From Adineta ricciae (taxonomy: Eukaryota > Rotifera > Eurotatoria > Adinetida > Adinetidae), in NCBI GenBank assembly GCA_905250025.1, contig CAJNOJ010000033.1:124001-188000 (forward strand): a DNA stretch of 64,000 nucleotides, written 5' to 3'. A model generated the notes under the pieces. It did no database searches, was not told the DNA's origin, and saw only the letters and a list, made by a program, of their open reading frames with translations. Each line of letters begins with the position of its first letter. Position 1 is the stretch's first letter. The translations under genes were made by a program, and so were the position numbers. Positions 1 through 64,000 of this stretch are shown here, piece by piece.

Positions 1-1980
1 ATACGTAAGACAGACTCATTTTTGTTGATCAAAGCGTTCGGTGCAGTTTTCGACATAATTAAACTTTCATTTTCTGTACAATTGATTGTTGATGAGCCCA
101 TTTGGCGATCACTATCACATAATGTTACTGTTATCGGCGAACGCGAGCGATTACTTGTCGGGTTGACCTTTCGGTTATGAATACTATTATTATTCGTCGT
201 CGTCGTTATCGGTTCATTGATTTTATTCGAATGTCGTTGTAGGAGAACATTTTTGTAACGACGTTTAATTTCATAGTAGATTCGACCGTTCAGTGATATT
301 AATACTAAGAGTGGTAAATAAAAATTAATTATCGCTGTTGACACTTTAAATACTTTGGAATGGGTGTATTCAGGCTCACATTTATCAGGCTAGAAATCGA
401 GAAAATGATGAATTACGCAAACTTTATATTCATTTCGTACTTCGATATATCGTTTACCATCATTAAAATGATGCCAACTGAATATGGGAACAACCCAGAG
501 CAGAGACAAACCCCAAGCAAAACCAATTAACAATAAAGCTCGTGTACGTGTTCGTTTGCCAAGATATTGCAATGGAGACGTTATAGACCAATAACGATCT
601 AAGCTTAGCGTTAACAAATTGAAGATAGATGCGGTTGAAGCAATAAAATCCACAGATATCCAAATTTGACAAAGAATAAGACCTGAATAAATAATTCTTA
701 TAAAGACACAGACACTTTTGACCTATTAAAATCAATCTAATTTAAACTAAGTCATCTAGATAATGGAAGAGCTGTAGTCGATCTCACTGTTGACAGATTT
801 TGTGCAGCATCAGTAATAAAATGAGGAACAAAAAAGAAATAAAAATGTCCGACACTGAATACTTTATTGAATTAATACGTACGAAGTCAATTACCTTTTA
901 GTCTTTACTAAAGCACCTATGGGAATCCTCCTCATGCTCATAATACTTTCTAATTTCGTATATATGTCGTCGTGAATAATAATATCTAACTTCTGGAGGA
1001 CATCTTCTTTGTTTTCATAATCTCTATTACAGACTAATTAATAAGTCTTTACAATTGAAGATATGACTGTGAAGTTCGTCGATCTTTTCAATTTGCACTG
1101 ACTTGAAAAGTATTAATAATTGATCTCTTTTCCTTTGAATTTTTTGCTTGTCTGCAGAACAATACATGTAATTATTCCTTTTCTGATGTTTTTTTTTCTT
1201 CTTTTTATACATTTATCCTCGTAGAATACAAAAGCTTACCCATATTCCATTTTTCCATAATTGCATATATACCAGCTATTGGCATAACAAAACAACCGAC
1301 GATCAGATCGGCTGTGGCGAGACTTAGTATGAATAAATTGCCGACCTAGATACAAAAAAGTATACAGCATTTTCTATGATCGTCTGACACCTTTATCATT
1401 GAAATTCTGCATTAACTTTGATCTCACTATGATTATAAATATATCGGCAACGTTCGCTTCTCTTCACATCCCTTTCTACTGAAAAAACTCGAACTAGAAA
1501 TGATTTAATGTAGTCGATATGTATGCTAATTTAATTATTAAATGATCTACTATTCATAAATCAATCTTTTGTCTTGACGTGCCGATATTTGCTATGTGTA
1601 TACGAATGTATTGACATCGAACTGTGCATTACAGTTCTCTGTGGAAATCGATTCTACTCTTATTTGACACTTACTGTTCGCATTCGTCGAAAACTACTGA
1701 GCACGATTAAATTTCCAGATATTGTCAAAAAACACAGAAATGCGCAGATAAGACCAAATATAATTGTGTAGGGTAAAGGAGTCAATGGAAAATGCTGTAG
1801 AAAATCATTGCCGCTCTCGTTTGACGATCTGTCGGAAACATTAATCAAATGAATTTCGATCATGTTTCCAATTGTCAATGAGAAGGCATCGGTAACAACA
1901 TCAGGAAATGTGTCCTGTTGCTCTTGCTGTTGATAGAGATGTTGATCCTCAGGGGAGACTACTTCGATGATATCACTCAT
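1..1980 (-). CDS. Histamine H1-like amine GPCR, 3' end beyond window
   Basis: Rhodopsin-class receptor for a biogenic amine, acting in the plasma membrane through a G protein. Exons read on minus: 1980-1675 (N-terminus with Asn glycosylation sites, then TM1 with the GN motif), 1345-1240 (TM2, LSLATADLIVG), 682-423 (TM3 with the amine-binding Asp in SVDFIAS, then DRYWS at the cytoplasmic end, TM4) and 389-1 (ECL2 with DKCE, TM5 INFYLP, start of the third loop). Phases agree at each junction; the 390-422 intron is only 33 bases. TM3, ECL2 (DKCE) and TM5 resemble vertebrate H1 receptors more than dopamine or serotonin receptors. TM6, TM7 and the C-terminus lie off the left edge. The ligand is inferred; another amine is possible. 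A second 5' module lies upstream at 3660-4614. Confidence 0.85.
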
Positions 1981-3659
1981 GTTTTTATGGATAAACAAAG
2001 CGATTTAATTTATGTAATTTCATATTGTTCATTGAATAGGATATGTAGCAAATGGATGACACCGTTGTTTGCGTGCCAACATTGTTAAAAGAAGGAGAAG
2101 AATGAGAAAGACAAAGCGAAGGAGAATGGAAAGGAACAAGGAACTGAAAGAGAGAGAACGGAATTTTATCTTGTTCGTTCAGCAAGAGGAAGATGCGTTT
2201 GAGAAAAGAAGAGAAAGTATTGACAAACAAAGAACTTGTTCTCAATGAAAAACAACAACGACGATATCTACTGTAAAACCTCAAAATTGTGCTTTTCTCC
2301 TCCTATTAAGCATGCAAACTATTGTAATAATACAACGAGCAAATCATTGGCGTAATTCAGTTCGAACAAACGGTTTTGGAAAACAAATACTCAAGATGAA
2401 AGGAATCGATTATGTATGATTATTCAGTCAATTTCAAAGGAAAGTTCAAATTATAACCTCCTTAGCTCACAAGATTTTTCAAAGGTCATGAACGAAGACG
2501 AGCACACCGAATAGAAATTATTGAGACAATGTCGTTGCCAATATTATTTCCTTTGCGTGCATCTATTAATCAGTTTTCTTTTTCCATCATGCCGAATATA
2601 CAATAGCGTACGTTCAATTCGACGACTTGAGCTCAATGTTATTTATGGCTATTTTCCGTTGATTTTCTCTTTGTCCCTTCTCAAATGTGTTTTTTTTTGT
2701 ATCAATGTCTGATTGAATTAGTCCTCAACAGTCATTCTTCCATCTTTCTTAAAGTTGATATGACGTGACACGCACCTCATAACACTAATCGTTTTTGTGA
2801 TATATGGGATGTTTAATAAACTGAATAGAAAAATAACAGACACTAATCGCTCTACGTCTCACATTAGGCCTCGCGTGTTATCCACGGGAGGAAGAATACC
2901 AAAGATTACACGTATTGCTACGAATGTAAAACACAGCTCGTTTAGAAGCTTCTGAACTGCAAATAATATAAGACAGACACCTGAGGAGTCATTTTGGGCG
3001 TTGAATGTTTTCTTGCTCCCATTTACGAGTATTTTCGTTGCTGAATACAATTTGCTGATAATTCATAATCAGCTTCTTTTCTGAGGAATCTGTTTTTAAT
3101 TTCTTTTAACTACAAATCAAAAAAATCTACTAAGAATTTTTGGGATTTAACTGATATATAATAAAATTTTTCTCCAAATTTTTTATTGGTTTTTCTTCGA
3201 AATCATTTAGTTCGTAGGTACTCTATTGGTAATTGTCGGAACCGGGTGTATACGATCGTACTATTCATATAAACGTAGACTACGGATGTCGTGCACTGAT
3301 GAAATAAGCAAGCTCATATTTGTTATTAGTAGAACTTAACGTATTTATTAACACTGCTACGTTTAATTGCTAATTAACTAGTCGGTTTTCTTCTACAAAA
3401 AGCGCTCTATAATTTAAGGCAAAGTATATTAGATATTCTTTCAGTAAAACCTATTCATGAGGACACCCTCACTTTTCGCTTTAATGATTTTCAAAATTTT
3501 TTATTCTTTTGATCTTTTGCCTTTTACCCCTTTTGCTCCAGAGTGCATGTCAACTAATTCATCGAGATGAATAAGGAGACTGTTAGTAATCAAAACAAAT
3601 TGAAAAATTTTAATTAAAGATCTTTCGAGATCTTCATATGAAAACATCAAGTCTATTAC

Positions 3660-4614
3660 CGTTCGTAAGTGGCGATTTGTGCGTAGTGCATAAATCACAA
3701 TAGCGTTTCCCAGAACAGTCACTAATGAGAGAGTAAACATCGCCACCGCCAAAAACGCCGTATGACCAGTGGACACGTCAGCCATGTAAACGTCGATGAA
3801 AGTTGTGTTCAATCCTTTGTCGATGTATCTAAGAAATTCAAATGAAATTGCAAGACATGTGGTGTACTAATGGAGTTTATTTTTACAAGTATATGATTTC
3901 GGAGAAAACTATGTATAATTGAGACGTGGTTTAAAAGCAGGTGTATATCGACAAAGTAATTAATTTTTTTACATAGGTCATGAAATAGAAAATTTGACTT
4001 TTCTAGCAAAGAAATTTGTGTTAAATGTTTCCTGCGACATAGGCAATCATTATCAAGTTTATTTTTAGATTTTTGTCTAGTGGAGATAGCCCGCTTTTGT
4101 GTTAGAATGCTGCGTCATAAATGAACTACGACTAATAAAAAATTAACGCTCTCTCTCTCTCTGCTTCAATTTTATACTATTTACACTATTCCGTCGATTT
4201 TAAACTTTCATGTTAACTATACTACCGGATAAACATTCGCCTACTATCCGGTCGTTTTCTCTTGTGAGTACTATCACAATAGTACTTAGTAGAATAAGGA
4301 TATGCACATGAGAACTGATGTCTAGACTCTAGTGACATATATTCATCGGCAATACCGAATGTATTGAGTTGAATACTAATTACGGAATTCAAATATCCAC
4401 ATCCGTCTGCACGCCGAAGATACATAGAGAGACGTCTCGCCTACGATTGCTCACACTTTGACAATTCTCGATATACTTACGATGTAAATTCATACAATGA
4501 TTTGAATGTTGTATTATCACCAATGACAAGATCATTGCTAACGAAGATATCATACGGGAACACTAAAGGATCGATTTTTGTGGTTGTATACATAGTCGTC
4601 AATGTTGCCGTCAT
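3660..4614 (-). CDS. Alternative 5' module of amine receptor (N-terminus + TM1)
   Basis: Two exons, 4614-4481 and 3828-3660, join in phase (134 + 169 bases, 101 codons). They encode an extracellular N-terminus with two NTT glycosylation sites, then a TM1 containing LGNAIVIYALRTNRHLRT. The donor (gtaata) falls after the Thr of LRT in phase 0. That is exactly where the first exon of the downstream receptor ends (MRT, phase 0), so both can splice to the TM2 exon at 1345. No TM2-TM7 coding was found between 2000 and 3660. The likely reading is an alternative promoter and first exons of the same receptor; the alternative is a relic of a tandem receptor that lost its 3' part. Start chosen at the first ATG of the open exon. 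Confidence 0.65.
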
Positions 4615-6497
4615 TATAACTGAAGATCGCCAAATGAATTTAATCTATGGGCAATATACCTTTTCTTGATCATAAATCATAGTTATTGGTGCGATAGGCA
4701 TGATGTTCTCTGAGTATATCAGAGAAAGAGAGAGAGAGAGAAAAGCAAAAACGGAAAAGAGAAAGTTTTATTTCTGCAGTTTTTTTCAGTCGTCTTTTCT
4801 TTTGTTTGCATAGAGGATGAACATTAGCAGGAAAATTACTCAGATTAGAACAAAATAATGTCTACTCATGAAATAAATTATCGTCTCGAACGAAAAGACC
4901 CTGACGCGACCTCGTTGCTTCTCATACTTTCAGCGAGTACAAAATGAATAAAGATCTGATTTGAACGAAAGGGAACTTTTTTTTCCAATTAATCAATCAA
5001 TCATTCTTTCATATATTTCTTTCTCATATCGTGCTCGCATTTCTCGAGAGGAATAGAGACACTCTATTTTGACGAAATTATGATGCGTCGATGAATCAGT
5101 AACTCTTTATCGTTTGATCTAGTCAAACTATTCGAAAAAGGAAACTATCATAAATTATATTATTTGATTTCAATGAACGATTCGAGTCTTTCTCCAGATA
5201 AAACTCCATTTTTATGAAAAATTTAGAGCAGACTGATCTTGACGTATATATGTAGTGTTTGGCTCTTTTCAGATGTCAATCTGTCGTATACCGACAAAAA
5301 GAGAGTGCGGAGAACAATGCAACTTACCTTCGGTATGTGAAACGTTCTCCAGTCAAATGCCGGTTGTCTTACAATCTGATAGCAGTTCATACGGCATTAT
5401 TAGTAGAAAGCGGTACTAGTCGATTCGATTAGTAACTAGAAGCAACACTATGCTTGTGATTCTGCTGCTGTAATGGTTTTGATAATCTGATATTTATTAA
5501 ATTTTTATTATCAAAAAAAGGAGCCCTCGTTGTCTTTCCTAGATGAAGACAATTGAAGTGAAATTTATCTTGTAGATTGGATTATATAGATCGAATTGAG
5601 TGTGCTATTCTTTGATTTGTAATGAATAACGAGAACTTATGATCGCGTCAGTCAATCATCAACGAAATTTGACATCTTTTGTATTAAAGAGCTTTTCAAC
5701 AACAGATCAAATCAATTGCTTCTTTTATGTCACAAGCCTAATATAATAAATCTTTCACCAGATGTATGATTAGCAATAGATGAAGCGTATTCTTGATATA
5801 ATAAAGAATTTATTCAATAATGGATTATTAATAATCACTTATTTATAGATATTGTTGAATAAGTTTCCTTTATTTATTGAATGTTGACGATCTCTAAAAT
5901 GCCGTGTTATTCGCGTGCATTATTAACGCTAGGAATGTGCGAAGTTGAACGTCATCCATACAGTTTTTTCCTTAAGGTTTAAATCTGAGAAAATCATGAA
6001 CTGATCAAAGGAAAATTATTTCAGAACTACAGGGCGAATTACATGTTTATCTTAACAATTATCGTCTATATATATATACCATTTCTAATTTACTTTCACT
6101 CAATGACGACCATAATTTGCAGATAAATATCATGTTAGTAAATGCTCATATGCAATTATTTTGAGTACAGTTGGTAGATAAACTTTATCTACTGATGAAC
6201 ACGAACGTATACTCGGTATAATCGACTTCAGATATATTAACAAGCTTAAAAGCGCCCTTACACTGCAAACGTGTAGCATTTTTCTGGTACTTGGTTGGTT
6301 AGCTGAATGAATTGTCTATGCCATTATGAAACTATGTCGTTATTTCAAGAGATAGTCGCCAGAATTCTTGTTTTGTTATTCTAATTGAATCTATTGAAAA
6401 ACAGTGTGCTATTGATGGTTATTATTGAAGTTTTTATTCTTCCATAGAAGGAAAGCTCCTTGATTAATTGATTGTGAAGAGGTTGCGTTAGACTAAA
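4615..6497. other. AT-rich intergenic region
   Basis: No coding exon recognised on either strand. It holds a short (AG)n tract near 4725-4742. Part of it is probably the promoter and 5' UTR of the receptor module that starts at 4614. Confidence 0.5.
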
Positions 6498-7013
6498 TTA
6501 GCAATATTTATGACCTCTAAATGGATAATTTCTTGATTTAAAATGGGTACTTACATTCAATTTCAATTGAGACGACGATGCCGACGGTATATCCTCACTG
6601 ACAGATGGGCGAATCGACGTTAAACTAGGTGTTTCTGACGCCTTGTTTACTTTTGTAAGAATTTTGTTAACTTTTTCTCGTAAATTCTCTGCATCTTTTC
6701 TCGATAACGGTGTCTCATCAATAATCTCAATATTCATTCAAAGCAAATCGCTTATTTTCAATGCAATCGAAACGATTCTGTTTACTTTTTCCATCAGACC
6801 TTCCATATTCACAACCATCTTTCGTTGTTCGACGAGTCGTTCTTGTCTTCGCTCTTGTGCTAGAACTTTACGCTGATGTTTTTCTGATCGATTTTCAACC
6901 GCAATCGTCGGTTTTGTACGCGGCACAATCACGCCCAGATTCGCTAAATCCTGTGCTATTTTATCATCCACTTGCACATCGACAATTTCATTTTGTTGAT
7001 TACGAGGAGCCAT
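6498..7013 (-). CDS. Unrecognised basic, helical protein
   Basis: Starts at ATG 7013 (MAPRNQQNE) and reads a charged, probably coiled-coil protein (repeated RRQERLVEQRK-like stretches). An in-frame TGA at 6738-6740 splits it. It is best explained by a short intron that begins at gttcg or gtaaac and ends in ttgag before ATTATTGATG. Both choices (48 or 60 bases) keep the frame and remove the TGA. The second part (IIDETPLSRKDAENLREKVN, then a Ser-rich stretch) either ends at the stop at 6498 or splices out at a gtaagt near 6556 to an exon I could not find. Function unknown. The same-frame continuation and similar codon use support one gene. Confidence 0.5.
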
Positions 7014-7339
7014 CTTGGTCGCTGCTATACATTACATGCTCATAATCCCAGAATCAAGAGATATAATACTAATTACCAATGTGAACACCAGTGAACATGA
7101 TCAGACGAGGATCAATGAATCGAGAAAAAATGACACAAAAGCGCGGTATGAATATTTTCACTTTCGAAATACTTTTTTTTCTGTAACAATCGTTGCATAT
7201 CATCTCGAATTCGTATTTTTTACATTGTTATTGCAAATGAACTCGGGAAAATGTGTACAAGTTTTAGTTCAGTTACTTTTTATTAACAGGAGGAAATCAA
7301 CGAAAAGGCAATCGAGAAAATAGTAACAAGCATCCGTTA

Positions 7340-8840
7340 TGTTCATTGTTTTCCTGCTGATATTGAAGACGATCTGCAAGACGAGACAAAAACCGCATGG
7401 ATACAGAATTAGAGTATGACTTAAACTTACATTTTAACTAAATTTGATAAATGATCCACGAGAACATCCATATTCTTGAGTTTAAGATATAAAAACAAAT
7501 GAATAAACAACAGACAACCAGCTCTAAGAAAACGAAGGAATTCGTTACACTGTGAAACTAATCTATTCGATATACTCGTACAAGAGAATGAAAAAAAACA
7601 TGATTATATTTGAATAATACGGTGGCGTTGACGATGGTAAAACTTCAAGCCCTACAGAAATCAAGAATAGAGGATGACGATAGTCTATGGAACATACTTC
7701 TCGTGTCATCGCTAATTGTTTGTTGTAATGATACAAATGATAATGCATCATGGCGACTCATTCGCCGAATGTGTTCACTGGATGTTATCGGAATACTCAG
7801 CGAAAGTTCACTGCGACTCAAACGTCGTTTTTCTACAGAAAAAAAAAACGCATATTCACGGGAATGAAAAAGCAGTAGATCATCTACTCATCGGGAAATC
7901 AGTAATTAGATTCAAACGGTTATCTAGAAATGAATACTTTCAGTGATTCACAACGCCTCGGGTGCAAATAAGCATACTTAAATCTTTGAAACATTCTATT
8001 GATGTCGAATATGTATTTTTCTCGATTAATTCTAATCGAAAAACATGAACTATAAATGATGCTGAGAGAAGAAATACAAACGTTTTATGAAACCATTCAC
8101 TGGTTTACAAAATCGAGTTTGCGCTGTGACACATAGATGTGTTTTTGTCGCCGATGTTTGCACAAGACAATAACGCATACGTAGCGAAAATGTATCGCTG
8201 AATTTCACACCCTGATTGAATACTTCTGCTTCAACTATATAATGAAAACCAACAACTTCCTGAACTACCGTCTAGAATACAAAACGAATTTTTTAGTATT
8301 CAAAATCAACAATGGCTTCTTTCTCCATCGCATTTCACCTGTTTCTCGCGTGTTGTAATAGTGCTTTTTCCTACTAATGTCGAATCATAAGGTATTTTGA
8401 AGTTCAATGTTCGTTCGCGACATTTTGTTTCTGGATTGAGAGTCCATTCAGTTGCTGTATCATCTAATCAAGCAAGTTAAGAGAATATATCGTTAATTAA
8501 TAAACGAACCAAATATGTTTTGAGATTGTCGATACGTTCGAACGAATTCATTCGTTCCAAATATTAAATCAAACAACTTGTCCACAGTTAAACCATAATC
8601 TTGTTCTATTAATTGTTTATCATAATGTGTTTCACATGGACATTCATTTCGATAAATTACATGATGATCAACTGATAACGATCGTGTACCTGACAAATAT
8701 TCGTTTTCACGTGTCGCAGTGTGACCTGATGATACGAGATTATTCTCCTTCTTCGTATTTTTCTTGGGCTTGTTAGTTTTCGTCGAGTGATGAAGAACTT
8801 CGCCTAAAGTATTACCATCATCGTCACTCACGGTCGAGAT
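7340..8840 (-). CDS. Aster/GRAMD1-like VASt-domain protein (no GRAM seen)
   Basis: Aster (GRAMD1) proteins move sterols between plasma membrane and ER through the VASt/ASTER domain. Exons on minus: 8840-8510 (linker, then the VASt start with CPCETHYDKQL and VDKLFDLIFG), about 8463-8335 (TEWTLNPE, then RTLNFKIPY), about 8277-8110 (YIVEAEVF to RYCLVQTS), about 8042-7983 (LIEKNTYS), about 7836-7660 (Ser/Arg-rich linker) and about 7521-7443 (hydrophobic segment resembling the C-terminal ER anchor), probably ending near 7350. The first three VASt junctions agree in phase; the last junctions are uncertain. The first visible exon opens at an acceptor, so upstream coding is expected, yet no GRAM domain is visible before the DD-peptidase gene that ends at 9482. 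Either the GRAM part is lost or it lies in exons I cannot see. Confidence 0.7.
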
Positions 8841-9481
8841 CTAAAGCATTGATACTTTACTATCAATCGTGAGAATAAAAATATTTTTACACTTAATTTT
8901 GATTTGACACGTTTCTTGATTGAAAATGCCATGTTATTGAATAGGAAAGGTTTAAAAACTTATTTGCTACACCACCGTGTGTTGTTCAGTATACGCTCAC
9001 ATGCATCAATACTCACTCATATATATATGCAAGAGCCTTTTTTTTTTGTTTCCTCATTCTTTCTTCGAGCGTCTTTTGTTGTCAATAGAGAAACAAGAAA
9101 AAGAAAAGAAGTAAAAGAAAGAATAAGGGTATGACATAAATGTCGCATAGAATAATTGTGTTTGAAAAGTTTGTATTATGAAATAGAAGGAAATCAATTT
9201 TTATCGAATAGAATCAATGGAATGAAAATAAATCTTCTTGATTGACAAACGTACGATCAATGGCGAGATGGACTTTCACGTTGTTGAGTATAATAGTTGA
9301 AATCGAGGTAACCTAGATTATTTATCAAATTGACGAAGTTTTTCAGCAATGAATTTTATTGTATTTTTTATTTTAAAACGCAAATCGGAATAAGACGTTT
9401 GCTGTCTTTTCTCGGATATTTTTACTTTGCATTTGTCAATATTGCTTTGTCCGACTTCTTTTTTGTCTCTTTCAAGTAGCT
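8841..9481. other. Spacer between VASt gene and DD-peptidase gene
   Basis: No GRAM domain or other recognisable exon. A minus-strand open frame (9318-9509, starting MESTQHFE) overlaps the peptidase 3' end out of frame. It has no counterpart after the paralogous copy and is treated as 3' UTR. Confidence 0.45.
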
Positions 9482-11060
9482 CTATTTCAAAGTGTTGAGT
9501 AGATTCCATATTTTTTGTCGCATAACACTTGTCGCACCGTTGTAGTTATTTATTATAATTGAAAAGACTTGGCTGTGAATATAACCAGAATAGGAAAGAA
9601 CGTTACTGATAAAACCGCTCTTCATTCGAATGCCATTTATGATTGGTAATGCACGTTCAAATGATGGAAACCATGGTGCTCGTTCGCGAATATTATGTAG
9701 AACCCGTACGATAGCCCATGTTGTTATCCGGTTTTGAGGTGACAAACCGGAACCATCTCTTGTCGCCACTGCTGTTTGTTCAATACCATGTTCACTCGTA
9801 CAGTATGTCGATAAGACACGATTTATACTCGAATTTAGCTTCTTGGCAACTGTTTTTATCAACACTTCACCATACATATTGATGCTTATTTGCTCAAACC
9901 AATAAACAATTTCACTCATCGGTGGCGATTCGTACATGTCCAATGTCATTCGAAGTTTGGGTAGATCTTCATCATTACGATAGACGACTTTGATTGGCAT
10001 CGATTTTGACCATTGCATTCTCTGACGAAGCTCATCGGCCACAAACAATGCTGAATTGGGTACTGCACCACCAATAGAGAAGTTTTGTGGTGAATCAATG
10101 CCTAAAGATCCGCGTAGATAACCATGAGTACAATCAGAACCTAAATAAACATCGGCAAGATCACCAGTGCCCGGTGAACCAGTCACCAATTCATTTGTAA
10201 ATGTTACTGACGGAGGTAAATTTTCAAAACCAACAAGTGTAACAGGATCGCCCACAGAAGCGCCAGGAGACAGAATTATACGAAATTGATTTTCGCGCCA
10301 GTTCAATGCACTACTACCCGTTGCATAGTAATTGCTAATAGAAATCAAATCAAACTAACAATAGGTTATGATTTCAATCAATATTGGGTTTTACCCTAGA
10401 CCTCCCCACGGATATCCATCTGGTACTGTTTGTGTTTGATCTGGCCATGCACTCAGATCTACAACAACACCTCGACATTCTTTGATCCCTCGACTTCTAA
10501 TCGCTTTCAACCAGCGTTCCATTATCACTTCGCCTTTCGTCTCATTCCAACGCCAACTTCCTAAACTTGGATCACCACTTCCTATACACACACACACACA
10601 TACATACATGCTTAGAAAAAGCACCGTTTCCAATAACGGATGGCCGCATACTAACCGACAATATAGATATAACCATTGAGAATGCCAAACGAATTGATAT
10701 TGCCAGAATATTGTAATATAGTTTTGTAGCGATAATCTGTGCCTAGATAATGTAGGGCAACAGCACCTGTTACCGTTTTCATCGTTGAAGCAGGTGAAAG
10801 TCCCAAATCTCTATTGAACGAGAAGGTGATATTTCCAGTCGCATTGTCAAAAATTGTAATTGAATAAGCTGCATGTAACAACTGAGGGTCTTTTGTGAAA
10901 TTGTCCCAGGCTGCAGTGAATTTTGCATTTTCAATCGCATTCGTTTGAGATTTAATAATCGATAAAGTAATTAGAACAGTAAGACATTGTCTCTGATAAA
11001 AAGTTTTGTGATAGATTTATGGCTGCCTGAATTTTAACTTACTTTCAACCTCGATCCCAT
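9482..11060 (-). CDS. Secreted D-Ala-D-Ala carboxypeptidase, PBP4/DacB-like (S13), copy 1
   Basis: S13 DD-peptidases cleave the D-Ala-D-Ala ends and cross-links of bacterial peptidoglycan, which animals lack. Four exons, 11060-11043, 10992-10656, 10581-10395 and 10334-9482, give an in-frame 464-aa protein. A hydrophobic N-terminus (about residues 9-20) looks like a secretion signal. All three catalytic motifs are present: SxxK as STMK (Ser about 75), SxN as SIN (about 331) followed by MYGE, and KSG (about 419) in place of KTG. The DGSGLS motif of the family is also intact. Family distribution points to bacterial origin; the spliceosomal introns and tandem paralogue show it is domesticated rather than contaminant. 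The substrate in the animal is inferred: food bacteria or pathogens. Confidence 0.9.
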
Positions 11061-11363
11061 CGCCGAATGTAACGAAAGAAATAAGTGAATAAAAATATTG
11101 TGCATCTCTGTAGTCTCTTATCAAGATTCTTTATTTGCCTAAGTAAAAGCCATATATACAGAAGTGTCGTATTTGTCAATATTTTGAAATCAGCAGGACT
11201 CATTACGACTATTCTCGAAATGACTAAAGAATTCGGTTCGTATCGATAGATCGGGTAGAATAAGCAAAACTTTCCGCTCTGCTTCTTAGTCTACTATTCA
11301 GAATGAGTTGGAATCCATAAAATATGTATACATAAAAGTTTTATTTATAAGAACAATTGTCAG
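11061..11363. other. Spacer between the two DD-peptidase genes
   Basis: About 300 bases holding the 3' UTR of copy 2 and the promoter/5' UTR of copy 1. No coding seen. Confidence 0.5.
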
Positions 11364-12934
11364 TTAGTTAAGTGTATCTAACAAGTCAAATAATTTTTGG
11401 CGCATGCTATTTCTTTGTCCATTGAAATTGTTGGTAATAATAGAGAAGACTTGGTTGTTAAGATAGCCAGCGTATGATAGAGCATTATGAATGTATCCGC
11501 TTTTCATTCGAATATTATTGATGATTGGTAGTGCTTGCTCGAAGGATGCAAACCACGGTGCACGTTTTCTCACATTATACAAAACACGTGCAATTGCTCG
11601 TGTTGTTATACGATTTTCTGGTGATAACCCTGAACCATCTATAGTTGCTACTTCAGCTTGTTCGATCCCATGTTCACCATTACAATATGTCGATAATATA
11701 GTGTCACTGCTGGCATTTATTGCATAAGCGATTGTTTTTATCAGCGCTTCACCATACATGTTGATACTTACTCGTTCAAACCAATATACGATTTCACTCA
11801 TTGGCGGTGAAACGTGTATGTCGAGTGTTATTCGATTTTTTGGTAAATCTTCGTCTCTACGATAGATAATTTTGATCGGAATTGATTTTGACCACTGCAT
11901 GCCTTGACCAAGTTCATCGGCTATGTAGAATGCTGAGTTTGGTATTGCACCACCAATAGAGAAATTTTTGGCTGTATCGATACTGAGTGTACCGCGCAAA
12001 TAACCGTGCATGCCATCAGGTGCCAAAAATAGATTTGTACGATCTCCAGTGCCTACAGCACCAGTTGTAATCTCATTAATTAATGTTACGGATGGTGGTG
12101 GATGGTCGACATAAACAAGAGTAACAGGATCGCCGACAGAAGAACCAGGTGAAAGAAATAGTCGAAATTGGTTCTCACGCCAGTTCAGTGCGCTGTGACC
12201 CGTTCCATAATGATTTCTATGCACATTTAACACTCTGGAATGTACACACAATACAAGTTACGTTGAATACAACTCACCCCAGATCTCCCCACGGGTATCC
12301 ACTAGGTATAGTCTGTGTTTGATCTGGCCATGCACTCAGATCTACAACAACACCTCGACATTCTTTGATCCCTCGACTTCTAATCGCTTTCAACCAGCGT
12401 TCCATTATCACTTCGCCTTTCGTCTCATTCCAGCGCCAACTTCCTAAACTTGGATCACCACTTCCTATATACATACACACATACATACATGCTTAGAAAA
12501 AGCACCATTTCCAGTAAAGGACGGCCGCATACTAACCGACAATATAGATATAACCATTGAGAATGCCAAACGAATTGATATTGCCAGAATATTGTAATAT
12601 AGTTTTGTAGCGATAATCTGTCCCTAGATAATGTAGAGCAGCAGCACCGGTCACAGTCTTCAGCGTCGATGCAGGTGCGAGACCGAGGTTTTCATTATGA
12701 GAGAATATAATGTTGCCAGTAGAATTATCAAGAATAGTGAGTGAAAATGTGGCGTACGATAGTTGAGGGTCTTGCATGAAACGACTCCATGCTGTAGAGA
12801 AGTTCGTATTGATAGCAGCATACGTATGACATTGAATCGACAGAAAACTGAAGAGAATTAAAACAATCCTCTGCAGTTAGAGAAAATCCTCGTCTATGTA
12901 TAGTTCAATACAGAAAATATTAATTTCTTACCAT
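11364..12934 (-). CDS. Secreted D-Ala-D-Ala carboxypeptidase, PBP4/DacB-like (S13), copy 2
   Basis: Tandem paralogue of the downstream gene with the same exon plan: 12934-12932, 12870-12537, 12464-12278 and 12216-11364, 458 aa. The first coding exon is just the ATG, followed at once by gtaag; the next exon, after ctgcag, supplies a hydrophobic signal peptide. Motifs are intact: STLK (Ser about 69), SIN followed by MYGE, KSG and DGSGLS. Most of the last exon has clearly diverged from copy 1. The block around exon 3, intron 2 and the end of exon 2 is nearly identical, which suggests gene conversion. The intact active site in both copies implies selection for catalysis. Confidence 0.9.
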
Positions 12935-13449
12935 TCCACAGTGTCTTTTCGGTTTTCAAGTAGGTAGTTCGGTATTTGAAAGAAAAAAAACTTTTATATA
13001 TTTTTTTAAAGTATGCGTAGAAGATAAAGATTGATGACAAGAAACTCGTGGATTATATGAAATTGAATAAATATCACCTGGTCGTCTGAGACATAAAGAG
13101 AGGCAAATAATGCGTTTTTCATTCGAGTCTGTCATTTTCTTCTACACTTTATTGAATATCTCCACCCTAGAAATCTTCTGCCATGAGGGTCGAAAGTCGC
13201 ATACGTATTTGTACATTCTATTCAGTTGAACAAGTATAAGTATTATAAAAAAAAGAGATAAATAGACTACAAATTAATGGGCTTTTAATAAATTTATTAT
13301 TAATAACATAAATCATTATATAAAAAAGCAGAAATAAAATATAAAACAGCATGACCTCTACAAATAGATCTCTTATCACACGAAGAATACTGTACCAGTG
13401 CAAAACTCCTACTATATCCATTCATTCATATAGCATTTAATAGAGTATA
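12935..13449. other. Spacer upstream of DD-peptidase copy 2
   Basis: AT-rich promoter and intergenic DNA. The minus open frame at 13218-13421 is low-complexity and hydrophobic, with no recognisable motif, and is not called. Confidence 0.45.
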
Positions 13450-14041
13450 CTAACAAGGGAAGGTCACCAACTTTAAAATCGATTTTAAGACAGAATTTAG
13501 TGCTCTGAAAGTAATCGACCATGATGAATCCGAATATCGTGGTCGTTACGGCTAATACTACTCTGAAGACCGGGTTTTAGAAAGCCAGGTTCTCAGAAAA
13601 TCTGTGTATTTTTTAATGTTCTTTTTTTTTAGCTCAGTTTGTAGAGCACATCGAATTATCTGCAGAAAAATGATTGTTTCTATTTCGGATTGGTTTTTTT
13701 ATAAGACATATAGCCATACAAATCCATATGGGTGATGTACATCTTAGCATTTTTATATAAAGACACAACAGGTTATTTAGTTTTCCTGGAGTGTGCTCTT
13801 GTAAGCAAGCAGTGCTTGCTGATTCATGGACAATTCGATGTACTCTGCAAACTGAGCTAATAAAAAAAAGATCATTAAAAAATACCTAGATTTTCTGAAT
13901 ACCTGGCTTTCCAAAACCCGGTCCCCAGAGTAGGATTAGCAGTAACAACCACGATATTCGAATTTAGCATGTTCGATTACCTCCAGAGCACTAAATTCTG
14001 ACTCGAAAGCGATTTAAAAGTTGGTGACCTTTCCTCGTAAG
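13450..14041. mobile_element. Non-autonomous DNA element with long terminal inverted repeats
   Basis: About 592 bp. The left arm (13450-13657) matches the reverse complement of the right arm (13832-14041) almost throughout, from the outer GGTCACCAAC motif to the inner AATTCGATG/CATCGAATT motif. The arms differ by scattered substitutions, so the copy is not brand new. The central 174 bp has no transposase coding and includes a small palindrome (GCAAGCAGTGCTTGC). The outer edge reads CTAACAAGGGAAGG on one side and CTTACGAGGAAAGG on the other. No clean target-site duplication is visible; the flanks TAGAGTATA and AGAGATAAA are only loosely similar. Long arms with little interior are typical of MULE-like or foldback MITEs; the family is not determined. 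Confidence 0.85.
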
Positions 14042-14450
14042 AGAGATAAAATCTACGTATGTTTGCTCATCAATCTCTGTTCGAGTAGTAGCAGGTGTTC
14101 TTTGACCACATGTATTAAAAAATAGGAACATAATAGAAAAATTATATGTCATCAGATAGACTACACAATCAGAAAAAGACGATATAACCAATCGTTGTAG
14201 AAAATTCGATACAAGCAGTAATTTCCTTGTAGTCATATCGCATGCATTTGATTAAAATCTAAATACCTGGTTATGTCTTCTAGGTCGAATTGTGTAGCGC
14301 TATTCATGATCATATCTCATAAATTTTATTGGAAAAACATCTACTCTACAACTCGAAGTGAGATTAATAAGCAATAATGTTTGTAGATTCTCTCTAACTT
14401 ACTACAGTCTACTAAACGCCTCATAAATGTAGTTGGAATGTTACATTTGT
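14042..14450. other. Spacer between MITE and GT23 gene
   Basis: A minus open frame (14236-13991) runs into the right arm of the inverted-repeat element and has no recognisable domain. Probably non-coding plus the 3' UTR of the glycosyltransferase. Confidence 0.4.
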
Positions 14451-16253
14451 TTAGGACTTTGGGTTAGTTTTGATGCTGATTTTACTTTTAGTATCATACA
14501 GAGAATCCGGAGCATTTTGAGCATATGTGTATGATTGAAGGCCTGGTCGATGTTGTCTTTGAGCATAAATAACTTCGCGAAAGAAACGAAATACGTTGGA
14601 ATCTGTATGACCAACTGTGAAGGCGGAATGTTCAATTAAAAATCGCATACTAACTAGAAATTGTTCGAAACCAATACGCTGAAATGGATCAAAGCATGCC
14701 TGCGGTGCAAGAACATTGTAAAGAATATCTCTTCCACGTAAATGTTCTCGCGCATACGATTCATCCGTACCCTTCGAATTCGGATTTGCATAATCTTGAA
14801 GTGCCTGCATGACAGATGTATCGTCGGTCATAACAAAAATATATTGAAATTTTATCTTTCGCTGCTTTTCTTCGTCGACTATTCCTTTGACATATAACGA
14901 AAGATTACGCCAATGCTGATGCTTCGCCCAGAAAGAATCTTCATTGGATTTATCTCCCCGGCGAATATATAAACCAGCAAGTCGGTCGAATATATTTGTA
15001 CCAGCTGGAACCGAATGTTTATCTTGGAGATAGCCTAACCAATGCTGGGTTAATACTCGCATGCCATATTCAATGCGCGGTGCGTTTTGTGAGCCAAAAA
15101 ATAAAACAAACATGTAACGAAGAAATGACCCGAAAACGTGATCTTGCCAAGTTAAGTTATAATTTTTATTTGAAACTAAAAGATCAGAAGAGAAGGCATC
15201 AGGTTTATTTGTGTTGATCCATTCGCCAAGTGGAACATTTTTTGCATTGTTCGGTGCGTAAATATGCTCATTAGAATGATCGATAAGAACTTTCAGAGGT
15301 GAGTCATAAGTAACTGATGTCTTCTTGCGATCGAACAACCATTTTCGTATGGGTACATGATGGTAATCCATTTTCCAAAATTCGCTCGACCTTAGAGGGC
15401 GGTTCTCTTTATTATTTCTATACTCAAATAGTTTACTGGTGACTGCAATTTCAATCTTATTCGAATCGGATTCAATAAGGGTTTTCATAGTCTTCAATTC
15501 CGGATCTTGTTCGAAAGCTGTGCAAATCGAAGATGGAAGAAAATAACGTTTTACACCTTCGCCTAAGAAATCATCTTTTTCGCCACGATCGCCACTAAAA
15601 CGAGTTCCGCTAAGTACAGCAATACGCGGACTGTACAATGTTTGACCAAATTGTGCAATGAAACAGAGAACTCTACTGAAGAATCCCGACCAATGTTGAT
15701 GTAGAATAAAGATCGATTGCGCGCGGCATATCTTTAGAATTTCTTGTTTACTCACCAATCCACTTTGAATTTCATCCAGATGTGGAAACTGTTTTTCCGA
15801 AAGGTATTTGAGCATTTCGATCTCAGCAATTTTATTCCATCGAACATCACCTTGTTCATCAAGCCACAGGATAGGAGTAAGTGATTGACGAAATTCGCTT
15901 TCATTATATGTTATCATTTCACTTGTATATTCACGTTGCGATGGTTGTTTACTCAGCTCTGTCGGGAACAGTCTATAGCAAACGAATTATTTGCAAAAAA
16001 CCTATCTCGTTTCAGTCACTTACCTAACTGGTAGACTTTGTATTTGAACTAATTCATTATACATGGGTGTATCTTTAAAAACCAATGCTGAAGTTTGTAC
16101 GCGTTCATTTTGTTGGAGTGGTAAAGTCGGGTTTGAATTGTCAGCATGTTTTTCAAATTTACTTGCCGACTGATATCGCATGATTAGATACAATATGACT
16201 ATTGTACTACATACGATTAAGAACATTCGAGTAGCAGAAAAACGAACCAACAT
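14451..16253 (-). CDS. GT23-family fucosyltransferase-like type II Golgi enzyme
   Basis: Resembles alpha-1,6-fucosyltransferases (FUT8 family), which add core fucose to N-glycans in the Golgi from GDP-fucose. Exons 16253-16024 and 15972-14451 join in phase to give 583 aa. The N-terminus is a type II signal anchor (about residues 10-27). Catalytic-domain motifs are LYIRRGDK (the HxRRxDK-like donor-site motif, two Arg conserved), FVMTDDTSVM (matching the family's ATDDPS) and a C-terminal block around GFEQFLVSMRFL and HTDSNVFRFFRE. The first His of the human HVRR motif is Tyr here. Sequence ends soon after the catalytic domain, so the SH3 domain of vertebrate FUT8 is absent. Donor specificity is inferred. 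Confidence 0.8.
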
Positions 16254-17156
16254 GCTTCTAACTGGTAATATTTTTCCTCGAAAGAAGAGAAAAAGAAATA
16301 TTTAATTCAATTTTCTTACCTATTCTGTTGAATAAAGCGTAGGTTAGAATAAAAAGAAAAAAACGACAATTTCTTTCTCTCCGCCTTCAATACCGCCTAG
16401 TGAACAGATAGTTGCAACTGAAAAACAAAAAAGCTAAAGTAAACATGGCAACGTTGAAGTACATTGGGGTCCCTTTGCGTAGCAGCCTGCGAAGTTCTTC
16501 TGACAACATCGATGACGCCTGTTCTGATGACGAATTTTGTTTGATTATTAACTGTTAACTCACAATTTTTTACATTGAAAATCAAGCAAATAACAAAATA
16601 CAAAGAATTTTTCTTTTATTGCGTTTCTATTTGATAATTACGGGAAGCAACGCGATTTTTTTCTCCTTGTTCCTTTTTAATTTATGCGAGGAAGTAGTGT
16701 GGAATAGAAAATTTTTCAGAATGACTTGAACTACAAGGATGTTACGTAGCGCGCCGTAGGTGCAATCTGACCATTGTCAAAATGGTATCGGACACAAAGA
16801 ATTGACAAACATACATGATGTTTGCACACAAACAATCCATGTACACTCCAGACAGTTTCATTGCATCAAGTGTAACTCAACTCTTATGTTTCAATTCCGC
16901 ATTTTTATTAAACAGAAGAAGGAAAAGAAAAGTTGGCCAAAACGATGTTTTGACTTCATATTCATCGAATTTCAGTTGATGTTCGCTTAACAAGATAAAT
17001 GATTAGTTTACTTCGGATGATAGGTTCTTCTTTTATATAGTACACACCATGAAATTAACGAAAGAAACAGAATCTAATGTAAGACATAAACACGCATGCA
17101 TACAAGAAATGAAAAATCTGACAAATAGATAGATAGAAAACGAAACGAAGATCAAT
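16254..17156. other. Intergenic region
   Basis: Promoter side of the GT23 gene and 3' side of the discoidin gene. Short open frames on both strands have no recognisable content. Confidence 0.45.
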
Positions 17157-19584
17157 CTACTGCTCATAAACAAATACTTCACAAAGAACAGCAGTAAATA
17201 GTTTATTCCATCGATCAGTGACACCATCAGCTTCGATATAAACAAACCGACCACGTAATGAACGTTCACATTGAAAGTGAAGACGAGATGACGAAGTCAA
17301 CGCTTGATCAGTACGAGTGATAAATGAACATAAATTAGCAGTCTTGAAACGATATCGACGTGGACGATAATCTACATAAACATTGTATCGCTCTAAGTTT
17401 GCCAGATAGTCACGATAAATTGATGTTGACATGGAAGAATTAGTGGCTAAAATTATATATTGACAAAATATTATTTGCTTTAGAAGAATGCGTATGTTTT
17501 TTTGTGTTCAATACCTTTATTATTTGCATGCCATGTTCGTAACATGACACCAGCAATATTTGTAATACGACCTAAATCGACCATCCAAACAGGTTTTCGA
17601 ACAAAATAATTGTCAATCGTTGCACATTTCGACCAATCTAACGATTCTTCTAAACCGTCGACGGCTAGTGATGCATCACCATTGGTTTCTCTTGGACTGC
17701 GGTATTTCAATTCGCCCACTCCACTTGGTTGATGCTGACGATTTCGATCGTTTGTCCAGGTTTGCTTTTTATATGCCATATTTTCCACTTTGAAAGAAAA
17801 AGTAGAAGCGAGTTTCTTTGCTATCACACAAGATCAAGGAAAAGGTGCGCTTACCACATTGAGCTTCACTGTTTACACGAAAGTAACCAGGAAAACAGGT
17901 ACCTGAAATGAAAACGCGAGTTTCGTAATTAGTTCTTGTATAGGTAATAACAAGCATACCTTGGTGTGGACATCCTAAAATAGCTGCTCGCATGCTAACA
18001 TGATTATGCCATTCTGTTGGATGTAACCGAACGTATCGAGCAAAGAATGGTTCATTAAGAAAATGAATACGTTCACTATCACGATCATTATTCGCCGCAA
18101 ATTCCTAGATAAACAAGTTTCGTTTCATCTAGCCTTGAATCAATCGAGAAACAATCAAACCTTGGGTTCAACTTGCGATTTATCTTTATAATAGAGCCAT
18201 AGGCGGCTGTCATTCGAAAACGAAACTTTATATTTTGTCACCCATTGCTCTTGACTGGTATCCCCACGACCTTTAGTTATCAGTGATGTGACGGTTGATG
18301 GATGGCCCAAATCGAATTCGAGCCATTGGTCGTGTTCTAAAAGTAGTTTATTACAACTATTCTTGTTTGATTTCATCCAATACTAACTGTATCGTTTCCT
18401 AGAACACCAGCCTTTATTACTCATCAAGTAACCATCCTCTGGTTGACATGATGCACGTCGACGATACGGCCATGATGTTGATGCACTGATCTTTCCATAT
18501 GGTGGTAAACCCAGATGTTGTTTACATTCTACATCATTCAAAGAAAAGGAGAAATTATGAACAACCCTATCACACAAAAGAGATTAGTGATCCGTACCTT
18601 GACAGCCCACGATTTCAACACGCAGGGATGGATGTGAGTACCATTGAATAGGATGAAATTTGATGAATCGAGCAACAATAGGTTCGTCGAAATAGTTGTG
18701 ACGAACCGCATATGAATCAGTATTAGCAGCAAATATCTAATTTAAAGAACACAGAAGATTTACAAGGATGCGAGGTGACATTTCGTTCAAAGTCAACTAA
18801 ATCAAGGACAGTGCATCTTAACCATCTGTGCCTTTCAGTCGTAAGACAAAGAGATACGAAGAAAATGTTGGACATAAAATTTCACGCATTTTAGTAACCG
18901 CTGGTTTTTATGTGCAATACGATTATTTCCACTTTTTTTCTTCATAGATAAATGACAACGACAGATAACTATGATGTTCGAATATTAGTTTATAATGGTG
19001 ATTTTTTTTCTCGCCTATCGAAGGTCTTCCCTCACTCCAAGAATGAAAGAAACACCACAGCTAGATGAACAATCGAACAACTATCCTACCTTTTGATTTC
19101 CATATCGATCTACTAGATATTGCCATCGATAAGCATCGGTACTGTACGAGACCATAAACGATATAACATATTCCTCTTTGTTCGCTCGGCCTTGAGTTAA
19201 TACGCCTGATATCTATGAACAAAAAATATCTTTATAGTTATAATCGACAAATTCATCCTAAAATGTTCGATATACTTTCGCAGCAATACCCAAATCGATT
19301 TGTAACCATTCGGAATCTGACTTATGTCTTGCACACCAAGCACGATCTACAGATTGATATAAACGAGCGTTTTTCTCATGACAGTCAGGATCCCACAATG
19401 TCGACGATGCTGTGATTTGCCAATCGCGAATTTCGCCACTGATCATGCCCAATGGTCCATTACATACTAAAATTCAAAGCCGAATAAACACCAAATCTAA
19501 TATATAACCATGTCACCTACCTTGAGTACTAGCACTGATCGAATGAATCAATGATATGAAATAATAAAAGCTTAGCCAGAACAT
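17157..19584 (-). CDS. Secreted protein: two discoidin (F5/8C) domains plus F-type-lectin-like domain
   Basis: Starts at ATG 19584 with a signal peptide, spliced at gtaggt. The first discoidin domain runs from CNGPLG (about 19470) through WLQIDLG to EIVGC (about 18600). The second runs from CKQHLGLPPYG (about 18540) through WLEFDLG and AANNDRD to AILGC (about 17970). A short linker, TCFPGYF, leads to a third jelly-roll module (about 17840-17157) that starts NMAYKKQTW and holds AVDG, WMVDLGRI and, near the end, LRGRFVYI and CEVFVYE. That layout is typical of F-type (fucolectin) domains. The first Cys and last Cys of each discoidin domain are present. About nine exons; short introns. Such proteins bind cell-surface glycans or lipids. 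The fucose ligand is inferred only, and the canonical His-Arg-Arg site was not confirmed. Confidence 0.8.
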
Positions 19585-22500
19585 TTTCAGTCTTGAACAG
19601 TATTGAAAATATTTAAACATCTAAATAAACCAATGAAGACAAACAATAACTGCTGACTAGACTCATTTTGTAATTACAGTCAACATACGACTGGCATAGA
19701 AAATAAACTTAAAGAAAGGTAGAGAGAGACACTGTAATTAGACACAAGGCGTGTCCGATTTCGTTAGAGAAAATAGTGGCATACTGATCAATAGAACGAC
19801 TATTATCATCATTGTCGAGACGTCTGACAAACGTGAACCGACTTTAGTCAATCGTTTTCTTCTTTTCTTTCTTTAAAAAAAAAAGAAGACATCTTTTCTT
19901 GTTTTCAAATATTAGAAGTATCGGTTGTCTCTTTAACAATAAACGAAGAAGAACTGCAAATGTCAGGGTCAAGGTGAATCGATCTATATTCTCGTCGTCT
20001 TCAATCTTTTCTTCTCTATTTGTCCATTCCGTCTAATGCAACATGCTGAGTGTCCGATTTCAATTCATCTTAGTACTAATATGAGCAGCAAGGTTAACAA
20101 GACGGCTTTTTCCCTTCATCACTAATCATACATTTTCGTCCGAAATTTTTATTCTTACAAAAACAAAACAAATCATCTATACTTCATTATTGACCAGAGA
20201 TACATTAGCCAGAATCGATCCAAATGGACATACAATGTCCCTTGACACGATGTATCATCATGTTTCGATGATATTACGAAGAAAAGAGAAAGAAATAACA
20301 TCTAATTCAATCCCAAGAAACATATACAGGTAGTAAAGTGTCATACATCTTGCTGTGCCATTATGATCAAAAGCGTATGAGAGATTGCATCATCAAATAT
20401 CAATTCATAGCAGAGAGGGAGAGAACGGGACAACGATATGCATAATCATTCAAATGAATTATACTATACAAGATGCTTTTAAGGGAAGGCAAGTATACAA
20501 AAAAAAAGAAAACCGAGAAAAAATAAATGATAAATTGATTTCAAAACGAACAAAAAAAGATTTGTTCGTATATGTATCGAGAGATTTGAATAAAAGATAT
20601 GTTCATGGCCTTTTTAACGAATTCGAAGCGCTTACTTTGTATTTATTATAGATGCTCGAAGGCGGGATAAAAAGACAAGTAGTTTAGTCTTGATTTTATG
20701 CAAAAAAAAACAGATTGTCATCGTAGTTCCTAATCGTCTTATATATTCGCATACAGTCTATTATAAAAAGGTCAATTTTATCTGGTATTTGTCACATATT
20801 GACCGCCTTCGGGCCTATGTCTCCTACTATCCATATGGTTCATTCGTTTTAAAAGTTAAAAGCCCGTTGACAACATCGATGATAATAGACGACAACGACA
20901 GGAGAGATCTTTTGATTAATGTAGTAAATGAAGAAATATGCGGACGGAGAGAACGACAGACAGTAGAGGGAAGAGAAGATGTATTATGTCTAATGATGAT
21001 TGTTCGTGTAGAGAACGACGAGAAAGAGCGTGGTAATTATATAAAAAAAAAACGAATAATAATCATTTAGTGGCTATTTCAGAGACATACGATTTAGTTC
21101 TTCAAGGTTAATCATCGCTAAAGATTTGACTTTTATGAATCTTGGCACGTACTTACGTCATTGAATGTGCGCGTTCGTTATCAGTACAATCACCCGTCAT
21201 CTGAATAGACCTGTTCATAAATTATTTTCGAATCAATGAGGAAGAACCTTGACACATATACTCTTCAACATTTTTTTATGTTCGACAGGAAAGTGTATTC
21301 GAATCTGATCGAAATGAAGAGAAAAAAATTAGATGCGACATTGATCAAGGTAGGTAGTCTCGTACGCTTTTATGTGTGATCATCTTAGCAGAAAAAGATG
21401 TGAACATAAAAATCTCAAGCTGCGCGTTGCTTTCGAGTTCAATTATCGGTTGACGAATATGTATAGAGATGGTTCAAAGAAAAGAATCAGTGAACTACAC
21501 GAGATTACATTTCAGATCAAATGCAACAAAGAGAATCTTGTTCGAAAATGAGATCATTGAAACTTACCTCATCGGTGTTGTTCTAGGAGAAAATCATTCG
21601 GCTGAAACAGATTTATCGGAATAGATAGCTTCAATGACAACGATGGATAGTAATGTATAATAAACTGATGAACGTACGTGTATAGTCTCTTTTCGTATGA
21701 TTTGCTATGCGAAATGAAAAAAAAGGAGAGAATGAAAGAGATGAGATTTCTTTTTTTCCTTCTTCTCTTTCCCTCCCCTTTCTCTTTCTCTAGAGAGAAT
21801 ATATGTTCAGTCAGTGATTTGCTTTGCCTACTCTAATATACTATGGCGTCATCGATATTCTTATGATGTTAGTGACGACTAGGTCTTCTGGAGTGAGTGG
21901 AAGTCATAGTTATGCCGATGAGAAATATCGAAAAAAGTCCTGATCACTGACAAGTCATTATCAAGCCAAGCAGAGAAAGAAAAGGAATGTTAAGTTATAC
22001 GATAATATTTTGTGTAATCGATTTTCTTTTTCTCTGTCTCCTCCTTCACCACTGTGATCAATGAATCACATTGTATTTAGTTCGATCAAACTGTGTTTTC
22101 AATTCTTTTGTTTTCATGCTCAATTAAAAAGAAAACAAGACTTAAAGATATGAAAGTATTGAACAAAATAAAAATCTTTCATTATGTTACATTTACAGAT
22201 AAGTACAACACTTAATGACGACAACGACAAGCGATTATTATTGTTGTTCACTTTACTATTGTGACGACATACTGTTCACTTGGTCATTCAACACGCTTAA
22301 GCGACAGAGAGAAAAGAGAAGTAAGAGACGCGTAAAAAGCTTAGACATCATTTAACGACAAACGCATATATTCATTTATTCGCGCGAAAAAAGTGCGAAA
22401 AGTGTTAACAGATTTATTTCAATCAAAAACAAAAGACGACGACGACAACGACGATGACATACATTTGAGTTGATGATCATCATTAGTATAGTAAGCATTT

Positions 22501-23407
22501 CTATACATCGAGATGGTCGAATAATGAAAGACGTTCGATGACTAAAGGTATTTCTCACTGAGAAGAGAAGAGTCAAAATGAATCCCCAACATTGTGTTGT
22601 TATTGTATGAAATATGACATAACCAAAGCAATCATCGGAAGAAGTCAAACTATGATGTCTACAATATATACACAAATGCGCGGACTAGCTTTTCATTTGA
22701 AACTTGAAAATCAAACCGAAATTGAGATTGAAAGAAAGACTAGGAGTAGTCATTTGACAATAGTAAATTAAACAACAAGCATTGTAAGGAGTAATGAAGA
22801 ACGAAACCTAGTTGAATGAAGGAAAAATAACGAGATTGTGTCATCTATACTCATCTCTAGTACCAATTGCATAATGATATCAACCGAAAACAACTTGACC
22901 GTTTTTGACAAGTAGATTTCGTCTATGGCGGAATTTTCGAAGACAAAAAAAAGAGGATGCAACTCAATCAGGGCGATGATTAAACATGATTATTAATAAT
23001 TTGTACGGTGATATGCACCGTGAAATTTTCATCGTGACAGATCATATAGGATTGACCGAATCGATTCATCAAAAAAATTTCCATGATTCGACTGACCGTG
23101 TTACGGACAAATCGAATTCGTGATCAGGTTTCAAAGAAGCTAAGTATCGATGGATGCATATATGGGTTTGAAGAGAAGAATTCGAATTTTGTGAATAGTA
23201 GCGTCATCTAGTGAACACGTTAATTCATAGGTGCGAATGGCATATATCATATTTAACTTAGAGAAAAACAAGAGGAGAAAGAAATAAAACTCAAGACAAA
23301 TTTCTTCACGAGTAACTCGTTATTATCAGATGTAGATATTGTTGTATTTGTATGCGTTATTATGGTTGTTTTTTTCTATGAGATAAAAGTCTCCAGATTT
23401 CGTAAAC
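19585..23407. other. Gene-poor 3.8 kb between divergent genes
   Basis: Lies between two outward-facing promoters. Polypurine and polypyrimidine runs are frequent (for example 19860-19885 and 21720-21800), as is a CGA/GAC-rich stretch near 22438-22455. Open frames on both strands are low-complexity and lack start context, splice partners or recognisable motifs. No RNA gene was recognised. Confidence 0.5.
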
Positions 23408-24039
23408 ATGTCTGCAGATCGTTCGATCAGCACGAATTCAACGTCATCCGCATCTGCTTCCGTGTCGAAAAAACGTTTGAATGAACCCATGATAGACCCA
23501 TCAAATCTTTTATATAATGATCGTCAACATTATCAGATTATCTTCACGAATGATTCTCGATTTTTTGATACCAGTCTTCATTTATTCAAATCATATTGTG
23601 ATCTTGGTTATATTGAATCAGATCAGAAAAAATCAAAGAAAAATCTACCGCCTTTAGCATCAAGTACCTTTAAATCACAAACAAGTGGCTTCAACAGTCG
23701 ATGGCGACCGAAACCAGTTGGATTTAGTAGTAATCACGATGCCAATGGAAATACGAACGGAATCTTGAAACAACCGTTTGTACGGTATCACGGTAAATCT
23801 ATTTTCATCCAACATCTGAAATAATTTAAGGAGTGAACGCGATATCTGATTTAGATTATTCGATGAGCCATCGATCTGATCCAGGCGCTTCAAAAGTTAT
23901 AACTTCAAAGTTTACACGCGAGAATTCACCATTGGTTTTTTCATCACAACGTCAGTCAATGCCAGTATGGAATCAACCATCCGAAAACCACATTGATGAC
24001 GACTCCGATGATCCTGATATAATCGTAACAAGATTGTGA
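23408..24039 (+). CDS. Small, mostly disordered uncharacterised protein
   Basis: ATG at 23408 opens a Ser-rich N-terminus (STSSASASVSKKR). Exon 1 ends at 23792 at a gtaaat donor; a 38-base intron ends in tttaag; exon 2 runs 23831-24039. The join is in phase and gives 197 aa. A central stretch (NRQHYQIIF-like, then FDTSLHLFKSYCDLGY) may be a short folded element. The rest is Ser/Asn-rich and ends in an acidic tail (DDDSDDPD) followed by IIVTRL, a C-terminus that could be a PDZ ligand. No family recognised. Confidence 0.6.
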
Positions 24040-25769
24040 TTGTTTCTTTCTCCGTCACATCTACATTCCAATTGTCAAGTATACGAAAAATTTCCTTTTA
24101 GCTTTTCATTCCCTCTGTCTTTTCTTCGATGCCCATCAGTCTTTCGTTATCTCTCATTTGCCTTGTTTTCTTCTACACCATATACTCTATCCGAATATGT
24201 GTTATGAACAAATACATGAATTATTTCAATTTCATCTTATTATTATTCACCCTAGTTGTTCTTTTCTCGTCTGTGCTTGGGTTTTCATCAATGCATTTGT
24301 TTTTTCTTCGTTCTAATTCTCAAATGAACTCATGCGCACGTGTGTATAGTTGCTTTTCTGTCTGTTGTTTTTTTTATTACTTGTTACACACAGGAACAAT
24401 TTTATGATCATAAACAAAAAAACCGATACAACTGTCTATGGTGCATCTTGTTTTCGAGATTCTTTGATAATCCGAATGTATACGAGAGAATGTATGCATG
24501 AGACATGATGTGCGGTACGGTGAGGTATTCGCTTCCATGAAAGGCAAGAGAATAATGTGGCAAAATGTTTTTTTTTTCGATAAACGATCATGTTATTCAA
24601 TTCAGATGAAAACATATGTATATTTCTGACGCTTATCTATCGACACGTTGGTAGCATGTGGTATTGTAAAAGTGGGAATCTATGAAGTTGCGTTCGGATA
24701 GAAGCTGCGAATGAGAAATTATTTTAATCAATATGTATTCTTCGCCAATCCGTGATGTGATCGAATGCATAGCAAGATTAATCAATTCAAAAAGTAAAAA
24801 CTTATGCATATCATTTTGATGACTGATCGGAAACTTATAACGATTTTTCTCAAAAATTTGAAATTATTCGTTGTGAATATTCCTTATTGTTGTCAGTTCG
24901 TACATTGAATTTTTCAATCGAAAATCCTTTCTTTGCTTTGTCATTTTCTGTCCGATGTTCCAATAGACACGAACAAATACGTGTTCGTGTCGTATGCGGC
25001 TTAGGACAGTCAGAAAAAGGAAGCAAACTTGAGCGATCAACTCCCTTGTTCACGATATATTCAACGAGAATGCCAGAATTATTGTATATTGCCAGGTATA
25101 TGATAAACGCAAGATGAAAGTACAACGTGCGCAGTAAAGCATGATGTTAGGCAGCTGGCTGCGTACGAAGATACTCGAAAAGTAAATTTGAATAGCAAAA
25201 GAACCAGGCCTTGCCATTTTGAAAACTCCAAAGAATTTACTTAGCAAAGAGCACAGATGTGTTCATATTTCGTTTTTCCTCAAAAATCCGAACTTCTTGA
25301 ATCGATTAGACTGTGCTTTGTTCATTCAAGATGATTCAGACGTCTCCTATTATATATTAGTATGAACTATGAGCCTTTTCTTGGTTTCCATACAGAAATA
25401 TTTCTTTTGCTACTAGTTTGGTAGAACGAAAGCTGTAAAATACTTCTTTTATGTTTTAGATGTGTAAGAACTGAGATAAAATGGTATTGATTTTTACAAA
25501 ACAAGAACGTTTTCTTTTGAGAGACCGACAGGTATACGCATGATATCGTTTGTTTCGTCAAAGCATACTTCTGACAACAAAATTTTTGGAAAACATAGAG
25601 TAACACTATTACACGTATTCAGAGATCACACGCGGATGCGTGTAACACGTTTCGATTCCTTGTCTACAATTATCTACTCACTTTCTTACGTGACTACTTC
25701 CCTCTTACATCAGTGTTTTCTGTCTTTGGCGCATGAACTATTTTGGCTTTATGAAACACACTTCTCAAT
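24040..25769. other. Intergenic region
   Basis: No exon recognised. Hydrophobic open frames (for example 24129-24407) come from T-rich sequence. Confidence 0.45.
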
Positions 25770-26175
25770 CGTTGCACTTTGTACTTTTATGTTTTTTTTC
25801 TAATGATTGGAGATCAGTGATCGTCCAGTGTTGAGGTGTATACAGCTCATTGACGATCGATGAAATGCAATACGTACACTCGTATGTAAATAGAGGGACG
25901 AAAATAAATCGAACTGATAGTTTTCATGAAATTTCCTTTCATACTTTCCTCACGGACGCATAAGGCGACAAATAAGAAAACATGAGATGTTAACTGTAAC
26001 ATGCATGAATACCTTTCAAGTATTACTGATCACGTTTTAAAATGTCATATTGTGTTGCCTATCAAGTATTATATGGTAAAATACTTTCTCGATGGGTTAA
26101 TAAATGTCAACGTTATTAGATAAAAATACGGAAAATATTGCTGCTCGAGGGCGATATAGATTTATCGACTTGTTG

Positions 26176-26183
26176 TATATAAA
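26176..26183 (+). promoter_or_regulatory. TATA box of secreted precursor copy A
   Basis: TATATAAA lies 58 bases before the ATG at 26241. It is preserved at the same spacing in copy B. Confidence 0.6.
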
Positions 26184-26240
26184 TGCAAGACAGATAATGG
26201 TTTTTCATTTATTGAACTTGATTGCATATCAGCGTCCAGC

Positions 26241-26630
26241 ATGCAGTTTGTTTACGGCTCAATCGCTCTCTTATGCGTCTGTGTCCTGACCTTCAACAGC
26301 GTTGATGCTCGCTCGATGGGAGCGTACGCTGATAATGATGAGAGCAGTGAAATGGAGAGACATGATCTATACGAAGCTCTGACTGATGCTCTTCTTGCTA
26401 GAAGCTCAAGACATTTCCTGAAGGGTGGAGCTCGCAAACGCCAAGGAGGTAGTGGTTCCGGCAGTGGCTCCGGCAGTGGTTCTGGCTATCTTAGTGGTCT
26501 TCTTGGTGGTTCTGGCAGTGGCTTCAGTAAACGTCGTCATTTTAATCCAGTTGCCAATTATAAACGCCAAAAACAATATTACCATAAACGAAATTACGAC
26601 GGAGGATATAACGGTGATCTCGAAGATTAG
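26241..26630 (+). CDS. Secreted Ser-Gly-rich precursor with dibasic sites, copy A
   Basis: Intronless, 129 aa. An N-terminal signal peptide (about residues 1-23, ending near SVDA) is followed by an acidic helical region (DNDESSEMER..), then ARKR, a short Gly-Ser tract (GSGSGSGSGSG), and a C-terminal part with SKRR, YKR and HKR spaced like prohormone-convertase sites. The tail is acidic (NYDGGYNGDLED). It could be a peptide precursor, or a small proteoglycan core because SG dipeptides near acidic residues are glycosaminoglycan attachment sites. No known family recognised. Its own TATA box and poly(A) signal suggest it is expressed. Confidence 0.75.
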   Translation: MQFVYGSIALLCVCVLTFNSVDARSMGAYADNDESSEMERHDLYEALTDALLARSSRHFLKGGARKRQGGSGSGSGSGSGSGYLSGLLGGSGSGFSKRRHFNPVANYKRQKQYYHKRNYDGGYNGDLED

Positions 26631-26814
26631 ATTGATCAAGTCTCAATATCATTCAAACAATAACATTCATTGTTCCAACGTTTTTCTATTTTTCATAATC
26701 ATAGTACCCTCACCCTTTTCATTCTTTCATTTTCATTCATTATACTATTTGACATCGCGTAACAATAATCTCGCTTATCGTACATAATCTCTACTCATAT
26801 AAACAGTACATTTC

Positions 26815-26820
26815 AATAAA
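26815..26820 (+). terminator. Poly(A) signal, precursor copy A
   Basis: AATAAA about 185 bases after the stop codon, conserved in copy B. Confidence 0.6.
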
Positions 26821-27365
26821 AGTAAAATTAACGTCCAGAGACATCGAACAAGGATAGATTTAGATGTATATTCATTTTTAGCTTTTCAAGAGTGTATATA
26901 ACTGTTGAGTGGAAAACAGTTTCTAAGCGGTGCGTCAGACGACTGCTTGACGTTTGAGTATTTGTTGACGCTTTATAAATATCATCAGTTTTGAATATAA
27001 TCAGAATCTTATTCTGTGTATATGAGGAACAGATCACTATGAAACGTAAGCATCTAACGATTGTATAACGTAACATTGTTAAAATGCATTAATAGATAAT
27101 TGTATAAATAATGTAGAAACGATAATACATAATGAATGTGCTGGTGTACCATCCTGATATATTGTACATATACAGTTTATGATGAAATTAAAGAAGAAAA
27201 TTCGTTTAGTAATCCTTTCATATTGAAATAAATGTATGATTTATCAATCAATGGTATTAGTGATGAAAGAAATACCGTACTTTCTTCATCAGTCAAACAT
27301 TTGAATCCAGTTTCATTGTGCCTATTTCGTCCCAGTCCTACATTAGCTGATATTTTGAAATGATT

Positions 27366-27782
27366 TTATTGTGTAATAAAATCTAGTACATCATTATCAT
27401 TGTAATTAACTTTAACAAGCTGATCAGTATCATCATTAATATAAAAATTGTCTTCAAAACAATGAAAATCTGACGAGATGGTATTTGTAGATGATGTTAT
27501 ACCAAATAATTCGAACATAGCACCAATGCTACATAGAGACATTCGTTTACATATGTCAATTGAGAAAGTATTCGAACAAAAATCATTTCAAGGAACAAAC
27601 GTGTGAAGAATAACTCGTCGATATTCAGATAGATAAGATCCAACATACTGAAGTAAAATTTCTTTTTCTTTATCTACAATGATGTTGGTTTTGAGTAAAT
27701 CCATTGCTTGTGAATAGTTAACTGATATGTTTACATAAACAGCTAGCAAATACAGAATAAATTTTCCAATAAGATATAGCAT
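27366..27782 (-). CDS. Possible small secreted protein, unrecognised
   Basis: ATG at 27782 opens a hydrophobic N-terminus resembling a signal peptide (MLYLIGKFILYLLAVYV). A donor gtatgt after 27649 and an acceptor tatgtag before 27528 join two exons in phase. The result is 98 aa ending in an Asp/Asn-rich tail (NDDTDQLVKVNYNDNDVLDF) at the stop 27366-27368. The splice sites were chosen partly because they keep the frame, so this is a weak model. Confidence 0.3.
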
Positions 27783-28816
27783 ACTTGAAGAAGAAAGAAG
27801 AATAATGTAACACCTTGCTAAATCTATGATGCATCTGATGAAAATACGAAGAATTGTTGTTGTGGATAATAGGCAGGAGTATATGTTTTTTTTAATAAAT
27901 CCATTAACTTGTATGTGTACATTTAGATATCTGTAGAAAAATCAATGACACGATAGACAATACCATTGATAAATCAGAGAGGACTAAAAATATGATATAC
28001 GATCGGTTACAGAGGTGAGCCAATTTTGTGTTATGCGGTATACATCAATACACAATTATTCAGTCAAAGTGGGACTTTGCAGGATAGAAAATTGAAAATG
28101 ACTTATTTTGTTATTGAGTAGAATTATTTCTAAAGAAAAATGTCGACGCCAAACAGTGTGTTTTTGAACTTGGAAATCTTTTTTCTGTCTTGCATGTTAC
28201 GTCAGATGATGAAGTTTCCAAAACATGTCATTGCAGAGGGATCGATAGTCATTTTCCAAATCACAGAAAGACATCTAAAATAATCCGATGGCTTCTCGTC
28301 TATCCGGTATAGATCCGATTGAACGTGTTACTTATCTAGACAAGTAGTACTTTATCTTAGCGTCACAATCATCCAATCTTGTGAGAACCTGCATTAGTTG
28401 CTCTCACTAAATACCATCAACTTATAGGGTTATACACACAAGTAACCACTTTGCCTGCGCCATAAAAAAATAACACCAAGAAACATTGAAAAAGCTACTT
28501 TCAACACTAATAGCCGAAGCAACAATGGCTCCGATTGCCATTATACGACTTGAAGTCTCTTATAAAGATCATCATTGTGAAAATTTTCAAAAAATAAAAG
28601 TATATTTTTCCAATGACCTTCCAAAAACGAAATCATCGAAAATTGCTTTGAGCGTCTCCTCATAGATAATCATACAAAATTCTACCAATCGAATCAGATT
28701 ATGCAACTTTTCAGCGTGTGTAGAGGACTAATCAAGAGAGTATCATCCGTACATGGTATCTCATTTTTCCTTTTCATCAATAATCGAAAATACGTCATGA
28801 ATATTACTCTACAATC
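27783..28816. other. Intergenic region
   Basis: No supported exon. Short open frames only. Confidence 0.4.
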
Positions 28817-29231
28817 ATTGTACCTTGCACTTTTATGGTTTTTTAACGGTAGCAAATCAACAATCATCCAGTGTTGAGGTGTATACAGCTCATTGACGAT
28901 CAATGAAATATAATATATACAATTTATGCATATAGAAGAAAAGTAAACAAGAACGAAAATAAATCGAACTAGTAATATTCATATAGTTTCCTTCTCAACC
29001 TTCGTTATCGATGGATGAGTTGACGAATAAGAAAAAGTGAAATATTAGACAGAGCATGCATGAATAACTTTCATATATTATTGATCACGTATTAAAATGT
29101 CATATTGTGTTGCCTATCAAGTATTATATGGTAAAATACTTGTTTCGATTGGTTAATAACCTTCAACGTTATTAGATAAAAATACCGAAAATATTGATGC
29201 GCGGGGGCGATATAGATATGTCGACTTGTTG

Positions 29232-29239
29232 TATATAAA
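29232..29239 (+). promoter_or_regulatory. TATA box of secreted precursor copy B
   Basis: TATATAAA 58 bases before the ATG at 29297, same spacing as in copy A. Confidence 0.6.
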
Positions 29240-29296
29240 TGCAAGACAGATAATGGTTTTTCATTTATTGAACTTGATTGCATATCAGCGTCCAGC

Positions 29297-29842
29297 ATGC
29301 AGTTTGTTTACGGCTCAATCGCTCTCTTATGCGTCTGTGTCCTGACCTTCAACAGCGTTGATGCTCGCTCGATGGGAGCGTACGTTGATAATGATGAGAG
29401 CAGTGAAATGGAGAGACGTGACCTATACGAAGCTCTGACTGATGCTCTTCTTGCTAGAAGCTCAAGACATTTCCTGAAGAGTGGAGCTCGCAAGCGCCAA
29501 GGAGGTAGTGGTTCCGGCAGCGGTTCTGGCGATCTTGGCAGCGGTTCTGGCAATCTTGGCAGCGGTTCTGGCAATCTTGGCAGCGGTTCTGGCAATCTTG
29601 GCAGCGGTTCCGGCGATCTTGGCAGCGGTTTCGGCGATCTTGGCAGCGGTTTCGGCGATCTTGGCAGTCTTTTTGGTGGTTATAGCAGTGGATGGGAGAT
29701 GCTGGCTAGTCTTCTTGGTGGTTCTGGCAGTGGCTTCAGTAAACGTCGTCATTTTAATCCAGTTGCCAATTATAAACGCCAAAAACAATATTATCATAAA
29801 CGAAATTACGACGGAGGATATAACGGTGATCTCGAAGATTAG
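29297..29842 (+). CDS. Secreted Ser-Gly-repeat precursor with dibasic sites, copy B
   Basis: Intronless, 181 aa. Signal peptide, acidic region and C-terminus are nearly identical to copy A. The centre is expanded by seven 7-residue units (GSGSGDL, GSGSGNL, GSGFGDL variants), followed by LFGGYSSGWEML, which copy A lacks. Dibasic sites ARKR, SKRR, YKR and HKR are kept. The acidic Asp in many SGD units fits glycosaminoglycan attachment. The alternative is a structural or processed peptide. The strict conservation of the ends contrasts with the free change in the middle. Confidence 0.78.
   Translation: MQFVYGSIALLCVCVLTFNSVDARSMGAYVDNDESSEMERRDLYEALTDALLARSSRHFLKSGARKRQGGSGSGSGSGDLGSGSGNLGSGSGNLGSGSGNLGSGSGDLGSGFGDLGSGFGDLGSLFGGYSSGWEMLASLLGGSGSGFSKRRHFNPVANYKRQKQYYHKRNYDGGYNGDLED
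29516..29662 (+). repeat. Coding minisatellite, 7 x 21 bp
   Basis: Seven tandem 21-base units, each encoding G-S-G-(S/F)-G-(D/N)-L. The unit is a multiple of three, so copy-number change keeps the frame. Confidence 0.9.
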
Positions 29843-30026
29843 ATTGATCAAGTCTCAATATCATTCAAACAATAACATTCATTGTTCCAACGTTTTTCTA
29901 TTTTTCACAATCATAGTACCCTCACCCTTTTCATTCTTTCATTTTCATTCATTATACTATTTGACATCGCGTAACAATAATCTCACTTATCGTACATAAT
30001 CTCTACTCATATAAACAGTATATTTC

Positions 30027-30032
30027 AATAAA
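30027..30032 (+). terminator. Poly(A) signal, precursor copy B
   Basis: AATAAA about 185 bases after the stop, as in copy A. The next gene is convergent and ends at 30348. Confidence 0.6.
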
Positions 30033-30347
30033 AGTAAAATTAGCGTCCATAGGCAAAATCATCTCTAATGCTTTGTCTTATTTGATTTCAGTTGTTTCAT
30101 TCTTTCACAAACTTTCCTTCGCAGCGAAATGCGTACTTACTTGTGGATGCTCTTTTATTTCGTTCGAAGATAGAAAAAATAATTTCATATGCGCGTGACT
30201 TTAGCCTGTTCGTTTTCTGAGATATTGATTGATGATACTACATGCTATATTTATGTTTATTTTATTGATGATATGCACAACTACACTATCGAAACTACGA
30301 AAAGAATAATACACACACACGCACGCAGAAGAATTATTAAAGAATTA

Positions 30348-33300
30348 TTACCAAGCAATGTGTTCTAACCAACAGCCAGGATTTCGTCGAATGTACAATT
30401 TTCTTAATTCGTCAATAATAAACATGAATGTGCCAAAGCCAAGTGCAGGCAAAACATAAAGTATTGGTACTCGTTCAGTTTTAAATTGATGTTGCATAAA
30501 TGGCACTTGTGTAATCAAAATACAAGTTAATGTTGATGCAATAATTCCAACAATTAACCATAGATTTCGACTATGACGAGACCAAAACGGATTGTGCGTA
30601 AAAAACGATGCATAACGTGTACGTGTTGTCAATAAGTTAAAACATTGCATAATGCATAAAGCCACATAATAAATACATTGGCCTGTTTGATTGATTGTCG
30701 TTAACTGTTTTTGCTTTTCTGGCGAGAATTGTTCTTCAAAGTGATTGAATTTAAAAAATATCATTGACAATGGAATACCATTTGCTTGATACCACCAAAA
30801 GAAGCAAAAAAAGGAAGTGAAACATTCGATATTACCAATGATTATATAAGCATGAAAGAGTAGTTTTAAGTTTAATATATGTGATTTATTTCGAATCGCT
30901 GGTGGACGACGCATAATATCTTTCTCTGCTTTTTCCGATACCATTGCCAATGACATAAACACATCTAGAAGAAGAGAAAAATAGAAATCCATCGATTCGA
31001 CTTATACAGTACCGTTCATCATGCAAAATATAGTTGCTTGAAAAGCCGATAATGCTAACGGAATACCGAGCCATGTGTTAAAGAAAACAGGCCAAATCTC
31101 CGACCAAGAACCTACAATACAATACAATACAACAAGAACAGTAAATCAAATATGCTTGCTCTAATGTCTTGTATAAGCTAAAGATTGCTTACCTCCTGGT
31201 AGTAAATAAATGGCCACTTTCTTCAAATTGTCGCTCAATAATCGACCTGTCTCGATGGCTTTGATGATTGATGAAAAGTTATTGTCCATCAAGACCATAT
31301 CACCTGCTTCTTTTGCAATATCTGAACCAGATTGCATAGCAACACCAAGATCAGCACGTTTCAATGCTGGTGCATCATTAGTTCCATCACCTGTGACAGC
31401 AACAATTTCTCCACGTCTCTGACATTCCATAACGATGCGCAACTTATGCTCAGGTGATGTTCGTGCGAATATCAATTCTTGGTGCGACAATACCCATGTC
31501 CACATATATTCATCCACTATGTAATGAAAGATGGGTATAAAATTTTAGATAGAGAAAAGAAACTAATGTTGGCTATGAACATACTGTAAGCAATATCACT
31601 TCCTTTGACGACCATCGCATACGGAATGAGAACTTGTTTTACATCTCGTTCTGTTGTTGATTTCGGATCCGAAAAGTAGAAATTGATATATTCCCATGCA
31701 CGTTTTATCCACGACGCAGGTGTTCGATTTTCTTCGTCATTAGTCAAACGTATTTTTGTTGACTTTTTCTTGCTTTCTTCCAACCGATTTACTGTTCCTA
31801 ATATATGTGTTTCCAGTAAGTTTCCATTTCGAAGTAACTGCACAATTGGTCGACCACTTGGCATATCAATGCCCACTAATTGAACTGTATCAACACCATT
31901 CGTCTGATAGATTTCTGAAGTTAAAATATTCACTTGTTTGCCGATTGCAATTGATGTTGTTGGATGATCACCTGTCACCATTGCGATACGAATCTTAGCT
32001 TGTCGAGCTTTGAGAACTGCATCTGGTACTTCCTCTCTTGGTGGATCAAGCAAACAGAAAAGACCAATGAATGTATAACCATCTTTTGGTAGGCCATTGT
32101 ATGGATCATCCGATGGCGCATTCGTTAACATTTGATCCAAGACATTCTTGTCAACTTGTTGTTGAAGCATGGCGATTATCCGATAACCATCTCTACCCAT
32201 TTCTTCCTGACGTTGAATGATTTGTTGACGAATATCATCTGTTAACGATTTGATATCACCTGTACTTGTTTTATATGTTAAGCACTTGTCAGGTGTTAAG
32301 ACAACATCAGTTGCACCTTTTAATGTGATTAAAATGTCGTTCGATTTGTTATTCAATATCGACTGATGTTTAGATGGTGACATCTGATTAGCAACAATCA
32401 TAAATTTATTCGAGGAATTAAATGGTAAACAATGAACTCGACGGTAACGTTGTCGAATATGCTCAACATCAACGCTAAATTTTGTTTCGCATACATTATA
32501 GAGCGCGATGTCAGCCGCATCGCCACTCAATGTTAAATGTTGAGCATTTTCTTGCAGACGTTTTTCAGCATTATTACATAGGCATGCACCTAGAACTAAA
32601 TCCCTGTGTGGCGTTGCTTTTGTACGAATTTCATCAATTTCTAATCGTCTCGTTTGCATAGAATCAGTTACATTGATGCTGTCAGCTGGTGTACCTGATC
32701 GAGAGCCTGACGCATTTGATAAATGTCGAACAAGTGTACCAAATACAGATCTCCATTCTCGTTTATCTGTTGTTACGACGGTCGTTATTGGAACTTGATA
32801 TTCACCGTCAGTATCCCAAAGTAAATGTGTACAACTCATTTTATTTTGTGTCAATGTTCCAGTTTTATCTGTACAGATCATCGAAACAGAATTGAATGTT
32901 TCAATTGTTTGGAGACTTTTGACGAGAACTTGTTGAGCTGACATGTATCTCTGCGAGAAAATTAAAAACCTCGAGTTTTTCTTCGCACGTCAAAGTTCAT
33001 ACTACTTACGGCGACAATAACAAGAACCAATGTAACTGCTGATGGCAATCCAACAGGTAGAAATCCAACGATCATTCCAACTGAATTGATAACATTCGAA
33101 TTAAATGAGATATAGTTTGGATAAACTGGATTCAACCAGACAATCCACGATATCCATATGACAATGATTGATATAACAGTACAGCAGAGAACAAATAAGA
33201 TAAATCGATTTACCTCCCGATGTAAACCAGTGATTTCATCCGTATTTGACGAGCGTGTTAATTTACTGACACGGCCTACAAATTGAAACATGAAATAAGA

Positions 33301-34088
33301 AGAAGTACGGTAATCATTGTTGGAATCCTACCTAACACAGTTTGATCGCCTGTAGCAACGACAATGCCTTCACCTCGACCTTCAACAACTAGTGCAGAGT
33401 AGAATACCATATTCGATGTTTCTAAAAGATGCTCATTCGTTGTTTCAAGGGTACATTTAACAGGTTTCGATTCGCCAGTTAACTCTGCATTATTAACTTT
33501 AAGACTATTACACGATATGATCCGACAATCAGCAGGAACTTTATCACCAGTTTGCAACAAAATGATATCACCTGGAACTAAGCCTTCCGTAGGAATGTGT
33601 TGTTCACATCCGTTATTACGACGAACCGTGGTCAATTTTGGTAAAATCTGAGCAAATGAACGAATTATTTTAATTGACTTCATCTTTTGATAAACATTCA
33701 AAACAGCATTGGCAATAATAACAATGCCGAGAACAACACCCAAGCCTAAATTTGTTGTATCTGGATCTGGCCAGCCAAATGGTTCATAAGCGAGAAAAGC
33801 GAAGATCGCAGCAATCCATAACAATGCGTTAAAACCAGTAAATGCTTGAATGAAAAACAATCGTATATATCCCGGCTGTGGAACAGGAGCCGGCTGATTT
33901 AAACCGTATTTTGCTTGCGCTTCATGAACTTGAAGCGTTGTTAAACCAGAACGTACATTATGAAGATTCAGTTGTGAACATAATTCGTCTAACGGCATTT
34001 TGTGCGGCTGACTTAAAGATAAATCACTCACGACTGGTCGTTGTTTTTGCATGTTACTCAGTTGTATCGATATGGTATTCGATGCCAT
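30348..34088 (-). CDS. P-type cation ATPase, divergent Na+/K+-ATPase-like (P2C)
   Basis: Pumps cations across a membrane using ATP. Six exons (34088-33332, 33275-33010, 32950-31585, 31516-31193, 31111-31013, 30964-30348) total 3429 bases and 1142 aa, all in phase. Domains in order: N-terminal cation-ATPase region, actuator with TGES, M3-M4, phosphorylation motif [10 protein letters not shown] (Asp about 369), nucleotide-binding KGA, hinge [11 protein letters not shown], then M5-M10. Overall similarity is to alpha subunits of Na+/K+-ATPase. However, M4 reads LPVGLP where that family has PEGL, so the cation-binding Glu327 position is Val. M6 reads MMND, with one Asp. The Glu of M5 (EIWP) is kept. 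Ion specificity therefore cannot be assumed. Confidence 0.88.
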
Positions 34089-34280
34089 GACTGGAAAACA
34101 AAACTAAAGCAATGGACAGATTTCGTCTTGATAAATACCTGTTTCTGTTGACTTACTGCAAAATTATTAGAAGTGACCAAAAGAATGTCAATTGTCACCC
34201 GGTCAACTGGCGTGTGTATAAACTGACTTCGGTATATAAATATGCACATATATATATATATGCAGGCAGAGACTTTTTCT

Positions 34281-34318
<38 letters not shown>

Positions 34319-35647
34319 TTTGCTATTCTACGTCTCCGACATTTCAATTGTTTAAATAAACACAAAGGAAGAAAATTTACTTCTGTGTTCTCTTCGACTT
34401 TACACTAGTTCAGTTGATTTATTCACATAGTAGTGCCTTTGTACAGTATTCATTATATACAATTGTACATAGAGTTGAAGTAATGAACGATCACATTGAA
34501 ACTTCAGACAGAATAAACAATTCATTTTCTCTTTGATCGTATCCAGTTCTTTATCTTATATAATAAATACAATTATTGTGATGTTGCCCGATGACCATAA
34601 TCAGTACTTCAGGCTCATGAAGTAATGCACATTTACTACCAAGCACAAAAATTCATAAGAATTTTCGAATGTATTTCGCCCATTCGAGATAATATCGCAT
34701 GATCCTGTACCTTAAATAAGATGATTCATCGCGATATATCGTTGACGCGAGTGTGCATCCATTGTTTCTTTCTAACGATTCTTTGTGCACCGATGCCCTT
34801 TATTTCTTCTTCGACTAAGTGTCCTGCCTGGAGGCATATAAGGTATAACGACATATATTCGGATACATTTTGCAGTTGAATTATAAATAGCTATGAACTC
34901 TAACGCTAAATTATATAGGTGTGCTCATTGTTATAGATGAACTTAACTTCTATACATTTTGATATGCGTGGTGCTAAAGGTAAAATGCTTATTGTATAGA
35001 TATGTGGATGTTTTCAGTTGAATCCTGTTGGGATTAATGAGAAACTAAGAAATACACATCGTATTTCATCATAATCTAATTGATTGATTCAATATCATAT
35101 GATATGATGTGGGAGTTCATTGTAGAAACAAGATATTCAGCCGAGAAATATATTCTATCGGTCAAATGCAAAGTTCATATAGTCTTAGTCATACTCTACT
35201 ATTTTATAATAGATTTGTATAATGTAAATCTGCTTCAATTTCTAACTTTTAGTAATGCATATATGCATCAACAGTTCATATCTCATTGAATCGAACCAGA
35301 TAAACGAACGGATAATGAATCGTTGTCGTAGAGTTGAAAAGAAAAGACAACGACATTGCGTTAGCCCAATTTGTTTTCGTATATGATTGTTACTTTAATC
35401 TCTCGGTAAACAAAACAATCTAACATAATTTACCATATTTCTACTACATAACTTTTCGATAATATACATTATTGACAAGGAGGGCGTAGCACGTTAAAAA
35501 CAACCGACGATCGATCACATTTCGTTCACGAAAGGAAAAAGAGAAAAAGTGCATTTGCTTCATTTTTCTCATCTCTCAACGAACAGTGTCGTCATAACGA
35601 AGGACAATCCTACCTAGAATACAACATACTATTTTCACCATAAGATT
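34089..35647. other. Divergent promoter region with (CT)n microsatellite
   Basis: Between the ATPase and the lipid phosphatase, which are transcribed away from each other. A CT repeat spans about 34286-34314. No exon recognised. Confidence 0.5.
34286..34314 (+). repeat. (CT)n microsatellite
   Basis: Uninterrupted CT dinucleotides in the 5' flank of the ATPase gene. Confidence 0.9.
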
Positions 35648-36703
35648 ATGAGCAAAACACAGGATTCTGCAATTGTGATGCAACAGACTGATCTGGACCA
35701 TCCCCGGAACGATTCTTCAACATCTGAAAATGAACCGATGACATTTCGAGTTTACTTTCACACATTTTGGATGGATTATTTTCTGATGGCTATCATGGGT
35801 GCACTCGGTCTTGGTATTTATTTTCTTCGACCAGTGCCCAATCGTGTCTTTCCTGTTTATTTCACAAATGGTGAAATCGTGAATCCGGAATTTGGTTATC
35901 CCTATCAAAAAAATATTGTTCCGATTTGGTTAGCTGCGCTGCTCGCATTCATCGTTCCATTTCTGTTCATTATGATTATGCAAATACGTCTTCGTAATTT
36001 TAACGACGCTAATGCAGCAATCATGGGTCTTCTCTTTTCATTAATATCAGCTGCTGTCTTTCAAGTTTTTATCAAATGGCTTATCGGAGGATTACGTCCA
36101 CATTTCTTCTCCGTTTGTAAACCGTATATTAATCTCTCGAGCTATGGAACTGGCACCGGATTTGATGGGATGATGTTTGATCGGTCAATCTGCACAGGAG
36201 ATAGAAAACAGATCAATGATGCTCTCGAATCAATGCCATCTGGTCATTCAACAGCAGCATTCGCCGGTCTCTTATACTGTTCATTGTATCTAAATGGTAA
36301 ACTGAAAATCTTCGCTAATTATCGTCCACAATATTGGAAGTTAATCGTCTTCTATGCGCCTATACTTGGCGCTGTTCTTATTGCAGCATCATTAACCATC
36401 GATCATTATCATCATTGGTACGACATTCTAGCTGGGGCAGTTATTGGAATTATGTTCGCTCTCGGATCTTATCGTTTTCAATATGCCAGCATTTGGGATT
36501 ATCGATTCAATCATATTCCATTGCCACGAATGAATTCCAATGAAGGCTTTGATTATCATCTTGACCATTTGAAACATTATTTAAGTGCATCAAATAAGGG
36601 TGGATGGGCGAATGAACGTATCTACGGAGCACCATTTGATGCGTCGGGTACATTATCAATTTTAAAGTCATCCGGTTCGGTTATAACCGATGTCAGACTA
36701 TAA
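35648..36703 (+). CDS. Lipid phosphate phosphatase, PAP2 family, fungal DPP1-type
   Basis: Dephosphorylates lipid phosphates such as phosphatidate and diacylglycerol pyrophosphate at a membrane. One 351-aa open frame with no intron, unlike most neighbours. All three PAP2 signatures are visible: KWLIGGLRP (about 140-148), SMPSGHS (about 195-201) and SLTIDHYHHWYDILAG (about 246-261), with the two active-site His and the Asp. Six membrane segments. The N-terminal region (RVFPVYFTNGEIVNPEF, then PIWLAALLAF) and the insert with DRSICTGD and INDALESMPSGHS follow the fungal DPP1/LPP pattern closely. Animal PLPP proteins lack this extended region. With the missing introns this suggests acquisition from a fungus, to be tested by phylogeny. 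Confidence 0.9.
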   Translation: MSKTQDSAIVMQQTDLDHPRNDSSTSENEPMTFRVYFHTFWMDYFLMAIMGALGLGIYFLRPVPNRVFPVYFTNGEIVNPEFGYPYQKNIVPIWLAALLAFIVPFLFIMIMQIRLRNFNDANAAIMGLLFSLISAAVFQVFIKWLIGGLRPHFFSVCKPYINLSSYGTGTGFDGMMFDRSICTGDRKQINDALESMPSGHSTAAFAGLLYCSLYLNGKLKIFANYRPQYWKLIVFYAPILGAVLIAASLTIDHYHHWYDILAGAVIGIMFALGSYRFQYASIWDYRFNHIPLPRMNSNEGFDYHLDHLKHYLSASNKGGWANERIYGAPFDASGTLSILKSSGSVITDVRL

Positions 36704-38487
36704 GTTCATCTATTCGTAATATAATATTTATGAAACCTCTATTCAGATATTCAAATAGAAATAAACAGATGTATATATTATCTGGAGTACTAGATAAAGA
36801 TCATCTGTATCAAGATATAATTGGATGAGGTTTTTTGTCGTGATTATCAACAAAAATTTACAATTAAAAAGGTCGACATTTATGATATAGAGAAAGAATG
36901 TTACTAATTCAACGAAACTCAACATTCTCTATTCATAGAAGATTTCTGTGAAGTTCTAATAAAAAACAGGGCATCACGTCTCTCATTTTTAATCGCAAAG
37001 TACATCTACTTTTAGTTAACGTGTATTCATGTGATAATGATCAACACTTCTTCACAGAAAATCTATATTTAGAATAATGAAAAGCATTTGAACAGAATGG
37101 AGATAAATTTATACTTAAATGTTCTATATAATGAATACGCGTTGACAGACGTCAATATTGAGTTTTGTCAGTAATCACGCCTTTAAAAAAGAAAATAAGT
37201 GTTTGTAAAAAGAAAAGATCTAATTTCTATATAAAGTTGAATAAAAAAAAGTGACTGTCATGAGCAAATTATAGGAGGAGAATGAAAGAAATATATTTTA
37301 TTCTTCGTTTTCTGTTGATAATTAGAAAAACTCTCATCCTGAAACAACTTCGCTTAATTCTATTTCCATTCGATTAGATTTTCTACAATTTTAATTTAGT
37401 TTTTCTATTCTAATGTCATGACTTGATTAGTGAAAAGAAACAAATCGCATTCAGCGGGAAATTGCTCGTGTTCGTTGAACTTTAGAGCATTTATAAGAAG
37501 CGATATAATACGGTTCGATTTGCTCGTCGAATTACAGTCGTTATATGACAAATGATAATGAGAAGACAAGAAAAAGAAAGACGAAGGCAACTTCTTCTGT
37601 TTCTTTTTCCGCTAAGAACTAATTGTGGGTGGGTGCTACAATAAGAGAAGGAGGCAGAGAAAGAACGTCAACATCAAGAACAAACACGCTTTCTTCTGTC
37701 GAGTTATGTAGTCGTTGCATGCTTGTCGTTTTAAGAAACTAGTATAAAGCAGAAGAACAACGTTCATTCCTTTCTCCGTCTCTTTTCTCATCGGCCACTG
37801 CTGTGAATAAAAGCACAGATTAGATCATATTAGGCGCTTTAACTTATTAGGCGAATCCATCATGACTCCTGTCATCATATGCGTACACTCCATGCACATC
37901 TCTCTACCTGCGCGTTCAAGGTGAATTTGTAGCTGTGAGAAATTTCATTGTATTTTCATAATCGAGATCATTTTCTTTACAAATGATGATGTAAATATGA
38001 TTAGGTATGCCTATGAATGATTTGACATATTTTTAAAAACTTATTATTAGATCAAAGTAGAACTAAAAGGCCTATGACACATAATTTTCATCGAAACTGA
38101 GCGGGTTTTTCTCTCCCTCTTCAATCGCATGATTGTGAATAGGAGGAAATATGGTTATCATTAATCTTTTTCTCATATATTATTCTTTGTTGCTTCCGGT
38201 GAGGTTTTTTTTTATATTCTCGATTTCACACATTGTCATATTTGGACATCTAGGATCTTCCACATCTAATTTTCATTGAGAATAGCTGTTAAGTCAATAA
38301 AAGGACTCTAAACATATCGTTTAACCTTCATAGCCATAAAGAACATACCCGTCATATTTTACTAAGGAACAAATAAGTGAAAAGATTAAAAGTCAATAGA
38401 GAAAATTGTTTTCCTTACCAGTCCTAATCATTAGTATCCTTGTCTGTCTGCGAGTTGTATGTTTTTTTGAAGATAGAGTAGCAAATT
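36704..38487. other. Intergenic region upstream of synaptotagmin
   Basis: No exon seen. A short imperfect inverted repeat is present (AGATTTCTGTGAAG near 36941 and its complement near 37050). Likely holds the 3' UTR of the phosphatase and promoter/5' UTR of synaptotagmin. Confidence 0.4.
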
Positions 38488-41347
38488 ATGCGTATTTCAA
38501 ATCGTCTACGGCAAGCAATCGACTTAACTGATAACGGCAATGAACAGGATGGTGAATATGATGACAAGGAAGAAGAAGAAGAAGACTATCAATCATCGGA
38601 AACGAGTTTATCACCAATCGATTATCAATCGACAACAACAATGGAAAGTTCGTATGACAAGGCTAAAGCAATCGGAGAAGAAGTTATAAAAAAAGTTCCA
38701 AGTAAGTGTTAAGAAGCCAGTCTGTCACAAGAAAAGATTAGAATAACATCGACAGTCTAATGACAGACGCAGACATTCATATTAGATGATACTATCTCTA
38801 ATATATTCGAATGTCGGATTCTTCATTATCGTGAAGGCAAGATAAGAGTGTATAATTCTTCCGTAGTAAAATCTTCGATGTGAAAAAAAAAAGAAAGAAA
38901 CATATTAGCAACAGGATATGATTTCTCATATAGATGTCGTCTATCTATCGAAGAAAATCGAGCTACAAAAATCTCATCGTACTAATTGACGTTTATCACT
39001 TGACAAAAACAAACGAAGTAATTCTAGATAAAGTATTTGTCATTGAAAATTAACCTCTAAATACATCTAATTGCGTGGGAATATCGCATATTCGTCATTC
39101 TGTCAAAGTCAATCTACAGATCATTAAACACATAAAACAGAACTGTACATATATACATATATACCATCTTCCCCACTTGTTATATAGAAGAATTTCTTTT
39201 CTTCTTGTGTTTCCTCTACATACATATACATCCTTTTCTGTTTGCTTTCTTTCCAATATCTTGCTCGTCTGGACATTCTTGTTTTCTCGTGACATTCTCA
39301 AGTCAAATAATGTGTGATAGTCAATACACGGCTAGAAATGACGCTATACAATAATTAATAAAAAAGCGGAAACGAAGCACATTACTCGAGTATATTGTGA
39401 GCGTTGATATACAATCATAGTAGACGAGAAGACCAGCAGCAAAAAATGAAGTCCAACTTATATGGTTTTGTTTTGTGCTGTCACAAGCTATGTTTCATGT
39501 TTTATTTTTCCGCGCAGCTGGAGAACCGTGACGAGCGAAACGCATCAATACGAAACGCGTTACTATTATTGTAGATACAGTATATGTTGGATGCTCTCTA
39601 TCGTTTGGGTGCATAAAAAGTACAGGTAAAAATGTTTACATGAAATCCGAAGTTAGTCACGTCAACTCATCGACGTCCGGTAAAACGATCATTTCAAACC
39701 AGAGCGATTCGTTAGGTTATAAAAGTATGCATATTTGAAATTTTATATCTTAGTTTGAGAATAACAGCCTAGTAGTAAAATATCGATATTGTAAGAGAGA
39801 ATAAGATGAATTTGTATAATTTGTTTTCTTTTATCGAATTTTAGTGTCGCCATGGATGGTTATCATTCTTGCAATCGTTGCACTCATGATATTGAGCATG
39901 TGTCTAACATGTTTTATTCGTCGTGCCTGTAAAAGGCTCTGGAAAAAGAAGGGGGTGAAGGCTGGCAAAGGTATCGACCTCGAAGCTGTAAAATCGCTTA
40001 GCTTACACAAAGAAAAGGTAGGATTCGTCAGGCATTCATTTTCAAGGTATTGTCAATACGATGAGTCGTTACCCGCTTATTGGATGTGAGCGTATAAAAA
40101 CACGCGTTGTTGATGAAGATGAATATGTCGTCATTGATATAATCTCTTCTCAGGTCCAACCGGATGTTGATGATTTAATTCAAAATATGGAAGACAATGA
40201 AGGGAGTGGATACAAACGAGCTGAATTTGAAAACTTGGGCAAATTGGAGTATTCACTCGATTATGATTTTCAAAAGCAAGAGGTACGAATTGCGTCGATA
40301 AATTATTCGGATAGATATGAATGGATTTCTTTAGCTGAAAGTTGAAGTTATTCAAGCTCAGCAGTTACCAGCAATGGATTTGAGTGGAACGTCGGATCCG
40401 TATGTTAAATTGTATATTTTTCCGGATAAAAAGAAAAAATTCGAAACCAAAGTTCATCGAAAAACGCTGAATCCGATTTTTAACGAAACGTTCGTTTTCA
40501 AAGTGAGAATTTCATGAAAAACGTGCTCGAATGAAGTTTCTTTTTTTTTTCGTATAGAATTTGCCGTATGGCGAAATCGGTGGAAAGACGCTGGTTTTTG
40601 CTGTTTTTGATTTCGATCGCTTTTCTCGACATGATCAAATTGGTGAATTACAAATTCCATTAAATACAGTCGATTTAGGCAAAATAATTCGAGAGATAAA
40701 AGATTTAATTCCTCCACCCGGTGAACGAGATGCGGTACGTCGATGGACGGCTATTGCTTCTTCTTGATAAATATCTTGTGTTATCTAGGAAAACAAATTG
40801 GGTGACATTTGCTTTTCGTTACGATATGTTCCAACAGCTGGCAAGTTGACAGTGACAATTCTTGAAGCTAAGAATCTCAAAAAGATGGATATGGGTGGAC
40901 TATCTGGTGAGATAAGATCAAACGAGTAATTTGAATTCAATTAACTTGTCACTTTCTCTGCTTAGATCCGTATGTTAAACTAGCAATCATGATGAATGGG
41001 AAACGTTTGAAAAAGAAGAAAACATCCATTAAAAAATGTACATTGAATCCGTATTACAACGAATCATTCACGTTTGAAGTGCCGTTCGAACAAATTCAAG
41101 TAAGTTGATCATTATCGAGCATAGAACATTAATTCAGCTCTGCTTTTTTTACTAGAAAATTCAATTATTGGTTACTGTTGTCGACTATGATCGTATTGGG
41201 ACGTCTGAACCCATTGGAAAAGTTCTACTAGGCTGTAGTGCTACCGGAAGTGAATTACGTCACTGGTCGGATATGCTTGCCTCACCTCGCCGACCTATTG
41301 CCCAGTGGCATTCACTGAAAGAAGCTGAAGAAGACAAAATGTCGTGA
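38488..41347 (+). CDS. Syt1: Synaptotagmin-1
   Basis: Calcium sensor of synaptic vesicles that triggers SNARE-driven exocytosis. Eight exons (38488-38701, 39845-40017, 40154-40282, 40335-40502, 40558-40734, 40789-40906, 40966-41099, 41156-41347) give 434 aa with every phase matching. The N-terminal lumenal part is acidic (EEEEEDY), then one membrane segment ([16 protein letters not shown]) and a basic, Cys-containing juxtamembrane stretch ([14 protein letters not shown]). C2[10 protein letters not shown] and [10 protein letters not shown] carry the Ca2+ ligands. C2B: GGLSDPYVK, the polybasic [12 protein letters not shown] and [10 protein letters not shown], with Glu at the last ligand position, as in fly Syt1. 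The C-terminus [19 protein letters not shown] is the family hallmark. The first intron is over 1.1 kb, long for this window. Confidence 0.97.
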
Positions 41348-43465
41348 GGTAGCCTTTTTTCAGTGAACTAAAATACATCAAAGAAAAAGTGAAGACATTC
41401 CGTATTTTATTTTATATCTCTTTCTTCATATTGTGCAATATCAGTACAATCATTGTTGTTCGTTATTGTTAAAGCCTAATCAATATTCACTTATATTGCA
41501 ATTTTCTAATTGTTGTTAGACCAACGATTGTGCATGTATGTTAGCCTATGTCTGATTGTTCGTCTTTTCTATCAAAAACACTTGTTGTCCGTTCTTTTTG
41601 TCCCGAAATAACAGTTTATTAATATCGATGTGTATATAATGACATATATAAACGAAATCAGTTTATTCTTGTTAGATATGCGTGTATGTAAGCGAAAGAA
41701 CAGAAAGCGATGGAATTTTGTACGAAAATAGAAGAAGCTTCATCAGGACGATTTGGTCTTAACTAAAAACTGAATGTTGTTCATAAGAGACAGTCAGATG
41801 GTGAGTACAAAGGCGTAAGAATTACGAATAACAAATTGATATGTTGATATTCTTCTTACCTGCTATCGTCCTTCAAAAAACGAATACAGTACAAAAGCAT
41901 ATCTCATCGATCAGTATGATAGACACATAGACATTTTCTTTAAAAAAATACATGGAAATGTACGCTCTATTCAAGTGCAGTTAATGCTGAATTTATTTTA
42001 TATTTTTCGAAGGCAATGTAAATACAGTTAGGTCAGGATGACCAGATAAACTCAATTTGGAACGTTTTTAATTATATTCCTTAATGACATTTTGTCTCGT
42101 TGTTCTTATCAAAGAAAAACATCATACATCACCATTCGTAATTACAATTTGCTATCACAAACAGAAAAATGACTTATCGGCTACAACTGACTCGTTGAAT
42201 ATTATACATTAGTTTGAATACGTTCATTTCATAAGTTGATCTTGATTGCGCATACAAAATTCCGGAAATTTGTGTGCAGTCAAGGATGAAGAACTTGAGT
42301 CTATGCCCACATCAGTAAACATCCTTGAAAAGCAAAAAATTGATATCGTTTTAGTCTGACAAACCAATATTTGTTCAATTCTGACGACATTAGTCGCTTT
42401 TTTACAGCCTATGCTCCCACAAATACAATACCCTACTATAAGATTAATTGTTGAATCCAATCATTGATATCATGTGCGTTTCGATGTTTACCTGCGAGTG
42501 AATTTCCACTTCAGAATCAGCTGCTTAACAAACATCACAGCGAGTTGTGTACTTAAATCCATGTGCTCGATAGCGGTTAAAACCGATAAACACGATACTA
42601 CTAAATAAAATCTCTGCACCTATGTCATTCTGGTTTACCTCCTTGCGTTATATGAAGATTAATAATGCTGTAATCTATCTGTAACGAATGCAGGATAAAT
42701 AGTATGTCTAATACATTGAGGTTATCAATTATACTTATAAGCCGTAAGAAATCCGTAGTTTATTTTGTAATCAAGATTTTTCCATATTTTTCACGATGAA
42801 GTCGGACGTTGTCATATCGAGAAGAACGCAAAAAGTTTTCTTATGTTAAACAGTATTGTGTTTGTGGATTTACTGCAGAAGAAATCCTTATTCTTGATTT
42901 ATACGAATTCAATGAGCTCCAACTCTCGTTCATTCTCTATCAAACAAACGTTATCAGCACAGTATTTTTTGAAACAATTCTAACCTTTAGACTCTATTCC
43001 ATAATGTACGTACCTTCACAAAAATGAGTTGATCGGTCATGCGGATTCTCGAGTTGCGACATTCAGTCCATTCATTCTTATCTATATAGTTACTAGTTTC
43101 TTCTGAATGAACTGTCATTAACAGGGGGGTAGTAAAACTACACACGTTTCATTGGTCGGACAGCTGAACTCTAATTAGTCAACTTCAGAATAGTTTGCAA
43201 GCAAAGAATTGCGGCACATGATAAGGCTTGGAGAAGTGCACTAAAATTATCCACGAACTGGACGACTTTTGCCGATATTTCCATTAAACTAAGTCGAAGT
43301 TTTCATATGATGTTAGGCGAAGAAAACTAATTTTATCGAGAGAATTCAAGTGTTCCCTTTCCATCTCCAAAAACACTGCTCTAAATAAAAACAATTCTCA
43401 GTCTGCACAGATCTGGATGCGCCAAGTGCTTATTCCTTTCAAATTATCTGAACATAAGACTGGCA
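41348..43465. other. Intergenic region
   Basis: No coding exon recognised. Contains the 3' UTR of synaptotagmin and the upstream region of the next receptor. Confidence 0.45.
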
Positions 43466-44542
43466 ATGTATCCCAACGTAATATTTCTACGTACTCTGAA
43501 TAATTCCAATACTCTATCCGTAAATACGACTGCATCTGTTGCTAATCATCGCTCGGTGAAACTCGCTATTCTCTTGCCTTGTCAAGTATTGTCACTTTTA
43601 TTCTCCTTATTTATATTCATGAATGTCGTACATGGCTCATATAAACTATTTCGACCAGTCCGAAACCATTTTATTGCAATTTTATTGATAACGGGTTTCA
43701 TTCAAGTATCAACAGAGTTATCCATGGTTGAAAACTATTTACATACAGGTGTTGTGCGTCCATCCACGCCCAGTTATTGTTCATTTTTCAATTGGTTTGA
43801 ATTCTCATTGAATGGTATCAGTTTACATGTTAGTAAGTCACTTTTTTTATTATTAAACTTTAATCAAATGACATAATCTACTATGTTCCGTTTAGTGTTT
43901 TGGACATCGATTGAACGGCATATTCTCATATTTTTTCATGCGAGCCTTCGCACTCCGTGGAAATGTCTGCTATTTCATTATATACCGTTACTTACGAGTG
44001 TTGCGTATGCACCAAGTATTTATGGCTACTTCATTTTTATCTATGAATGCGTCAATCACTGGGATTACAATGAATTGCTTTGTACGGCACCGTGTTTCTA
44101 TGAAAATAAACTTTTTGGCATTGTCACATGGTTAGCTAATATAATTATTCCTGCGTTTTCAATCGCAGCAGCGAATATAATCTTAATCGTTCGTGTGACA
44201 TGTCGTTCTGCGGATTTACAAATAAATATTCGACGAATAAAAAAGAATCGTAAGATGACAATTCAATTACTCGGTATTTCTTCACTTTTTCTGATCTTTT
44301 GGTTGCCAATATCAGTGACGGGTTTGATTCAACAATTTTTCTCTCCAACTTTCTTGATCGATGTACAATTCAATGTTTTCTTTTATTTAATCTATTTTAT
44401 TCAACTTTTTCTTCCATTTGTCTGTTTCGTATCTTTACCCGAACTGAAAAGCCGAATGAAGCAATACATTCGACGTCTTCAAGGACGAAACGCCATCGGT
44501 GCTATGATAACTCTACAGGTGGCTCCAACAATGCGATATTAA
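43466..44542 (+). CDS. Divergent seven-TM receptor
   Basis: Exons 43466-43832 and 43896-44542 join at a strong gtaagt donor and tttag acceptor in phase, giving 337 aa. Short N-terminus with NNS and NTT glycosylation sites, then seven hydrophobic segments. The TM3 end reads WTSIERH where rhodopsin-class receptors have DRY. Cys residues before TM3 (SYCSFF) and in ECL2 (LCTAPC) could form the usual disulphide. TM6 ends FWLPISV, close to the FWxP pattern. TM7 lacks NPxxY and instead reads FLPFVCF. It fits the large lineage-specific GPCR sets of rotifers; ligand unknown. Confidence 0.75.
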
Positions 44543-44995
44543 ATTTTGTGAAATGTTGAAATCTCAAACAGTGCTGCTGCATTGTCATTTCCAATCTCAT
44601 ACAATCAATAAATCATTGCATAATTATGTTGGATAGTTATGAGATTTATCCTAGTTATATTCCAAGAGTTGCATGACTGTCTGTCTTTAGATTCGAATAA
44701 TCAGCGAAGCCATCGATCATAGTATTACCATTCGAATTCACTGTATTATTAATATTTCTCATCAATTACCGATTGATTGTCTATTCATTGATTTACAAAA
44801 ACAAATATTTCTGTACTACTGCATTCATATTCAAACAACAAGAAGATTTATTAGCAACATTTCATAAACGAAATCTTTTCGATGCTCGTTGTAGATCAGG
44901 TTTATTAGAAGATTTATTTCAAAACGAATCATTAAACAACATAAAACCGAGCGAATGTCCAAGTCTGTTTCTTGTTTTGTATTGCACCGTAATAT
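44543..44995. other. Spacer between convergent genes
   Basis: 3' UTRs of the receptor (plus) and the knottin-like gene (minus). An open frame on plus (44773-45078) overlaps the latter antisense and is not called. Confidence 0.4.
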
Positions 44996-45349
44996 TTATC
45001 CACGAGCAACACAATGACGACCTCGTTTTGCATTACCATCATAGCACATTAAGCCAGGACAGCATGGTGGTAAATTAGGACCACAAGTCCATATGTGTGG
45101 GAGACACATTTGTTGAAATTGTCCCGGTTGTTGTTGTTGTTGCATCGGAAAGAATGGAAACATTTGTTGTTGACGAATAATGTATTCATCATCCAAATTT
45201 CCGTGTTTCATTGTGTCTTGATGCGCTGACCGTTGTTTCGCGTACATGCTCAAAAACCGTTCATAATCATTTGTTGGTGGATTTGGATACGCAAACATCA
45301 GTGGTAAGAATAGAAGAAAAATGTATTGAACTAACTTCATTTGTTGCAT
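44996..45349 (-). CDS. Small secreted six-cysteine (knottin-like) peptide precursor
   Basis: 117 aa from ATG 45349. Signal peptide (LVQYIFLLFLPLMFA, about residues 6-20), an acidic/Gln-rich propeptide with QQQQQP, then a C-terminal module with cysteines in the order C-x7-C-x6-CC-x4-C-x10-C. That C-C-CC-C-C pattern is the inhibitor-cystine-knot framework. No convincing dibasic cleavage site directly precedes it. Knottins include channel-active peptides, protease inhibitors and antimicrobial peptides; the pattern alone does not say which. Spacing counted by eye. Confidence 0.65.
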   Translation of the reverse strand: MQQMKLVQYIFLLFLPLMFAYPNPPTNDYERFLSMYAKQRSAHQDTMKHGNLDDEYIIRQQQMFPFFPMQQQQQPGQFQQMCLPHIWTCGPNLPPCCPGLMCYDGNAKRGRHCVARG

Positions 45350-46484
45350 TTGAATTTCTTCGATACTAAAAATAATAGTTTATATACGCGTGTAGTTTCG
45401 TTACTGGCAAGTGCCAATATAGTAGTATAATGATCCGTATACGCGTATGTGCGTAGTTTATATCTATTTATCAGCGATCGAAGATAGAGATAGAAAAAAA
45501 AGAGATTACATATAATTCCGCTTGTCATATAGTAAGAAGATCTGACTGTAGACATGTTAAAAAAAAGAGAAAGTGTTATTGTACCATGAGTGCGAAAGAT
45601 AAAGTATTGTAGTACATAATCACGATGAAAATCGATGACGTCTTTCAAGTCAAACACAGAATTATGATTAGTATCGAACATAACTCGAACGCTACAATCA
45701 TAATTAAATATATGAAGTTATCTAAATATCCGCGTAACTGACAGCAGAGCTGACGTGCGTTGATGTCAAAGACAAGTCAAATATTTGTATGACGCCAAAA
45801 ATACTATTGGATTTAAACGGACATCAGTTTATAAATGAATACCATTTTTAAACACTCTAAGCGTGACTTGTTGAAGTTCAATAATGATCATGAAAACGCA
45901 TTGTGACTATCTCTGAGTACGGGACGCGAAAGGAAAAGAGGTTTTCTCTTACACAATTTCGACTATTCATAATGTACTTATTGTATATTCTCCAAACAAT
46001 TAATACTTTCCGTATGGCCTTTGATCAACTACGTTGAGAGAAAAAAATTTGCTCCTTCCGTTGTGCATATCGTAGTGACTTATCTTATTAGGGTCGCATT
46101 ACATTAGAGTAGAGTAGTATACGTTCGGAACAAATGAATGAAAAATAGAACGATGTCTATTGACATTTCTGGAAGGAAATGTCAATGAGACAATAGAAAA
46201 ACGTTGTTTGGCATTGAGATCTGAATCGTTGTTATTACCGAATATTCGCCATGTGATAACGAGAAGTCATTTCTATTCCATTGTTTATTGTTTTATTACA
46301 AGAAAAAAAGTCGCATATATAGAATGTCTTCTTATCTTTTTTTTTACTCATTAAAATTTCATACGAATGGTAAAAAAATGTATGTAAAAACGCAACTGTT
46401 AAGTTCATGAAAAAATAAATAATACGCAAGAGATATTAAACATGACTAAACATTAGTTCGGATAGCAAAAAGTAGAAAATAAGT
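45350..46484. other. Intergenic region
   Basis: On minus, an ATG at 45681 opens FDTNHNSVFDLKD, which loosely resembles an EF-hand loop, but no partner exon was found. Otherwise nothing. Confidence 0.4.
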
Positions 46485-49400
46485 TCAAGAACCACCCGCA
46501 GTTGTCGATGTACCCGCGATAGTGGATGTACCTGTAGTTGCTGACAAAATACTCGATGCATTTTCTTGTGTAATACCAAGTATATTTTCTATATCGTTGA
46601 TTGCCAACTGAAAACAAGAATAACGAGCTCACTTAAAGAAAAGTCTGACAAGAAGTGCTTACCATGAAGTTACTTCTGCCTTGCATATTCGTTGTTGTTA
46701 TTTCTTGGTTAATGGAATTTAGATTATAAGCAAAATTCGATAGTGTATTTTGAAGGGAATCACCGATTGCCACCATGCCGAGATTTTCATGCCGTTCACT
46801 TTCTAACAGCGCAAAAATACTACCCTGCCTTTCGCGAATGTCGAAACCAACACCATGCGCACGACACATTTGAAAAAAAACGCTCAATTGAAGAACAGGC
46901 AGGTTAGAATGGTACAATCTCGATGTCCATACAGCAAAGCGATTCTTTTCGACAATCTATTGTGAAAAACAATGAAAAATTACATCTATTGATAGTAAAT
47001 AAAGATGTTTTACATGTTGTTCAGGTGCGTCCGTTTGCCAATTTCTCATGCGTTGTTTCACTTGTTTCACTTTGACGGTAAACGAATGTGTTTGAGAATC
47101 AAAATGACCAGTTGTAATAAAACGCGTCATTCGGTACAGTGCTAAATGTTCTGAATAACCAATCGATAAATCAACAGCCCAGACATGCTGCTTATCAGTT
47201 TTCGAATCGATAAATGTGACGAAATCAACATCAACGTAGCCGAAGATTTGCTTTTGTTTGCATTGTTCAGCAATCTGATGACAATATTGATTCAAATCCG
47301 TAGGTTCGACGCTCGATTGAGGGAATGACAAACCCCAACAAGAAAACTGAGATTCAGCATGTAGATGATCACCAGAATAAATAATTGAATGATGACCATT
47401 TGGTTCAATTGATAAACCAACAGTTATCGATGTCACAGAGTCCGATGGTGGATACGCTTCGATGATTCCACCTTGAGCGAAGAAGACTTTCGAATACGTT
47501 TGCCAACCGTTATATAAACTCTTATTGATACAGACAGTATGTTTTTCAAGTGCAGCAGGTAATTCAGAAAGAACTTTGACGTAAGATTGTTCCTAAAAGA
47601 CGAGCATAACTAATACATTTATCAGTCTTCTCGCATCTTACGTGCGCCCATCGCATTGACCATTTATCACCGAATCGCGCTGCTTCTTTTAGAGTGCTTT
47701 TATAGCAGGGAAGATGCTTGACAACATCACAATAGGCAATACCCAATCCATCGAAATCGTCATCGATTTTGAATACCCACCGTTGAATGTCCAAATGTTC
47801 GATGATTAATTGTGACAAAGCTTCGAAGAAATGGTTCTCTTTGTATATGTCAAATTCACCAAATGGCATAGGAACTTGGCTTGCCTCAAAGATTCGTTTG
47901 GAACCTGATTTTGTAGAAAATAAATCTGAAAATTCTGGCTCACAACCTAAACAATGAGGTAAACATGATCAATCAAGACAGAACAAGTTCGAACAAACCA
48001 AATATTGGAATATTTAGAAATTCAGCTATATAAAGATCATCGCAATGTGAAACACCAGTCACCATATATGCTTCACGACCTTTGATTAAATTTCTAATCC
48101 TAATATATAAAGACGATCATGTAAAAAAGTTTTTTTATTGAAATCAAGTCATTTACCTTTTCAGCGCCTTTGGACTGTATTTAAGTAATGTCGCCAAACA
48201 CATATTATGGGTCTGAAATAGTAGAAATTAGAAAAAGAAGATTTCGAATATGCTATTAGCTAATCGTGTACATACGGGAAAACTATGTAATGCTTCAGGC
48301 ACAACAATCATATATCGATCACAAATGTAGTCAGCTGCTGTCGGAGGTACTATTTGTTCGCTATCCTGTTGGATAGTGCTTCGTAAATTGATCTAATCGA
48401 AGAAAAACAATCAAGTGATCTTTCTTTTTTTATCGAGTTCTCTTACCAATTTATTATAATATTGTAGAAACTCTTCATTGATAGGCATAGGTGAGACGTA
48501 AATAACATCAACATTGGGATCATCTAATTCGCATAAGCGTCCTATTTGATGATTTTCTCGTATGGGTAATGTATTTAGTCTTCGTCGAGCACGTTGCGAT
48601 ATGCCTAACGAAGGTATATGAACAATCACACGACGATTACTAGAGATTGCTGCCCAACGTTGCCGTAGATCATTTTGTTTTGCTTTAAAGAACTCAATTT
48701 GACGTTGACGACTGAGCTTCAACTGGTACCGTGCTTTTGCTAGTTTGACAGTCATTAACCAAGAAAGAGCAATAACGCCCGCTGCCCATTTACGTTTTCG
48801 CAAACGAATGTAAGCTCGACGGTCACGAAAACGACGCCAATACGCTTGAATGGCGATCGCTGCACGTTCTTTTCCGCCACTACCGACGAATCGACGTCCC
48901 TAAAGAAGCGTTTATATTGAAACAAGATTTCAAAACAGTGAAAATCAACGTGAACTCACTATTCGTTTTACTAATTCTTCAACTTCTTCTCGATTGAGAA
49001 CAGCGCTGAGAAGTTCATCAAGTGTAGGTTTATGTTCCAGCTCAACGGTTTGCGCTAATTCGACAACTCTAATCAAAACTAGATTGACTGTCGAATATGG
49101 AGATTAATATCTTTTACCTTTCTCCGCTGATAAACGCAACTGGTATAGCATAGTCGTACATGAGTTTTTCTAACATTCGAAATACAGTCACAATGTTCCC
49201 CCACGTTAAACAATGAAGTTGTCGAAATCGTAAGAATTCATCAGTTTGATCTTTTGTCAAGCCATTCTGTATAGTCAAATGAACGGTTTTTTTATATTCA
49301 ACATTCGATGCCGGCGTTGATACTGGACGAGCAGCTATACCACTGTTTGTTGCTGATGTTGTCAAAGTACCTTTTTGCATTCGATTACCCGAGGATTTTC

Positions 49401-50739
49401 GCGATTCGACTAGTGTTGGTGCATTAAATTTTGTTGATGATCCTATTCTATTCATATTCTGTTCACTTGGATCGCTTAATAATCCACTTGAAGTATGTTC
49501 TAACATTGCCGGTGGTACGGTTGGCTTATCAGCTATAGCTAGTTGTTGACCTGTCGCTGGTTGAAGGTGATAGACGGATATATTCGAATCGTCTAGAATA
49601 CTATCTTGTTTTATACGAAGATAAAAGGTGTATTTTACCTCTGATAAATGCTCGCATGCGGACGTTTGGATCATTTAAACTGGATTTTTTCGGTTGGATA
49701 GCAGGAGGGTCTAATGTTATATTAGCACCTTGTGGAATGATACCACGCTCTACTAAACTAATTATTCCTCGTTTGGCATCTTCAGCTGTGAGTGGAACTG
49801 GATAATCCTATGATGAATTATCCATAATAAGAGAGAAAAAGAAGAACGAAGACGGATAATTCTTACAATGGGATTACGACGGCTCTTATATGGTAAAATA
49901 CCAACTGGTTCAGTTGTTTTTCCTGACAAAATATTTCGCGATGCCGGCTATATGAAATATATTGTAGTCGGCGGATGAGATTTCAAAGAGCATTACCGTT
50001 CGATGCTGTTGTTGCTTTTCAATAAGCGGTAGCTGTACACCGTAATTATCGTGCATGACTTCACGATTACGTTTATTAAATGGGTTTCGGATAATTTTTG
50101 ATTGATACTCGTGACGAGCGACAGCGCCCGGTGCAACAGGCCTATGTTGTTGAGCACCAATAGATATGATTGGTATAGTTTCAGCGTATCTTTGTCGACT
50201 AGTAAAAGAAGCTTTGTTTTCTTTTCCTACAACTAAAAAAGAACTTTACTTACGTTCCACCTATTGCAGTATTCACATGTAATCTGCCTCGTGACACCGC
50301 GCCACTGTCGACCCGCTGTTGATATTGATCAGATATTGAATTATTTTGATAGCGTTGTTGTGCATTTTGCACTTGATTAAAAGATAACGTGGTTACTGCA
50401 TTTCCATTGAGCATATTCAAAACATTATCAGTTCTTTCCTTCAAAAGAGATTCATTTGCATCACAAATGAGTGCTGGTTATCCATACCTTGATGTTATGT
50501 TCGGCTCGAGTAAGCATTTCAGATAAATTATTCAAATCAGAACTGTTTTCATGCTGTTGTTGAGAGATGAATGTTTTAAGTGTGTGAAACTCATCACGAA
50601 TCTTTGAAAAGAATATCGATGATCAAAAGAAGGTAGGATCTAAGTGATTCTCGATTACTTCCTGCAGCATATCGCACACTTTTTCTGTGCCAGGATTTCC
50701 GCTTCGGTTACTAGTCGACGTTGGTACCAAGGCCATCAT
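46485..50739 (-). CDS. IQCH: IQ motif-containing protein H
   Basis: IQCH is a calmodulin-binding protein of ciliated and flagellated cells, studied mainly in sperm. The start is ATGATG at 50739; exon 1 ends at LQE and joins IRDEFHTLK through a 60-90 base intron. The order matches the family: N-terminal helical region, Gln/Ser-rich linker, a central block with [17 protein letters not shown]-type segment [20 protein letters not shown] (about 48860-48780), then [36 protein letters not shown], an ATP-grasp-like part ([12 protein letters not shown]) and the C-terminal [25 protein letters not shown] and NMQGRSNF. The last exon ends in Ser/Thr-rich sequence at the TGA 46487-46485. About fourteen or more exons with short introns. 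Confidence 0.92.
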
Positions 50740-50873
50740 TTTGAGTATTATTCTGAAAGAAGAAGAAGAGTATAAGCGACTGAATGATTGATCACGCGCG
50801 TAAATCATTCATTTTCATCCTTGTTTTTGATATATTGCGCGGAAAAAAGAAATTTGAAAAACAAAATCCATTC
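50740..50873. promoter_or_regulatory. Short bidirectional promoter, IQCH / MGST1
   Basis: Only 134 bases separate the two divergent start codons, so the genes must share promoter and 5' UTR space. If the MGST1 start is the upstream ATG at 50784, the gap is 44 bases. Confidence 0.55.
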
Positions 50874-51441
50874 ATGCAGTACGGAAGCAGTGGAAACACG
50901 TTGAACAATTTCATTTCCAATGGGTCCTACTCATTTTGTAATCCTGCTTTCGCTTCATTAGCTGGCTATTCATCATTGGCATTATTGAAAATGTTAGGCA
51001 TGTCAGCCTATACAGTCATTCAACGCTTTCGCACGGGAAGTTTTATAACGCCCGAAGATGATATTTACAAAAAAATGATGAATCAGTTAGGTTTATCTCA
51101 TGGTAATATGGTAGGAACTAAAAGCGATCTGGTTGAACGTGCACGAGAGAATCATTTGAACGACTTGGAAAATATCATTCCGTTCGTCTTGGCTGGCCTT
51201 TTCTATATCGGAACACGGCCCAAATTCGACTGTGCTCTATGGCATTTTCGAATATTTCTTCTCTCTCGCCTTCTTCATACCATCGCTTATCAGGTACGTC
51301 AAGTAAGAAAATGTGAACCTTGTTCTCCTTTATCAATATTAGGTTCCATTACCTCAACCGACACGAACAATTTCATGGCTATTAGGCTATTCAAGCATTA
51401 TTTCAATGACGATACCAGTCCTTCGTTCGATTCAATTATAA
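50874..51441 (+). CDS. MGST1: Microsomal glutathione S-transferase 1 (MAPEG)
   Basis: Membrane enzyme that conjugates glutathione to electrophiles and reduces lipid peroxides in ER and outer mitochondrial membrane. Exons 50874-51293 and 51343-51441 join in phase to 172 aa, close to the family length of about 155. Signature VERARENHLNDLENIIPF (about 85-102) with the conserved Arg, Asn and Glu, then HFRIFLLSRLLHTIAYQ and VPLPQPTRT after the intron. The start MQYGSSGN was preferred because the upstream ATG at 50784 would add 30 residues of non-family sequence. Gene is head to head with IQCH. Confidence 0.92.
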
Positions 51442-52766
51442 TTAAGCTGAACTTCTTACCTGTGAAAGAACCAATCCGACCAATTAATAGACAAAATGAT
51501 TTTAAAGAAACAAGTTCACTTTCTTTTCTTTCTTTTTTCTTAATTTTATTTTAAGCTTTCAAGACCATTCAAATTGTTCGATGTCTCGGTAATAGACCTC
51601 TATGAAATTTTTCTTTTCTATAGAAATAAAATGAGGTAATTCAAATGGCAAGTTCAATCAACCAATAAATTGATTTCTTTCTGAGCACAAAGAACGATGA
51701 TATGACAGTAGCACATTACTTTGTCTTTTTCTCTCCTAGTCCCACACTTCTTGTTTGTACATTCAAGGTTTTGTATCATCTTGATTTAAACCACCAGTTG
51801 GTACGCCATTTGATCGATAATAGGAAAGAATTTATTCGCGTACTTTTTTTTGTGCTTAGGAAAGAAAGAGACGGCGAGAGACTTTTGCTCGTGTATTTTA
51901 TAACCTCATTTGATTCGAGATAAATGTGTTTAAAGCGAGAGAGCGAGAGAGATTATTGTGCAATAGAAATGAATAATAGCAATGTATTTATACAGTAGAC
52001 AGTTCGAGGTTGACACAAGTTTCTAACTCTTATGACATATAAGATTACAAGTCCGTTAGCATCATTGTCGTGTTTGTTACCTTCATTATGTCAGGAGAAA
52101 TAAGGTCGTTCTCTCAGATTAAGATTTGTTTATACAAATGATCCTGTCTATTTTGTCATGTCATTAATAAGCTTTCAATATGCCTCTATCCATTTGATAT
52201 ATAGATCATATGTATACATGTGTATATTGCTTCAATCGAAGGAAGAAAGAATCTGATATTAAACGATACGATTGCGCACTTGTTCTCTCACTGTCCTATT
52301 TTTTCTTTTAATCAAAGTTTTGTATTAATGAATTTCGTACATGATCGTCTTCATTCCCGCCATTATCGATCAATTTATCATAATCTAATTATGCTGATTA
52401 CTTTTCTGTCCAGACACCGAGATTGAACAAAGGATGATCGCCATCATCATTGGTCATTCGTTGTCTACTACATCCACTTGTATCATAGTGATCAATCATC
52501 ATTACAGACTGGCGAAGATAGTTCGATTGCATCATGCGAACATGAGAGGTCAGCTCGCAGATAGAGATCAAACTAATAGTTATCGGATGAACAGAGTGTG
52601 ACAGCTGTTACTCTTTACTGACCCTGAGACACTTTTTTTGCTCGTTTTTTCTCTTTCTCTCTCTCCCATTCTCTCTCTCTCTCTCTCTCGTTGCAGTTCT
52701 CTTCGCAAACACCGATAAATAACTGATATTTGTATTCACTTGTAGATCAGTATTTTGTTGACGAGA
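51442..52766. other. Intergenic region
   Basis: 3' UTR of MGST1 and promoter of the RhoGEF. Contains a (TC)n tract near 52655-52690 directly upstream of the latter. No exon seen. Confidence 0.45.
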
Positions 52767-55178
52767 ATGTTTGCTTCTTGTGAACATCCACATATCTCGC
52801 CAACGTCGTCATCATGCGATATCGAATTAATGGATGAAATGCCACCGCCATCAGCATCATCAATCCTATCTCTGAATGATGATTTAACAATTTCCAATCG
52901 ATTAAGTACAACGACGACACCAACAAATTCAGTTTCACTTCGATTTAAAGTAGATCCGACCAACAATTTCGTAATACTCTACCTCAAATATCTCTCTTTT
53001 TCTCTTTAGAAAAAACGAAAACGAAAACTTGATTCGGATACAGTCTCACTTCGTTCACTCGAAGACATCGTTGGCGATCATTTCCAACGAAAAAAGCGTT
53101 TATCTCTTCCACGTTTATCTTCTGTGTCGGAATTGCTAAGTCCAATGTGTGATCGTGTCATCAACATGCTTCAAACAACAAAACAATCGTCATCAGCGAA
53201 TCTGCTAAATCTAATTAACCATAATACACATGCGAATGCTCACGTGCGTCGTAAACCATCATCGCAGCAAGCATCGAATCATGTTTCATCGCCGAATACA
53301 GTGAAGAAATTTCGTGCCGCTTGGTCAGAAACATGTGACGGAGAGAAGTTGAAACAAACGATGACAGCTACTGAGATAGAACGGCAAAACGTTCTCTACG
53401 AACTACTTTCCGAAGAACAGCAAATGATTGAAAATTTGGGTTTAGCACAACGAGTAAAAGAAGATGTTAATTGATCCAAAATCGTATTTCTTCTTACGTA
53501 GGTCTATCGTAATGGAATGAAAACATTGAATATCTTGACAGATTCGGAATTAAAACAAATATTTGGACCACTTGAAGATATTCTACCGTTGCATGAAGGT
53601 AAAAGTACTCTACTTCGACAGATTTCATGATGTTTTTCGCTCGAATAGATCTCTTGTATCGTTTAAAACCAAAAGGCAGCTCCTCGATTGATGCCGTTGG
53701 TCAAATCTACCTGGATTGGGTAAGATATTCTCAAAAGATTTCTCCTCCGCAGTGACATATTTTTGGTTCGATTTAGTTTCAACGTATTCGTTTATCTTAC
53801 GTATCCTATTGCTCGAATTTGATAAACGCGAAAGAACTATTAGATGCCAAACGTTGTGAAGAAAATGGCCGTGTTGATGATTATCTCAAACGTTGTACAG
53901 ATTCTGGTTTTAGTCGAAAACTTGATCTCTGGGATTTTCTCGGTATGTGAATATCGTCTAAAGTTCATCTATCAGATATTATTTTCTATTTACAGATCAA
54001 CCGCGAAGTCGTTTAATGAAATATCCAATCCTATTCAAACGTATTCAAAAGCGAGTAAGTTCAAAACCGAGGATTTTCATCCGAAAATGAAAATGAAGGA
54101 CGAAGTCTTTTCCTACAGTTTCAATGTTGATGTTATATGATCACGGTAGTTCAATGTCAAGTCATACCAATAGGAAACAGGCCCATATCTGTACTAATAA
54201 TCTTTTTGAAGTTCTGCTCATCTGACTCCTTGACGCAAACATTTTATTTTCGAATTAACTGGAATGAAGCGTATCTGCAATCAAGATACGATCTTGATTA
54301 TCATATGTGTTGATTTTTTTCTACTTCATTCGAGGAAATATCCTTATATGTAGGACTAATAATTTTGTTTTTGTTTCGTGTATTTAGACGAAAGATGGCC
54401 ATGAAGATAAACGAGTTTTACTTGATACTGTAAGTAATTAATCGATAATTTGATTAGTAAAACAAATAGTTGTTTCATTCTATTTAGATTAATTTTGTTG
54501 AAGAACTTATCAATGATGTTAGTCAAGCAACATCGGCGCAACTGTGTTCCAATGTGATTGCACGACTGGTTTATATGAGTGATGATCAGGTAAGTTCAAA
54601 AGGAAGATTTTTTTCTTTAGAAAAAGAATCTGTCTTCGATAGAAACATTCATTGATCGAAAAACAAACACGAATATTGTGTCAAGGTGAACTTAAAAACA
54701 ATCGTGGTCAAGTAAGAAAACTCCTTTCAATACGAGATAAAAATTCAAATCGATTTTCATTAGAAACTCCACGTATTTCTATTTGATGAAATCTTGCTTT
54801 TCACACGTTTCGCTACACGAAATGGTTTAAAATCCTACCAGCTAACCAACTACCCTATACCTGTTCTATCTCTAATTGTTGAAGATATTGAAGATGGCGT
54901 TAAAATTCCTGAACTATCGTCTGGTAGTTTTTCACGTACATTGGCTGGATCGAAACCTGGTACGTCTTCCTCATGCCTCCATGAATGTAAACGAACAAAA
55001 TGATTCGATGATTTTTCTTCTTTTTCTAGCTCGAAACGTGTTTCGATGTTATTCGTCGTCGTCATTCGATAACAATAATAGTCGTAATACATCTATGTTA
55101 CTACAAGCTCGTGATATGTATGATAAGCAACAATGGCTAAGCGCATTTCGATCGATAATGACCATGAATAACATCTAA
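52767..55178 (+). CDS. Rho guanine nucleotide exchange factor, NET1/ARHGEF3-like
   Basis: DH-PH protein that activates RhoA-type GTPases. Starts at ATG 52767 (MFASCEH); exon 1 ends 52949 and joins KKRKRKLDSD at 53010, a basic nuclear-localisation-like stretch as in NET1. The DH domain covers about 53390-54600 in short exons: RQNVLYELLSEEQQ, LHEDLLYRL, SYCSNLINAKELLD, GFSRKLDLWDFLDQPRSRL (the conserved CR3 helix) and KYPILFKRI. The PH domain follows (CQGELKNN, LHVFLFDEILLFTR, YPIPVLSLIVEDIEDG) and ends KQQWLSAFRSI near 55150. About eleven exons. One of NET1 or ARHGEF3 in vertebrate terms; not resolvable here. Confidence 0.92.
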
Positions 55179-55550
55179 TAATTTTTTTGGTTCTTTTTTA
55201 TGTTTGATTTCGATAAAAACAGCAACACTTGTTCTGATACAATATCTCTCTGCGTGTTCACTCTCTATCTGTACAGAAATTTTGTTTTTTCTTTCTCCTC
55301 CTTCTTTAATACGCTGTTTAAATTCTGATATATTGATGAACAAAATAATATAGTAGGATTATGTTTTACTCCTGTATTGTTGTTTTTAACAAAAATAATT
55401 CCTGTGTGGTTCAAAGCATAAGGTTAGGCAATATGAATCCTCTTCTGTCCCATGTTAGTATAAACTGAAAACAAAGGTTTTCACGCTCTGCTGAATATAT
55501 TATTCGAGGAAAGCAAACTTGACTACGCGCAATAGATTCAGGTTTTAGAT

Positions 55551-56248
55551 ATGTCATCATCGTCGAGCTACAAATTGATTTATTTTGCTGGCCGAGGTTT
55601 GGCTGAAACATCACGTATGTTGTTCAAAGCGGCTGGTCAAGACTTCGAAGATTTTCGCTATCCAATAACAATCAAAGATGGCCAATATATTCGACCAGAA
55701 TGGGATGCTGATAAGCCGAAATATACTTACGAAAAAATACCTGTACTCGAAATTGATGGCGGTAAATACACAATTGCGCAATCAAAAGCAATTGAACGAT
55801 TCTTAGCTCGTCGTTTTAATATGTTCGGTAGCAATGATATCGAAGGAGCTTTGATCGGTAAGAGAAGCTTTTTGTTAATATTGTGATTACAGGAATTTTA
55901 TCGAGAATAGATGCGGCTGGTGAACAAATCCTTGATATCAAACAAGCTTATAACAAAGCTAAAACAACTGGTGGTGACGCTGTCAAACAGTTTTTCGAAA
56001 ATGATTTAACGAAGACATTCAACGTTTTTGAAAAACAAGCAAGCAAGGATAAATCTGGCTATTGGATTGGTGCACGTTTATCATTGTTTGATATTCAACT
56101 TTACAATTTAATACACTTCTTCGATGATCAACAAAGTGTGCAAAAGGCGTTGGAAGGATGTCCAGCATTGAAAGCCATCCATGATAAAGTGGAACAAACA
56201 CCCGAAATCAAGAAATGGCTTAGCGAACGACCTGATTCAATGTTTTAA
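55551..56248 (+). CDS. Glutathione S-transferase, sigma class
   Basis: Cytosolic GST of the sigma / prostaglandin-D-synthase type, for detoxification. Exons 55551-55857 and 55893-56248 (35-base intron) give 220 aa. The thioredoxin-like N-terminal domain has the catalytic Tyr in KLIYFAGRGLAE (about residue 11), the cis-Pro motif KIPVLEIDG and the glutathione-binding QSKAIERFLARRF. The all-helical C-terminal domain holds YWIGARLSLFDIQLYN, with the family's N-capping Ser-x-x-Asp. Nothing unusual apart from the tiny intron. Confidence 0.95.
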
Positions 56249-56617
56249 AAACGGATCAATCGCAGTTTTTAGTTGAGACTAGTGATTCAAACATACTTTT
56301 ATTACAGTAGATAGCTTTTTTCTCTATAAGAATAAAAAATATATATGTAGCTCGGTCGTATTTTGATTATAACAGAGATATTCATAAATCATATTCGCTC
56401 TCGAATTTGTTCTACGCTAAATATTCTGAATGGAATAACTACATTCACTCATCATGTGTGGAAGAGATAGAGGTCGTTAGTTGATTATTAATACATATAT
56501 GCTAAATTCTTCTGTTTTGTCGAAGATATCGACCAATAAATTCATCATGTAGTGAGGTGGCTACTCGGAACGTAACTATTTCGTTGATTTTCTCGTGCGA
56601 TAGAACATTCTAACATC
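56249..56617. other. Spacer between GST and YIF1
   Basis: 370 bases with an AATAAA-like signal near 56331. No exon. Confidence 0.45.
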
Positions 56618-58057
56618 ATGAGTTCACGTGAGTTTTTGTCTTATAATTTCATCGATGAATTTATTCACTCAATCAATCTCATGTAGGTGGTCCAATGCGT
56701 CTCGGGAAAAATTATCCCCACCCACCATCACAACAACAGCAACCACAGCAGCAACAGCAACAGCCACCATCTCAATTCTATCAACCCACAGCTCCATACC
56801 GTTTGTATTAATTCCATTTCGAAACTATTTGCCTATTTTCTCTTTGTTTTATCTAGCAGCAGCAGCAAACAATTATGCAGGTGATTTTGGTATGCCTCAA
56901 CCTCAAATTCCTCCATCGTATGGAGGTGATTTTAATGTTCCTCAGCCTCCACCAGCACCTTCGCACAATGCTTTCTTCTCGCCGCAAACTGCTTTCTATG
57001 CACCGCCATCTCAACAACAAATGCCGTCTAATCAAGCTATGCCCGGAGTGGAATATCTCTCTAACAATCCACTTTTTAACGTTGGTTTAAATGTTGTTGA
57101 ACAGGGCATGAAAGATTTTACCGGCAAGACTGTGAATATGTTACCCAATGAAGTAATATTCCTTGGTTTAAATATTTTCAGAAACGTGAGTGTTCGCGTT
57201 TAGATGAAAAAGTCCATCTCGTCAATCAAGTACTATTTTGCTGTTGATCAAGCTTATGTTTTTAAAAAACTTTGTCTACTTCTGTTCCCATTTCGACCAC
57301 GAGTAAGGCTATAAAATGCTTCATTCACATACGACTACATCGTCTTTCTTCATAGAACTGGTCTTTAGGTTATAGTGCGGATGAACCAGTTCCACCACGT
57401 GTTGACACGAATGCACCGGACTACTATATTCCCTGTATGCATTACTATTTCTTGGCTTGTCAAGTTAATGTTTATCTCTATATTTTAGTAATGAGTGCTA
57501 TCACATACGTTCTCGTCGCTGGCCTAGTCCTGGGTACTCAAGACAGGTAAATAATCATTATCCATTTTATGCTCAATACCATTGCTATCTCCTTAGGTTC
57601 ACACCGGAACAGTTGGGTATGCATGCATCATCTGTACTGGTTTGGAACATAATTGAAATATGCGTTTTATGCTTTACATTTTACATCTTCAATGTTCAAT
57701 CGAAATTACGTACACTGGATCTAATTGCTTATTGTGGTTATAAATACGTTGGAATGATAGCTGCATTATCATCATATTTATTAACTCATTCATTATTTGT
57801 TTATCGTTGTTCATTACTCTACGTTAGTTTATCACTATCCTACTTTCTTGTACGTAAATTGATTGGAAACTTTCGTTTCTCTAAACAGCACGATTTTCTA
57901 GGTTAAATGTCTTCGTTTACAAATCTTACCAGATACAGGTGGATCTCAACCGTACGGTTCTAACGGAAATAAGCGTCGTATATATTTACTACTTCTTGTT
58001 GTTATTCTTCAACCATTTTTCATTTGGTATTTGACCCGACATTTAATTGTTGATTAA
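56618..58057 (+). CDS. YIF1: YIF1, Yip1-interacting factor (ER-Golgi membrane protein)
   Basis: Multi-pass protein that works with YIP1 and Rab GTPases in ER-to-Golgi traffic. The first exon holds ten coding bases (MSS plus one base, 56618-56627). The next exons give a Pro/Gln-rich cytosolic region with a [17 protein letters not shown] tract, then [80 protein letters not shown] and a C-terminal LRLQILPD to [10 protein letters not shown]. The blocks follow YIF1A/B in order with five hydrophobic segments. About eight exons; all joins I checked keep phase. Confidence 0.93.
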
Positions 58058-58168
58058 AACTGAAAAAGAAAACAATTCTTTAAACTTTTTTTTGTTCTGT
58101 TTTGTGTTCTTTTATTCAACTTATACGAGGTATGCGTTTTAGATAATAGTAAAAGACGCTGAATAAGA

Positions 58169-58856
58169 ATGTGGGCAAATCTATTGAAAACATGCGCCAC
58201 AACAGCGAGCTCGATAACATCAACATTGACTATTCGTCGTTCGTTCAACACACTCTGGCATATGCATACGAATACTCTGTGGATAACAGGCGTACGTCCA
58301 CTGCCGAAAAGTAAAATGGACGAACAACCAACTATGCGAGGTGAGTGCTGAAAGAACTACATTTATACTCGACAACTTTTCGACTGAAAAGTCATGCAAA
58401 GAAAACTGACATTAGGTATTGATGAATGGCAAAAATGGTGTGATCGATTCCAGATGTGTCCTCCTTTGCCAAAAGACTGATATGTTCATCAGGCCTATGT
58501 CTTTATACACTATTTTTGGATTCTTTCATCAGAATGACATTCGCATATTAAAATAAATTCAATAAGATTATTTTAATATTCTAGGCATTGTCCTGAAAAC
58601 CCTAATTCGAAAGCCTAGAAAACCCAATTCAGCCAATCGTAAATGTTGCCGTGTTCGTTTGGCTAACGGTCTCGAAGTGATTGCACATATTCCAGGTGAA
58701 GGACACAATCTCCAAGAGCATCACAGTGTACTAGTGCGAGGTGGCCGAACGAAAGATCTACCTGGTGTTCATTACAAAGTAGTTCGTGGTAAATTAGACT
58801 GTAATATGCCAGTAAAAAGGCAAACAACACTACCTGCGAGTGCCACTGCTAAATAA
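58169..58856 (+). CDS. MRPS12: Mitochondrial ribosomal protein uS12m
   Basis: Small-subunit protein at the decoding centre of mitochondrial ribosomes. Exons 58169-58340 and 58585-58856 join in phase to 147 aa. The N-terminus is Ser/Thr/Arg-rich without acids (mitochondrial targeting), then [51 protein letters not shown] and [17 protein letters not shown], all family hallmarks, including the KPNSA loop. The 244-base intron contains a second possible terminal exon (58416-58480). Confidence 0.95.
58416..58480 (+). CDS. Possible alternative last exon of MRPS12
   Basis: Preceded by a good acceptor (gacattag) and in the phase needed by the 58340 donor. It adds 21 residues (ending [15 protein letters not shown]) and stops at 58478. 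An AATAAA follows at 58552-58557. The product would be 78 aa: a targeting sequence plus a short Cys-containing tail, with no S12 core. Confidence 0.35.
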
Positions 58857-58939
58857 TATCTAAATTCTGTTTGCGTTTTGTTTGTTTTTATTGATATTAG
58901 GAAAAAAAACTTCTCTATGAAACAAAAACAAATCATCTT

Positions 58940-59236
58940 TCATCCATGTCCGATCAAAATTGGCATGTATTCTACAAGTTTTAAACATTCCTTCTCAGTT
59001 CGATATTGTTCATAGTCTTTGATGATTTCATCAATAGTATTTCGAGGCCGTCTAACACTTTTTACTATCAATTCCAAAATCGCCCCTCGTTGCTCCCATG
59101 ATTTCATGTCATGAATGGAACAATATTGTGATGCTAAACGTTGAAGCGTTTCCGAATAGGAACGATCGGACACAGTTTGACTTTTAATTGAGATTAGCAT
59201 TAAGAGCAAAGCTATGATGGTAATGATGTAATGCAT
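58940..59236 (-). CDS. Small secreted uncharacterised protein
   Basis: From ATG 59236 a signal peptide (YIITIIALLLMLISI) is followed by about 75 residues, largely helical and charged, with two cysteines (QYCSIHD and KECLKLVEY). 98 aa, no intron. The open frame extends upstream to 59308, but the signal peptide fits the internal ATG better. Family not recognised. The 3' end lies about 80 bases from the end of MRPS12 on the other strand. Confidence 0.5.
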   Translation of the reverse strand: MHYIITIIALLLMLISIKSQTVSDRSYSETLQRLASQYCSIHDMKSWEQRGAILELIVKSVRRPRNTIDEIIKDYEQYRTEKECLKLVEYMPILIGHG

Positions 59237-61222
59237 GAATTGTGTTGACACTTGATATTCGAATACAGATCTAAATAGAAAATGCATTCGTTTGACGAAG
59301 TACATCAATGCCTTCTTGCTATACTTGATACTTTCTTAACTATGTAGCGAAAAGTTTGTGGAGTATAGCTTAAATATGCGAAGATTCCAGACAGGAATCG
59401 GTCAACGTACCCGACTCTTTAAAAACAGAATCGCAATAGCACTGAAATCTGTTATGTATATATATACCTCAGACTGGCTCTCCGAACACTTTTATCTTTA
59501 ATTATCGTAGTTTCTTGCATTTCTATTCATGTTAAAATTAGACGAACATGTTCTGACGTCAGAATTGAAATAGCGAGTCTACAAGTTTCAAAGTCTGTAC
59601 TATTAGATAATGAGTATTTCACCTTTACATCAGGTTTAAAAAGACAACGAGAGCATTAACTTACATTGCCTTTCAAACAATACTCTGCGGAATGGAAGTG
59701 AGAGGAATATAATCGAGCGATCGATTTATAGCAGAATGATTCTGTGACAAGGCGTTCCTCTCTGTTAGTCTAAGTCGAGTAAACCTTCTTATGAAAGAAA
59801 TTGGCTTGGGACGTCATACAATACTACAAATGTAAAAAATTCATTATTTTACGCTTCTATGAATTGTTTCAATGAAAGCTTCATTCTACGAACAAAGTGT
59901 GAAAACATCAGGGTGGGATGGGCTACGTAAAACTATAATGAAAACAGAACGAAGTCGTTCCACTCTCAAGATTGTGTGTGATATCAATGGAAAACTTTGA
60001 GAATTTTCCTAGGAATAGGGATGTGCGTATCAAATGTACTCCTTTACTTTAACGATTCAATATATAAAATAAGATAAGGGAAGCAGGAAAAAGCCAAGAA
60101 TCATTACTTGCGAAATTATTGATACATATTTCCAACGTAGTGAAAATAAAACTGAATGGCTGTGCTATCATTTTATTAAAAGGGAAGAGATAATATTCGA
60201 ATTAATGATGCTTGGCCGTGTGAAAATATATTTGATCAAATTACAGACTTAGAACAACTACTAATTAGATACTAAATCTGACGTGAATAGTACGCATGTG
60301 TGTTAATCAGCATTTTACCAATTCATAGACGACAGAAAAGTGCAGTTTGTGTTACAACAAAACAGATATATGAGGCGCAACCAAATCTGTCTATTCATAT
60401 ATTAACTGTCACTATATATAATTGTTACCGATCTCCATAAATTTTGTGAAAAATTCAAATGACACAAATGTTATTACATAGGATGATTGAAGATGAACAT
60501 TCGCAGTGAGCAATAACCCTCACACGATCTTGCAGTCACTCTCATATGCTTGTGTCATAATTTTATACTTGTAGTTCTTTTAGTTTTAAACCAGCTCAAA
60601 ATTCGGCATAGTCTATTAACATGTTTAATCTGTTTCTTGTGCAGATATTAGTCAGACGTTGCAGATTGGAGTTTGCCTATACGCATTTTAATATCCATGA
60701 CTCAATCAGTCAGATAAAGAAACATGCTTGCAATCAATATGAATTAATACGTCATCGACATTCTTGTCTTCTTGTATACTTCTAAGAACATGCAGATGTT
60801 TGTTAAATTAGTTGACAAACGAAAGAGAAATTATTGCTTTTTATGACAATGGTAGGATTCTGTTCTCATAACATTTATTTTTCCTACAATGCACAATTCA
60901 TCAACCTCCACAGAGTGTACAAGATGAATCAGCGATCTTGCTCATACTTGTTTTTCTCCTTTCTTCTCTGTTCGTTGGTTTGTTCGCGTTTCTTCTTTTC
61001 TCTGCACAGCGAGTGACGAGACGAATGATTCGCCCTAAGAAGAACGAACAATCGCGTGGGCGCAGAAAAGAGCGACTAACGCGCTTCTGCGCATCTATTT
61101 TTGTTTTTCTGCATGCATGATTCACACACACATACCAAGGATTTAAACGAATATATATATATCTATACTAAAACTGAATCTTTTTGTCGCATAAGTCAAA
61201 AATTTTCATTTCTCTTTCGAAG
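59237..61222. other. Intergenic region
   Basis: About 2 kb without a recognisable exon or RNA gene. Open frames around 60834-61131 overlap on both strands and come from base composition. Confidence 0.45.
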
Positions 61223-62361
61223 ATGAATTTATTTAGTCGTAAAAGTGTTGTCCCACCTCCATCGCTTAGTCCACAACCATCGATTTCTAATGCAGCTACG
61301 GCTGGACCAGAAGCATTCGCGAATAATTCAGCGTATGGTCGAGGCTTTTTCGAACCAGGCGCTTATTCAGTTGCTTTGAAGCGATGTGAAAACGGGCACG
61401 ATCTTGCTCAACAACTTGCAGATATGTTCGAAGAACGTGCACAACTCGAATCTGTGTACACGAATCAATTACGTGCATGGTCGAGAAAATGGCATACCGA
61501 ATTAGTTAAATCACAAGAATACGGAACAAATAAAAAGGTTTGGGATCAAACTGCAACAGCAGGTAATCAGATTTGATTCTCTTGGATTCCCCTCACTAAA
61601 CAAAGTTAATTTAGGTGAACAGATGGCTGAAGTTCATGGGGCACTGTCGTCCTCGCTAACGGATAGTTTAATACCTAAACTTCGTCAATGGCGAAAAGAT
61701 AATTACGAGAAATCACTCATTCATTATAAAAAAACAAAAGAATTCGAAAAAGAATTCATTGATGCCCAAAAGTCCTGGTCGAAATTATTAGATAAAATCT
61801 CGGACTACAAATCTACTTATTATGCAGCTTGCAAAGCGGCGAAATTAGCCGATGATGCTGAACGTTCGGCATCCGAAGAACAACGACGAAAATTGGCAGA
61901 TAAAGCTGAAGTTGCCAGGAGGGAAGTTGGATCTGCTAAAGCCAAATACGAACAAGCAGTGAACGAGGCAAGAGAACAAAGGCCTCGTTATGAATCGGCA
62001 ATGAAAGAGGTGTTTGAACGAACTCAAGCGTTCGAAAAGAAACGTCTGGATTTCTTCAAAGAAACGTTCGAAGAATTCTCAAAAATATTAGAGACAGCCA
62101 CGGAAGACAAGTATGTTAACCTTGATGATGATGGTGATGACACATCTTATATTTGATCTTTTCCAGTCCAACGCTAAAGAAAATGAATGACGACTACAAA
62201 ACAAATATAACTGCACATGATTCCAACGAAGACTTATCGTGGTGGGATCAAAACTATGGTATGTTTAATAATAGTCTTTCCAGTAGATGCTATATCTTCT
62301 TTGTTGTATAGGTACGCAAACCAACAATCGCTGGCCGGAATATGAAGAATATCGTGATTGA
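61223..62361 (+). CDS. PACSIN/syndapin F-BAR protein lacking SH3
   Basis: Syndapins bend membranes in endocytosis and link them to dynamin and actin. Exons 61223-61562, 61615-62110, 62167-62258 and 62312-62361 give 325 aa in phase. F-BAR blocks are clear: FFEPGAYSVALKRCENGHDL, LADMFEERAQLESVYTNQL, AWSRKWHTELVK, KDNYEKSLIHYKKTKEFEKE, FIDAQKSWSKLL, YYAACKAAKLADD and FEKKRLDFFKE. It closes with DLSWWDQNYG and NRWPEYEEYRD, where vertebrate PACSINs continue into an NPF linker and SH3. Here a stop follows directly, so no dynamin-binding module is encoded, unless a further exon is used alternatively. Confidence 0.92.
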
Positions 62362-63273
62362 TCATAAATGTTGTGCATTTTATCTCATGATAATCAGACA
62401 ACTGCTTTTCCCCTCTACCCTCAACTTGTTTAATTTTCTTGTGAACTAAAGCTTTTGTTGTTGTTTTTCTTCTTCTTATATATGCCAAACAATGAGACTA
62501 CAGGTCATTTCTGTTCGATAGAAATTTGCTGATATCTTTTGTGTATGTATTTTTGTCTCTTCAGCTGAAGAATAAAGAGATGAATATATATATATATATA
62601 TAGCCAAGCTGATATATACTTTTATTCAATATATGTACATATAATCATTACTTTGATGTACTATCGAATAATGCAAATGATACGTTTGGCAATACTATCA
62701 GAATGTGATTTATGATCGTCTTTGTACGTCCATCATCACGTATCTTTGACTACATTGATTGATATTCTATCTTATCTAGTCTCATACATTGAAGTGACTG
62801 TAAAATATAGTCGAGAATGTAAGAGAAACTCGGGATTGCCCTCATTCGTAAAACTACAAATAATTCGTCTAAAACGTAAATCATCTTATATCCGGTTCAG
62901 TTCTAGACTATGCTATGAATGGTTCTGTAAATGATAATTGAATTGAGCGATATCTTCTGCTATTTTCTTTCTTGTTATATTACCATTATTAATGATGGTC
63001 AATATTGCTATTCATTACAGGCAAAGCATCTATCCGATAACACTTGAACAATAATAACGTCGAATACATACACATATCAAGAGTGTACATTCCATTGTTA
63101 TCTCGATACCATCTTCATGTTCGTATCAGTATTTGCTCGCAGCTCTCTGTTCTCAGACATACTTGATTCACTATTCGCGTACATATTCGGTGTTCTTGTT
63201 GTTGTCGATTTCTGGTATATTCGTACATCAGTTATCTTCACTTTAACTTCACACATCGCCATCGATACTGAGA
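62362..63273. other. Intergenic region downstream of PACSIN
   Basis: No SH3 exon was found here. A (TA)n tract lies at about 62585-62602 after an AATAAA near 62572. Confidence 0.5.
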
Positions 63274-63735
63274 ATGGGTGCGAAACTAACCAGAAAAAAT
63301 CAAAGTCTGACCATCGTAAGAACGACTGAAGATCAAGAGAAAATCTTAACAACTGCTGAAAATACGAACAAGCATGTTCAGTTATCAACAACAGAAAGCA
63401 ATAGTAAACAAACGAAGAAGAAAAAATCCAAACTGGACACAACAAAGGTCGACAAAAGTACGAATACAGAAAATTGTATACTGCCAGTATCGTTATTCAG
63501 CGAACAATTGGTTGGTGATAAAATATCTACTGGAGTAGCAGATAACAATGTCGAACATGTTCCACCTGCTGACACTCAAAATGGAATCGTCTCAGGTGCT
63601 TTTCACATTGATAATCAAGACACTTCAAACGGTCAAAACCATCGCATCAGTATTCTGAACAATTTAACTGATGCAACAAATAGTGCTTCGTCGACAGTTA
63701 CTGGTATTACAGACGAAATTGACAATCATAAATAA
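63274..63735 (+). CDS. Probably N-myristoylated disordered protein
   Basis: 153 aa, no intron. The start MGAKLTRKNQS has Gly2, Lys4 and Thr6, which fits the N-myristoylation pattern, followed by a Lys-rich stretch (KQTKKKKSK) that could bind membranes. The rest is Ser/Thr/Asn/Asp-rich with no folded domain visible. The layout recalls MARCKS-like lipid-anchored proteins but no homology is claimed. Confidence 0.55.
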   Translation: MGAKLTRKNQSLTIVRTTEDQEKILTTAENTNKHVQLSTTESNSKQTKKKKSKLDTTKVDKSTNTENCILPVSLFSEQLVGDKISTGVADNNVEHVPPADTQNGIVSGAFHIDNQDTSNGQNHRISILNNLTDATNSASSTVTGITDEIDNHK

Positions 63736-64000
63736 ATGTTGTTATCCTGTTAAAAAAAATGACATATCGACAAATCAAGCATAGAAAAGACCGTTTCCAT
63801 TTTTATTCTCATTTATCCCGTTAACATTTATTCCATATTCAATTTATTCAATATTGTGTCGTTCTAGGATTTTCGTACAATCATTTATTCCATGTACGTG
63901 AATGATTTAGGTAGTAAATTTATAATATACGATGAGAAATCAATGATAGTTTTAGCAAACTTACGTTCGAGAAACTCCATAATCGAGTTCTGTTCTAATT
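63736..64000. other. 3' flank to window end
   Basis: AT-rich 3' UTR or intergenic sequence. Nothing recognised. Confidence 0.4.

Follow-up and report, generated by a model that had tools for sequence, protein, structure and literature searches.

The window analysed here, a stretch of 64,000 nucleotides from an Adineta ricciae contig, carries at positions 9482–12934 two genes that encode proteins of the Peptidase_S13 family (PBP4/DacB DD-peptidases), enzymes with which bacteria trim their walls. The two genes are arranged head to tail on the minus strand and are referred to in the following as gene A and gene B. Judged from the sequence, the genes derive from a genuine and old transfer from bacteria, are integrated in the animal genome and are intact, and a function can be proposed for them by analogy with the bacterial enzymes. 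We think it likely that an S13 gene from Bacteroidota acquired introns and tandem copies, retained or restored its secretion signal, came under selection and underwent gene conversion, and that the secreted enzyme acts on foreign peptidoglycan. The locus would thus be a clear example of an enzyme of bacterial walls that has long been settled in an animal genome, the marks of settlement being the gained introns, the duplication, the presence on two collinear contigs, purifying selection and gene conversion.

The limits of the interval were confirmed and correspond exactly to the stop codon of gene A (9482) and the start codon of gene B (12934). Both genes contain three introns (Table 1), in agreement with the preliminary description, which had proposed a tandem, intron-bearing pair with a common intron layout. 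All six introns are GT..AG, with lengths of 50–74 nt, and their phases are 0, 1 and 2 in gene A and gene B alike; the splicing of both genes is a prediction from reading frame and homology. When the two genes were compared, exons 2, 3 and 4 were 74%, 95% and 72% identical, respectively. Introns 1 and 3 hardly aligned (49% and 48%), and intron 2 was 89% identical. A tblastn search of the window up to E 10 found no S13 copies or fragments beyond the two genes, the remaining hits being at chance level (E 1 or worse), and a search of the window with Rfam at gathering scores returned no matches.

Table 1. Positions of the S13 genes, their exons and the gene-conversion tract in the window.
Feature	Position	Strand	Remarks
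Gene B	12934–11364	-	458 aa, 4 exons, 3 introns
Gene B exon 1	12932–12934	-	start codon only; ATG, then GTAAGA; same layout in the copy on C17
Gene B exon 2	12537–12870	-	hydrophobic N-terminus and SxxK motif (STLK)
Gene B exon 3	12278–12464	-	177/187 bases match gene A exon 3
Gene B exon 4	11364–12216	-	SIN, DGSGLS and KSG motifs, stop codon
Gene A	11060–9482	-	464 aa, 4 exons, 3 introns
Gene A exon 1	11043–11060	-	6 codons
Gene A exon 2	10656–10992	-	hydrophobic N-terminus and SxxK motif (STMK)
Gene A exon 3	10395–10581	-	from the intron/exon model of gene A
Gene A exon 4	9482–10334	-	SIN, DGSGLS and KSG motifs, stop codon
Gene-conversion tract	gene B 12314–12662; gene A about 10431–10781 (from exon coordinates)	-	353 alignment columns

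Both proteins belong to Pfam family PF02113 (Peptidase_S13), with E-values of 5.7e-44 and 9.4e-47 and scores of 151 and 160.2 bits, against a gathering score of 22.8. The matches comprised residues 34–412 and 31–406 of the proteins and positions 4–369 and 7–369 of the 444 in the profile, leaving the C-terminal part of the profile unmatched. Gene A, which alone was run against narrower models, passed the PBP4 equivalog model TIGR00666 (115.6 bits, cut-off 107.8) and fell far under the cut-off of the E. coli-type DacB model NF008322 (74.9 versus 527 bits). E. coli PBP4/DacB itself (PDB 2ex2) is a member of the same family and matched the two proteins at E 1.2e-11 and 8.2e-8. The best solved relative was B. 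subtilis PBP4a/DacC (PDB 1w5d; E 6.3e-27 for gene B and 2.2e-25 for gene A), with which the SxxK, SxN and DGSG regions align.

We take SxxK, SxN and K[ST]G to be the catalytic motifs of this family. In an alignment of 47 bacterial homologues, neither the named residues of SxxK (S, K) and SxN (S, N) nor any position of DGSGLS varied. In the KSG motif the lysine was invariant, the middle residue was serine in 40 homologues and aspartate in 7, and the glycine was present in 46, with one gap. The two animal proteins retain all of these conserved residues at the same places, so the earlier statement that the SxxK, SxN, KSG and DGSGLS motifs are intact in both holds. They also share the stretch NWRENQF, which is exact in 45 of the 47 homologues. 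Because the Pfam match ends just short of KSG, this motif is assigned from the bacterial alignment; it is also supported by the alignment to 1w5d, which is weak at this point (2.0 bits) and where the B. subtilis protein has KTG whereas the animal proteins have KSG.

The signal peptides that had been proposed were supported by a hydrophobicity scan (not a trained predictor), in which each protein showed a short signal-peptide-like hydrophobic stretch at the N-terminus and none comparable downstream. In gene B, the start of this stretch is, by the predicted splicing, supplied by exon 1. The two proteins contain six and five N-glycosylation sequons, which together with the hydrophobic N-termini fit secretion without proving it.

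The bacterial relatives of the genes were collected in two ways. A scan of an 84,980-species collection, which selects rows by short exact peptides and is therefore biased towards close relatives, matched 52 stretches, 49 of them relatives. The record titles of 48 of these named Bacteroidota taxa, and the 49th, bacterium A37T11, paired with Sphingobacterium in the tree; the best relative was 42% identical over the full length. A second search, of BLAST type and free of short-peptide selection, covered 395 genomes of the phylum and found a match in 247 of them, with identities up to 46%. The best 30 places were taken up, and 29 of these loci were added to the wider tree described below, L093 being left out as a repeat of the L001 gene. 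Matches were also found in 43 plasmid records, among which, in the matches listed, none came from a Bacteroidota organism. Their identities were at most 35.8%, and at most 28.3% where at least 80% of the query was covered; plasmid-borne Bacillus homologues were 25% identical. A viral carrier was also looked for, and the viral_contigs scan matched five stretches, none of them a relative.

A careful tree of 56 rows included 47 of the 49 loci and seven plasmid-borne outgroups from the 43 plasmid records; L006 and L049 were left out because the longest-frame pick had no blastp match at 1e-20. The proteins of gene A and gene B paired at 100/100 and, together with Chitinophaga, Solitalea and Sphingobacteriaceae, made up a clade of eight rows (100/95). 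Very long branches were flagged in this tree, among others those of the rows Alpha, Epsilon, E. coli, Natrialba and L042. These five are absent from a wider quick tree of 82 rows, which again placed the animal genes within the Chitinophaga/Solitalea/Sphingobacteriaceae group. Here the SH-aLRT support was 90 for the 20-row clade holding the animal genes and 85 for their nearest set, neither of which reaches the starred level. The preliminary description had called for a phylogeny against bacterial homologues and had named old animal descent as the contrary outcome. Both trees, in which the animal S13 rows come from this genome only, nest the pair in Bacteroidota, and old animal descent was not seen. 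The trees thus support descent from a member of the Bacteroidota that belonged, or was close, to the Chitinophaga/Sphingobacteriaceae group. With a long animal branch, of 1.0 to 1.3 changes per column, and support in the wider tree below the starred level, they place the donor no more finely than this. In neither tree does a bacterial row come as close to A or B as the two are to each other, which suggests one transfer followed by tandem duplication in the animal, as far as these rows show.

The nearest bacterial proteins, such as the DacB/PBP4-type S13 proteins of Chitinophaga sedimenti (L001), Solitalea longa (L002) and genome G124 (L096), show full-length homology to the animal proteins at 41–46% identity and share the catalytic motifs and NWRENQF (L096 lying outside that alignment). 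The animal genes differ from them in having introns, a tandem duplication, an animal genome context and a long separate branch.

The contig that holds the window is 607 kb long, in an assembly of 130 Mb. The window has 29 open frames of at least 130 aa; 20 of them were searched against Pfam, and nine of the 20 gave matches: IQCH (two frames), YIF1, F-BAR, IQ motif, P-type cation ATPase (two frames), MAPEG and PAP2. IQCH, YIF1 and F-BAR are eukaryotic families; P-type cation ATPase, MAPEG and PAP2 occur in bacteria too. The Pfam-matched frame nearest to the gene pair is an ATPase at 31520–34103, about 19 kb from gene B, and the nearest long frame upstream, a 511-aa frame at 14454–15986, has no Pfam match. 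Two further frames without a Pfam match, at 26160–26627 and 29216–29839, have near-identical starts with a secreted-looking N-terminus (first 70 residues); the latter contains a 21-bp tandem repeat of 7.2 copies.

The same gene pair was found on a second contig, referred to as C17 (787 kb). A comparison covering 30 kb showed C17 to be collinear with the window's contig over about 29 kb, chiefly in one block of 18.3 kb (91.6% identity) and another of 11.0 kb (93.3%), and showed two further short collinear blocks at 82% and 88%. A family search of the whole genome gave eight exon matches, corresponding to four genes, namely the window pair and the C17 pair, and all four copies are open and intact with the same intron layout. 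We read C17 as the other haplotype of the window's contig, although it may be a segmental duplicate. About 500 bp upstream of gene B, at 13450–14041, lies a foldback element of about 590 bp with 180 nt arms that are 86% complementary; it is absent from the collinear stretch of C17 and so looks like an insertion on one contig. A search for a telomere-type repeat of bdelloids gave 38 exact matches on 10 contigs; the reversed control, with 44 matches, is a rotation of the same repeat and so offers no contrast.

The introns, the eukaryotic neighbours and the occurrence of the same pair on two contigs indicate that the S13 genes are integrated in the animal genome with a eukaryotic gene structure, as had been supposed. 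An assembly chimera, which had been named as the outcome that would overturn this, was looked into along with bacterial contamination, and the idea is contradicted by C17. Nothing was found in its support, and it would have to account for introns in both genes, for eukaryotic neighbours on a 607 kb contig and for the collinear blocks with four intact copies. In addition, the 130 Mb assembly gave no match for the transpeptidase (PF00905) or Mur ligase (PF01225) families, in searches read exon by exon, by which a heavily split gene could be missed. We therefore rejected this explanation as extremely improbable.

Outside a tract described below, the comparison of gene A with gene B gave dS 1.55, dN 0.23 and dN/dS 0.147. 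These values suggest that the duplication is old and the proteins constrained. Between contigs, dN/dS was 0.168 for gene A and 0.087 for gene B. By these ratios, both copies appear to have been kept by purifying selection, and the low values support the reading of both as working proteins.

The tract covers intron 2 together with the last part of exon 2 and the greater part of exon 3. Inside it, all 17 informative sites unite the A and B copies of one contig and none unites alleles, versus 3 and 294, respectively, outside it (Fisher p about 2e-25, a guide only, as the limits of the tract were taken from the same data). Since A and B share exact runs of 99 and 119 bases here, compared with about 72% identity in the flanking exons, there is little doubt, on the alignment, that the paralogues have become alike over about 350 bp, independently on the two contigs, which is the footprint of gene conversion. 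A second homogenised stretch of about 190 columns (window about 11963–11774) was seen on C17 only, where A and B are identical at 186/190 positions, versus 150/190 in the window. If the two contigs are bdelloid haplotypes, the locus illustrates cleanly how, in an asexual lineage, long-duplicated tandem genes can convert each other inside each haplotype.

What the enzymes act on was approached through the other wall-enzyme families of the genome. Besides the transpeptidases and Mur ligases, no match was found, in the same exon-by-exon searches, for PF00768 (S11), PF02016 (S66) or PF00877 (NlpC/P60). There is thus no sign in the genome of a wall of the animal's own as the target, and the substrate is probably foreign. 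Nor is there any sign of a wider bacterial-type wall-degrading set in the S11, S66 and NlpC/P60 searches. On contig C271, at 45304–47919, a D-Ala-D-Ala ligase (Ddl; PF07478, 154.8 bits) and an alanine racemase (Alr; PF01168) lie head to head (L077, L087). Both genes are divided over two frames, with an intron as the probable cause. The Alr frames match TIGR00492, but their highest score, 285.7 bits, is to NF008897, the MurF-Alr fusion model, whose cut-off for the complete fusion is 804. A MurF-racemase fusion is typical of Bacteroidota.

Under the reading that we favour, a DacB/PBP4-type gene would have moved from Bacteroidota (Chitinophaga/Sphingobacteriaceae or near) into an ancestor of the animal. 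There it would have picked up spliceosomal introns and a tandem duplicate, its secretion signal being either retained or restored; purifying selection would have preserved both copies, and gene conversion made them partly alike. The proteins would be exported to the gut or some other space open to the outside, and the serine of SxxK would there attack the D-Ala-D-Ala ends and D-Ala-mDAP cross-links of the peptidoglycan of bacteria eaten by, or attacking, the animal. Cleavage would help to loosen the bacterial wall and release D-alanine. DD-peptidases alone do not usually lyse bacteria. That the animal secretes the enzyme onto bacteria as food or enemies is probably the simplest reading, and a role against bacterial walls, as first suggested, seems a reasonable one. 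It predicts a beta-lactam-sensitive secreted enzyme in an animal.

The ligase and racemase on C271, together with the match of the latter to TIGR00492 and the fusion model, raise the question of whether the acquired S13 genes instead serve the animal's own D-alanine/D-Ala-D-Ala metabolism rather than acting on bacterial walls. We regard this as unlikely: stem peptides are the substrate of S13 proteins, which are secreted, whereas bacterial Ddl and Alr are cytosolic, the S13 genes lie on contigs other than C271, and the genome has no transpeptidase or Mur ligase match. It is rather improbable, too, that the fold has been co-opted, for instance as a D-aminopeptidase, an esterase, a beta-lactam-binding protein or a peptidoglycan sensor. 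The serine beta-lactamase/PBP fold is often repurposed, none of the 47 aligned bacterial homologues has the methionine that gene A carries as third residue of SxxK, and the residue after KSG is F or Y, where 34 of the 47 have T; against this, SxxK, SxN, DGSGLS, KSG and NWRENQF are all conserved as in the bacterial homologues. Returning to foreign peptidoglycan as the substrate, one extension is that separate transfers have given the animal, which has no wall of its own, a D-alanine toolkit in which the racemase makes D-Ala, the ligase makes D-Ala-D-Ala and the secreted DD-peptidases take D-Ala off bacterial walls. We consider this quite doubtful. The separate transfers may all have come from Bacteroidota, the tree basis being for the DD-peptidases only, and the parts may cooperate, either in recycling D-Ala from eaten bacteria or in making decoys for agents directed at D-Ala-D-Ala.

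A transferred alanine racemase in Adineta vaga is credited to Flot et al. 2013 in the main text of PMC5169069. Foreign bdelloid transcripts for the breakdown of bacterial peptidoglycan were reported by Eyres et al. 2015, whose main text suggests an aid to digestion (PMC4632278). Foreign peptidoglycan-degrading enzymes in bdelloids are thus already on record, and the S13 pair would add another. The word carboxypeptidase is absent from the main texts of PMC4632278, PMC12220480 and PMC5169069, but the S13 family may still be among the transcripts of the first. No S13 DD-peptidase from a rotifer was reported in the titles and abstract openings among the literature matches listed. Bacterial wall enzymes have also moved into another eukaryote, Trichomonas, whose laterally acquired peptidoglycan hydrolases are, by the title of the report, used on bacteria (PMC6299479); these are NlpC/P60 proteins, a different family from S13 and one without a match in this genome. 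In Adineta vaga, peptidoglycan and chitin catabolic processes are named in PMC12220480 among those of genes under-expressed in flight.
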